Source: Planctomycetia bacterium (lineage in GTDB: Bacteria; Planctomycetota; Planctomycetia; Pirellulales; JALHLM01). From it: a stretch of 44,953 nucleotides of DNA. Positions 1 to 44,953 of this stretch are shown piece after piece. The notes beneath the pieces were generated by a model. It saw only the letters and a list, made by a program, of their open reading frames with translations. It was not told the origin of the DNA and ran no database searches. Each line of letters starts with the position of its first letter. The stretch's first letter is position 1. The stretch spans positions 1 through 44,953 of the forward strand of contig JAWXBP010000210.1 in the NCBI GenBank assembly GCA_034440135.1, written 5' to 3'. A program made the position numbers and the translations under genes.

Positions 1-672
1 GGGAAACGTCACGGCCCAAGGGAGATCGCAGGCGCCGCCGAAGCAACAACCTTGCATCAAGCAGCCGAGCCGCCCTAGGCCAGCGCCGAGCGCGCAACTG
101 GGGGCGATCAGGTCGGCCATTGCCAACGCCGGCAATTGATACTTGCGGCAAAACGCGAAGAGCGCGATCACACCGCCGATCAGCGAGCCGTATACGACGA
201 GCCCGCCTTCGTTGAACTTGACGACTTCCAGCAACGTCGCCTGCCAGGTGGGGCGGCTGAATTGCTGATCCCAATACTGCCAGACATAGAACAGCCGTGC
301 GCCTGACATCCCGCCGGCGAACAGCCAAAAGGCGAGGCTGTAGATGACCTCCACGTCCATCCGCAATTGCCACGCGCGGAAGATGGCGAGCGCCACAGCG
401 CTTACGACGGCCACCAGCAGCAGCGTCCCATAGCCGCGAATCGGCAGGCCAAGACCTGGTTCGACGATGGTCTTCGAAAAATAGATCGCCACGCCGACGA
501 GTGCGACCAGCAAGACGCCACTCTTGAGTTCCGCGGTTCTCCCCGCCCGCAACAGCCATACAGCCCAGACAATGGCGGCCACGGCCCAGACGCCCATCAA
601 CAGCCCCACGCCGAACACGGGAATCCCCGTGCCGGGAATCACGTCGGGAATGTAGAAGAGGGTGGAGTGCAT
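1..672 (-). CDS. lgt: Prolipoprotein diacylglyceryl transferase, partial (3' end beyond the window)
   Basis: The first 224 codons are present, starting at ATG 670-672 (complement) and running off the left edge. Lgt transfers diacylglycerol from phosphatidylglycerol to the lipobox cysteine of prolipoproteins in the inner membrane. Recognisable family segments are EGGLVVYGSLIGG around residues 161-173 and GRLGCLMQGCCFGG near residue 205, the Cys-rich version of the Lgt signature. Several hydrophobic stretches (for example about residues 17-42 and 75-95) fit the polytopic fold. The family is usually about 270-300 residues, so roughly 50-80 are missing because of the window edge, not a mutation. 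It lies 87 bases downstream of prfA on the same strand and could be co-transcribed with it. The identification is firm; operon membership is inference. Confidence 0.93.
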   Translation of the reverse strand, partial: MHSTLFYIPDVIPGTGIPVFGVGLLMGVWAVAAIVWAVWLLRAGRTAELKSGVLLVALVGVAIYFSKTIVEPGLGLPIRGYGTLLLVAVVSAVALAIFRAWQLRMDVEVIYSLAFWLFAGGMSGARLFYVWQYWDQQFSRPTWQATLLEVVKFNEGGLVVYGSLIGGVIALFAFCRKYQLPALAMADLIAPSCALGAGLGRLGCLMQGCCFGGACDLPWAVTFP

Positions 673-759
673 GGGAATTCAGAATGCAGAATGATGAATG
701 AACTGTTCAGTCGATGTGAGTCACCCCCTACAATTCATCATTCATCATTCGTCATTTTC

Positions 760-1833
760 TCACTCCTCCGTTCCCATCGCCTCGCGCTGCTGTTGCCGAT
801 CGTAGTCCATCAGCGCTTCGGTGACGGGTTGGATATTGCCCGCGAGGATGTTGTCCAACTTGTAGAGCGTGAAGTTGATGCGGTGATCGGTGATGCGGTT
901 TTCCGGGAAGTTGTACGTACGGATGCGCTGGCTGCGATCGCCGGAGCCCACCAGCGTCTTCCGGGTTTCCGCCCGTTTCTTCGCTTCCTCCTCGCGCTTC
1001 ATTTCATAGACGCGGCTTTTCAATACGCGGAGCGCCCTGGCGAGGTTTTTGTGCTGACTTTTTTCGTCTTGGCACTGCACGACAATGCCGGTCTCGAAGT
1101 GCGTCAGTCGCACGGCCGACGCGGTCTTGTTAACGTGCTGGCCGCCGGGACCGCTGGCGCAAAATAAGTCTTTGCGGTAATCGTCGGGTTTGATGTCCAC
1201 TTCGACGTCTTCCGGTTCCGCGAGCACCGCCACCGTCGCGGCCGAAGTGTGGATGCGTCCTTTGGTCTCGGTCTCCGGCACGCGTTGCACCCGGTGACCG
1301 CCGCTCTCGTACTGCAATTCGCGAAACACCCCTTCGCCTTCCAGGCCGAGGCAAATATCCTTGAAGCCGCCGAGTTCCGTGGGACTGGCATCCAGAATTT
1401 CCATCTTCCAGCCTTTGGCTTCCGCGTGGTGCTTGTACATCTCGTACAAGTCGCGCGCGAACAGCGCCGCTTCGTCGCCGCCGGTTCCGGCGCGGATTTC
1501 CATCACGCACTTGGTGCGATTGGCGTCCTCGCCACCGATCGTCAGATCGAGCAACTCATTCCAAAGGTGTTCGCGCTCTTCGCGTAGCCCAGGCAATTCA
1601 GCCTCGGCGAGATCGCGAAGATCCGAGTCGCCCCCTTCGATCATCTCGCGAGCTTCGGCGATCTGGTTGTTCAGGCTGCGAAAACGCCGATACTTGGCGC
1701 CCAGCTTGGCGATCGACCCGTGTTCCCGCGCGACCTGGGAATAGCGCGCGCCGACGGCCTGGATCTCCGGGTCGAGCAGCATCTGCTCCAACTCCTCGAA
1801 CCGCGCCAGCGTTTGATCAAGCTTTTCCCTCAT
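760..1833 (-). CDS. prfA: Peptide chain release factor 1
   Basis: A 357-residue class I release factor that ends translation at UAA and UAG by triggering hydrolysis of peptidyl-tRNA on the ribosome. The catalytic GGQ motif is at residues 230-232 inside [24 protein letters not shown] tripeptide at 186-188 occupies the PxT codon-recognition site of RF1, which separates it from RF2 (SPF). The length is close to the usual 355-360. The gene follows rpmE on the same strand, a common planctomycete arrangement, but the prmC methyltransferase that often follows prfA is replaced here by lgt. The gap to rpmE (1834-2264) contains an inverted repeat. Because a UGA codon inside the selenoprotein-like gene at 16056 is discussed elsewhere, note that RF1 does not read UGA; RF2 is not in this window. 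Confidence 0.97.
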
Positions 1834-2264
1834 GGAAGCACCAAGACTACAAGTGGGAACGGCAATTTATACGTGCAGCAGCGGAAAAAACCCACATCAA
1901 CCCGCGGCGCCCGCAACACTAGCCCGCCGCGCCAGCGAAGTGAAACGCGGCGGGTGCCTGGGGTAGGGGCTACCAAAGCGCGGTCGCCATGGTCCAACCG
2001 CTGGGGCTTCGCTGAATTTGTCAACAAATCGCCACGATACCCCAGTCGGTTGTTCGTGGTTACTTCCTATGTTCGCCCCAGCCCCAGGCACCCAGCGTTC
2101 TGAATCGATGTAGATTCCGAGGCGTGACAATGCCCTCGCGTCAAGCGACGTCGTCCGTCAACAAAAAAAGAACGAGGAACCCGGAAGGCAGCCGCCGGGC
2201 GAGCCTTCGTAGGCCCTGCTCCAGCGTTCCACGTTCCGAATTCCTCGTTCCGAGTTGAATCCCG
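1834..2264. other. Intergenic region between rpmE and prfA
   Basis: 431 bases without a gene I can support. The notable content is the 1952-2093 inverted repeat (entered separately) and a short complementary pair near the rpmE stop, AACGAGGAA at about 2169-2177 against TTCCTCGTT at about 2240-2248, which might act in termination. Small open frames crossing this region have no family features and look like by-products of the repeat. Confidence 0.5.
1952..2093. repeat. Inverted repeat, 19-base arms
   Basis: The left arm, 1952-1970, begins GGGTGCCTGGGG, and the right arm, 2075-2093, ends CCCCAGGCACCC; the two are complementary except at about one position. The roughly 100-base centre carries no obvious gene. 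The sequence type resembles the dispersed GC-rich palindromes common between planctomycete genes. Function is unknown; it may be a mobile palindromic repeat or an RNA hairpin. Confidence 0.7.
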
Positions 2265-2522
2265 CTAAGCGCCAGCTTCGCCGGCCGTTTCCGCCTTCTT
2301 GCCCTTCTTCAGGCTGGCATAACCGGCCCCGGCGAACTTGGTCTTGAACTTCTCGATGCGGCCCGCCGTGTCGACGTATTTGAGCTTGCCCGTGTAGAAC
2401 GGGTGGCAGGCATTGCAGATGTCGACGCGCAGCTCCGGAACGGTGCTCCGCGTGGTGAACGTGTTGCCGCAACCGCAACGGACCGCGGTCGCGACGTACT
2501 TGGGGTGAATCTTGTCCTTCAT
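2265..2522 (-). CDS. rpmE: 50S ribosomal protein L31, zinc-binding form
   Basis: An 85-residue protein of the large ribosomal subunit. It starts [10 protein letters not shown] and carries Cys16, Cys18, Cys36 and Cys39 (CGC...CNAC), the ligand set of the zinc-containing (C+) type of L31. The body [18 protein letters not shown] matches the family, and the lysine-rich tail of about 15 residues is a little longer than usual. I chose ATG 2520-2522 rather than the upstream ATG at 2660, because the family begins here and an AGGA-like site lies about ten bases upstream. It sits upstream of prfA. The zinc form implies that zinc supply matters for this protein; no second, zinc-free copy is in the window. 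Confidence 0.96.
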
Positions 2523-2749
2523 AACTTCTGTCCTGCCAATGATTTCCAGCGAGAGGCGCCCGAAAATAGGGCAGCCTGGGAAGCTTGTTGAACCTTGAAT
2601 AGTATCGCCCTGAGGCGCTGGGAACAAGGGCGTCCGCCTGAGGCGAGGTCCCCAGGTCACCCTCGATTGTCACAGCGGCACCTCGCCGCTTGACCGGCGC
2701 ATCCGTTCCTATTCGCCGGACCAACGGTCTGGCCATCTGGGACCAACGC

Positions 2750-3756
2750 CTAAGTCTTACTCTCCGACATAAAAGGTCGCTCGAAAAAAAGGTAAAACGG
2801 CCAAGCCACCAATAGTGACGCCAAAGTACAGACAGTGACATTCAAGGCGACCCGCTGTGCTCCCGAGTTCGTAACGAGCCAGCGCTCTATCGGCCCACAA
2901 ACGAGCGTATGCGTAAGATAGAGACTGTAGGAGATTTGCCCACACCGTTTGAGCCATTTTAGCTGTGGCATCGCGTCAAGGCGCGCGTCCAGCGGATGCA
3001 AGGCAATCAAGACCCTCGACATCACACAACCAGCGCCAATTGCTTCATTGATCCGCCAAGCGTAAATGCCGCCAATCACGGAAGCGGCGACGCCGAGAAT
3101 GGCAACGGTTCGTTCCATCTTGGTACCGTGGAGCCAGTAAAAAGCAAAGCTGCCCGGCGCGAATGCGAGCCATGAACCTCGAATCATCAGGCCGGAAGCG
3201 TTAACGTAACCTTCATCTGTAGCCCACGCGGTGAGGCATGTTGTGGCGCAAATCACAATGACGCCGGCAAGAAAATATCGTGCCGGCACTAACAGTAGTA
3301 GGCCGCACGCCAAATAGAACTGAAGTTCATGCACCAGGGTCCACGCTTGCTGAACCAGCAATTCAGACGGTGGCCCGGCGAAATGCGGACACCACGACTC
3401 GGAGAGCGTCAGGTTTCCCAGCACGCTCCACAACGATGGGAACGGTTGCGGCATCCCATACTCCACGACGTAAGCGACGGCGGCCATGGCAAGGGCAATC
3501 CAATAGGGGCCGTAAATTCGTTTCGCCCGGCGTCGCATGAATTCTGTCGGACCTTGATGTCTTGCCCTGGCTACCGTCGCGGCCGCTGTGACGCAATAGC
3601 CCGAAATGCAAAAAAAATGCCGACGCCAATCCCTCCGAATTGCGGAGCAAAGCCGATCAACCGCCGCCAATCACCGCCTGTCGTTGCATGCGCGATGACC
3701 ACCATTAAGCAAGCCAAGCCTCGCCAATGATCGAGTGAGCGGTAACGGATGGACAT
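2750..3756 (-). pseudogene. Acyltransferase-3 (OafA/YrhL-type) membrane protein, split by a frameshift at an 8-base homopolymer
   Basis: Two overlapping frames together make a 335-residue acyltransferase-3 protein, the family of polytopic enzymes that O-acylate surface polysaccharides or lipids. The first frame starts MSIRYRSLDHWRGLACLMVV (ATG 3754-3756, complement) with the family's His in VVIAH, and reaches GVGIFF. The second frame continues CISGYCV, then RRRAKRIYGPYW and several membrane segments up to 2750. The junction is the run of eight T on the coding strand (A8 at 3610-3617). In the first frame a TAG stops translation about ten codons further on. One extra T, or a -1 slip on the run, would give IFFCISGY, the family's usual 'FFxISG' segment. 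It could be a true pseudogene, a sequencing error, a phase-variable gene or a slippage-expressed gene; the rest looks intact. Confidence 0.8.
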
Positions 3757-3996
3757 TTGTGAACAACCAGCTTTCAAAGTCAGCCAACCACGACCCTCGC
3801 GTGCAGACGACGGTTGAGACGAAGAACGTGCAATTTCAGGAAACCGGCATATTATCCGTTGTGATATCGATTGGAGCAATCGAAAACAGGCGTGGTTGAA
3901 TCCGAACTTGGCGTCCAACGCGGATATCTGGCATTCTTACCCAGGGAGTAGTGCCGTCGGAGCGCTATCGTGGCCGAATCCTGGATGGTTCGCCAT

Positions 3997-4455
3997 TCAA
4001 CCATCGAGCCGGCCCGGGGGAGTATCGCGCTGCCCGGACTCCAGAAATGCTGTCAACAGGATTTGCGCCGCAAGCTTGTCCAGCCGCTCCTTGCGGCGGG
4101 CTTTCGTCAGCTTCGCCCCGGCCAGCAATTGCTCCGCTTCCACTGTCGTAAAGCGCTCGTCGAAATAGACGACAGGTACGCCAGTCAAATCCCTTAGCCA
4201 GGCGCCAAACGTCTCGGCTTCGATCGACTTTTGGCTTTCGCGGCCGTTGTTGTGGACCGGCAGGCCGACGACGAACAGCGCAATTTGTTCCTCGCGGACC
4301 AGTTGCTTGAATCGCTCCGCGTCGCGAGCGGTATCGCGGCGTGTGTAGTTCTCCAGCGGGCTGGCGATCGTGCGACGGGAATCCGTGACGGCGATGCCGA
4401 TGCGCACCGTGCCGTAGTCGATCGCGGCGATTCGGCCTATTTCAGGGATGTCCAT
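3997..4455 (-). CDS. yqgF: YqgF/RuvX family putative Holliday-junction-resolvase-like nuclease
   Basis: A 152-residue RNase-H-like fold protein. Family members act in pre-16S rRNA 5'-end processing and were first proposed as Holliday junction resolvases. The motifs are AIDYGTVRIGIAVTD with Asp13, FVVGLPVHNNG at 61-71, FDERFTT with Asp99/Glu100, and ERLDKLAAQILL with Asp126, which together supply the acidic active site. The length is typical (about 140-155). The start at 4455 is the natural one, giving a short lead before the first strand. It is transcribed away from the diguanylate cyclase gene, with a shared upstream region at 4456-4611. About 240 bases (3757-3996) separate it from the acyltransferase. 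Confidence 0.92.
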   Translation of the reverse strand: MDIPEIGRIAAIDYGTVRIGIAVTDSRRTIASPLENYTRRDTARDAERFKQLVREEQIALFVVGLPVHNNGRESQKSIEAETFGAWLRDLTGVPVVYFDERFTTVEAEQLLAGAKLTKARRKERLDKLAAQILLTAFLESGQRDTPPGRLDG

Positions 4456-4611
4456 GAGCTATTTTTGACCATTGCCAAGCGTGCATCGCCATGAAATCGG
4501 CCGCCGTGGGCGCGAATTGTGACGGATTTGACAAACCTGACGGGCGACCTAGGGTCTCCACAGGTAGTTTACCGCATCCCGCGTCCCGTACGCACCCGGG
4601 AATCATCGCCC

Positions 4612-5613
4612 ATGTTATCCTCGCAAGTCTCCCTGTTTTGGGTCGCCGTGGTGTTCACGGGCGTGAGCGTCGCCCAGTTGGCTTTGGCCTTCATCGTCGG
4701 CTGCTGGTACGGCGAGAAAGTCCGCGGCCGCCGCAAAATGGCGCAGGAATACGACGCGGCGGCGCAAGCCTTGTTGCGCCTGCACGACTGGACGACCAAC
4801 GTCGGTGACAGTGTCGGCGCCCACCAGGCGGAGGTCGAGGCCAGCAATACGCGGTTGCAGGCCGCGCTGGAAACCAACAACGACGGCTGGGAAAATCTGG
4901 CCGTCGGCATCGTACAGCAAATCGTCGACGCAAATCAAAAGTTGCAACAGCAACTAGCGGTCGCGGAGAAGAAGCTGAACGAGCAGGCCGAGGCGATTCG
5001 GATGCACGCCACCGAGGCTCGCACCGATCCATTGACCGGCCTGCCGAATCGCCGTGCGCTCGATGACGAGTTGCAGCGCCGCGCCTCGGAATGGCGGCGC
5101 AAGCAAACGCCGTTCTCGGTGTCACTGGTGGACATCGACCACTTCAAACGCTGCAACGATCAGTATGGCCACACGGCCGGAGACGAAGCGCTGCGCCGTG
5201 TGGCGCGCGTGATCCGCGGCACGTTGAGTGAAATGGATTTCGCGGCTCGCTTCGGCGGCGAGGAGTTCGCCATCGTACATCCGGCCACGACGCTCGACGA
5301 AGCCCAGGCGGCTTCCGAACGCGTCCGGCAAGCGGTTCAAGAACACGCGTTCGAGGTGAACGGCCAACGTCTCGCACTGACGGTGAGCGCCGGCGCCGCG
5401 CAAGCGAAAGTCCAAGAAGAACCAACTGCCTTGGTTGCGCGCGCCGACGAAGCGCTTTATGCCGCGAAGTCAGCCGCCCGTAACCGCGTGCGCGTGCATT
5501 ACGGTGACAGCCTCGGTCCCGACAGCGGTGAAGCTGAACCGCCGCGCGGCGGCAACCTGGACGAAGTTTGCGGCGAGCTGCAACGCCGACTGCAAGAAGT
5601 GGCGGCCGGCTAG
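4612..5613 (+). CDS. Membrane-anchored GGDEF diguanylate cyclase
   Basis: A 333-residue protein that should make cyclic di-GMP from two GTP. A transmembrane segment lies at about residues 9-32, followed by an Ala/Gln/Glu-rich, probably coiled-coil stretch to about 135, and then the GGDEF domain (TDPLTGLPNRRAL from 138, VDIDHFKRCND at 173-183, active site GGEEF at 215-219). The position of the RxxD inhibitory site, five residues before GGEEF, reads SEMD, so product inhibition through the classical I-site is probably absent. I prefer the ATG at 4612 over one at 4519, because it places the membrane helix at the N-terminus and the 31 extra residues look non-protein-like. No sensor domain besides the membrane/coil part is evident. 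It converges on the MMPL gene with 44 bases between them. Confidence 0.92.
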   Translation: MLSSQVSLFWVAVVFTGVSVAQLALAFIVGCWYGEKVRGRRKMAQEYDAAAQALLRLHDWTTNVGDSVGAHQAEVEASNTRLQAALETNNDGWENLAVGIVQQIVDANQKLQQQLAVAEKKLNEQAEAIRMHATEARTDPLTGLPNRRALDDELQRRASEWRRKQTPFSVSLVDIDHFKRCNDQYGHTAGDEALRRVARVIRGTLSEMDFAARFGGEEFAIVHPATTLDEAQAASERVRQAVQEHAFEVNGQRLALTVSAGAAQAKVQEEPTALVARADEALYAAKSAARNRVRVHYGDSLGPDSGEAEPPRGGNLDEVCGELQRRLQEVAAG

Positions 5614-5657
5614 CCCGATTGGCTTATCAAGGAGTAATAAGAATCCGCCACGGCGCT

Positions 5658-8378
5658 TCAACGGCGTTCGACCGTGGGTCGCGGGCGCGTGCGGCCGTGC
5701 GGAGTCGGCGGGGATTCTTCATGCGGCGGTGAGAATTCCAGTTCGATCTCTTCGCCTGGGCCGGTTTCTTGGTCGTCGCCACGCCAACGGTGATAAATCG
5801 CGAGGAATGCGGGCACGAGCACCGGGCGAACGAAGAAGGTGTCGAGCGCGACGCCCATCGAAAGGGCGAGGCCCAATTCAATCATGCCGCGCAGGCTGCC
5901 GATCATCATTGCCGCGAAGGTGCCGGCCATGATGATGCCGCAACTGGAAATGATGCCGCCGGTGGAAGCCGCGGCGCGGCGCAGCCCTTCCATCGGCCCG
6001 TGCTTGGCCTGCTCCTCGAAGACCCGGCTCACCAGGTAAATGTTGTAGTCCTCGCCGATAGCGACCAGGATCACAAACAAGAACAGCGGGACTTTCCAGT
6101 CCAGACCGTCGAACGTCGGCCCCCAGAGCCAGGAGAAGATCAGCTCGGTGGCGCCGATCGTGACGAAGTAGCTATAAAGCACGGTGAGAATCAGGTACGC
6201 GCAGATCCAAGGATTCCTGAGCACGACGATCATCGCGGCCACGACGGCGATTACGACGAGACGCTGAATCAACGAACGGTCGCTTTCGGTCACGGAGGCG
6301 AGATCGCGCGTGGCGGAAGTCGTCCCGCCGAAGGAAAACTTTGCGCCGTACCAAAGTGAATGCTCGTCGGCGGAGAGTTGCGCGCACCATGCTTCGAGAT
6401 GCGTGAGATACTCGCGGCTCTCCCGCTTGAAGGGGCTCTTCGTCAGCGCCACGTCGAACCGCGCTACGCGTCCGGCCAGTTCGCCCGACTTCGCGACATA
6501 GGTGGCTTGCACGCGTGGACTACGCAACGCGAGCGCCTTGCGCCGGCCGGTCGGTGAGAGCAATCCGGCTGGCGTGCCGGGCCAGTCGCCGAGCGGCTCG
6601 GCGAGACTTTGCACGCTGGTTACATCGACAATGGATTGTCCGTCGCGCTCCAGATAGACGTCGTATAGATCCTTGGTCAGCAATTGGATCATCGCCTTGC
6701 CGTCGTCGGCGTCGAAGATGGCGCGTTGATCGAACTTCTGCGCGCGGACTTCATCGTCCGAGAGGCGTCGAATCGCCGCGGCGTAAATATCGTGACGGCC
6801 GTAGGCGTGAACCAAGCGCTCGTCGTCGAGTTTTGTCAGCGGCTCGCCGAGAAACACATCGCGAGCGCCCTCCGGGGCGCTGGCCACTTCGGCCAACGTC
6901 AATTCGTGCCAACCATCCTGGCGGCGGCGCAGTTGCCTGGTTGCGTCGAGCGTGACGACGCTCGGCGTTGCTTGCTCGGCCAGCATCACGATCGGACCGG
7001 TATCGCCGGGCGGATAGTAGCGCATGATCTGTTCGGTGCCGCGCACGCTGGCGCGGTCGGCGGGCAGCTCGCCCAGCATGTCATAGGTGACTTCCACTTC
7101 GCGACCGGCCCAGGCCAGCGGCGCAAACAACAGAACGCTGGTCACCAGGATCAAGCCGGGTCGCGCCACCAGCAGATTGCTGACGCGCTCCCAGAAGGTG
7201 CTCATTAACGAACGTCGCTCCGGCCAGGCGGCGCTCGCGCCGCGCCCTTTGACGTGGATCTTGGCGGGCCAGAACACGCGCGGGCCGAACAGGCGAAGCA
7301 ACGCCGGCGCCAGCGACAGGCAGGCCAGCAAGGTCACGGTAAGGCACAGGCCGATCACCGGCCCGCTGTTGCGATACTTGCCGAAATCGGCGAAGAACAT
7401 CGTGCCCAGGCCGAGAATCGTCGTCAGCGCGCTGCCGACGAGGGCCTCGCCCACAAACCCGAGCGCCCGGCCGCTGGCGGCCTGGGCATGCCGGCCGGTT
7501 TCCAACTCTTCGCGATACCGCGCGATCAAGAACAAACAAAAGTCGGTGCCGGAGCCGAACAGAATCGTGATGATGAAAATCTTCGTCGTCTTGAAGACCT
7601 TGAGATCGAACCATTCCCAGCCGGGCTGAAATTGTACCTGCGTCAACAGCGCCACGAGGTCCATCGCCACGGAGACGGAGATGGTGATCGTGCCCAGCGG
7701 AATCAACATCAACAGCGGCGCGCGATAGACGATCAGCAGGATCACGCAGATCAGCACGAACGTCATGATCTCGGTCTTCTGCACGCTCTCCAGCGCCGCG
7801 GCGAGCATATCGCCGCCAATCGCGGCGGAGCCGGAGACGCCGAATGCCAGTCCTTTGGGGACCTCTTCGCCGCGACGAAACTCGGCGATGATCCGCTGCA
7901 CGTTCTCCAATAACTGAATGTTGGCAGTGGCCATGAACTCGTTGCGCACGTGCAGCACAATCAGCGCGGCCTGGCCGGGCGGTTTGCCATCTTCGGATAA
8001 CGGGCTGACGAGCTTGTAGCCCACCACCGGGTCGGCGGGGCTCCAGACCTCGCTAACCGGCTTCGCTTCGCCTTTGAGCGTTTCGAGCTTGACGCGCAGC
8101 GCTTCGGCCGCAGCCAGGTCAGCGTCTTCCAGCGGCGCATCCGCGCGTTCGATCACGACGACCAGTCGGCTGCGCGAATCGCGCCCCTCAAACGCCGTGG
8201 AGAGCAGATTCTCCGCCCTGACGCTGCTGACTTCCGCCGGAAGGTAGGCCAGGTCGCCATCGTGCGTGACATCGTCCCACGAGGGCGCAATGACCTTCAG
8301 CGCAAGCGCGACGACGGCCCAGCCGAACAGGATCGTGAGCGGGCGTCGAGAAATCCAAGCGCCGAGCGCGGCGAACAT
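5658..8378 (-). CDS. MMPL/RND-superfamily lipid or small-molecule exporter
   Basis: A 906-residue inner-membrane protein with the duplicated MMPL layout. It has an N-terminal helix (about residues 8-30), a large periplasmic loop, a cluster of five or so membrane helices (about 200-380), a second loop, and a second cluster near the C-terminus (about 690-860). Segments such as GSGTDFCLFLIARYREE and ILVAIGEDYNIYLVSRVFEE match the conserved helix-loop boundaries (G-x-D-Y/F-x-L-F/Y) of MMPL proteins. These use proton flow to move lipids or hydrophobic molecules. The C-terminal tail is rich in Glu and Pro. The start MFAALGAWISRRP at 8378 fits the family; an in-frame ATG 47 codons upstream adds residues without family character. 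The DUF1207 gene lies upstream on the same strand, 251 bases away. The substrate cannot be told from sequence. Confidence 0.9.
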   Translation of the reverse strand: MFAALGAWISRRPLTILFGWAVVALALKVIAPSWDDVTHDGDLAYLPAEVSSVRAENLLSTAFEGRDSRSRLVVVIERADAPLEDADLAAAEALRVKLETLKGEAKPVSEVWSPADPVVGYKLVSPLSEDGKPPGQAALIVLHVRNEFMATANIQLLENVQRIIAEFRRGEEVPKGLAFGVSGSAAIGGDMLAAALESVQKTEIMTFVLICVILLIVYRAPLLMLIPLGTITISVSVAMDLVALLTQVQFQPGWEWFDLKVFKTTKIFIITILFGSGTDFCLFLIARYREELETGRHAQAASGRALGFVGEALVGSALTTILGLGTMFFADFGKYRNSGPVIGLCLTVTLLACLSLAPALLRLFGPRVFWPAKIHVKGRGASAAWPERRSLMSTFWERVSNLLVARPGLILVTSVLLFAPLAWAGREVEVTYDMLGELPADRASVRGTEQIMRYYPPGDTGPIVMLAEQATPSVVTLDATRQLRRRQDGWHELTLAEVASAPEGARDVFLGEPLTKLDDERLVHAYGRHDIYAAAIRRLSDDEVRAQKFDQRAIFDADDGKAMIQLLTKDLYDVYLERDGQSIVDVTSVQSLAEPLGDWPGTPAGLLSPTGRRKALALRSPRVQATYVAKSGELAGRVARFDVALTKSPFKRESREYLTHLEAWCAQLSADEHSLWYGAKFSFGGTTSATRDLASVTESDRSLIQRLVVIAVVAAMIVVLRNPWICAYLILTVLYSYFVTIGATELIFSWLWGPTFDGLDWKVPLFLFVILVAIGEDYNIYLVSRVFEEQAKHGPMEGLRRAAASTGGIISSCGIIMAGTFAAMMIGSLRGMIELGLALSMGVALDTFFVRPVLVPAFLAIYHRWRGDDQETGPGEEIELEFSPPHEESPPTPHGRTRPRPTVERR

Positions 8379-8629
8379 GCGGGGCGAACCAAGGGCGATC
8401 GCGGTCGGCGCAGCCGCGAGGCAGTGCCGGCGCCGCGTGATTAAGCCCTTGATGGTAACCCGGTGACCGAGCCAAGCCAAGCATTCATCAGGCGGCGCAA
8501 ACCCGGGAAGTCGCCGCAAACTCGGCGCAGATTACGCAGTGTCCGCGCGAGTGTCGGCCAATTTCCGGACAATCCGGCAAATTAATGAACGTTAATGTTC
8601 GGCAGGCAAGGGCTACTTCACCCATTCGT

Positions 8630-9736
8630 TTAGTAGTCGTACCAAAGCCCGAACCCTAGGCGTTCCTCGGTGTTTGCGTAGAACTCGAATTGCTCGGTCT
8701 TGCCGTTGGAATACTCGCCGCCGATCCGCAGCAGACGGCGATTGTGCTGCCCGCGCCATTGCCAGCCTGCCTGAGCGGTGAGGTTACCGCCAAAATCGAA
8801 CTCTTCGCGCAGATAGCCGTTCACGGCCAGGAACGGCGCGCCACGAAATCCGGTGAAATGCGCGGGGCTGTACTCGGCGCCGACCTGCAGCTCGATCGGG
8901 TCGGCGCCGCCCGAGGTGTAAAAGGCATAACCGACCTCGCCGTAGAGGCGCACGTCGTCGGTTACATAGTACGCGTTGCCCCAGACGATCGCGTCGCGAA
9001 CGTAATTGATCCGCACGAACGTGGGATTCTTCAATAGGTATTCATCGCCAATGTGCGAGCTGAGGTGATAGTAGGAAATCTTCGTTTCATACCGGCCGAC
9101 TGAGTACGTCAACGGCAGGCCGAAACGAAAATCGGCCGAAACCAGATCGCGATCCTCTTCCGGATTCAATCGCGGAAACGCGGCCCCTTCGGCGTCGAGC
9201 TGCCAGCCTTGGGGGCGAATGTCATCGCTGTGTGTCGTGCCATATCGCACGATGCCGACGCGGCCGCCGAGCGTGATATCCCAAATCCAGCCAAGTTTGT
9301 CGTCATGCGCCCAGACGCTGCGAAACCGCGATTCCTTCGGTCCGGCGAGATAACTGCGATAGATCAAGCCATTCGGCAGCAGTGTCCAATCCCACGGCTC
9401 TTGATACCCGCCGGTGTAGCCGTTGCTGGGCACGAAGAAATCGTTCTGCTGGCCGTTCCAAACCGCTTCGCCTTCCTCGGGCACCCATTCGATTTGCGGA
9501 TCGTCCGTCGGCGTCCAATAGGGACCGGCGCCTTCGTTCGGCCCGATATAGATCGGCTCGCCCACGATCGTCTCGCGCGCGGCGCTGCCGCGCGGTCTGG
9601 GCGTATTGATCGTTTCCTGTCCAGTGCCAGTGGCATTCCCGGCGAGGAGCACGACGAGCGTCAACAGCGCACGTCGCCATGCGCGAGCGCCCGACCGGCG
9701 CGATTGCGTGGTTCGAATTGGATCGGCCGACTCCAT
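8630..9736 (-). CDS. DUF1207 family putative outer-membrane protein
   Basis: A 368-residue protein with a basic N-terminal region followed by a hydrophobic segment (ALLTLVVLLAGNATGTG, about 24-40), i.e. an export signal. The mature part contains LPNGLIYRSYLAGPKESRFR near residue 121-140, the hallmark of DUF1207 proteins, which are frequent in planctomycetes. The rest alternates aromatic and polar residues in short strands (for example VRLYGEVGYAFYTSGG) and ends in ...GFGLWYDY, with an aromatic C-terminus as in outer-membrane beta-barrels. Function is unknown; I infer an outer-membrane barrel of unknown cargo. It lies upstream of the MMPL exporter on the same strand, so the two might serve one export route, but that is only position-based. 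It is divergent from the amidase gene across 135 bases. Confidence 0.85.
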   Translation of the reverse strand: MESADPIRTTQSRRSGARAWRRALLTLVVLLAGNATGTGQETINTPRPRGSAARETIVGEPIYIGPNEGAGPYWTPTDDPQIEWVPEEGEAVWNGQQNDFFVPSNGYTGGYQEPWDWTLLPNGLIYRSYLAGPKESRFRSVWAHDDKLGWIWDITLGGRVGIVRYGTTHSDDIRPQGWQLDAEGAAFPRLNPEEDRDLVSADFRFGLPLTYSVGRYETKISYYHLSSHIGDEYLLKNPTFVRINYVRDAIVWGNAYYVTDDVRLYGEVGYAFYTSGGADPIELQVGAEYSPAHFTGFRGAPFLAVNGYLREEFDFGGNLTAQAGWQWRGQHNRRLLRIGGEYSNGKTEQFEFYANTEERLGFGLWYDY

Positions 9737-9871
9737 GCCAACGCCTGCCCACGTTGAGTTCGTTAGGGCGCGAAGTGTAGCGAAGGAGGTTAATTGCCCC
9801 TAGATGGATTTGGTGAAACCTGGAATGCCCGGTAATCTGGAGAAGTTCACGGCGACGTCCGGAGCCATTCC

Positions 9872-11230
9872 ATGGCCGCAAGAGCGAATTTGGCGACGAT
9901 CTCGCAACAGTTTAAGCGCGGCGCGTTGCGGCCGATTGACCTGGTCGACCGCTGCTTGGCGAGCATTAAACAGCATGAGCCTGCGATCCATGCCTGGGTC
10001 AAGGTTGACGAACGAGGGGCGCGCCAGGCCGCCCAGGCGCTCGGGGACGAACTGGAACGCGGCCAATCGCGCGGCCCTCTGCATGGCATTCCGATTGGCA
10101 TCAAGGACATTTTCGATGTCGCCGGTTGGCCGACGAAGGCCGGCAGCTCCTTGCGAGCGCAACACGTCGCGGCGGAGGACGCCACGGTGGTCGCGCGGCT
10201 CCGCGCCGGGGGCGCGATTTTGCTCGGCAAAACCGTGACCACGGAGTATGCCTGCTTCGATCCGTCCGTCACCCACAACCCCTGGAACCCCGCGCACACG
10301 CCGGGCGGATCGAGCGCCGGGTCCGCGGCATCCGTCGCGCTTGGTATGTGTCTCGCCGCGGTCGGTTCGCAGACCGGCGGCTCGATCACGCGCCCCGCCA
10401 GCTATTGTGGCGTGGCGGGGATCAAGCCAACCTTCGGCCTGCTCGATTTGGGCGGCGTGGTGCCGGTGAGTTTTCATCTCGACCACGCCGGCGCGATGGC
10501 GCGCTCGGTGAGCGATCTCGCCGCGATGTTACTCGTCATGTCCACGCCCACGGCCGAAGAAGGCGTCCCGCACGATGCGCCCCATGTGAACTATCTCGCT
10601 GCCGGAGAAGGCGCGCGGATGCCGCGGCTGGGGGTGATCGAACCCTTCTTTCTGGAACGCTGCGACGACACGGTGAAGGCCGGGTTCCGGCAGGCGATTG
10701 ACAATCTTCGGCAAGGCGGTGTGCACATCGTTGCCGTGGCGCCACCGACGAGCTTCGCTGACCTGCTGCCGCTGCATCGCAAGATTATGGCCGTCGAGGC
10801 CGCCGCTTACCATCGTGCCGCATTCGAGGCGAATCGTCCTGCCTATGGAAAACAGATCGCGGGGCTGATCGACGAAGGGCTGCGCATGCCGGCCTACGAA
10901 TACGCGATGGCGATTCGCCACCTGGAGTGGTATCGCGAACATGCCTGGGACGACTTGCCGGAGATCGACGCGTTGGTCACGCCAGCCACGACCACGCCCG
11001 CGCCGGCGCGGCTCGACACCACCGGCGATCCTCAGTTTAATAGCCCCTGGAGCTACGCCGGTTTGCCGACGGTTTCGATCCCCTGCGGCCTGTCACGCGA
11101 GGGCCTGCCGATCGCTCTGCAATTGATCGGCCCCAAGCTCAGCGAACTGACCCTGCTCTCGGCCGCAGCCTGGTGCGAACGCCGCCTCCGCTTCGAGGCG
11201 GAACCGGCGCTGACGAAGGGCAATACTTGA
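9872..11230 (+). CDS. Amidase-signature hydrolase
   Basis: A 452-residue amidase-signature enzyme that hydrolyses amide bonds through a Ser-cisSer-Lys triad. The triad is visible as Lys78 (IPIGIKDIFD), Ser147 (TPGGSSAGSAASVA) and the nucleophile Ser171 (GSQTGGSITRPA); the 24-residue spacing between the two serines equals that of GatA. The C-terminal part (DALVTPATTTPAP, YAGLPTVSIPCGLSREGLPI) also fits. There are no gatB or gatC genes beside it, and the sequence is closer to stand-alone amidases than to a glutamyl-tRNA amidotransferase subunit, so I do not assign gatA. The substrate is unknown. It is followed by a palindromic region and then phnW. Confidence 0.9.
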   Translation: MAARANLATISQQFKRGALRPIDLVDRCLASIKQHEPAIHAWVKVDERGARQAAQALGDELERGQSRGPLHGIPIGIKDIFDVAGWPTKAGSSLRAQHVAAEDATVVARLRAGGAILLGKTVTTEYACFDPSVTHNPWNPAHTPGGSSAGSAASVALGMCLAAVGSQTGGSITRPASYCGVAGIKPTFGLLDLGGVVPVSFHLDHAGAMARSVSDLAAMLLVMSTPTAEEGVPHDAPHVNYLAAGEGARMPRLGVIEPFFLERCDDTVKAGFRQAIDNLRQGGVHIVAVAPPTSFADLLPLHRKIMAVEAAAYHRAAFEANRPAYGKQIAGLIDEGLRMPAYEYAMAIRHLEWYREHAWDDLPEIDALVTPATTTPAPARLDTTGDPQFNSPWSYAGLPTVSIPCGLSREGLPIALQLIGPKLSELTLLSAAAWCERRLRFEAEPALTKGNT

Positions 11231-11636
11231 AGAAAACGCGTGGGTCATTTTGTTCGCCGCGCATTACGGCGATTCGGTATGCTCGAATGCTTGATCCGCG
11301 ATTCGTTGACGATGGACCTGCCCCGGCAGGGGCGATAGACAATAGCCAGGGGTGCCAACCGCTGGAAAATGCACCGAACCAATGAACCGAGCCCCAACGG
11401 GGCGGCACGTTTCAAGCGATGACACGTTCAAAGCGAGTGTCGCCCCGCTGGGGCTCCCGGATTCAAAGTTTGGCTTATGATTCCAGCGGTTTGCACCGCT
11501 GGCGATTATCTGACGCCCCAAGGGGGCTGGAATTCGCCGGGCAGCGATTGAGGAGCGATTTCCGTTCGGTCGTAGCGTCCTGCTTCCTTTGACTCGAGTG
11601 TTCCATTGCATGAATCACCCTCCGAAAAAATCCTCC
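11231..11636. other. Intergenic region between the amidase and phnW
   Basis: About 405 bases without a supported gene. Most of it (about 11313-11532) is a large imperfect palindrome, entered separately. Open frames crossing it read through the repeat and have no family features. Any phnW promoter should lie in the remaining 11533-11636, but I see no convincing -10/-35 pair. Confidence 0.5.
11313..11532. repeat. Three-level imperfect palindrome of about 220 bp
   Basis: Three complementary arm pairs are nested. The outer pair is near 11319-11332 (GCCCCGGCAGGGGC) and 11516-11528. The middle pair is 11344-11367 with 11481-11503 (core CCGCTGGAA against TTCCAGCGG). The inner pair is 11389-11408 with 11437-11456 (GAGCCCCAACGGGGC against GCCCCGCTGGGGCTC). 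The arrangement suggests a dispersed palindromic element and could also act as a terminator for the amidase gene. Confidence 0.7.
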
Positions 11637-12785
11637 ATGAATCGACCCGCGCCGCCGCGTTCCGCCGATAAGCCGCTCTTCACGCCGGGTCCGTTGACGA
11701 CGAGTCAAACGGTCAAGTTGGCGATGGTCCGGGACCTGGGCTCGCGGGATGGCGAATTCGTCGCCATGGTCGAACACGTCCGCGCGGAATTGCTCGACCT
11801 GGCGGGCGTCAGTCAGAGCGACGGCTACGAGACCGTGCTGCTGCAAGGGAGCGGCACGTTCGGCGTCGAGGCCGTGGTGTCGAGCGTCGTCCCGCCGCAA
11901 GGAAAGCTGTTGGTCTGCATCAACGGGTCCTACGGTGATCGCATCGCCAGAATGGCCGACGTGCACCGCATTCCCCTGGCCACGGTCCGCGCGCCGGAAG
12001 ATCAGCAGATTGACCCCGCAGCGGTCGAGCAAGCCCTGAAAGCCGACGCCGCGATCACTGATGTGGCGATCGTGCATTGCGAGACGACTTCGGGGATCCT
12101 CAATCCCATCGAAGAAGTTGGCCGCATCGCTAGCCAGCACAACAAGACTTACTTCGTCGACTCGATGAGCGCCTTCGGCGCCGTCGAGTTTGATTTCCGC
12201 GCCTGCGAGATCGACTACCTGGTTTCCTCCGCCAACAAATGCATCGAAGGCGTGCCGGGCTTTTCGTTCGCGATCTGCCGCCGCGCCGCGCTCGAGGCCA
12301 CGGCCGGTTTTGCCCGCACGTTGAGCCTGGATCTCTTGGCGCAATGGAAGGGGCTCGAAGGCAACGGGCAATTCCGTTTCACGCCGCCCGTGCAAACAAT
12401 CCTGGCCTTCAATCAGGCGTTAGCCGAGCTCCGCGCGGAAGGGGGCGTCGCCGGACGCGCAGCGCGCTATCGCGCGAATCACGACTGCCTGCTCGAGGGC
12501 ATGAACGCCCTCGGCTTCGAAGAATATCTGCCGCGCCACTTGCAAGGCTACCTGATCACGTCGTTCCGGTATCCGAGCGATCCAGGCTTCGTATTCGAAG
12601 ACTTCTACTCGCGGCTGAACGACAAGGGCTTTGTCATCTATCCGGGCAAGGTCTCGAACGCCGATTGCTTCCGCATCGGCCACATCGGGCGGTTGTTCCC
12701 CAGCGATTCGCGCGCATTGCTGCACGCCATCAGCGACGTCGTACAGGAAATGGGCCTTGAATTGGAACCGGCCAACGTGGCGTAG
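11637..12785 (+). CDS. phnW: 2-aminoethylphosphonate--pyruvate transaminase
   Basis: A 382-residue PLP-dependent aminotransferase (class V) that converts 2-aminoethylphosphonate and pyruvate to phosphonoacetaldehyde and alanine. PhnW hallmarks are LFTPGPLTTSQTVKLAM near the start, LLQGSGTFGVEAV at 68-80, VDSMSAFGAVEFD with Asp175 for the PLP ring nitrogen, and the Schiff-base Lys201 in SSANKCIEGVPGFSF. The C-terminal FVIYPGKVSNADCFRIGHIG is also characteristic. In-frame ATGs at 11589 and 11610 give N-terminal extensions without family character, so I use 11637, although none has a clear Shine-Dalgarno site. No phnX, phnA, phnY or phosphonate biosynthesis gene is adjacent, so direction of use (catabolism or making phosphonolipids) is open. 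It converges on the FkbM gene, with only six bases between stops. Confidence 0.93.
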   Translation: MNRPAPPRSADKPLFTPGPLTTSQTVKLAMVRDLGSRDGEFVAMVEHVRAELLDLAGVSQSDGYETVLLQGSGTFGVEAVVSSVVPPQGKLLVCINGSYGDRIARMADVHRIPLATVRAPEDQQIDPAAVEQALKADAAITDVAIVHCETTSGILNPIEEVGRIASQHNKTYFVDSMSAFGAVEFDFRACEIDYLVSSANKCIEGVPGFSFAICRRAALEATAGFARTLSLDLLAQWKGLEGNGQFRFTPPVQTILAFNQALAELRAEGGVAGRAARYRANHDCLLEGMNALGFEEYLPRHLQGYLITSFRYPSDPGFVFEDFYSRLNDKGFVIYPGKVSNADCFRIGHIGRLFPSDSRALLHAISDVVQEMGLELEPANVA

Positions 12786-12791
12786 TCTGTC

Positions 12792-13859
12792 TCAGTCGCG
12801 ACCGAGCAGCCGCTTCACTGCGTGGCGAAAATGATGGCCGCTCAAGGTGCGATGCGGCGGCGCGACGGGTTCCGCTGGCGGCGGTTCCGGCACGGGGGGC
12901 GCTGGGATCGAAAGTAGTTCCCGCCTCCGTGCGTCGACGAGCGCTAGTTGAGCGCTCGTCCAGGGGAACCGCGAATCTTCCATCGCGAGCTGGAGCGTTG
13001 CTGCCGCGGCGTCGACGTCCCCGCGGGCATCGAGGAGCGAGGCGAGGATCAACAGCCTACGAGCACCGCCGGCGATGACCCAGGGGTCGCGGAAATCACG
13101 CAAGTAAATCGCATTGCCCCACCAAAGCCTGCCGTTGCCCGAGGGGCTGCGTGAGACGAGCCCGCTGTAGTCGACGAACTCCTCGCCGGTCGCGAGTCCC
13201 GTGCAGCGCTCCGAGTAGTGATACAAGCCGCCGAGTCTCCAGAGCGCGAACCCGCGGCTGCGCAAGTAAGTGTCGACCTCGGCGAATAGCGGCGCGCCGC
13301 GATAGATCGTGGCAAACTCCACTTCCACTTCCAGGCCAAGGCACTTATCCAACGCACGTTCGCCGCCGCGAAGAATGTCCAGTTCACAGCCCTGTGTATC
13401 GAGCTTGGCGAAGCTGATTTCTTCGACGCCCTCGGAGGCCGCCCAACGATCGAGGGTTTCGAGCTGGATCGTTTCCCGCTGGGCGACTTTGATCACGCTC
13501 AGGCCGGGAAAACGGTCGGCCAGCGTTTCGTCCGGCGGGTAAATCGACGAACAACCCGGGTTCAGGGTGATGTGCAGCGTGGCCGGCCCCGGTTCCTTGC
13601 CCAAGGCGACCGGAACGAAGCGCTCGCGGGAGCCAGCCGGCAATTGAGCATTTAACCGCGCGCACTCGTCGGGGTCAGGGTCGAAGCCGATAAGCTTGGC
13701 CAGCGGATCGAGCCGCCACCAAACGCCGCCGGCCCCCCAACGCGCCCCCACATCGAGGACTGTCGTGGCTCCAACACCCAGGATTTCGGCCGCTAGTTGT
13801 GCCGTCGTGGCTTCGCGCGACATGCTGGTGAACTCCGTTTCCAACTCGGGACGCGCCAT
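12792..13859 (-). CDS. FkbM-family SAM-dependent methyltransferase
   Basis: A 355-residue protein with a methyltransferase domain at about residues 30-230. It has the SAM-binding glycine region TVLDVGARWGAGG (about 33-45), the acidic end of strand 2 in GFDPDPDE, and the FkbM signature ETIQLETLDRW followed by ISFAKLDTQGCELDILRGGERAL. FkbM enzymes O-methylate sugars and other small molecules. The last 100 residues add an Ala/Leu-rich helical part and a Pro-rich linker (about 323-340) with a basic end; this tail is not part of the methyltransferase fold and its role is unknown. No sugar-biosynthesis neighbours are present, so the acceptor cannot be inferred. In-frame ATG 36 bases downstream of the chosen start (13859) is an alternative. 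Confidence 0.88.
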   Translation of the reverse strand: MARPELETEFTSMSREATTAQLAAEILGVGATTVLDVGARWGAGGVWWRLDPLAKLIGFDPDPDECARLNAQLPAGSRERFVPVALGKEPGPATLHITLNPGCSSIYPPDETLADRFPGLSVIKVAQRETIQLETLDRWAASEGVEEISFAKLDTQGCELDILRGGERALDKCLGLEVEVEFATIYRGAPLFAEVDTYLRSRGFALWRLGGLYHYSERCTGLATGEEFVDYSGLVSRSPSGNGRLWWGNAIYLRDFRDPWVIAGGARRLLILASLLDARGDVDAAAATLQLAMEDSRFPWTSAQLALVDARRRELLSIPAPPVPEPPPAEPVAPPHRTLSGHHFRHAVKRLLGRD

Positions 13860-13946
13860 GATAATCCAAGACGCCGCGCAACAGCCACGTCAGTTCACCT
13901 CCTGCCGGCCGACCGTCCTGACGGATATATTGCAGGAGGACGTGCC

Positions 13947-14054
13947 CACGCCAACCCGAAGCGCCAACGAGGGGGAGTTGACGTTGCTGCTCAGCGCGAC
14001 ATCGCGCTGAAACGCGACGGCCGTTCCCCCTCGCTGGCGCTTCGGGTTGGTGTG
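13947..14054. repeat. Palindromic element of the planctomycete 'NPKRQRG / SLALRVG' family
   Basis: Two 30-base arms, 13947-13976 and 14025-14054, are complementary except at two positions (left arm core CCAACCCGAAGCGCCA). Inside is a second, perfect hairpin at 13992-14009 (CAGCGCGA, two-base loop CA, TCGCGCTG). Translated, the arms give the peptides NPKRQRG and SLALRVG that recur in spurious planctomycete ORFs. The element lies directly upstream of ettA, ending 28 bases before its ATG, so a hairpin in the ettA leader is possible. Confidence 0.85.
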
Positions 14055-14082
14055 CTTTTTTTGCCCCTCAGAGCGTGACAAA

Positions 14083-15756
<1,674 letters not shown>

Positions 15757-15848
15757 TTTGGCGCGCAACCTGCTTGACCGGGCGTGTGCGATTCGCGGAT
15801 GATGCCCGGCGTAACGAGATTTCAACGCACTCCACGGAACATGGATCC

Positions 15849-16013
15849 ATGACGGTCACGCACGTCGGCTCGAATGAGCAGTACGCCTCGAATTGGGAAT
15901 CGATCTTCACCAAGCGGGCGAAAAAGCAGGGAGCCGCCACGAAGACGCCGGCGAAGACCAAGGCCAAGGGAAACGCCAAGAAGCAGACGGGCACGAAGTC
16001 ACGCAAGAAGTGA
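15849..16013 (+). CDS. Small lysine-rich protein of unknown function
   Basis: 54 residues starting MTVTHVGSNEQYASNWESIF, followed by a tail of about 30 residues made almost only of Lys, Ala, Thr, Gly and Arg. The head looks like a conserved short motif (I recall similar THVGSN-like small proteins from other planctomycetes, but could not check). The tail is like those of nucleic-acid-binding or histone-H1-like proteins, so RNA or DNA binding is a guess. Its start is uncertain: the in-frame ATG at 15849 begins the protein-like part, whereas a start at 15774 adds residues without character. It lies 92 bases after ettA and 42 bases before the SelW-like gene, all on the plus strand, so the three may share a transcript. 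Confidence 0.6.
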   Translation: MTVTHVGSNEQYASNWESIFTKRAKKQGAATKTPAKTKAKGNAKKQTGTKSRKK

Positions 16014-16040
16014 GCGACTCGGACTGATTGCACTTGGATC

Positions 16041-16047
16041 AAGGAGG
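16041..16047 (+). promoter_or_regulatory. Strong Shine-Dalgarno site of the SelW-like gene
   Basis: AAGGAGG ends eight bases before ATG 16056. It is one of the few near-perfect ribosome binding sites in the window and decides the start upstream of the in-frame TGA, showing that the segment before the TGA is meant to be translated. Confidence 0.85.
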
Positions 16048-16055
16048 CCCAAACG

Positions 16056-16298
16056 ATGAAACTGCGACTGCGCTATTGCGCGATGTGAAACTACGAACCG
16101 CAGGCCGTCAGTTTGGCGAGCCGGCTGCTCAAGCAGTACAAGCAACGGATTGAATCGCTCGAATTGGTCCCATCGAGCGGCGGGTGTTTCGAGCTCACGC
16201 TCGACGACGACCTGATCTACTCGAAGCTCCGCACCGGGGAATTTCCCGACGAGGCGAAGTTGACCAAGCAGGTCGGCCAACTGCTCGCCAGCAAGTGA
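16056..16298 (+). CDS. SelW/Rdx-family selenoprotein with in-frame TGA (Sec11)
   Basis: An 80-residue reading frame from ATG 16056 to TGA 16296-16298, interrupted only by TGA at 16086-16088. Before it is MKLRLRYCAM and after it NYEPQAVSLASRLLKQYKQ; the TGA sits where SelW/Rdx proteins have the second residue of their CxxU or CxxC redox motif (Cys8-Ala-Met-Sec11). Downstream, LELVPSSGGCFELTLDDDLI and GEFPDEAKLTKQV match the Rdx fold (family segments VPGTGGxFEVxxDGxLI and GxFPExKxLKQ). Both halves being in one frame, with a strong Shine-Dalgarno site at 16041-16047, argue for selenocysteine insertion rather than decay. The family consists of thioredoxin-like redox proteins of poorly known substrate. 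Sec machinery (selA, selB, selC, selD) is not in the window, so UGA decoding is inferred. Confidence 0.85.
16086..16128 (+). promoter_or_regulatory. Candidate bacterial SECIS hairpin directly after the Sec codon
   Basis: By eye, 16100-16107 (GCAG, bulged G, CCG) can pair with 16122-16128 (CGGCTGC), giving a seven-pair stem with one bulged G and a 14-base loop. It begins 11 bases after the TGA, the kind of spacing known for SelB-binding hairpins in Escherichia coli. Bacterial SECIS sequences are poorly conserved and the coding sequence is GC-rich, so this fold may be fortuitous; folding software was not available. Confidence 0.45.
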
Positions 16299-16313
16299 AT
16301 TGGCGCCCGCCGC

Positions 16314-16384
16314 AGGTCAGGCTTTCCAGCCTGACAACTCTCCGGACGCTGGTGAGGGACCAGTCAGGCTGGAAAGCCTGACCT
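16314..16384. terminator. 22-bp perfect inverted repeat, probable bidirectional terminator
   Basis: Arms 16314-16335 (starting AGGTCAGGCTTTCC) and 16363-16384 are exactly complementary over 22 bases, with a 27-base loop. The element lies between two convergent genes, the SelW-like gene and the toroid protein gene, whose stop codon begins four bases beyond it. Each arm is itself partly self-complementary (TCAGGCTTTCCAGCCTGA). It may be a dispersed repeat that serves as a terminator; no U-tract is present. Confidence 0.65.
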
Positions 16385-16387
16385 ACG

Positions 16388-17578
16388 CTATTTCGCGGCG
16401 CGGCAGCGGTAGAGCGACATCAGCGCGAAGGCGGTGCCGTAAGGCTGGTGGTAATCGTAGAACGGGTAATCCCACCACGAGCCGTCTTTCTCCTGTAAGT
16501 CGAGCAACGTGCGCGCGAGATGCGCCTGATACTCCGGCCGCTCCGCCGCGGGCAAGGCTTCGACGCAGAGCGCGGCATAGTAGTGGCCGAAGTAATAGAA
16601 GTAGCCGGCCACCAGGAACCATGATTCGTGCGGCACGGGGCGCTTGCGGCCGATGCTGAGCCAGCCGTTGCGGGCAAAGAGGCGATCGAGCCACGCCCGC
16701 ATGATCGGATCGGTGACCGTTTCGTCTCCCCAGAGCCGCATCGCGATATTGCAGCACTGCGATCGCCCCAGGCTGCCGCCGGGGTCGTTGATATCGACGC
16801 CTGTACGAAATTGGAATTGTTCCCCGTACAGGTAGGCGAAATCAGGCCGCCGCTGACGGTGCAACGAATCCATGGCGCGCTTCACGAGCGGCGCCGGCGG
16901 TTCGATGCCTAGCCGTTTGAGATCGTGCATTGCCGTCAGAATCGCGCCGGACACGAAGCTGGTGGAATCGCAGGTCGGTCGTTTCGCGCCGACCTCGAAG
17001 TCGTAGTAGCCCCAGCCGCCGTCGACCGTCTCGTAGCGCCCGAGTAAATCCAATTGTTGAGCGATCAACTCGCGAATCTTCGTTTGCAATTCCGCGTCGT
17101 CCGGCTTCCGCTCCGCCAAATACACGAGCGCCGTGAGGCTGTAGCCATGCGTCCAGACGTTGTAGATCGCATCGGGCGTGGCGCGGCGCACATGCGGCAA
17201 GTGCTCGAACAGCCAGACCTGGCCGCGGTCGATCGACTGCGTGATCCGCTCGTCCTTGCGGTCCGCAAAGCGTTCGGCCTCGCATAGCGCCGACAGACAT
17301 AGCGACGTCACCGCCGCGCGAAACGCCTGATGCGCGCCCGGTACGGGCGCGTAGATATTCAGCCCCTTGGTACGCCGCGCGGAACCCCAAGAGCCGTCGG
17401 CGTTTTGTTTACCAAGCAAGTAGCCAATGCCGCGATCAAGCGCGGCGTCCAGTTCCTCCGTCGCCGGCGCGGCAATAGCAGGAAGCTTGGGCGTGTTGAG
17501 CAGTACGGCCGGCGCTTCGGCACGCGCCGTCGTGACACCCAACATGGCCAGGATAAGCGTGACACAAACAAGTCGCAT
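16388..17578 (-). CDS. Exported squalene-cyclase/prenyltransferase-repeat (alpha-alpha toroid) protein
   Basis: A 396-residue protein with a signal peptide (MRLVCVTLILAMLGVTTARA, residues 1-20) and repeated toroid motifs: GIGYLLGKQNADGSWG near residue 54, YETVDGGWGYYDF near 182, LFARNGWLSIG near 298 and LLDLQEKDGSWWDYPF near 368. The repeats resemble the QW-like/prenyltransferase repeats of terpenoid cyclases, but the DxDD catalytic motif of squalene-hopene cyclase is not seen, so I do not assign cyclase activity. Such exported toroid proteins are common and uncharacterised in planctomycetes. The start at 17578 was chosen because the signal peptide begins there; the in-frame extension up to 17797 consists of repeat sequence. 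It follows the HlyD adaptor gene on the same strand, about 270 bases away. Confidence 0.82.
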   Translation of the reverse strand: MRLVCVTLILAMLGVTTARAEAPAVLLNTPKLPAIAAPATEELDAALDRGIGYLLGKQNADGSWGSARRTKGLNIYAPVPGAHQAFRAAVTSLCLSALCEAERFADRKDERITQSIDRGQVWLFEHLPHVRRATPDAIYNVWTHGYSLTALVYLAERKPDDAELQTKIRELIAQQLDLLGRYETVDGGWGYYDFEVGAKRPTCDSTSFVSGAILTAMHDLKRLGIEPPAPLVKRAMDSLHRQRRPDFAYLYGEQFQFRTGVDINDPGGSLGRSQCCNIAMRLWGDETVTDPIMRAWLDRLFARNGWLSIGRKRPVPHESWFLVAGYFYYFGHYYAALCVEALPAAERPEYQAHLARTLLDLQEKDGSWWDYPFYDYHQPYGTAFALMSLYRCRAAK

Positions 17579-17635
17579 GAATCGGATTCCCGTCAAAAGC
17601 GGATTTGGACGGTGAAGCGGGTGTTTCAAGGATTT

Positions 17636-17796
17636 ACCACCGAGGGAACGGAGAACACGGAGAGGGAGAGAGGAGATCGAAGTGTTCAGTTTTCCGTTTT
17701 CAGTTGGAGGAACACATCGAGTGTCGAGTTTCCATCTCATGATAGACGAATCTTCCTCGCCCTCTCTCCTCCGCGTCTCAGCGCCTCCGCGGTTCA
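17636..17796. repeat. Purine-rich dispersed repeat with inverted ends
   Basis: The left part (17636-17674, ACCACCGAGGGAACGGAGAA...) and the right part (17755-17796, ...CTCCGCGTCTCAGCGCCTCC) are approximately complementary, and a TTTTCCGTTTTCAGT stretch lies between them. This type of degenerate 'CACCGAGG.ACGGAG.ACACGGAG' sequence is known to recur between genes of soil and aquatic bacteria and to produce spurious ORFs such as TTEGTENTE. It occupies the gap upstream of the toroid protein gene. Confidence 0.6.
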
Positions 17797-17848
17797 ATTT
17801 GAATTCCCTTCGCTTCGCCCCGTGCTGAACTCCGTGGCATCGACGTCG

Positions 17849-19321
17849 CTACTCCGCCGGCTTTTCGGTCAAGATCGTTTCGTCGCCGGAGAGGCCGGAT
17901 TTGATTTCGGCTTGTTTGTCGTTCTTGTGGCCGATTTCGATCGGGCGCTTTTCGTGCTTGCCGGGCTCGGTTTGGATCAGCACATAGTGCTCGTCCGGCG
18001 TCGCTTCGTCGCTGAACACGGCGCCAGTCGGCACGAGCACCGCGCTTTCGTTGCGATAAGCGACGAGTTTCAGCTTGGCGTTCATGCCCGCGACGAGGTG
18101 GTCGGCGTGTTCGCCGGACGTGATGTCGAACTTCGCGTCGAACTTGCCGGAGGAACTGGGAATCGCCGAGATCTCTACCAACTGCGCCGGCAACCGTGCG
18201 TCCGGCCAAGCGGTCGGCGTTGTAATGCCCGCCAGACCGACGCGGAGCATCGATAAGTCTTTTTCCTCCGCGGCGCCACGCAACCAGTGGCCGCCGGGGG
18301 CGACGATCGTCACGAACACGTCATTAGGGGCGAGGTTCCCGCCGATTTGCAAGCGCTCGGCCACCGTCGACGCCGCCGTCCATTGGCCGGCAGTGCATTT
18401 GCCGTAGTAAACCACGCCGTCGATCGGCGCGACGATCTCCAAGAGCTTCCGATCCGCTTGCAGATCCGCTAGCGCTTGCTCACTCTTTTCCAGCGCGACT
18501 TGCTGCGTGCGCAACTCCAAGCTCGCTTGCTTCAGCGCGACCGGCAGCGTCAACTTTGAACGCGTGTAGTTGATCGAGGCCAACTCGGCGCTCAGCTTGC
18601 GGCTTTGTTCCTGGCGTGGTAGTTCGTACTTAAGCGTTCGCTCGTATTCCCGTTCGGCCATCGCGACGTAAAACTTCGCTCGCTCGGTCGCCTCGCGTTG
18701 GCGTTTGAGGACGATCTCTTCGGTCTCTTCCGTCAGATCGTCGGCCGCGTACATCTTCTCCAGTTGGTTCAACTCTTCCTGCTCGTTCTCCAGCGACGAC
18801 TTCGATTGCTTGAGCGAGTACTCGGCGATCTGGCGGGATTGCTCCAAGTCCTCCGTGAAGAACAGTTGCAGGTCCTCGTCGAAGATCTTCTTCGCCCGTT
18901 CCACTTGTTCCATATCAAGCGGCGCGGAGCGCTCCAGCAGTTTGAACTCTTCCTCCGCCTGCGCGAGTTTTAGCTTCGCCAGCTCCAGCGCCTGCGATTG
19001 ATCGGCCAGGGCGCGATCCAACTCGCTCAGGTCGAGCGTGACCAGCGACTGCCCCTTGGTAACCCTCTCACCATGGGCCACGGCGCTGACGACCGTCATT
19101 TCCTTCCAGGATTTGGGACGGACGACGATCGGCGTCATCTGCTTCGCTTCGAGCACGCCGTCAAGGGCGATTTCGATTTGAAACAGGCCGCGCTTGACCT
19201 GGTGCGTCTTAGCCTCGGCCGGCTTTTCCGCTTCCTTGGTTTCCTGCGCTTGCGCCGCGCCGTACATCGTCAGCGCCAACACCAGTCCAGAGAAATAGTT
19301 CGTCATCATCACGCTGCGCAT
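17849..19321 (-). CDS. HlyD-family efflux adaptor (periplasmic membrane-fusion protein) with long coiled coil
   Basis: A 490-residue adaptor that should link an inner-membrane transporter to an outer-membrane TolC-type channel. A signal peptide with a hydrophobic core (NYFSGLVLALTMYGAAQAQ) ends at about residue 26. The lipoyl/barrel-sandwich half begins at about 75 (VVRPKSWKEMTVVSAVAHGERVTKGQSLVTLD), a very long Glu/Gln/Lys-rich coiled coil runs from about 95 to 310, the second lipoyl half is EIVAPIDGVVYYG, and beta-barrel and membrane-proximal parts follow to the end. I use ATG 19321, with GAGGGCGGA upstream; the earlier ATG at 19360 adds 13 residues before the signal peptide. It lies below the FKBP gene (87 bases) and the TolC gene on the same strand, so it may be the adaptor for that channel. 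No pump gene is adjacent. Confidence 0.88.
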   Translation of the reverse strand: MRSVMMTNYFSGLVLALTMYGAAQAQETKEAEKPAEAKTHQVKRGLFQIEIALDGVLEAKQMTPIVVRPKSWKEMTVVSAVAHGERVTKGQSLVTLDLSELDRALADQSQALELAKLKLAQAEEEFKLLERSAPLDMEQVERAKKIFDEDLQLFFTEDLEQSRQIAEYSLKQSKSSLENEQEELNQLEKMYAADDLTEETEEIVLKRQREATERAKFYVAMAEREYERTLKYELPRQEQSRKLSAELASINYTRSKLTLPVALKQASLELRTQQVALEKSEQALADLQADRKLLEIVAPIDGVVYYGKCTAGQWTAASTVAERLQIGGNLAPNDVFVTIVAPGGHWLRGAAEEKDLSMLRVGLAGITTPTAWPDARLPAQLVEISAIPSSSGKFDAKFDITSGEHADHLVAGMNAKLKLVAYRNESAVLVPTGAVFSDEATPDEHYVLIQTEPGKHEKRPIEIGHKNDKQAEIKSGLSGDETILTEKPAE

Positions 19322-19408
19322 GTTTCCGCCCTCGAAGCAAAAAAAGAGAAGGGTCGCCACCGGCTTCCCTTCTCAGTGATTCACAAATCAAGTTTTCCGC
19401 CAGGCCGT

Positions 19409-20134
19409 CTATTTGAACGACAGGAGTTCGATCTCAAAGACCAGCACGGCGTTAGGACCAATGTCCGCACCAGCGCCTTCGGCGCCGTATGCCAATTCGC
19501 TCGGGATGAACAACTGCCACTTGTCGCCGGCCTTCATCAACTGCAGCGCTTCGGTCCACCCGGCGATCACGCCGTCGACCTGGAACTCGATCGGTTCGCC
19601 ACGATCGTACGACGAATCGAACACGGTGCCGTCCAACAGCGTGCCGCGATAGTGCGTGGTGACCGTGCTGTCCGACTTCGGCGACAGGCCTTTGCCGGCC
19701 TTGAGCACTTTGTACTGCAAGCCGCTCGGCAGGGTCTTGATCCCTTCCTTGGCCTTATTGGCCGCCAGGAACGCCGCGCCGTCCTTCTTGTTCGATTCCA
19801 CCATCTTTTGATGGCGCTCGACCTGGATCTTTTCGATCAACCGGCCGAACTCTTCCAACGTGGCTTGCAGCTCCTTTTCCGTGAGCTTGACATCCGCCGC
19901 GGTCAGCCCATCGACCAGGCCGCGCGCGAACTCCTGCGCGTCCAAAGGCAGCCCTTGCTTCTTGAACTCGCGGCCTTGGCGGAGGCCGGCACAGTAGCTC
20001 CCCTGCTTCTGGAGCGCCTGCTGGTTCGCCGAGGCCGGCGGCGCTTGCTGCTTGGGGGGCGGGACTTGTTCTTGTGCGTACAGCGTGGTCGCGGTCAGGC
20101 AACCACAAACGAGTAAGAGGAACGCGTTCTTCAT
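19409..20134 (-). CDS. Exported FKBP-type peptidyl-prolyl cis-trans isomerase (Mip/FkpA-like)
   Basis: A 241-residue periplasmic folding helper. Residues 1-20 (MKNAFLLLVCGCLTATTLYA) form a signal peptide. An N-terminal helical dimerisation domain spans about 35-130 (SYCAGLRQGREFKKQGLPLD...), and the FKBP domain about 135-241 (TLPSGLQYKVLKAGKGLSP, VTTHYRGTLLDGTVFDSSYD, GVIAGWTEALQLMKAGDKW, IPSELAYG, LVFEIELLSF). These match Mip and FkpA, homodimeric enzymes that isomerise X-Pro bonds and chaperone envelope proteins. The start is ATG 20132-20134. It lies between the TolC and HlyD genes on the minus strand, where it could help fold exported or outer-membrane partners; that role is inferred from position. 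Confidence 0.93.
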   Translation of the reverse strand: MKNAFLLLVCGCLTATTLYAQEQVPPPKQQAPPASANQQALQKQGSYCAGLRQGREFKKQGLPLDAQEFARGLVDGLTAADVKLTEKELQATLEEFGRLIEKIQVERHQKMVESNKKDGAAFLAANKAKEGIKTLPSGLQYKVLKAGKGLSPKSDSTVTTHYRGTLLDGTVFDSSYDRGEPIEFQVDGVIAGWTEALQLMKAGDKWQLFIPSELAYGAEGAGADIGPNAVLVFEIELLSFK

Positions 20135-20264
20135 GACAATTCCTACCTTGAGTAACGAGACAACGTCCCGTTGATGATACCCCACAAGACGCCCCGGCAA
20201 AGGGCGCTCGGCGGCAAGCTCGCCTCAACCGGGAGAACCCGGGAATTCGGGCGCGCGACCGCTC

Positions 20265-20350
20265 TTCTGTAGCCCAGGTCTGTGACCTCGGCGGGGCGGC
20301 ATACAGCGTTTTTCGACGCGCGGCCGAGGTCACAGATCTCGGCTACAGAA
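20265..20350. repeat. Inverted repeat with 28-base arms
   Basis: Arms 20265-20292 (starting TTCTGTAGCCCAGG) and 20323-20350 are complementary except at two positions, around a 30-base loop. It lies between the TolC and FKBP genes, with its right end just inside 8 bases of the TolC stop codon. It may be a terminator or processing hairpin and looks like another dispersed palindromic family. Confidence 0.75.
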
Positions 20351-20357
20351 TGCCTGC

Positions 20358-22493
20358 CTACCGCGCAAGCGGTCCGGGACGCGACGTCGTATACAGGCCC
20401 GGCACGAACGGCGCCGGGCGCTTGGCCGAGGCCCCGACGGAGGGGTTCGGCTGCGTTGCCCCAGCGGCCGGTCCGCCGGGAACTTGCTGCGGCATGGGCG
20501 ACAGGCCAGCCTTCGTGCCCGTTGCCGGTCGCGGCGGATTCACCAGTTGCGGCGTCGGGCCGGCGCTCACGTTCAACGGACGCTGCATGATGTAGTTCAT
20601 CGGTCCGGGCCGCATCTTCAACGAGTCCCGTTGCGCGGCGTCCTGATAGGCCCTGCCGGGCCACGGGCCTTCGGCCAGGAAGACGTTGTTGTAGTCCAGC
20701 AACGAACCCTTCTCATAATGGATGTTCTTCACCGCCACGGCGTATTCCACGAGCGAGAAGTAGTACTTCGAGTCGGCCTCGGCCAGGCGGCGCTGGGCGT
20801 CGAGCAGGCTGTTCAGATCGACCTGCAATTCGTTCTGCACTTTGTTTTCGAGCACGAGCAACTGCTGCCGTGCCGCGAGGCGTCGGTTGAAGTTCGTCTG
20901 CGCGACGCGATACGCGCGATCCTTTTCGGCGATCGCATTCGCCAAGTCATGGACGATCTCGCGTTCCTGTTCGCGGAGCACCGCCCGTTCGCGCGCCAGG
21001 AACAGTTGCGCATTCCGCACCGCGGCATGAGCGCGGCGCTGTCCGAACGGGAACGCCAATTCGGCGCCGAGTTGCCATTCCTGGAAATCGCCGGTGGTCA
21101 GGTTTTCCCAGGCGTTGTCAAACGGGACGTTTTCGCCCGTGGGATCGATCAAGTCATTACCGAAACCCCGGAAGCGGTATCGCCCCACGGCGTCGAATCG
21201 CGGCATCAGGAAGTTGCGATTGGCGAGCAGTTCCAACTCGCGGCGCTTGATGATCCAGCGTTGGCGCCGCAACTCCGGCCGCCGCATAATCGCCTCGGGC
21301 AGCGATTGTTCCCACTCGAACTGCACGCGAGCCATCAGCGGCTCGTCGGCCGGGCGAATCCAGCGCCCGTCACTGATCGGCAGGCCAATCAGCAATCGCA
21401 ACCGCCGCTCGGCCACGTGGACGCCCAGCGAACCCCGGAAAGTGCCGCCGCTGGAACCGTTCAGCGTGCGCGTTCCATCAAGCAGTCGGCCGGTCAAGGC
21501 ATTTTGCACTTCCTCTTCAAAACGGAAGTATTGCTCGCGGGCCTGCGCTTCCTTTTCCGCTTCGCCGCCCAGGCTGTTGGTGCGGTTCAAAGCAGCGACG
21601 CGCCGCCAGGTTTCCAGCGAGCGATTCCGCGCGGCGATCCGCGCGTCGAGATCGCGATAGGCGTAATACAGGTCCCAGTAAGCGTTCTCGACGTTGCTCG
21701 TGAGGTCCGGCAAGCCCTGCTCGAACTCCGCCAAACTGATATCCGTGTTTACGCGGGCGATCAACACGCCGAGCGGCAAGCCAGGCACGCCGTTCGGCCC
21801 GGAGATGCGATTGAAGTTCACGCCGCCGCCTTGCAATAACGGGTGGCGGAACTCGGCTTCCAGGTTCGTGTTCCAGGCGCTCGGAAAGCGGTTCGCCGGC
21901 GCATTGTTGGCGTCGTAATCGGTGTTGTGCCGCGCGGTGAATCGCGTGCCGGTCGCGGCGACCTTGGTGATCTCTTCGCGGAAGACCATCGTGTCCTGCG
22001 TGAGCAAGCGCGTGCCGCCGCCCAGGAAGGAATTATTCAGCGCGCGATCGTTCTTATCAAAGAACGTCGACATCGCAAACGAGGCGTCGAACGCGCTCAG
22101 CGCCGCGTCGACGCCAAAGCGCGGGTCCGTCTCGACGATCGCCGGGCCATGCACCGTGCGGAGCGTGCCCGGGGAACGCAGCATGGCGCCGCCCAGGTCT
22201 CTCAGTACCTGACTGTTCTCCAATGCCAGGCGCATCGCCTCTTCGAGCGGCAGATCCCAGTACTGGGGCGGCAGCGCCGAGTCCAACGTCTGCGGCGGGA
22301 GGGCGCCGACCAGGCTCGGATCGTGGCAATTGAGATCCGGTTCGACTTCTTCCAACTTCAGGGCCGTACCCTGATAATGCTTCAGCGAGTCCGAGAGGCC
22401 GAGTTTAAGATCCGACTTCGGCGCGTGGCAGCCCACGGCCGTCCACACCAGGGCGGCGGACACGAGCGCGGAGATACACTTACGCGAAGTCAT
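20358..22493 (-). CDS. TolC-family outer-membrane efflux protein, probable lipoprotein
   Basis: A 711-residue protein. Its N-terminus MTSRKCISALVSAALVWTAVGCHAP has a lipoprotein-type signal with the lipobox ending TAVGC, so Cys19-21 should be lipidated. The rest contains the two OEP repeats of TolC proteins: long helical stretches such as LPDLTSNVENAYWDLYYAYRDLDARI (about 265-290), a beta part GQRRAHAAVRNAQ, and RAVLREQEREIVHDLANAIAE. The C-terminal 100 residues (NYIMQRPLNVSAGP onward) are Pro/Gly/Ala-rich and disordered. The start at 22493 was chosen for the lipobox; the in-frame extension to 22736 has no signal. It diverges from the GAF-HlyD gene (439 bases between), and on its own strand is followed by FKBP and HlyD genes. 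Together they look like an export module lacking a pump. Confidence 0.9.
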   Translation of the reverse strand: MTSRKCISALVSAALVWTAVGCHAPKSDLKLGLSDSLKHYQGTALKLEEVEPDLNCHDPSLVGALPPQTLDSALPPQYWDLPLEEAMRLALENSQVLRDLGGAMLRSPGTLRTVHGPAIVETDPRFGVDAALSAFDASFAMSTFFDKNDRALNNSFLGGGTRLLTQDTMVFREEITKVAATGTRFTARHNTDYDANNAPANRFPSAWNTNLEAEFRHPLLQGGGVNFNRISGPNGVPGLPLGVLIARVNTDISLAEFEQGLPDLTSNVENAYWDLYYAYRDLDARIAARNRSLETWRRVAALNRTNSLGGEAEKEAQAREQYFRFEEEVQNALTGRLLDGTRTLNGSSGGTFRGSLGVHVAERRLRLLIGLPISDGRWIRPADEPLMARVQFEWEQSLPEAIMRRPELRRQRWIIKRRELELLANRNFLMPRFDAVGRYRFRGFGNDLIDPTGENVPFDNAWENLTTGDFQEWQLGAELAFPFGQRRAHAAVRNAQLFLARERAVLREQEREIVHDLANAIAEKDRAYRVAQTNFNRRLAARQQLLVLENKVQNELQVDLNSLLDAQRRLAEADSKYYFSLVEYAVAVKNIHYEKGSLLDYNNVFLAEGPWPGRAYQDAAQRDSLKMRPGPMNYIMQRPLNVSAGPTPQLVNPPRPATGTKAGLSPMPQQVPGGPAAGATQPNPSVGASAKRPAPFVPGLYTTSRPGPLAR

Positions 22494-22932
22494 CGTCGTG
22501 CTTAAATCGGCAACCGACAGCCAGTGCAACCGGTTTTTTCGGCACAATCGCCAGATTTCGCCCAAATTGACTTTCGAGCAATGCGGGATTGGGAAGTCCG
22601 GGCGTTCTGTGTCGACTTGGGCTGACAACCGGTCGGACCAGCCATCACACGGCGATATGAGACATAGCCCGGACGACGGTGTCGCGGGCTGGCAACTACG
22701 CCAACTCCTGAATCGCCCGCGAAACACGCCAAACACACGAAAGTAGAGACGAAACAGAGAAGGAAGGGCGAGAAACGGGTGGGATTCTCAAGAGCAAATG
22801 GTCGAGGGCGTACTTTGAATGTTGGTTTTTGGCCGGACCAATTCAAATCGTTCAACAGCAATCATTTTCGCGTTTTTCGTGTGTTTCGCGGGCCACTCCT
22901 CATAGCGCAAAGCAACCCAGGTACTTCCCGGC
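22494..22932. promoter_or_regulatory. Divergent upstream region of the tolC-like and GAF-HlyD genes, with an inverted repeat
   Basis: 439 bases separate the two divergent starts, so both promoters should lie here; no clear -10/-35 boxes were found. The segment 22715-22742 (CCCGCGAAACACGCCAAACA...) is approximately complementary to 22866-22893 (...GTGTGTTTCGCGGGCC), a pair of short dispersed repeats in inverted order. The open frames in the region are translations of this repeat type (for example FRVFRG-like peptides) and are not genes. Confidence 0.5.
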
Positions 22933-24891
22933 ATGGCGGTTGAACTCTCTGACGCCGAAGACCGCCAAAGCGATGACGCTTGGCGTGAAATCGACCAGTT
23001 GCTGGCCGATGTCGCCGCGTTGGCCAGCACCGCCGTCGAGGAACGCGCGTTTTACGCGCGCGCCTTGGAACAGACGCGCATCGCCACGCAGGCGCTCGGA
23101 GCGCGAGCCTGGATTCGAGATCAGTCCGGGAACTGGACTTCGTTGGTGGACGCTGGAGATGCGTTGACGCACGGCGCCGACGACGGCAAGCGCGTCGGGC
23201 AAGCGCTATCGCGACGCGAGGCCCGCGTCGTGCGGCTATCCACGCGCGGCGCGCCACGCGACGACGACGCGATGCTGGCGCCAGTCGTAGTAGATGGCTG
23301 CCTGCTGACGGCGATCGAAGTTCAGCCACGAGAGGAAGTGTCCGACTCAATGCGCGTCGGCCAGGAGCGCTTCCTGGCGGCGGTGGCGGATTGCGCAGCG
23401 GAGTTTCATCGCAACGCCTTACTGCGTCAACTGCGCGGGCGCGAAGCCTGGTGGCGCAGTTTCGCCGACTTCAGCGCTCGCATTGCCGAACCGACATCGT
23501 TGGCGCGCGTCGCGGCGGAAATCGCCAACGGATCGCGCACACTGCTCGAAGTCGATCGCGCTGCCGTGGTTTCCTGGTCCGGCGGCCGAGCTACGATGCA
23601 GGCCGTGAGCGGCGTCGATGCCTTCGATCCGCGCGCCGCCGCGGTGCAGAGCGCCGAAGCATTAACGCAAGCGGTGCTACAAATCCAGGAGCCGCTTTGG
23701 TATCCGACAGATGGCGCAATTCTCGCCCCGCAGGTCGAAGCGTCGCTCGCGCGGCACTTAGATACCTCGCCCGCGAAGAAGCTCGCAGTCTTGCCATTGG
23801 CCACGGGCGACGGCATCCCGCCAGCCGGCGCGCTATTGCTGGAACAATTCTCCGGCGCGGCGACCGATTGGCACGACGGCTGGCCGCACGTCGCAAAGCA
23901 ATCTGCCCAGGCGCTTGAAACGGCGCTTGTCTGGCAGGCTTTGCCGCTCGGCACGCTCTCGCAGCGCTGGGCGCTCGCGCGGCGGCGCAGCACAACTGGC
24001 AAGCTGGCAAAAATCGTCGCTAGCGTATTGCTTGGCGCCGGATTGCTCGGCGCGGCGGCGTTGATTCCGGCCGACTTTCAGGTGGCCGCTCAAGGCGAGT
24101 TGCAGCCGGTCGGCATGCGTCACGTGTTCAGCGGCGTCGATGGAGAAATCGTCGAAGTGCTCGCCCGCTCCGGCGAACAAGTGCAGCCTGGGCAGGTGCT
24201 GGCGCGGCTGCGCAGTCCGAAACTGGAACTGGAATCGACCCGGGTCCTCGGGGAATTGCAGACGGCGCAAGCGCGTTTGGCCACGCTCGAATCAGCGCGC
24301 TTGGAGAGCCGCTTCTCGAACGCCGAGGATGCGGCGAAGGCGCAAGAGATGACGGCCGAAGACGCGGAGCTGCGCGAAACCGTGAATAGCCTTGCAGCGC
24401 AACAAGCGGTGTTGATCGAGGAGCGGAAACTACTCGACGTGCGCAGCCCGATTGCCGGGCGCATCGTCACTCCCTGGGACGAGCTCGACGCCTTGCCGGC
24501 GCGGCCGGTCCGGACGGGGCAACAACTCTTTACGGTCGTCGACGCCACAGGCGCCTGGCGGCTCGAGCTGCGCGTGCCCGATCGTTGGATCGGCCATGTG
24601 CTTGCCGAGCGAAAAGAAGGCGTACCGCAGCAAGTGGGTTTCGTCGTCGCCACCGATCTCAACACGCGCTGTGTGGGAACCGTGGAGAAGGTTGCCCTGC
24701 GGGCCCACATTGGCGACGATGGCGAGGCCACGGTGCTCGCCGAGGCCAGCATCGACTCCAGTCAACTCAAGAATCCGCGACCCGGCGCGACGGTGCAAGC
24801 ACAGATCGCCTGTGGCCAGCGGGCATTGGGCTATGTCTGGTTCCATGAAATCTGCGATCGTGTTTCCGCGTGGTGGGCGTTGCATACCTGA
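22933..24891 (+). CDS. GAF-domain / HlyD fusion: membrane-fusion adaptor with a cytoplasmic sensor half
   Basis: A 652-residue two-part protein. Residues about 40-160 and 172-335 look like two GAF-type domains (small-molecule or redox sensing, for example VDRAAVVSWSGG and LAVLPLATGDGIPPAGALLLEQF in the second). A single transmembrane helix lies at 358-379 (GKLAKIVASVLLGAGLLGAA). The HlyD half runs from about 385 to 652, with lipoyl half-motif VFSGVDGEIVEVLARSGEQVQPGQVLARL, a coiled coil to about 490, second half-motif VRSPIAGRIVT, and a barrel part ending LGYVWFHEI. The layout implies a cytosolic sensor joined to a periplasmic adaptor. The stop is 17 bases before the next adaptor gene, so they form one operon. 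In other planctomycetes I know such fusions beside an M50 protease; none is here. Confidence 0.85.
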   Translation: MAVELSDAEDRQSDDAWREIDQLLADVAALASTAVEERAFYARALEQTRIATQALGARAWIRDQSGNWTSLVDAGDALTHGADDGKRVGQALSRREARVVRLSTRGAPRDDDAMLAPVVVDGCLLTAIEVQPREEVSDSMRVGQERFLAAVADCAAEFHRNALLRQLRGREAWWRSFADFSARIAEPTSLARVAAEIANGSRTLLEVDRAAVVSWSGGRATMQAVSGVDAFDPRAAAVQSAEALTQAVLQIQEPLWYPTDGAILAPQVEASLARHLDTSPAKKLAVLPLATGDGIPPAGALLLEQFSGAATDWHDGWPHVAKQSAQALETALVWQALPLGTLSQRWALARRRSTTGKLAKIVASVLLGAGLLGAAALIPADFQVAAQGELQPVGMRHVFSGVDGEIVEVLARSGEQVQPGQVLARLRSPKLELESTRVLGELQTAQARLATLESARLESRFSNAEDAAKAQEMTAEDAELRETVNSLAAQQAVLIEERKLLDVRSPIAGRIVTPWDELDALPARPVRTGQQLFTVVDATGAWRLELRVPDRWIGHVLAERKEGVPQQVGFVVATDLNTRCVGTVEKVALRAHIGDDGEATVLAEASIDSSQLKNPRPGATVQAQIACGQRALGYVWFHEICDRVSAWWALHT

Positions 24892-24908
24892 TCGAACGGC
24901 GGTGTCGC

Positions 24909-25778
24909 ATGAATACGTTGATGGCCATTCCCCTCGTTTGCTTGGCGAGCATCGTCGGGCAACAGTCGTCGCCGGCAGGCAATCCGCTGGCGGTCGATTC
25001 CGTGCTCGTCACGCTGATCGACGAAGTCGAAGTGCCCGCGCAGGCGGAAGGCGCGCTGATCTCACTTACGGTGCGCGAAGGGGACTCCGTCGCCGCCGGT
25101 GAAGAGTTAGGCCGCGTCGATGATCTCGACGCGCGTTCGGCCGCGCGACAGTTGGAGTTGGAAGCCGACGTCGCGCGCCGCGAGGCCGAGAACGATCTCA
25201 AGGTCCGCTTCGCGCACAAGAACGCGGAGGTCGCCAAGGCCGAGTTGCGCCGCGCCGAGGAAAGCGTGAAGCAATTCAGCCGAGCGGTCTCCGGTTCCGA
25301 GATCGATCGCCTGCGATTGACCGCCGAGCGCACCGAGTTGGAAATTCTCCAGGCCGATCACGAATTCGCCGTCGCCAAGCTCAACCTGGGCGTGAAAGAG
25401 AACGCCCATGCGTTTGCCTTGGAAACGCTCTCGCGCCGCGCAATCGCCGCGCCGATCGATGGCGTCGTCGTGCAGGTGAATCGCCAGCAAGGGGAATGGG
25501 TCAAGCCGGGCGACTCCGTGCTTCGCGTGGTTCGCATCGATCGTCTCCGCACGGAAGGTTTTCTATTGCACAACGATTTTCCCGAAGATCCCACGGGACG
25601 CCGCGTTATGCTCACAGTCGATCTGCCTGGACGGAAGCAGGCGAAGTACCCAGGAAAGGTGACTTTCGTCAGTCCGGAAGTGAACCCTGTCAGCGGCCAG
25701 GTCCGGTTTTGGGCGGAGATCGAAAACCAGGACGGCAAGTTGCGCCCCGGCATCAAGGGCCGCCTGGCAATCGAGTAA
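24909..25778 (+). CDS. Second HlyD-family periplasmic adaptor
   Basis: A 289-residue adaptor, shorter than usual (the family is typically 350-450), starting at ATG 24909 (MNTLMAIPLVCLASIVG, a signal peptide of about 17-20 residues). The first lipoyl half is VPAQAEGALISLTVREGDSVAAGEELGRV at about 38-66, the coiled coil spans about 70-170 (two helices, Glu/Arg/Ala-rich), the second half is IAAPIDGVVVQVNRQQGEWVKPGD, and a beta-barrel follows with VSPEVNPVSGQVRFWAEIEN. It lies 17 bases downstream of the GAF-HlyD gene, almost surely in the same transcript. Whether the two adaptors form one hetero-oligomer is unknown. A strong hairpin at 25830-25884 follows and may end the operon. Confidence 0.88.
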   Translation: MNTLMAIPLVCLASIVGQQSSPAGNPLAVDSVLVTLIDEVEVPAQAEGALISLTVREGDSVAAGEELGRVDDLDARSAARQLELEADVARREAENDLKVRFAHKNAEVAKAELRRAEESVKQFSRAVSGSEIDRLRLTAERTELEILQADHEFAVAKLNLGVKENAHAFALETLSRRAIAAPIDGVVVQVNRQQGEWVKPGDSVLRVVRIDRLRTEGFLLHNDFPEDPTGRRVMLTVDLPGRKQAKYPGKVTFVSPEVNPVSGQVRFWAEIENQDGKLRPGIKGRLAIE

Positions 25779-25829
25779 CCGGCGAGCCGGTCTCGTTGTG
25801 CCCACGCAATTCTGTAGCGATAATACCCG

Positions 25830-25884
25830 TAGTTTGCTTTCGCTCCGCGAAAGGGCTGACCTTTCGCGGAGCGAAAGCAGACTA
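25830..25884. terminator. 25-bp near-perfect hairpin after the HlyD gene
   Basis: Arms 25830-25854 (starting TAGTTTGCTTTCGCT) and 25860-25884 are complementary except for one T that faces a G in the RNA stem (a G-U pair), with a five-base loop GCTGA. It lies 51 bases after the adaptor stop and 28 bases before the cytochrome gene start. As RNA it would be very stable; there is no long U-run, so it may be a repeat or a transcript-end stabiliser as much as a terminator. Confidence 0.75.
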
Positions 25885-25912
25885 TGAGGACGTTTGAGTT
25901 CACCGACTGACG

Positions 25913-26863
25913 ATGTGCATGAGACGATTCGCGCTAGCACTACCTCTATTGTCACTGACATGCCTGGCCGCACTCGCGCAGAGTGGCGGCGCGCGGCCGA
26001 AGCGGTTGGTGTCCAGTAAGGCGGCGCCGCCCAAGTGGACGGCGGCGGAGCGCGGAGCCTTTTTCGAGAATGCCGCGGAGCAGTTGGGGCCGGAACCCGT
26101 GGCAAGCATGACGTCCCCGTCGAGCAGCGGCACCTCCGATTCGACGAGTGAAACTCCGTCCGCGGGCGGCTTCGCCTGGTCGAAATTGATCGCCGCCGAT
26201 AACGTGGAAAGCGAAGTCAAATCGCTGGCCAAGCTGCTGGACGCAGCCGTCAAGTCTCCGAACGAATTCAAAGGGGGCGGCTTCAAAACATCGCGACGCG
26301 AGTTCACCAGCCTGGCCGCCATGTTCGGCATCATCGCCGAGTACGACGGCGACGTGCGCTGGCAGAAACAAGGTGCCGCGCTCCGCGACGCGTTTGGCCG
26401 CGCCGGCAAGAACAGTAAAGTCGGCACCGACGCCACGTACGCCGAAGCCAAACGCCGCGCCGAGGAGCTCGCGGAGTTGATCCGCGGAACCAACGCGCCC
26501 GTGGAAGCCGGCACGGCGGAAAACAATTGGAGCGAAACCGCCGATCGCGCGCCGCTGATGGAGCGACTCGAAATCGCCCGCGCGGAGCGGCTCAAACCGT
26601 GGACCGGCGCCAAGAACGATTTCACGGCCCACCGGGAGGAGATCATCCACGAGGCTTCGCTGGTGGCGGCGCTGGCGGAAGTCATCAAGCACCCCGGCTA
26701 CGATTTCGCCGAGGACGAAAGTTATCTTCAGTACGTCACGAACCTCCAAACAGCCGCCATCGAAGCCACGGCAGCCGCGCAGCAGAACGATTTCCCAGCA
26801 GCGCAAGCGGCCATCAGCGCGCTCGGGCAAAGTTGCGATCAATGTCATGGCGATTATCGGTGA
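25913..26863 (+). CDS. Exported protein with a C-terminal CxxCH heme site (cytochrome c'-like)
   Basis: A 316-residue protein with a signal peptide (RRFALALPLLSLTCLAALAQ, residues 4-23), a helical Ala/Glu-rich body, a Ser/Thr-rich linker (about 65-85) and a single CDQCH at 308-312, four residues from the C-terminus. A C-terminal CxxCH after helical bundles is typical of class II cytochromes c (cytochrome c' and relatives). The upstream helical part is repeated-looking (residues 90-200 and 220-310 each could form a bundle), and only one heme site exists, so the first half may be a heme-less copy. In-frame ATG alternatives lie at 25913 and 25919. It is followed by the molybdopterin oxidoreductase gene and might pass electrons from it, but the 160-base repeat between them leaves that open. 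Confidence 0.8.
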   Translation: MCMRRFALALPLLSLTCLAALAQSGGARPKRLVSSKAAPPKWTAAERGAFFENAAEQLGPEPVASMTSPSSSGTSDSTSETPSAGGFAWSKLIAADNVESEVKSLAKLLDAAVKSPNEFKGGGFKTSRREFTSLAAMFGIIAEYDGDVRWQKQGAALRDAFGRAGKNSKVGTDATYAEAKRRAEELAELIRGTNAPVEAGTAENNWSETADRAPLMERLEIARAERLKPWTGAKNDFTAHREEIIHEASLVAALAEVIKHPGYDFAEDESYLQYVTNLQTAAIEATAAAQQNDFPAAQAAISALGQSCDQCHGDYR

Positions 26864-26869
26864 GGAGTT

Positions 26870-27019
26870 AGTAGGTGAAGTAGTAAGTAGGCGGAGTAGG
26901 TGAAGTAGCACCTACGCGACCATATTCCTATTCACCTACTCCACCTACTTACTACTCCACCTACTTACTACTTCACCTACTTACTACTCCACCTACTTAC
27001 TCCACCTACTTCCCTCCTC
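26870..27019. repeat. 22-base unit (AGTAGGTGAAGTAG...) in tandem and inverted copies
   Basis: Exact copies of one 22-base unit lie at 26870-26891 (forward) and 26960-26981 (reverse complement). The right half (about 26930-27010) also contains further degenerate CTACTTACTACTCCACC copies in tandem, making a TA/CC-rich block. The same unit occurs at 30931-30952 (one mismatch) and 31001-31022 (exact, reverse). There are no regular spacers, so it is not a CRISPR array. It fills the gap between the cytochrome gene and the oxidoreductase start at 27024. Confidence 0.85.
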
Positions 27020-27023
27020 CCCC

Positions 27024-29297
27024 ATGCGACCCAATCACGGCGGCGGCTGGCAGGCTGTCTTCTATACCTGGCGTAAGGCCCGCGAAGTCGGCGGGATTCG
27101 CCGGCTTTGGAAGGCGATGCGCAGTAAGAACGCCTGCAAGACTTGCGCGCTCGGCATGGGCGGGCAGGCTGGCGGGATGGTTAACGAGGCGGGGCATTTT
27201 CCCGAGGTTTGCAAGAAGTCGCTGCAAGCGATGGCCGCCGACATGCAAGGCGCCATTCGCACAGGCTTCTTCGCGACCTATTCCGTCGCGCAACTGCAGG
27301 CCTTCTCGCCGCGCGAGTTGGAATCATGCGGGCGCTTGACGGAGCCGCTGTTGTACGAGCGCGGCACGCAACACTATCGCCCAATCACCTGGGACGAGGC
27401 GTTCGATCGCCTGGTCGCGCGGCTCAAGTCGCTGCCGGCCGACGAGACGTTCTGGTACTTCAGCGGCCGCAGCTCGAACGAAGCGGCATTCTTGCTGCAA
27501 ATGTTCGCGCGGCTTTATGGCACGAACAACGTCAACAACTGCAGCTACTACTGCCACCAGGCCAGCGGCGTGGGGTTGACGAGCGTCACCGGCTCCGGCA
27601 CCGCCACGGTCAAGCTGGAAGACCTCGAACACGCCGACCTGGTGTTCGTCATCGGCGGCAATCCGGCCAGCAACCATCCGCGGATGATGCGTTCACTGAT
27701 GCAGGTCCGGCGCAACGGCGGCCACGTCGTGGTGATCAACCCGGCGATCGAAGTCGGGCTCGTGAATTTTGCCGTGCCGAGCGATGTCCGCAGCATGTTA
27801 TTCGGCTCGCCGATTTCCAGCGTGTATTTGCAGCCGCACATCGGCGGCGACTTGGCGCTCCTCACGGGATTGGCCAAACGGATCGTCGAACTGGGCGCGG
27901 CGGACCAGCAATTCCTGAACGAGTTTTGCGAAGGCGCCTCGCAGTTTCTACAGTTGCTCGATGAGACCCCGTGGCGAGAGATCGAACTCAAGTCCGGCGT
28001 CGCACGGGACGAAATCTTTCGCGCCGCCGACCTGTATGCGCGCGGCAAGCGCGTCATCTTCGCCTGGACGATGGGCATCACACATCACGCCAGCGGCGTG
28101 CAGAACGTGCAGGCCATCGGCAATCTGGCCCTGCTGCGCGGCATGGTCGGCCGGCCCGGCGCCGGCTTGCTGCCAATTCGCGGACACTCGAACGTCCAAG
28201 GGATCGGCTCGATGGGCGTCACGCCAAAATTGCGCGACGCCGTGTTCGAGCGTTTGCAGCAACATTTTCAAGTGCAGTTGCCCACGACGCCGGGACTCGA
28301 CACGCTCGGCTGCATGGAACAGGCCGCGACGGGCGCATTGAAACTCGGCGTTTGTTTGGGCGGCAATCTCTACGGCTCGAATCCGGACGCCCGCTTCGCG
28401 CGGCAATCGCTCGGAGCGCTCGAGACGCTTGTCTATCTGAGCACCACGCTCAACACTGGCCACGCACATGGACTCGCCAATGAGACGCTGATTCTGCCTG
28501 TGTTGGCGCGCGACGAAGAGCCGCAACCGACGACGCAGGAATCGATGTTCAATTACGTCCGCTACAGCGACGGCGGCCCGCAACGGCACGACGGACCGCG
28601 CAGCGAAGTGGAGATCGTTGCCGATCTCGCAGATCGCGTGCTGGCTGGAAACACGCCCATCGATTGGCGAACTCTGCGCGAAGCCCGGAACATTCGACAG
28701 GCGATCGCCAAGATCGTGCCGGGCTTCGAGGAATTGGCGGAGATCGATCGCACGCGCCAGGAGTTCCAAATTCCCGGCCGCACCTTTCACGAACCGATCT
28801 TTGCCACACCCAGCCGTCGCGCCCGGCTGCATACGTTTACGATTCCGGAGTTGCAAACCAACGGCGACCAGTTGCGATTGATGACCGTGCGCAGCGAGGG
28901 TCAGTTCAACACGGTCGTGTATGAGGACTACGACGTCTACCGCGGTCAGGATCGCCGCGATGTGATCTTGATCCATCCGGACGACTTGCGCCGCCTCGGC
29001 ATCGCGCCGAATCAACGCGTGATCGTCCGCAGCAGCGCCGGCGAGTTGCAAAACGTCATCGCCAAAAGCTACGACGCCATCCGCTCCGGCAACGCACTCA
29101 TGTATTATCCGGAGGCCAACGAACTGGTGCCGCGCTCGGTCGATCCGGCCAGCCGCACGCCGGCCTTCAAGAACGTGCTCGTCGACGTGCTGCCGATGGT
29201 CGTCACGTTGCCGGCTCCAGCGACGGAAAACGGCGCCGCACTCCATGCCGAAGACGCCGTCGGCAGCCCCTCGCGCGGCAAGCTGAAGGCCTGCTAA
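27024..29297 (+). CDS. FdhF2/YdeP-family molybdopterin oxidoreductase
   Basis: A 757-residue catalytic subunit of the molybdopterin/formate-dehydrogenase-like superfamily. The N-terminal CKTCALGMGGQ (Cys38, Cys41, with Cys63 after) is the probable Fe-S region of this sub-family. The molybdopterin domains carry DETFWYFSGRSSNEAAFLLQ, LVFVIGGNPASNHPRMM, GVQNVQAIGNLALLRGMVGRPGAG and C-terminal VRSEGQFNTVVYEDYD. The residue in the molybdenum-ligand position is Cys177 (NNCSYYCHQASGVGL), where some relatives carry selenocysteine; here it is a plain cysteine. It lacks the longer ferredoxin-like N-terminus of respiratory Fdh. The substrate is not established for this sub-family (YdeP is linked to acid resistance in E. 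coli). No fdhD or partner subunit is adjacent; the cytochrome gene upstream is the only redox neighbour. Confidence 0.88.
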   Translation: MRPNHGGGWQAVFYTWRKAREVGGIRRLWKAMRSKNACKTCALGMGGQAGGMVNEAGHFPEVCKKSLQAMAADMQGAIRTGFFATYSVAQLQAFSPRELESCGRLTEPLLYERGTQHYRPITWDEAFDRLVARLKSLPADETFWYFSGRSSNEAAFLLQMFARLYGTNNVNNCSYYCHQASGVGLTSVTGSGTATVKLEDLEHADLVFVIGGNPASNHPRMMRSLMQVRRNGGHVVVINPAIEVGLVNFAVPSDVRSMLFGSPISSVYLQPHIGGDLALLTGLAKRIVELGAADQQFLNEFCEGASQFLQLLDETPWREIELKSGVARDEIFRAADLYARGKRVIFAWTMGITHHASGVQNVQAIGNLALLRGMVGRPGAGLLPIRGHSNVQGIGSMGVTPKLRDAVFERLQQHFQVQLPTTPGLDTLGCMEQAATGALKLGVCLGGNLYGSNPDARFARQSLGALETLVYLSTTLNTGHAHGLANETLILPVLARDEEPQPTTQESMFNYVRYSDGGPQRHDGPRSEVEIVADLADRVLAGNTPIDWRTLREARNIRQAIAKIVPGFEELAEIDRTRQEFQIPGRTFHEPIFATPSRRARLHTFTIPELQTNGDQLRLMTVRSEGQFNTVVYEDYDVYRGQDRRDVILIHPDDLRRLGIAPNQRVIVRSSAGELQNVIAKSYDAIRSGNALMYYPEANELVPRSVDPASRTPAFKNVLVDVLPMVVTLPAPATENGAALHAEDAVGSPSRGKLKAC

Positions 29298-29317
29298 TGT
29301 TTCCGCGCGGTCTACAT

Positions 29318-29466
29318 TAAGCCCAGGGATGGCCGCAACCAGCGTTGGCGAAAAAAGTTGCGCAGTCGGCCTTCCCTGGGGGCACAGGCCTTCACCGTCG
29401 CCCCCAGGGATGGCCGACTGTGATTTGCGCGCTATCATCGCTTAAGAGAGGCCATCCCTGGGCTTA
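29318..29466. repeat. Nested inverted repeat (two arm pairs)
   Basis: The outer arms, 29318-29334 and 29450-29466, are exactly complementary over 17 bases (TAAGCCCAGGGATGGCC). The inner arms, 29364-29383 and 29400-29419, are complementary with one mismatch over 20 bases around a CCCTGGGGGC core. A CCCAGGGATGGCC motif thus appears twice in each direction. The element lies between the oxidoreductase stop and the MacA-like gene and may act as a terminator. Confidence 0.8.
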
Positions 29467-29588
29467 TGGGCCGTCTAATGCGATTCCGCGAAATCACGAT
29501 TGTTCAGGGCCGTCGCTAAAGCTCCGCCCCTTTTTGGCGAATACCACGTTAGTTGGACGCCTTCCAGGTTGTTCGTCGTGGAGGCGCG

Positions 29589-30902
29589 ATGGTAAGATCG
29601 GTAAGTATGACTCCCCTCAATTCTCCGGCAGCTTCTCCTCCCGCCGGCACGAAGTCGTCCTCGTTACACGGGGAGTTGACCGCGCTGCGCATCGACCGTT
29701 CGGCACCGCGCCCGCGATCGGCCGCTGCTACGCTTGGCTGGTTTCTGTTGATTGTTGGGCTACTCGCCGGCACTGGCGGTGGCGCTTATCTAGCGCTCAA
29801 GGATCGCCTGTTCCCCGCGCCGTTGGTCAAAACCGACTCCGTGCGGATTATGACACTCGGCCAGGTCTCGACGCAGCTGACGGCGACCGGCTATCTGGAA
29901 TCCCGGTTGCAGGCCGCCGTCGGCGCCAAGGTGCCGGGGCGCATTGCACGACTGCCCGTCGTCGAAGGGACCAAGGTAAAAACGGGCGACATCCTCGCGG
30001 AATTGGAACACGCCGACATGGACGCCGCGCTCGCTTCGCGCAAGGTGGCGGTGACGCTGGCCGAGGCGCAAATCGCCGAGGCGCAGTTCAACCTCACGCA
30101 GGCGGAACGTGACCTGGCGCGCGAGCGTAATGTTTTTGCGCGCAGGGCGGGCACCGACGCCGGTCTGGAACGCGCCGAAACGACCTTCAACGCGGCTCAG
30201 GCCGTCTTGCATGCCCGACAAGCCGGCCTGGAGGCCACCAAGAGCGCGGTCGTTGAAGGAGAAGAGGCGATCAAAAACATGTTTATCTTCGCACCCTTCG
30301 ACGGCACGGTGATCACCAAAGACGCCGAGCAAGGCGAATCGATCATGCCCGGCGGGATGGGCGTCGGCTCCGGGCGCGGTTCCGTGATCACGCTCGCCAA
30401 CTTAAGCGAGTTGGAAGTCGATACGGACGTGAAGGAGGACTACCTCAGCCAGCTGCGCAAAGGGCAGCCGGCCCAGGTCGTCGTCGACGCGGTGCCAGAT
30501 CGGCGCTATAAAGGCCGGTTGCGGGAAATCATCCCCATGGGGGACCGGACCCGCGGAATTGTAAAAGTGAAGGTGTCGATTCTCGATCCCGACGAACGAC
30601 TATTCCCTGAACTGAGTGCCACAGTGAACTTCCTGCCGGACTCCGCCGGCACCGAGGAAGGCGCGAACCAGGCGCTCAAGAAGGGTGTCTTCGCGCCCGT
30701 GGCCGCGGTCCAGGAACAGGGGGACGAAAAATTCGTCTGGGTGCTGGAACAAGAAGTTGTGCGGCGAACGACGATTCAAACGGACGGCGACGCGCACGAC
30801 GGTCTGGTGGCGGTGAAAAACGGACTGATCGGCGGCGAACGTGTGGTGACCGGACCGCCGGCTGGATTGAAAGACGGCGATCGTGTGACGACGGAGGAGT
30901 AG
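29589..30902 (+). CDS. MacA-like periplasmic adaptor of an ABC exporter
   Basis: A 437-residue membrane-fusion protein. Residues about 1-45 are basic and Pro/Ser-rich, with a transmembrane anchor at about 48-70 (LGWFLLIVGLLAGTGGGAYLAL). The first lipoyl half GAKVPGRIARLPVVEGTKVKTGDILAELEH begins near 112, a coiled-coil hairpin follows (about 145-230), the second half is IFAPFDGTVITKDAEQGESI, and beta-barrel and membrane-proximal domains end at VTTEE. I use ATG 29589, preceded by GGAGG four bases upstream; a TTG at 29553 and an ATG at 29607 are alternatives. It is the first gene of a MacAB-like operon with the ABC ATPase and two permeases. A repeat hairpin sits between it and the ATPase gene. 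Confidence 0.9.
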   Translation: MVRSVSMTPLNSPAASPPAGTKSSSLHGELTALRIDRSAPRPRSAAATLGWFLLIVGLLAGTGGGAYLALKDRLFPAPLVKTDSVRIMTLGQVSTQLTATGYLESRLQAAVGAKVPGRIARLPVVEGTKVKTGDILAELEHADMDAALASRKVAVTLAEAQIAEAQFNLTQAERDLARERNVFARRAGTDAGLERAETTFNAAQAVLHARQAGLEATKSAVVEGEEAIKNMFIFAPFDGTVITKDAEQGESIMPGGMGVGSGRGSVITLANLSELEVDTDVKEDYLSQLRKGQPAQVVVDAVPDRRYKGRLREIIPMGDRTRGIVKVKVSILDPDERLFPELSATVNFLPDSAGTEEGANQALKKGVFAPVAAVQEQGDEKFVWVLEQEVVRRTTIQTDGDAHDGLVAVKNGLIGGERVVTGPPAGLKDGDRVTTEE

Positions 30903-30930
30903 GGAAGAAGAGGAAGTAGTTGGAGTAATT

Positions 30931-31022
30931 AGTAGGTGAAGTAGTCAGTAGGGAGTTTGCCGGGGGTGAAGTGGATTTTTGAGCTACTTCGCCTACTCCA
31001 CCTACTTACTACTTCACCTACT
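30931..31022. repeat. Second copy of the 22-base inverted-pair repeat, inside the ABC operon
   Basis: 30931-30952 (forward, one mismatch) and 31001-31022 (exact reverse complement) are copies of the 22-base unit also found at 26870-26981, again as an inverted pair around about 50-70 bases. The right arm ends 15 bases before the ATG of the ATPase gene and a few bases before its AAGGAG ribosome site (31027-31032), so an RNA hairpin here could affect translation of the ATPase. Confidence 0.85.
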
Positions 31023-31037
31023 CCCCAAGGAGTTCTC

Positions 31038-31757
31038 ATGCCCCAAGATGCTTCTGAATCGGTCGTGCAACTCCTGGACGTCAGCAAGGAGTTCATGCGC
31101 GATAAGAATCGCATTCCGGTACTGACCAATACGACGTTGCATATTCCCAAAGGGGATTTCGCCGCCATCATGGGGCCGTCCGGCTCCGGGAAGTCAACGT
31201 TGCTCAATCTCGCCGCGGGGCTCGATAGGCCCACTACCGGCAAAGTTATCGTCAACGGCCAGGACTTGGGCGTGCTGTCGGAGGCCGGGCTGTCGCGCTT
31301 TCGCAGCGAGAACCTGGGCTTCATCTTTCAGATGTATAACCTGATGCCGGTGCTGACGGCGTTCGAGAACGTCGAACTGCCGCTGCTCCTCGCGCCGCTG
31401 AACCGGGCGCAGCGCCGGCAACATGTCGAGGCGGCGCTCCGCATCGTGAGTCTCGCGGACCGGCAAGATCACTACCCCAGACAGTTATCCGGCGGTCAAG
31501 AACAGCGCGTGGCGATCGCCCGGGCGATTGCCAACGACCCGGTGTTGCTGCTGGCGGACGAGCCGACCGGCAACCTGGACGCCACGAGCGCGCAAGAAGT
31601 TCTCGACCTGCTGGAACTGCTCAACACGCAATTCGGCACGACGATCATCATGGTCACGCACGACCCGAAGGCCGCCCGTCGGGCGAAGCGGCTACTGCAC
31701 TTGGAGAAGGGCACGTTCGTGCAAGCGGACATCGAAGCCCTGGAGACCTCGCGATGA
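31038..31757 (+). CDS. ABC transporter ATP-binding protein (MacB/LolD type)
   Basis: A 239-residue ATPase. Walker A is GPSGSGKST at about 45-53, Q-loop in FIFQMYNLMPVLTAFENV, signature LSGGQEQRVAIARAIAND, Walker B LLLADEPTGNLD, and H-loop VTHD. The MYNLMPVLTAFENV segment is typical of the LolD/MacB/FtsE group, which powers FtsX-like permeases moving lipoproteins, peptides or drugs through mechanotransmission. The signature has Glu in place of the usual Gln-Gln/Gln-Arg (GGQEQ), a minor variant. ATG 31038 has AAGGAG upstream. Its stop overlaps the next gene's start by four bases (ATGA at 31754-31757), indicating translational coupling. Confidence 0.93.
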   Translation: MPQDASESVVQLLDVSKEFMRDKNRIPVLTNTTLHIPKGDFAAIMGPSGSGKSTLLNLAAGLDRPTTGKVIVNGQDLGVLSEAGLSRFRSENLGFIFQMYNLMPVLTAFENVELPLLLAPLNRAQRRQHVEAALRIVSLADRQDHYPRQLSGGQEQRVAIARAIANDPVLLLADEPTGNLDATSAQEVLDLLELLNTQFGTTIIMVTHDPKAARRAKRLLHLEKGTFVQADIEALETSR

Positions 31758-32914
31758 AGTTTATCCCCCTGATCATCCGCAACGTCCTCCGCAACAAAAT
31801 CCGCACGCTCTTCACCGGCTCATCGATCGCGATGAGCTTGTTCCTGGTGGTGCTGCTGTATTCGTTTTTGATGATTCAGGACGAGATCACGGAAGCGACG
31901 AAACCGTACAACCGCATCATGGTAACGAACGTGCAAGGCCTGACGGGCAATTTGCCAATCGCCTACCTGGATCGCATCCGCAAGATGGAAGACGTGCGCA
32001 GCGCCATCCCGTTTTCCTGGTTCGGCGGGAGGTACCGTGAAGAGACGATTCCATTTGCTCAATTCGGCACCGATTCAAAATTCGTCACCGATGTGCTGCA
32101 AGAGTACAAGGTGCCGGACGACCAACTCGACGCCTGGCAAGCGGACAAGACCGGCTGCGTCGTCGGAGCGCTGATCGCCAAAAACAAAGGGTGGAAGATC
32201 GGCGATAAGATCCCGCTTAAGGGGGACATCTACCCGGTCGATCTGGAACTGACCGTGCGCGGCATCTACGACGGCAATTCGACCGTGGACCGAGAACAAC
32301 TCTGGTTCCATTTCGAGTATATGGACGAAGCGCTCAAGGCCAAGCAACAACCTATGGCTGGCAACGCCGGAATTGTCATGCTGCGCGCCAAGTCCGGCCC
32401 AATCATGCCGGAATTGATGGAGAAAATCGACAAGCAATTCGCCAGTTCCGATGCGCCGGTACGTGCCATGACTGAGAAGGAATTTCAGCAGTCGTTCATG
32501 GAGATGATGGGAAGCGTCAAGTTCTTTATCAACGTCATTTCCGGCATTGTCGTGTTTTCGCTCTTGATCGTGGCCGGCAACACGATGGCAATGGCGCTGC
32601 GCGAGCGAACGCGCGAAGTCGCCGTGCTGAAAGCCATCGGGTTTGGTCGCGGCACAATTCTCGGGATGGTCCTCTGCGAAGCGGTCATCATCGGCTTGCT
32701 GGGAGGCGTCGCCGGCGCGCTGGGGGCCAAACTGCTGTTCGCCACAGTTGATTTTAGTCGCTGGCTGACGGGCTTTGGCTTCCTATACGTGCCCTGGCGC
32801 ACTGCGCTGTTGGGCCTGTTGCTAGCAGGGTTCATCGGACTGGCAAGCGGCATTATTCCCGCCTGGCGCGCTGCGACGCTTTCGGTGGTCGACGGCCTCA
32901 GAAAGATTGTCTGA
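31754..32914 (+). CDS. FtsX/MacB-type ABC transporter permease 1
   Basis: A 386-residue permease. One N-terminal membrane helix lies at about 17-40 (FTGSSIAMSLFLVVLLYSFLMI), followed by a large extracytoplasmic domain (about 45-245) of the MacB_PCD type, and three C-terminal helices (about 257-285, 305-330, 345-375). The segment MALRERTREVAVLKAIGFGRGTI is the cytoplasmic coupling helix typical of FtsX-like permeases. It overlaps the ATPase gene by four bases, and the second permease gene follows. Two such permeases likely form a heterodimer with an ATPase dimer and the MacA-like adaptor. Confidence 0.92.
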   Translation: MKFIPLIIRNVLRNKIRTLFTGSSIAMSLFLVVLLYSFLMIQDEITEATKPYNRIMVTNVQGLTGNLPIAYLDRIRKMEDVRSAIPFSWFGGRYREETIPFAQFGTDSKFVTDVLQEYKVPDDQLDAWQADKTGCVVGALIAKNKGWKIGDKIPLKGDIYPVDLELTVRGIYDGNSTVDREQLWFHFEYMDEALKAKQQPMAGNAGIVMLRAKSGPIMPELMEKIDKQFASSDAPVRAMTEKEFQQSFMEMMGSVKFFINVISGIVVFSLLIVAGNTMAMALRERTREVAVLKAIGFGRGTILGMVLCEAVIIGLLGGVAGALGAKLLFATVDFSRWLTGFGFLYVPWRTALLGLLLAGFIGLASGIIPAWRAATLSVVDGLRKIV

Positions 32915-32945
32915 CGCAATTGCTTCTCGTTTCCGGAAAGTTGCC

Positions 32946-34121
32946 GTGATTCCGATCAAGTACAATCTCCGCAGCATCTGGGCGCGCAAAGTCGGCTCAC
33001 TGATGACGATCGTCAGCACCGGCATCGCCGTCGGCGCCAGTGTGTTCGCGCTGGGACTTTCCGCGGGCTTGGACCAAACGCTTGAGGTGTCCGCCGGACC
33101 GCTCGATATCATTGTGCTGCGTCAAGGCTCTTCGTCCGAAACCGCGAGCGGCGTTTCAGAGGCCGTGGCGCGCGAAATCCTGGCGCTACCGGGCATCGCC
33201 ACCGATCAACAAGGTCGGCCGTTGGCCGCGCCTGAATTGGTGGTCGTGACCTACCTGCCGCGCCGGGGCAACGCAGGGAGCGCGAACGTCACGATTCGCG
33301 GTGCGCTGCCGGTTTCGCGCGACTTGCGCGAAGGAATGAAGGTCGTCGAGGGACGCGATTTCCATCCCGGCCTGCGCGAGGCCATCGTCAGTCGCAAACT
33401 GGCCGGTCGTTTCGAAGGACTGGGGATGAATGAGGAGTTTGTCGTCCAAGATAAATCCTTCAAGGTCGTCGGACTCTTCGAAGCCGGGGGAGGCGCCACC
33501 GAGTCGGAAATTTGGACGGATCAGAAGGTGCTCGCCCAGGTCGCCAACCGGACCGGCGGCACGTCTAGCGTGCAGATTCGTGCCGCGAGCAAAGCGGATC
33601 AGGAAACGCTCCTCAACCACATCAAGGCCGACGAGCAAATCGCCCTCAAGGCAATCACCGAAGTGCAGTATTTCGCCGACCAGGCCCAAGCAGGACTAGT
33701 ACTGCGCTTGCTGGGACAGATTATTGCCTTCTTTCTCACAATCGGAGCGATGTTCGCCGTGGCCAACACCATGTACGGCGCGATTGCCACGCGGGCCAGA
33801 GAGATCGGCACGCTTCGCTCGTTGGGCTTCGGGCGAGGAAGCATCCTCACGGCATTCCTACTGGAGTCGTTGGTGTTGTGCCTGGTGGGAGCCATCGTGG
33901 GTTGCCTGGCTTCAATTGCGCTGACGAAGCTGTTTGGCGGCCAAAGCGCCGGCACCATGAATGGCGTCACATTTACCGAGATCGTCTTTGCGTTCAGCTT
34001 CGGACCCAACGTGCTTATTAAGGGCGCGCTCTTGGCAGTATTTCTGGGAGTCGTCGGCGGTTTTCTCCCGGCGCTTCGCGCCGTGCGGATGAAGGTCGTG
34101 GATGCACTCAGAGAAGTTTGA
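32946..34121 (+). CDS. FtsX/MacB-type ABC transporter permease 2
   Basis: A 391-residue paralogue of the first permease with the same layout: helix at about 20-40, periplasmic domain to about 250, and three C-terminal helices. The coupling segment is ATRAREIGTLRSLGFGRGSIL, and the C-terminus FLPALRAVRMKVVDALREV is a strong family match to PALRA...VVDGLRKIV of permease 1. GTG 32946 begins VIPIKYNLRSIW, with GGAAAG six bases upstream; an alternative TTG at 32907 lies inside the preceding gene. The gap to permease 1 is 31 bases. It is the last gene of the MacAB-like operon, and converges on lptB across a nested palindrome. Confidence 0.9.
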   Translation: MIPIKYNLRSIWARKVGSLMTIVSTGIAVGASVFALGLSAGLDQTLEVSAGPLDIIVLRQGSSSETASGVSEAVAREILALPGIATDQQGRPLAAPELVVVTYLPRRGNAGSANVTIRGALPVSRDLREGMKVVEGRDFHPGLREAIVSRKLAGRFEGLGMNEEFVVQDKSFKVVGLFEAGGGATESEIWTDQKVLAQVANRTGGTSSVQIRAASKADQETLLNHIKADEQIALKAITEVQYFADQAQAGLVLRLLGQIIAFFLTIGAMFAVANTMYGAIATRAREIGTLRSLGFGRGSILTAFLLESLVLCLVGAIVGCLASIALTKLFGGQSAGTMNGVTFTEIVFAFSFGPNVLIKGALLAVFLGVVGGFLPALRAVRMKVVDALREV

Positions 34122-34130
34122 GGCGAGTTT

Positions 34131-34412
34131 GGAGTTTTCAGTATTCAGTTGTTCGGACGCGCCATTGAATCGTAGGGCGGGCCGCGCGAGGCGACCGACG
34201 CTTTGTTCTGTTTAACCTTCGCAGCGCTGTCGACTTCTTTGTTCTCAAACACGTAAGGCCCGCCGGGATCGATCCCGGCGGGCCTTACATTGCGCATTCA
34301 ACCGTGCTTTGCATCGATGGGCGATCTTCAACCTCGCAGCCTCCAACGCGCGCACGGCCCGCCCTACCGATGGATCGCGCGCCCTCACTGAAAACTGAAC
34401 ACTGAAAACTTC
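34131..34412. repeat. Three-level nested inverted repeat with a 36-bp perfect palindrome at its centre
   Basis: Outer arms 34131-34150 and 34393-34412 pair over 20 bases with two mismatches (around GTTTTCAGT). Middle arms 34171-34187 and about 34348-34369 share GTAGGGCGGGCCG against CGGCCCGCCCTAC. At the centre, 34253-34288 is a perfect 36-bp palindrome beginning GTAAGGCCCGCC. The block fills the 298-base gap between two convergent operons and is the best terminator candidate for both, but its composite build suggests inserted repeats. Confidence 0.85.
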
Positions 34413-34419
34413 AAACTAT

Positions 34420-35229
34420 TCACTCCTCTTCCTCATCCTCCACACCCGCATACTGCCGGCCCGGCGTCGGAATCTTCGGCCGGTGCGGGCCGGTGACGGT
34501 GCTGCCGAGGTCCATGTTTTCGCCGAAGTAGTATTTCCGCGCGGCGGGATGTCGGGTGACTTCCGACGGGCGGCCGTGGCAGAGGACCTGGCCTTTGCGG
34601 ATCACGTAGCTGCGATCGGTGATCTGCAGCGTCTCGCGGACCTGGTGATCGGTGATCAGGATCGAGATACCATCGGCGCGCAGCTCGCGGACGATCTCTT
34701 GAATGCTGGCGATCGTCACCGGATCGATGCCGGTGAACGGTTCGTCCAGCAGGATCAACTTCGGATTCGAGACCAGGCAACGCGCGATTTCCAGTCGTCG
34801 CATTTCGCCGCCAGAGAGTTTCATCGCGGTCCGCTTGCGCAGTTCGCTGATACCGAACTGTTCGAGTAGTTCATCGCAGCGCCGGCGACGACGCTTGCGA
34901 TCGAAGCCGAGTAACTCCATCACGGCGAGCAGGTTTTGCTCGACGGTGAGCTTGCGGAACACGCTCGATTTCTGCGCCAGGTAGCCCATGCCGCCGTCGC
35001 GGGCGCGGCGATACATCGGCCAGCGCGTGACGTCGTCGCCGTTCAAAATCACCGTGCCGGCGTCCGGCTCGATGATCCCGCAGGTCATCAGAAAGCTGGT
35101 CGTTTTGCCGGCGCCGTTGGGGCCGAGCAGCCCGACGATCTCGCCTTCTTCGACCTCGAAATCAACGCCGTCGACGACGCGCTTGCCGCCGTAGATTTTG
35201 ACCAGGCCGGAAACCTCGAGCATCGGCAT
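34420..35229 (-). CDS. lptB: LPS export ABC transporter ATP-binding protein
   Basis: A 269-residue cytosolic ATPase of the Lpt machine, which moves lipopolysaccharide from the inner membrane across the periplasm. Walker [10 protein letters not shown] is at about 36-44, AQKSSVFRKLTVEQN and LSGGEMRRLEIARCLVSNP match LptB closely, Walker B is LILLDEPFTGIDP (FTGIDP is specific to this group), and the H-loop is ITDHQ. The N-terminus is standard, and there is a C-terminal 35-residue extension (ENMDLGSTVTGPHRP...DEEEE) that is Pro- and Glu-rich and not part of the fold. ATG 35229 is preceded by GGATCC-like sequence. It lies 45 bases below the first signal peptidase gene, so it may be co-transcribed with the signal peptidases. 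Confidence 0.94.
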   Translation of the reverse strand: MPMLEVSGLVKIYGGKRVVDGVDFEVEEGEIVGLLGPNGAGKTTSFLMTCGIIEPDAGTVILNGDDVTRWPMYRRARDGGMGYLAQKSSVFRKLTVEQNLLAVMELLGFDRKRRRRRCDELLEQFGISELRKRTAMKLSGGEMRRLEIARCLVSNPKLILLDEPFTGIDPVTIASIQEIVRELRADGISILITDHQVRETLQITDRSYVIRKGQVLCHGRPSEVTRHPAARKYYFGENMDLGSTVTGPHRPKIPTPGRQYAGVEDEEEE

Positions 35230-35274
35230 GTTGCGGGATCCTCCGTGATCCGAAAGTAACGCTGAGCGGATCTG

Positions 35275-37281
35275 CTACTTCACAAACTCCATGTCCTTCA
35301 CGTTCGGCAGCGGGAAGAACCAGGAGTGAGGCCAATAAATGAACATCGCTTCGCCAATCAATAACCGCCGCGGCACGAACGGATCATCTCGCCACAGGCG
35401 GCCATCGGCGCTGCTCGGACTGTTGTCACCAAGTGGCAGGAAGTCGTCCGGCCCAGTCGTGAATTCGACGATATTCAGATTCTCGAACTCACCCCAATAG
35501 CGAGGGTCCGACATCGCGTCGCGCTGCGCTGGTTCACTCGGTTGACGGACGATCAGAAGGTCGTGGTTGTTGTAGTCTTCCAGAAGTTGGGATACGCCGC
35601 CGCGCGTGGCGATGTAATAGATGTCTCGCCTAATACGCAGGTGATCGACCGAGGCGGTTGCGCCGGTGACTTGAACGCCTGCCGGGGCGAGATCCGCCTC
35701 CGTGGGGCGATTGTTGCGATCGCGCGGATCGGCCGAGGCGAAGCGATACGCGGTGGATTGTTGGAACTCCACGCGCGACCCATCGACCCAAAGCCGGAGT
35801 TCGTCGTCGAAGTTCGAGAAGCGCAGCTCGTAGGTCCCTGGGCCGCGCACGGAAGTTTGAGCGATCGCTTCCCACGGTTTGCCGGTGGATGCATCCACGG
35901 GAATGCCCAGCGCCGTCAGCCTGGCCTCGCCTGTTTTCAGATCGATGCGGCATTGAAAACGGCACGGCGTGCGGTCTCCCGTGGCGTTGATCGTACTGCC
36001 TTCGACCAATTCCAATGTTACGGCGCCGGCGTCCGCGTCGACTTCGTTGACGGTCAGTTCGCATTCCAACATCAAGTCGCCGACCCAATGCACACCGAGC
36101 CCCACGGCCCGTCTGCCGTCGGCGTTGCCGGAGATTCCCAGCGTGTCATTCAAATCCAGGTTCGTGTTGTAGGCATAGAAATCGGAGATCAACAACGGCC
36201 GCCGCGGCGCTACGTTCTCGGGCGGCAGTTGCTTGGTTTTCTCGAAGTCGGCCCAAACCTCGCTGCTCGGGACATTGTGCTCATAGCGCAACCAGGCGTT
36301 CTCGCCGGAGGCCGAGTCTGCCGCGGCGAAGGTAAAGCCGCGGCCGTTTTCGTCCGCTTTCCAACCGGTCGACGCAGGCGCGAACTGGAGGCCGGCGTCT
36401 GAGTCGGTCCATGCGCCGGCGTGCCAGCGCGTGGGCCAGCCCGCGGCGATCAACTCATCCGGCTGGCCGTCGGGACGAACGACGTAGTCGTTGTCATGCA
36501 CAACTTGCGCCATCCCCAGCAGCTTTTTGTCCGGCTTGCGGGCAATCGTCATCGCCTCGTTGCCGCCAGCGGGGCTGGTGAAAATGTCGCCGTGGAAAAT
36601 GCGAATGTTTTCGTTGGGCAGCCCGACGATGCGCTTGATGAAGTTCTCGCTGGGCCCGAGCGGATACTTGAAGACCGCGACGTCGAAGCGATTCGGCTGG
36701 CCGAATTCGTACGGAAACTTCGTTACGATCAGCCGGTCGCCGGAAAAGGCCTTGTACTTGCCTTCCGTCTGATCGGCGAAGTTCATCGTGTATCGGCAGA
36801 CGGGACACGTGCCTTCTACGGTGCGCCGGTTCGCGTAGTTCTGCTGCTCCTGCTCCATCGATTCTCGGATACGTTGCACGAGATTGGCATCTCCCCGCGA
36901 CATCGCTTCGGCCTCGTCACGCTGCAGCCGCCCCATCGCGTATTGAAACTCGAGCGCAGATTTTTCGTCGTTCTCGCTCGTGTTCACCTGGTAACGATAT
37001 CCACATTGCTCGCAGTACAGGTCGTGATGCGCGCCCATTAGGCCGGGGGCCATCGAGCCGGTGGGAATGACAAAGGCCTCGGCCTCGAACGTGCGGAAGA
37101 GAAAAGCCAAGATGAAGGCGATCACCACGGCCTCGACAAAATCGCGAGCCCCGTCCGGCTTATACGAAGCTTGGGCGGTGGTTACGTTCGGGGCGGTGGC
37201 GCCTCGCTTGAGGGAGGACTGCGGGAGCGTCTCGCCCGGCGCGGTGGTATCCTCGGGCTGGACGGCAGTTTTCTTGGCCAT
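35275..37281 (-). CDS. lepB: Large signal peptidase I with zinc-ribbon-like and LamG-like insertions (copy 1)
   Basis: A 668-residue S26 serine protease, far larger than the usual 200-320. It removes signal peptides at the outer face of the inner membrane. The membrane helix is about 48-66 (FVEAVVIAFILAFLFRTF); the catalytic Ser76 lies in IPTGSMAP and the general-base Lys216 in ENFIKRIVGLPNE. Between them are Cys90-x2-Cys93 and Cys159-x2-Cys162, a probable metal-binding ribbon. A long middle insertion (about 225-610) has beta-rich sequence such as TYELRFSNFDDELRLWVDGS, resembling a LamG/concanavalin fold. The final box is LPLGDNSPSSADGRLW near 625. The N-terminal 45 residues are disordered. 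A second copy lies 92 bases upstream on the same strand, and lptB follows. Confidence 0.92.
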   Translation of the reverse strand: MAKKTAVQPEDTTAPGETLPQSSLKRGATAPNVTTAQASYKPDGARDFVEAVVIAFILAFLFRTFEAEAFVIPTGSMAPGLMGAHHDLYCEQCGYRYQVNTSENDEKSALEFQYAMGRLQRDEAEAMSRGDANLVQRIRESMEQEQQNYANRRTVEGTCPVCRYTMNFADQTEGKYKAFSGDRLIVTKFPYEFGQPNRFDVAVFKYPLGPSENFIKRIVGLPNENIRIFHGDIFTSPAGGNEAMTIARKPDKKLLGMAQVVHDNDYVVRPDGQPDELIAAGWPTRWHAGAWTDSDAGLQFAPASTGWKADENGRGFTFAAADSASGENAWLRYEHNVPSSEVWADFEKTKQLPPENVAPRRPLLISDFYAYNTNLDLNDTLGISGNADGRRAVGLGVHWVGDLMLECELTVNEVDADAGAVTLELVEGSTINATGDRTPCRFQCRIDLKTGEARLTALGIPVDASTGKPWEAIAQTSVRGPGTYELRFSNFDDELRLWVDGSRVEFQQSTAYRFASADPRDRNNRPTEADLAPAGVQVTGATASVDHLRIRRDIYYIATRGGVSQLLEDYNNHDLLIVRQPSEPAQRDAMSDPRYWGEFENLNIVEFTTGPDDFLPLGDNSPSSADGRLWRDDPFVPRRLLIGEAMFIYWPHSWFFPLPNVKDMEFVK

Positions 37282-37373
37282 GATCGAACCTTACGGACGG
37301 CGGCAGAGACGTGATACGGCGGCCAGGGGCCAATGGATGATTCTACGTGTCCGACAGGCTGTCGGACCAAAGG

Positions 37374-38756
37374 TTATTCGTCGCGGGCCGTGGGAATATA
37401 GCGAATTCGCTCCAAGTCCGGAACTTGAAACGCCCAGCCGGCGACGCGGGCGGCACGACTGGCTCCATGCACGAGAAAAGGCCTGCCCAGAAACGAGTTA
37501 CGGCTCACGGCCGGAGGCCGCCAGTAGCGGCCGTCGAGTGAATGGGCAGGATTATCCCCCAGGAGTAGGTATTCGCCCTCGCCGAGAGCTAGCGATTCCC
37601 AGTGCGCGCCGGCTAATTCCGGCGGCTCGGAGTAGTAAATATCGCGATCCAGACGGAGGTTGGTAATCTCGACGCCGACGCCCTGCACTCCAATGGCCAG
37701 CCCCCCGGGCGTGTTCGCCGCGGGGCTCGAAGCGCCGGCCAGTTCGTCCAAGTCGAAGCTCAGCGATTGCCCGGCGATTTCCAGCAATACGCGCCCGTCG
37801 CAATGGGCGACCGTCAGCGGAAAGGCGGAAGCGTACTCACCCTCGAACGTCACGGTCTCGTTCCAGCGCGATTCGCCGTCGACAAGGAGCTCGACTCGGC
37901 TTTGACCAGGCTCCAGTCGCAGCAGCCCATCCCTGCGGGCCGGTAGCCGCACAGCGATCGCGCCGGCTCCCTGCCAGCGGATGCGGCAAGTGAGCAGCAC
38001 GTCTGTCACCAGGATGGGACGGCGCAATACGTCCTGGTTGTATGGCAATACATCAGTGATTGCATTTCCCGCCCCGCGATCCTCCTTTACCATCTCAGGA
38101 GGATGATAGACGAGCCAATCGAAGGTGGGCGAGGTCTCCGCGGTGAGCGCCTGGGGCGCCGGGAGTCGCAAGAATGACTCAGCGCCAGGCCGCGTATGGC
38201 GTTCCCATTGCGACGACGCGTCCTGGCCGCGAAAGGGGGACATGTCGCTATTTGGCGAAATGTCTGTCGAATCGTAGAGCGGGATCGCGATCAAGCGCAA
38301 CTGGGCCAATGATTTCTGGACCCGCTCGTCGCTGTTAAACAGATCGCCGTCGCGCAATGAGATGGTCTCGCCTGGCAGGCCGACCACACGTTTGACGAGC
38401 CAGCGATCGGGCGAGGTCGGGTCGCGCAACACTGCCATTTCCCAACGCCGTGGCCCTCGCAACCAATAGGCGCTCCGATCGACAAGCAGCCGGTCCCCGC
38501 CGACGAGAGCGCGTTCGTCGAACGCAGTTTGCTCCGCCCCGCAGCGAAAGCACTCGACGCGCGACGCATCGAAGCTGGTAATATCAGCGCCCCATTGAAT
38601 GGCGCGCCCACATTTCGGACAGACCGCGTCGCCATGCACGCCCAAGAGCGTCGGCGCCATCGAACTGGTGGGCACGACGATCGGCGCGATCAAGAACGCT
38701 CTAATCGCCAGCAGCAACACGGCCACATGCACAGCGACTTGCAAGAACGAGCGCAT
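37374..38756 (-). CDS. Large signal peptidase I with zinc-ribbon-like insertion (copy 2)
   Basis: A 460-residue signal peptidase paralogue starting at ATG 38756, with its membrane helix directly at the N-terminus (residues 4-27). Catalytic Ser32 is in VPTSSMAP and Lys122 in WLVKRVVGLPGE. Cys46-x2-Cys49 and Cys69-x2-Cys72 lie between them, as in copy 1 but with a shorter inter-pair spacing (19 residues instead of 65). The middle insertion (about 150-400) again has a beta-rich, lectin-like look (AIGVQGVGVEITNLRLDRDIYY), and the last box is LLLGDNPAHSLDGRYW near 415. It is the first gene of the run copy 2, copy 1, lptB. Whether both cleave normal signal peptides is unknown. All catalytic residues are intact. 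Confidence 0.88.
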   Translation of the reverse strand: MRSFLQVAVHVAVLLLAIRAFLIAPIVVPTSSMAPTLLGVHGDAVCPKCGRAIQWGADITSFDASRVECFRCGAEQTAFDERALVGGDRLLVDRSAYWLRGPRRWEMAVLRDPTSPDRWLVKRVVGLPGETISLRDGDLFNSDERVQKSLAQLRLIAIPLYDSTDISPNSDMSPFRGQDASSQWERHTRPGAESFLRLPAPQALTAETSPTFDWLVYHPPEMVKEDRGAGNAITDVLPYNQDVLRRPILVTDVLLTCRIRWQGAGAIAVRLPARRDGLLRLEPGQSRVELLVDGESRWNETVTFEGEYASAFPLTVAHCDGRVLLEIAGQSLSFDLDELAGASSPAANTPGGLAIGVQGVGVEITNLRLDRDIYYSEPPELAGAHWESLALGEGEYLLLGDNPAHSLDGRYWRPPAVSRNSFLGRPFLVHGASRAARVAGWAFQVPDLERIRYIPTARDE

Positions 38757-39354
38757 TTCAACCCAGTGACAAACTGAGAATGATCAGCGCACATTTTAAG
38801 ATTTAGCGCGCCGGTTTCGTCATCCATCCGCCAACTGGCGGCTTTCGCGGTGCAAGCCAGGCGCTCGCCCATCGCGCACAGGACATGTGGACAGCGGCTC
38901 GCCAATCCACTTGTCATTGCTGCGTAAGCGCGGGAGGCGAGATTCGCACTCCCGTCACCCAGCTCGGGAAGCTACATAATTGAATGTGCCGAAACACTGC
39001 GAAAGTGCCACATCGTCCATACTTTAGGCGTCGAACGAGTTGTTTGCAAGCGAATGCATTCATTCTGACAAGTTGCTGTGCCATCGTGGTGCTTCCGCAG
39101 GAAAGTTGTACACGATAGCACGTCAAACCCGTAAAGCCCTGGTTGCGAATGTCGCCAGCATCTTGCCGAATTGCCGTGCAACTCGGTCGCACGGCTACGT
39201 TTCGTTTCCGACGCAGGAAGCCCTCCACTAAGGAATTCTGGCTGGAACCGTCTCAGGCAATATGCTTGGGAAGCTCGCTGCGGAACGGCGGCGCTGGCCT
39301 CAGCCGACAGGAAATTCTCGCACCGCCCGTGCCGCTCGCCGACTATCGGTGGTC
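38757..39354. other. 598-base gap between the signal peptidase and DUF1501 genes
   Basis: No supportable gene. It contains the tRNA-Gly(CCC)-like remnant at 38930-38975. Both flanking genes are on the minus strand, so the promoter of the signal peptidase run should lie here. Open frames across the region lack family features; one of them reads through the tRNA remnant and ends with the typical tRNA-derived peptide TGVRISPPAL. Confidence 0.5.
38930..38975 (-). tRNA. tRNA-Gly(CCC) 3'-half remnant (pseudo-tRNA or attachment-site relic)
   Basis: Read on the minus strand, the 46 bases correspond to tRNA positions 27-72. They are anticodon stem GTAGC, loop TTCCCGA (anticodon CCC), stem GCTGG, a five-base variable loop GTGAC, T arm GGGAG-TGCGAAT-CTCGC (one mismatch, T55 changed to G) and 3' acceptor strand CTCCCGC. 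Spacing is exactly canonical. No matching 5' acceptor strand (GCGGGAG) or D arm exists upstream, so it cannot be a functional tRNA. Such 3' halves are left where integrating elements use tRNA genes as attachment sites, but erosion of a tRNA copy is equally possible. Confidence 0.55.
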
Positions 39355-40860
39355 TTAAGCCAGCACATCCCGCACCACCTGGCCTTCCACATCTGTGAGC
39401 CGGCGCTCCAGGCCGTTGTGGTAAAACGTCAGCCGTTCGTGGTCGAGGCCGAGCAAATGCAGAATGGTCGCATGGAAGTCGTGCACCGTTACGACATTCT
39501 CTACGGCCCGGTAGCCGAACTCGTCGGTCGCTCCGTAGCTGAATGGCGCTTTTACGCCCGCGCCAGCCAGCCAGCAAGTGAACCCCTCGGGGTTGTGATC
39601 GCGGCCACTCGCCCCCTTTTGGAACGTGGGCATGCGACCGAACTCCGTACACCAGACGACGAGCGTGTCTTTAAGCAGCCCGCGCTGTTTGAGATCGCGC
39701 AGGAGTGCGGCGGTCGGTTGATCGAGCACCGGTCCGTGAACACTGTACTGTTCTTCGATCACCTTGTGCCCATCCCAGTTGCTGACGCCCTCGCCGCCGG
39801 TTTGATACGCGCCGTTGAATAGCTGCACGAAACGCACGCCGCGCTCCAGCAACCGCCGCGCGAGGAGGCAGTTCTTCGCGTAAGCCGCCTTCAGTGGATT
39901 CTCCGCGTCATCCGCTCCGTACATGGCAAGCGTCGCCGCCGTTTCGTCCGTGAGACCGTTCACCTCCGGAATGCTTAATTGCATCCGCGCGGCGAGCTCG
40001 TAACTTGAAATCCGCGCGGCCAGCTCGCTGTCGCCGGGGTATCGCTCCAAGTGGCGATTATTCAATCGCTGGAGAAACTCTCGCGTCCGCGTATCGCTTA
40101 GGTCGCTGATGCCATCCGGCCGCGCGAGATTGCGGATCGGCTTGGCGGCGTTGAAATCGGTTCCTTGATACGCCGCCGGCAAAAAGCCAGGGCCCCAGTT
40201 GTTGACCGAATTCTGCGGCGTGCCGCGCGGATCGGGGATCGCCACATACGCCGGCAAGTTTTCGTTCTCCGTGCCGAGTGCGTAACTGGCCCAGGCGCCG
40301 GCGCTCGGAAAACCGTCCAGCGTGAAGCCGGTGGACATGTAGTTCTCGCCCGGCCCGTGCGTGTTGGTTTTTCCCTTCAGCGAATGGATAAAGCAGATGT
40401 CATCCGCCAGCGCACCGATCTCCGGCAGCAAATCAGACGTCAGCTTGCCGCATTCGCCGCGCGGACGGAACCTCCAAGGGCTGCGTGTGATGTTTCCTTG
40501 CTCGCCTTGGAAGGTAATCAGCTGATCCGCGCCAGGCAGCGGCTGGCCATGCCGCGCGATCAACTCAGGCTTGTAATCGAACGTATCAATTTGACTGCAG
40601 GCGCCGGAGCAGAAGATCACCAATACGCGTTTCGCGGCGGCATCAAAATGCGGCGGCCGTGCGGCGAAGGGGTGCGCTGCGTCGATCTGCGGACGAATCG
40701 GCGACTTGCCACTGACGGTCGCCCCGCTCTCCGCCGCGCGCAATAAACCTTGTTCCGAGAGGAGCATCGCCAGCGCGATGCCGCTCAGGCCGAACCCGGC
40801 GTGATCCAAGAATGCCCGGCGATCGAGCAGATGCCGTCCCGAAATGTTTCCTGCCGCCAT
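39355..40860 (-). CDS. DUF1501 (sulfatase-like) exported protein
   Basis: A 501-residue planctomycete protein. The N-terminus [25 protein letters not shown] has a twin-arginine-like pair and a hydrophobic core, as in the family's Tat-type signal. Motifs include [21 protein letters not shown] (about 80-100), HPFTPH-like metal region [22 protein letters not shown], and the C-terminal [32 protein letters not shown] and [18 protein letters not shown], where the His and Asp residues resemble the alkaline phosphatase/sulfatase fold. Biochemical function is not established. I use ATG 40860 ([12 protein letters not shown]), 13 bases after the upstream gene's stop, because the alternative at 40896 would overlap it. 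It is the usual partner of DUF1549/DUF1553 proteins, here the next gene. Confidence 0.92.
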
Positions 40861-40873
40861 CGATTTGTGCCCG

Positions 40874-43642
40874 CTACTGGAGGAACACCAGTTCATTGCT
40901 ATTCAACATCGCCCGGCAGAACGCCGGCAAACCTTCCGTCTGAATAAACTCCCGCGCGGCCGCTTGTTCATCCAATTCTGGCGCCCGCCCAAAGCAGAGC
41001 CAATAGGCACGCGCCACTTGATCGGAAGCATCGTCGGAGCATTCGCTCTGGAGTCGTTCAGCGAGCATGTGAGCCTGTTGGAGCATGAACGCGCTGTTGA
41101 ACAGGTTCAGCGCCTGAAGCGGCGTCGTGGAACGGCCGCGGCGCGGAACGGAACCGGCGGCGTCGGGACAATCGAACACGCCGAACACGCTTTCGCGCTC
41201 CAGGCGCACGCGGGTCATGTAGACCATCCGCCGCCAATCTTCGGGGCCATACGTCTGCTTCGCGAAGTAATGCCGCACGTTTTCCAGCTCGATCTCAAAG
41301 GCGCTAAAGCCTGGGCCGTACATGCGGCCGTCGAGCGCGCCGGTCACGGCAAGGATCGCGTCGCGAATCGGTTCAGCCTCCAAACGTCGCGGCGGAAATC
41401 GCCATAACCATGCCGTCGCAGCGTCTACGGCCAACGCCTCCGCGCGCGGGCGGCTACTCTGTTGATACGTGGCCGATTGCAGGATCAATCGATGCACATG
41501 CTTGAGCGACCAACCATGGGAGGTCAACTCTTGCGCGAGCCAATCAAGCAACTCCGGATGCGTCGGCCGCGCACCGGAAAGTCCAAAGTCGTTCGGCGTG
41601 CTGACGATTCCGTTTCCAAAGTGATATTGCCACAGCCGGTTGACCATCACTCGCGCCGTGAGCGGGTTATCAGGCGAGGCAATCCACCGCGCAAGCGCCA
41701 CGCGGCGTTCCTGTTCGGGCGTGTCGCCAGTGATTGCTAACGAACCGAGCGATGCAATCGTGTTCGGCGCGACTTCTTCGCGTGGCTCACGCGGTTCGCC
41801 GCGGAACAGCCGGTGCGTCGCCGCCGGTTGCTCAAAAGTGCCGGCGTAAAGGAGCGCTTCCGAGCTCAGTTCCGACTTGCGTCGTTCGCATTCAGCCAAC
41901 GCTTCGAGAGCTGCGCGGCCACGTGCAGCGTCTTCAGCTTCAAAGCGGTTGACGTCGTACTCCGGCTTCGTCGGCGCGCCGTCGTAGGGCGCCCGATCCG
42001 CCGAGGACGCGACGAGCGTCCACGCGTCGGGCTCGGTCGCGACCTCGATACGATATTTGGTCGCCAAGCGATCCGCGAAATGCCCTTCGCGGTCACGAGC
42101 CCAAGCGACGCGATCGATTGGGAATGTTTGCGTCAGTTCAATCTGCACCCAGCCGGCGCCCGCTTCACAGGAGATCCAGCTATGGCTGTTCCCATAGTGA
42201 CCGTCATTGATGTGTTCCAGCTTGTGAATTGGATTGCCGGCGAGGGCGCTGGAACAGGTCGCCTTCGCTCCAAAACTCGCGAGCGCCAAGTTCATCGAAG
42301 CACCATAGACCTCCAACTCGTCCAGGCACGGTTCCGAGGAATTCGTTTCCAGAATTGTGAACCGAACGAACCTCGCCTCGACCGGCTCGAAACGTTCTTC
42401 GTTCCCGCGCGGATTGACGCTTTCCCGTCGGACGCTACTAACCTTCAAGAACGGCACGAGCTCCGCGCGCAGGCTTTCCACTCGCTCATCAAGCTCGGCG
42501 ATCTCGCGCTGCGTCGCTTCGCTAAGCGGCATCTCGCGATCGCCATGTTGCACGCCGGCGAAGATGGCTTGCAGGGCGTAGTAGTCGCTTTGGAGGATCG
42601 GATCGAACTTGTGGTTGTGACACCTCGCACAAGCCGCCGTCAGCCCGAGGAATGCCGCGCCGGTGGTCCCGATCATGTCATCCAGTTCATTCTGTCGCTG
42701 CATGAGCGTCAGGTTGATGTCCGGGCTTTTCACTAGGTCATACGGCCCGGCGACGAGATATCCGGTCGCCTCCGGCGCGCCGAGCGCGTCCCCCGCTATT
42801 TGCTCCTGCAGGAACTGGTCATACGGCTTGTCTTCGTTGAGCGCTCGAATCACGTAATCACGAAACGGCCATGCATTTGGGCGTTCGCGATTTGTTTCAA
42901 AGCCATTTGTCTCCGAGAAACGCACCAGGTCGAGCCAATAGCTCGCCCAGCGTTCCCCATAACGTGGATCGTTCAACAAGCGCTCGATCAACGTCTCCGT
43001 CGCGTTCCCCGCAGCGTCCGCCGCGAAAACCTGGACTTCTTCTGGCGTCGGCGGAACGCCGAGCATGTCGAGATACATGCGACGGATCAGCTCCGCGCGC
43101 GTCGCCGGCGAATTCGGCGCGAGTCCATGCTCCTTGAGTCCTTGTAAGATGAATGCGTCGAGCGCATTCGATTCCCAATTCTCGTCGACTGGCGAAGGCA
43201 AAGTTTTCAAGAGCGGGTCAAAGGACCAATGCTCCGGCCGCGCGATCGGCGTTCCACTGCCAGGCGAATCTTCAGGCATCTTCGCTCCGCCATCAATCCA
43301 TTCGCGGAGCAGTTGAATCTCCTCCGTGGTAAGACGTTCCGATTCATCAGGCGGCATCGCTATGCCGGCCTGACGGCCGCTGACAAGCTGAATGAGATGA
43401 CTTTTCTCGGCATTCCCAGGCAGCACGGCGGGCTCGCCGGAATCTCCGCCGGTTAAGAGCGCGGCCCGACGATCCAAGCGAAAGTGACTTTCCTGCACGT
43501 CGTCGCCATGACAGCCGAGGCATTTCGCCGTCAAGAGCGGCCGCACCTTTACTTCGTAGTCCACGTCCCCGGCGACGGCCGCAATTGAGGTGCAGCACGC
43601 AGCGATGAATTGCGCAACGACGAATAGTCGCAACCAGTGCAT
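40874..43642 (-). CDS. Planctomycete cytochrome C / DUF1549 / DUF1553 protein
   Basis: A 922-residue exported protein. It has a signal peptide ([19 protein letters not shown]...), then a PSCyt1 cytochrome-like domain with CLGCHGDD (Cys41-x2-Cys44-His45) and the family's [24 protein letters not shown]. Next is a DUF1549 domain (about 160-380), including [16 protein letters not shown] and a second CxxCH at 338-342 ([11 protein letters not shown]), then a discoidin-like beta insertion (about 430-600, [21 protein letters not shown]), and a DUF1553 domain (about 670-922, [21 protein letters not shown]). Two heme sites are visible. The function is unknown; I infer an exported, heme-bearing partner of the DUF1501 protein, possibly in polysaccharide metabolism. 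ATG 43642 gives the signal peptide; the longer frame from 43768 does not. Confidence 0.93.
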
Positions 43643-44115
43643 CGGATCACGACCTTGAAAGAGATGTAGTGCGTTGCTCGGCCAGGAAGGCAGACCGCTA
43701 GGCGGCGCTTTCAAGTTACTCGCTTGCCATCGCGATGTAAAACTGATTTCGCGCTGTTGAAACGCCAATCCGCGCAGTCCTGTCTGGGGAAAGGACCGTG
43801 AACGACCGCTTCAACAGCCCTGGTGGACAAATCACGATTTATTCGGTGACTTGGTTTCTGGCAGTTGCAACGCAGTAATTAACCCAACTTCGCTCCACAA
43901 GTAGCCAATATCTGCCGCGAGCAGCAAGGAGCTAGTGTCCATGTGACAGCAGAAATCGTCCGATGTTTGCGAGTCTATTGGTCCCTTAGGCCGCGTCGAT
44001 CACATCGCCCTCGGCGCCGAGCAGCCCCGGCGTCGGCGTGTCGGACCTCGGCAGCCTCAACTTGGTGGCCGCGGGCTCGCTTTTCAGACGTTCCCGTCGA
44101 CGGTACGCTGATGCA
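43643..44115. other. 473-base gap between the DUF1553 and DHFR-like genes
   Basis: Divergent promoter region of the two genes. No gene, repeat or clear promoter was recognised. A 50-residue open frame on the minus strand (43986-44138) overlaps the start of the DHFR-like gene and has no recognised family. Confidence 0.4.
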
Positions 44116-44673
<558 letters not shown>

Positions 44674-44953
44674 CCATCGCAATGATAGGCCCTGCTCTTC
44701 CGCCGACGGCGGACCCGCCCGCACTTGCCGGGCAGGCTCAAAAAAGGGTCTTTCTGGATTTGCGTCGAAATCGCCTTTCGCCCGACGACTATGGGTACGG
44801 GACCAAGTCCCTCGAATCGAGCCAAGCTGCCGATTGATCCAATGGCGAGAGCGATTTTTTTGGTTCTTCACCCAATTCCGGGGAATGAGGGGATGAGTTG
44901 AGTCAACGGCAGGTCTGCTTCATGTTGCTGGGTGTTGACGAAACCAGTGACAC

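Follow-up and report, generated by a model that had tools for sequence, protein, structure and literature searches.

An Rdx/SelW-family gene with an in-frame TGA codon at the selenocysteine position in a Pirellulales planctomycete

In marine metagenomes, no selenoprotein family has proved more abundant than the SelW-like proteins, with 48 genes identified in the Sargasso Sea data and 427 in those of GOS (PMC1088965, PMC2398784). Forms with cysteine are few in selenocysteine-using bacteria (PMC1794560), and planctomycetes equipped with the full selenocysteine machinery and selenoproteins have already been described (PMC4807772). The locus studied here lies on the forward strand of a 44,953-nucleotide stretch of DNA of a Pirellulales planctomycete (GenBank assembly GCA_034440135.1, contig JAWXBP010000210.1, positions 1 to 44,953), the whole of which is referred to as the window. 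The original prediction had proposed a SelW/Rdx-family gene in which a TGA codon takes the position of the redox-active residue. The gene comprises the following features:

16041 to 16047, plus strand: Shine-Dalgarno sequence AAGGAGG, with the ATG 8 nt downstream, as read directly from the sequence
16056 to 16298, plus strand: selW-like selenoprotein gene of 80 codons plus TGA stop with a CxxU motif (Cys8, Sec11), assigned from the sequence, the PF10262 and TIGR02174 profiles and a structure model
16086 to 16088, plus strand: in-frame TGA, predicted selenocysteine residue 11, assigned from the same codon in related loci and the single TGA in most PF10262 matches across the phylum
16296 to 16298, plus strand: TGA serving as the actual stop codon of selW, from the sequence

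From the ATG at 16056, which follows a Shine-Dalgarno sequence rated as good, the frame translates as MKLRLRYCAM-U-NYEPQAVSLASRLLKQYKQRIESLELVPSSGGCFELTLDDDLIYSKLRTGEFPDEAKLTKQVGQLLASK when read through the TGA at 16086-16088. The prediction that the frame runs through a single TGA and that the gene's own stop is also TGA describes the sequence exactly. With the in-frame TGA read as cysteine, the product scored 72.2 bits against PF10262 (cut-off 22.6) and 67.3 bits against TIGR02174 (cut-off 34.2). An AlphaFold2 model (pLDDT 91.9) showed a strand at residues 2-8 and a helix at residues 14-28, with the CxxU motif placed between strand 1 and helix 1 as in a thioredoxin-like fold, and the Foldseek matches of this model were SelW-family structures. 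Family alignment, Pfam and fold agree in pointing to SelW/Rdx. It is confirmed that 16056-16298 represents an 80-residue Rdx/SelW protein in which the Sec slot of CxxU is an in-frame TGA. The standard-code list of open reading frames keeps only a 61-amino-acid, TTG-started remnant (16113-16298), consistent with the expectation that the gene would be cut short or overlooked by automated gene calling. No cysteine paralogue of SelW was found above the cut-off in the window's genome.

The conservation of the TGA codon was determined in two sets of sequences. A homologue scan of 84,980 species genomes by exact motifs, which favours sequences bearing EPQAVSLA but has no bias towards TGA, led to 39 related loci from Planctomycetota, Verrucomicrobiota, Acidobacteriota, Zixibacteria, Chloroflexi and Gammaproteobacteria. 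All 39 carry TGA in this codon, with the frame open beyond it as far as the contigs reach; judged from these sequences, such conservation is far above chance. The apparent invariance of EPQAVSLA in these 39 loci stems in part from the motif with which they were searched for: sequences drawn by profile vary there yet retain the TGA. In 392 genomes spread evenly over the phylum, an independent search by profile, free of motif bias, gave an Rdx/SelW (PF10262) match in 143; among the matches listed, nearly all have exactly one TGA, and 11 are free of stops. One non-TGA homologue (L084), when read through, has cysteine in the Sec slot. Reading UGA as a stop, a blind spot of standard annotation, hides what is a common planctomycete gene. 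In the part behind the TGA, comparison with the nearest relative (L008, identical to the sequence in the same-genus assembly G001) revealed 11 synonymous and 3 non-synonymous codon changes (dN 0.019, dS 0.34, dN/dS about 0.06). This selection at the protein level indicates that the part downstream of the TGA is translated. Rather than a normal stop followed by decayed sequence, the relatives have kept both the TGA and a constrained frame.

These data also bear on the possibility that the TGA arose from faulty sequencing or assembly, or as a real nonsense mutation in a decaying cysteine-type SelW gene. The genome is a draft in 534 contigs in which selD was not found, which would fit such an origin, but the TGA recurs in independent assemblies of several phyla, the frame behind it is unbroken at the low dN/dS given above, and the cysteine form is rare in selenocysteine-using relatives. 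Error or decay is, hence, extremely improbable.

Genes for the selenocysteine machinery were searched for in the window's genome (G000), the draft of which is 96% complete. The tRNA-Sec gene selC, with anticodon TCA (UCA in RNA), and a full selA (568 bits) are present, whereas of selB only the first ~208 residues were found, at a contig end (245 bits); this fragment shares 94% identity with the complete selB from G001. selW and the machinery genes are located on separate contigs. The search for selA, selB, selC and selD called for in the original prediction found selA, selC and the selB N-terminus, but no selD in the draft: neither an HMM search nor a search with the G001 protein found more than weak matches, which probably represent related ATP-binding kinases. 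selD is present in G001, and we infer that its absence here reflects an assembly gap in the 534-contig draft. Alternatively, the gene may have been built for selenocysteine and selD then lost from the source genome, so that the source species would produce a truncated protein. While the failure of both searches would agree with such a loss, selA, selC and the start of selB are intact, selD exists within the genus, the draft is demonstrably gapped in selenocysteine genes as selB is cut by a contig end, and purifying selection still acts on selW, leaving this alternative very unlikely. In G022, a genome of the same order, four selD genes were detected above the cut-off (contigs C1, C97, C80 and C21), each with one in-frame TGA, an unusual redundancy of Sec-containing SelD.

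The distribution of SelW was further compared with that of selD and selA. Among 29 further genomes of the genus and order, the TGA form of SelW occurred in 12 of the 14 that have selD over the cut-off vs none of the 15 that do not (Fisher p 1.8e-6, uncorrected for relatedness, which inflates this statistic). In G006, the sole genome that lacks selD yet encodes a SelW protein, the SelW frame is not interrupted by a stop. In the phylum sample of 392, SelW and selA were found together in 128 genomes, SelW only in 15, selA only in 111 and neither in 138, corresponding to an odds ratio of 10.6 (p 3e-20), likewise uncorrected for and inflated by relatedness. Some of the 15 genomes with SelW only carry the TGA and may be incomplete assemblies. 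The continuation of the frame past the TGA might also be explained by a near-cognate or suppressor tRNA that decodes the UGA, or by a genome-wide reassignment of TGA, with Trp, Gly or Cys inserted in either case instead of selenocysteine. Genome-wide reassignment was rejected because selW's own stop is TGA, and this terminal codon, the tRNA-Sec with its UCA anticodon, selA and the selB fragment in the genome, the constant position of the TGA in the CxxU slot and the tracking of selD by the TGA form together speak against any such non-selenocysteine reading, to which we assign a negligible probability.

Bacterial decoding of UGA as selenocysteine involves an RNA hairpin (bSECIS), for which the following rules have been given: a loop of 3-9 nt, an upper stem of 4-16 bp, G within the first two positions of the loop, a distance of 16-37 nt to the UGA and an MFE <= -7.5 kcal/mol (PMC13188914). 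Directly behind the TGA of selW, a candidate was found by folding, covariation and these rules:

16103 to 16122, plus strand: bacterial SECIS-like hairpin with stem GGC-CGUCA / UGGCG-(A bulge)-GCC and apical loop GUU from 23 nt after the UGA

The hairpin falls within all of these limits, with a loop of 3 nt starting with G followed by U, a spacing of 22 nt between UGA and loop, and, including a short outer stem, an energy of -13.1 kcal/mol. Taken alone, its stability is ordinary compared to dinucleotide shuffles; support for the putative hairpin comes from comparison across sequences and not from its stability in the window. A complete, ungapped core stem of six pairs was present in 20 of 44 distinct sequences, a number reached in 0 of 2000 codon-preserving shuffles (mean 10.2) in which synonymous codons were shuffled within columns. 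The window's own stem has one bulge and, hence, is outside these 20. At synonymous sites of the 44 sequences, the pair +18/+30 was seen as C-G, G-C, U-A, A-U and G-U, a covariation signal that is inflated by relatedness. In seven relatives, a GUG valine codon breaks the stem; there, a hairpin shifted towards the UGA is possible, also with GU in the loop. The RNAalifold consensus energy was no better than the codon-preserving null (144/200), probably because the two hairpin registers coexist, while the mean single-sequence energy (1/200) was informative, as was counting defined pairs. A search of Rfam gave no match to a SECIS family at the TGA and only sub-threshold matches to an inverted repeat further downstream.

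A SelW-like selenoprotein with SECIS-directed UGA decoding is almost certainly the best explanation of these observations. SelB carrying Sec-tRNA(UCA) would bind the hairpin with its GUU loop just 3' of the UGA, which would then be decoded as selenocysteine, while the terminal UGA, lacking a hairpin in this role, would act as stop. The predicted product would adopt a thioredoxin-like fold with Cys8-x-x-Sec11 between strand 1 and helix 1. Actual insertion of selenocysteine in the source organism is suggested by sequence evidence. Based on CxxU and fold, SelW most likely is a small thiol/selenol oxidoreductase, and it presumably has a thiol partner or substrate.

The genes upstream of selW are arranged as follows:

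14047 to 15756, plus strand: ettA (energy-dependent translational throttle protein), its place ahead of selW conserved in several relatives, with the part homologous to relatives from about 14083
15849 to 16013, plus strand: 54-amino-acid lysine-rich mini-protein (MTVTHVGSNEQYASNWESIF...KKSRKK), conserved immediately 5' of selW in Pirellulales and in other planctomycetes

The mini-protein has no match in Pfam or NCBIfam. About ten planctomycete loci encode it upstream of selW, with a conserved N-terminus (VGS..YA..W...F.KK, followed by a lysine-rich part). The order ettA, mini-protein, selW occurs in the window, in L014, L018, L045 and G380, and in others. In G380 it is followed by proC on the opposite strand, a small ORF, selB and selA, and in G012 the order is mini-protein, selW, proC, small ORF, selB, selA. 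In a verrucomicrobial locus (L029:3001-5755), selW, selD and selA are arranged head to tail, and selA matches at about the same distance were found in five further loci (L024, L027, L030, L031 and L035). This gene linkage ties selW to selenocysteine biology, and the repeated placement of selW beside selB, selA and selD in relatives provides a testable lead on the role of bacterial SelW. More tentatively, and rather doubtful at present, the association of ettA, mini-protein and Sec-SelW, joined by selB-selA or selD-selA in relatives, might reflect a functional link in which SelW is not a generic antioxidant but takes part in the handling of selenium or in a feedback on Sec translation, the undescribed mini-protein belonging to the same unit. 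A literature search did not find this neighbourhood described.

Two repeats were also noted. A perfect inverted repeat (GTCAGGCTTTCCAGCCTG / CAGGCTGGAAAGCCTGAC) is located just 3' of selW at 16316-16382; the window holds its arm in two exact copies vs 0.01 expected, and the repeat may represent a terminator or a dispersed planctomycete palindrome. An inverted pair of AACCCGAAGCGCCARCGAGGG (which reads NPKRQRG) occurs at 13953-14048, again in two copies vs 0.01 expected.

What is new here is this member of SelW, the conserved neighbourhood of ettA, lysine-rich mini-protein and selW, and the linkage to the selenocysteine machinery. The gene resembles those of bacterial SelW-like selenoproteins (SELENOW-like, PF10262) in family, size, CxxU motif, a SECIS-type hairpin directly after the UGA and co-occurrence with the selenocysteine machinery. 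Hosts of SelW-like genes in a genome survey from 2006 include Deltaproteobacteria, Clostridia and Symbiobacterium (PMC1794560), whereas the present gene belongs to a planctomycete of the Pirellulales. A profile built from 26 homologues retrieved the solved bacterial SelW-related structures 2fa8, 2obk, 2oka, 2p0g and 3dex, distant proteins of other phyla that share the fold (query-normalised TM of the model against the crystal structures 0.81-0.91) at 25-33% identity, and also mouse SelW (2npb; E 2.4e-6, TM 0.72), with which the CxxU motif is held in common. Eukaryotic SelW depends on a SECIS of other structure in the 3'-UTR (PMC1088965), whereas the hairpin here is located in the coding sequence right after the UGA. 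Reading the in-frame UGA of selW as selenocysteine has very good support, and the gene is a genuine new member of the bacterial selenoprotein family known since 2005.
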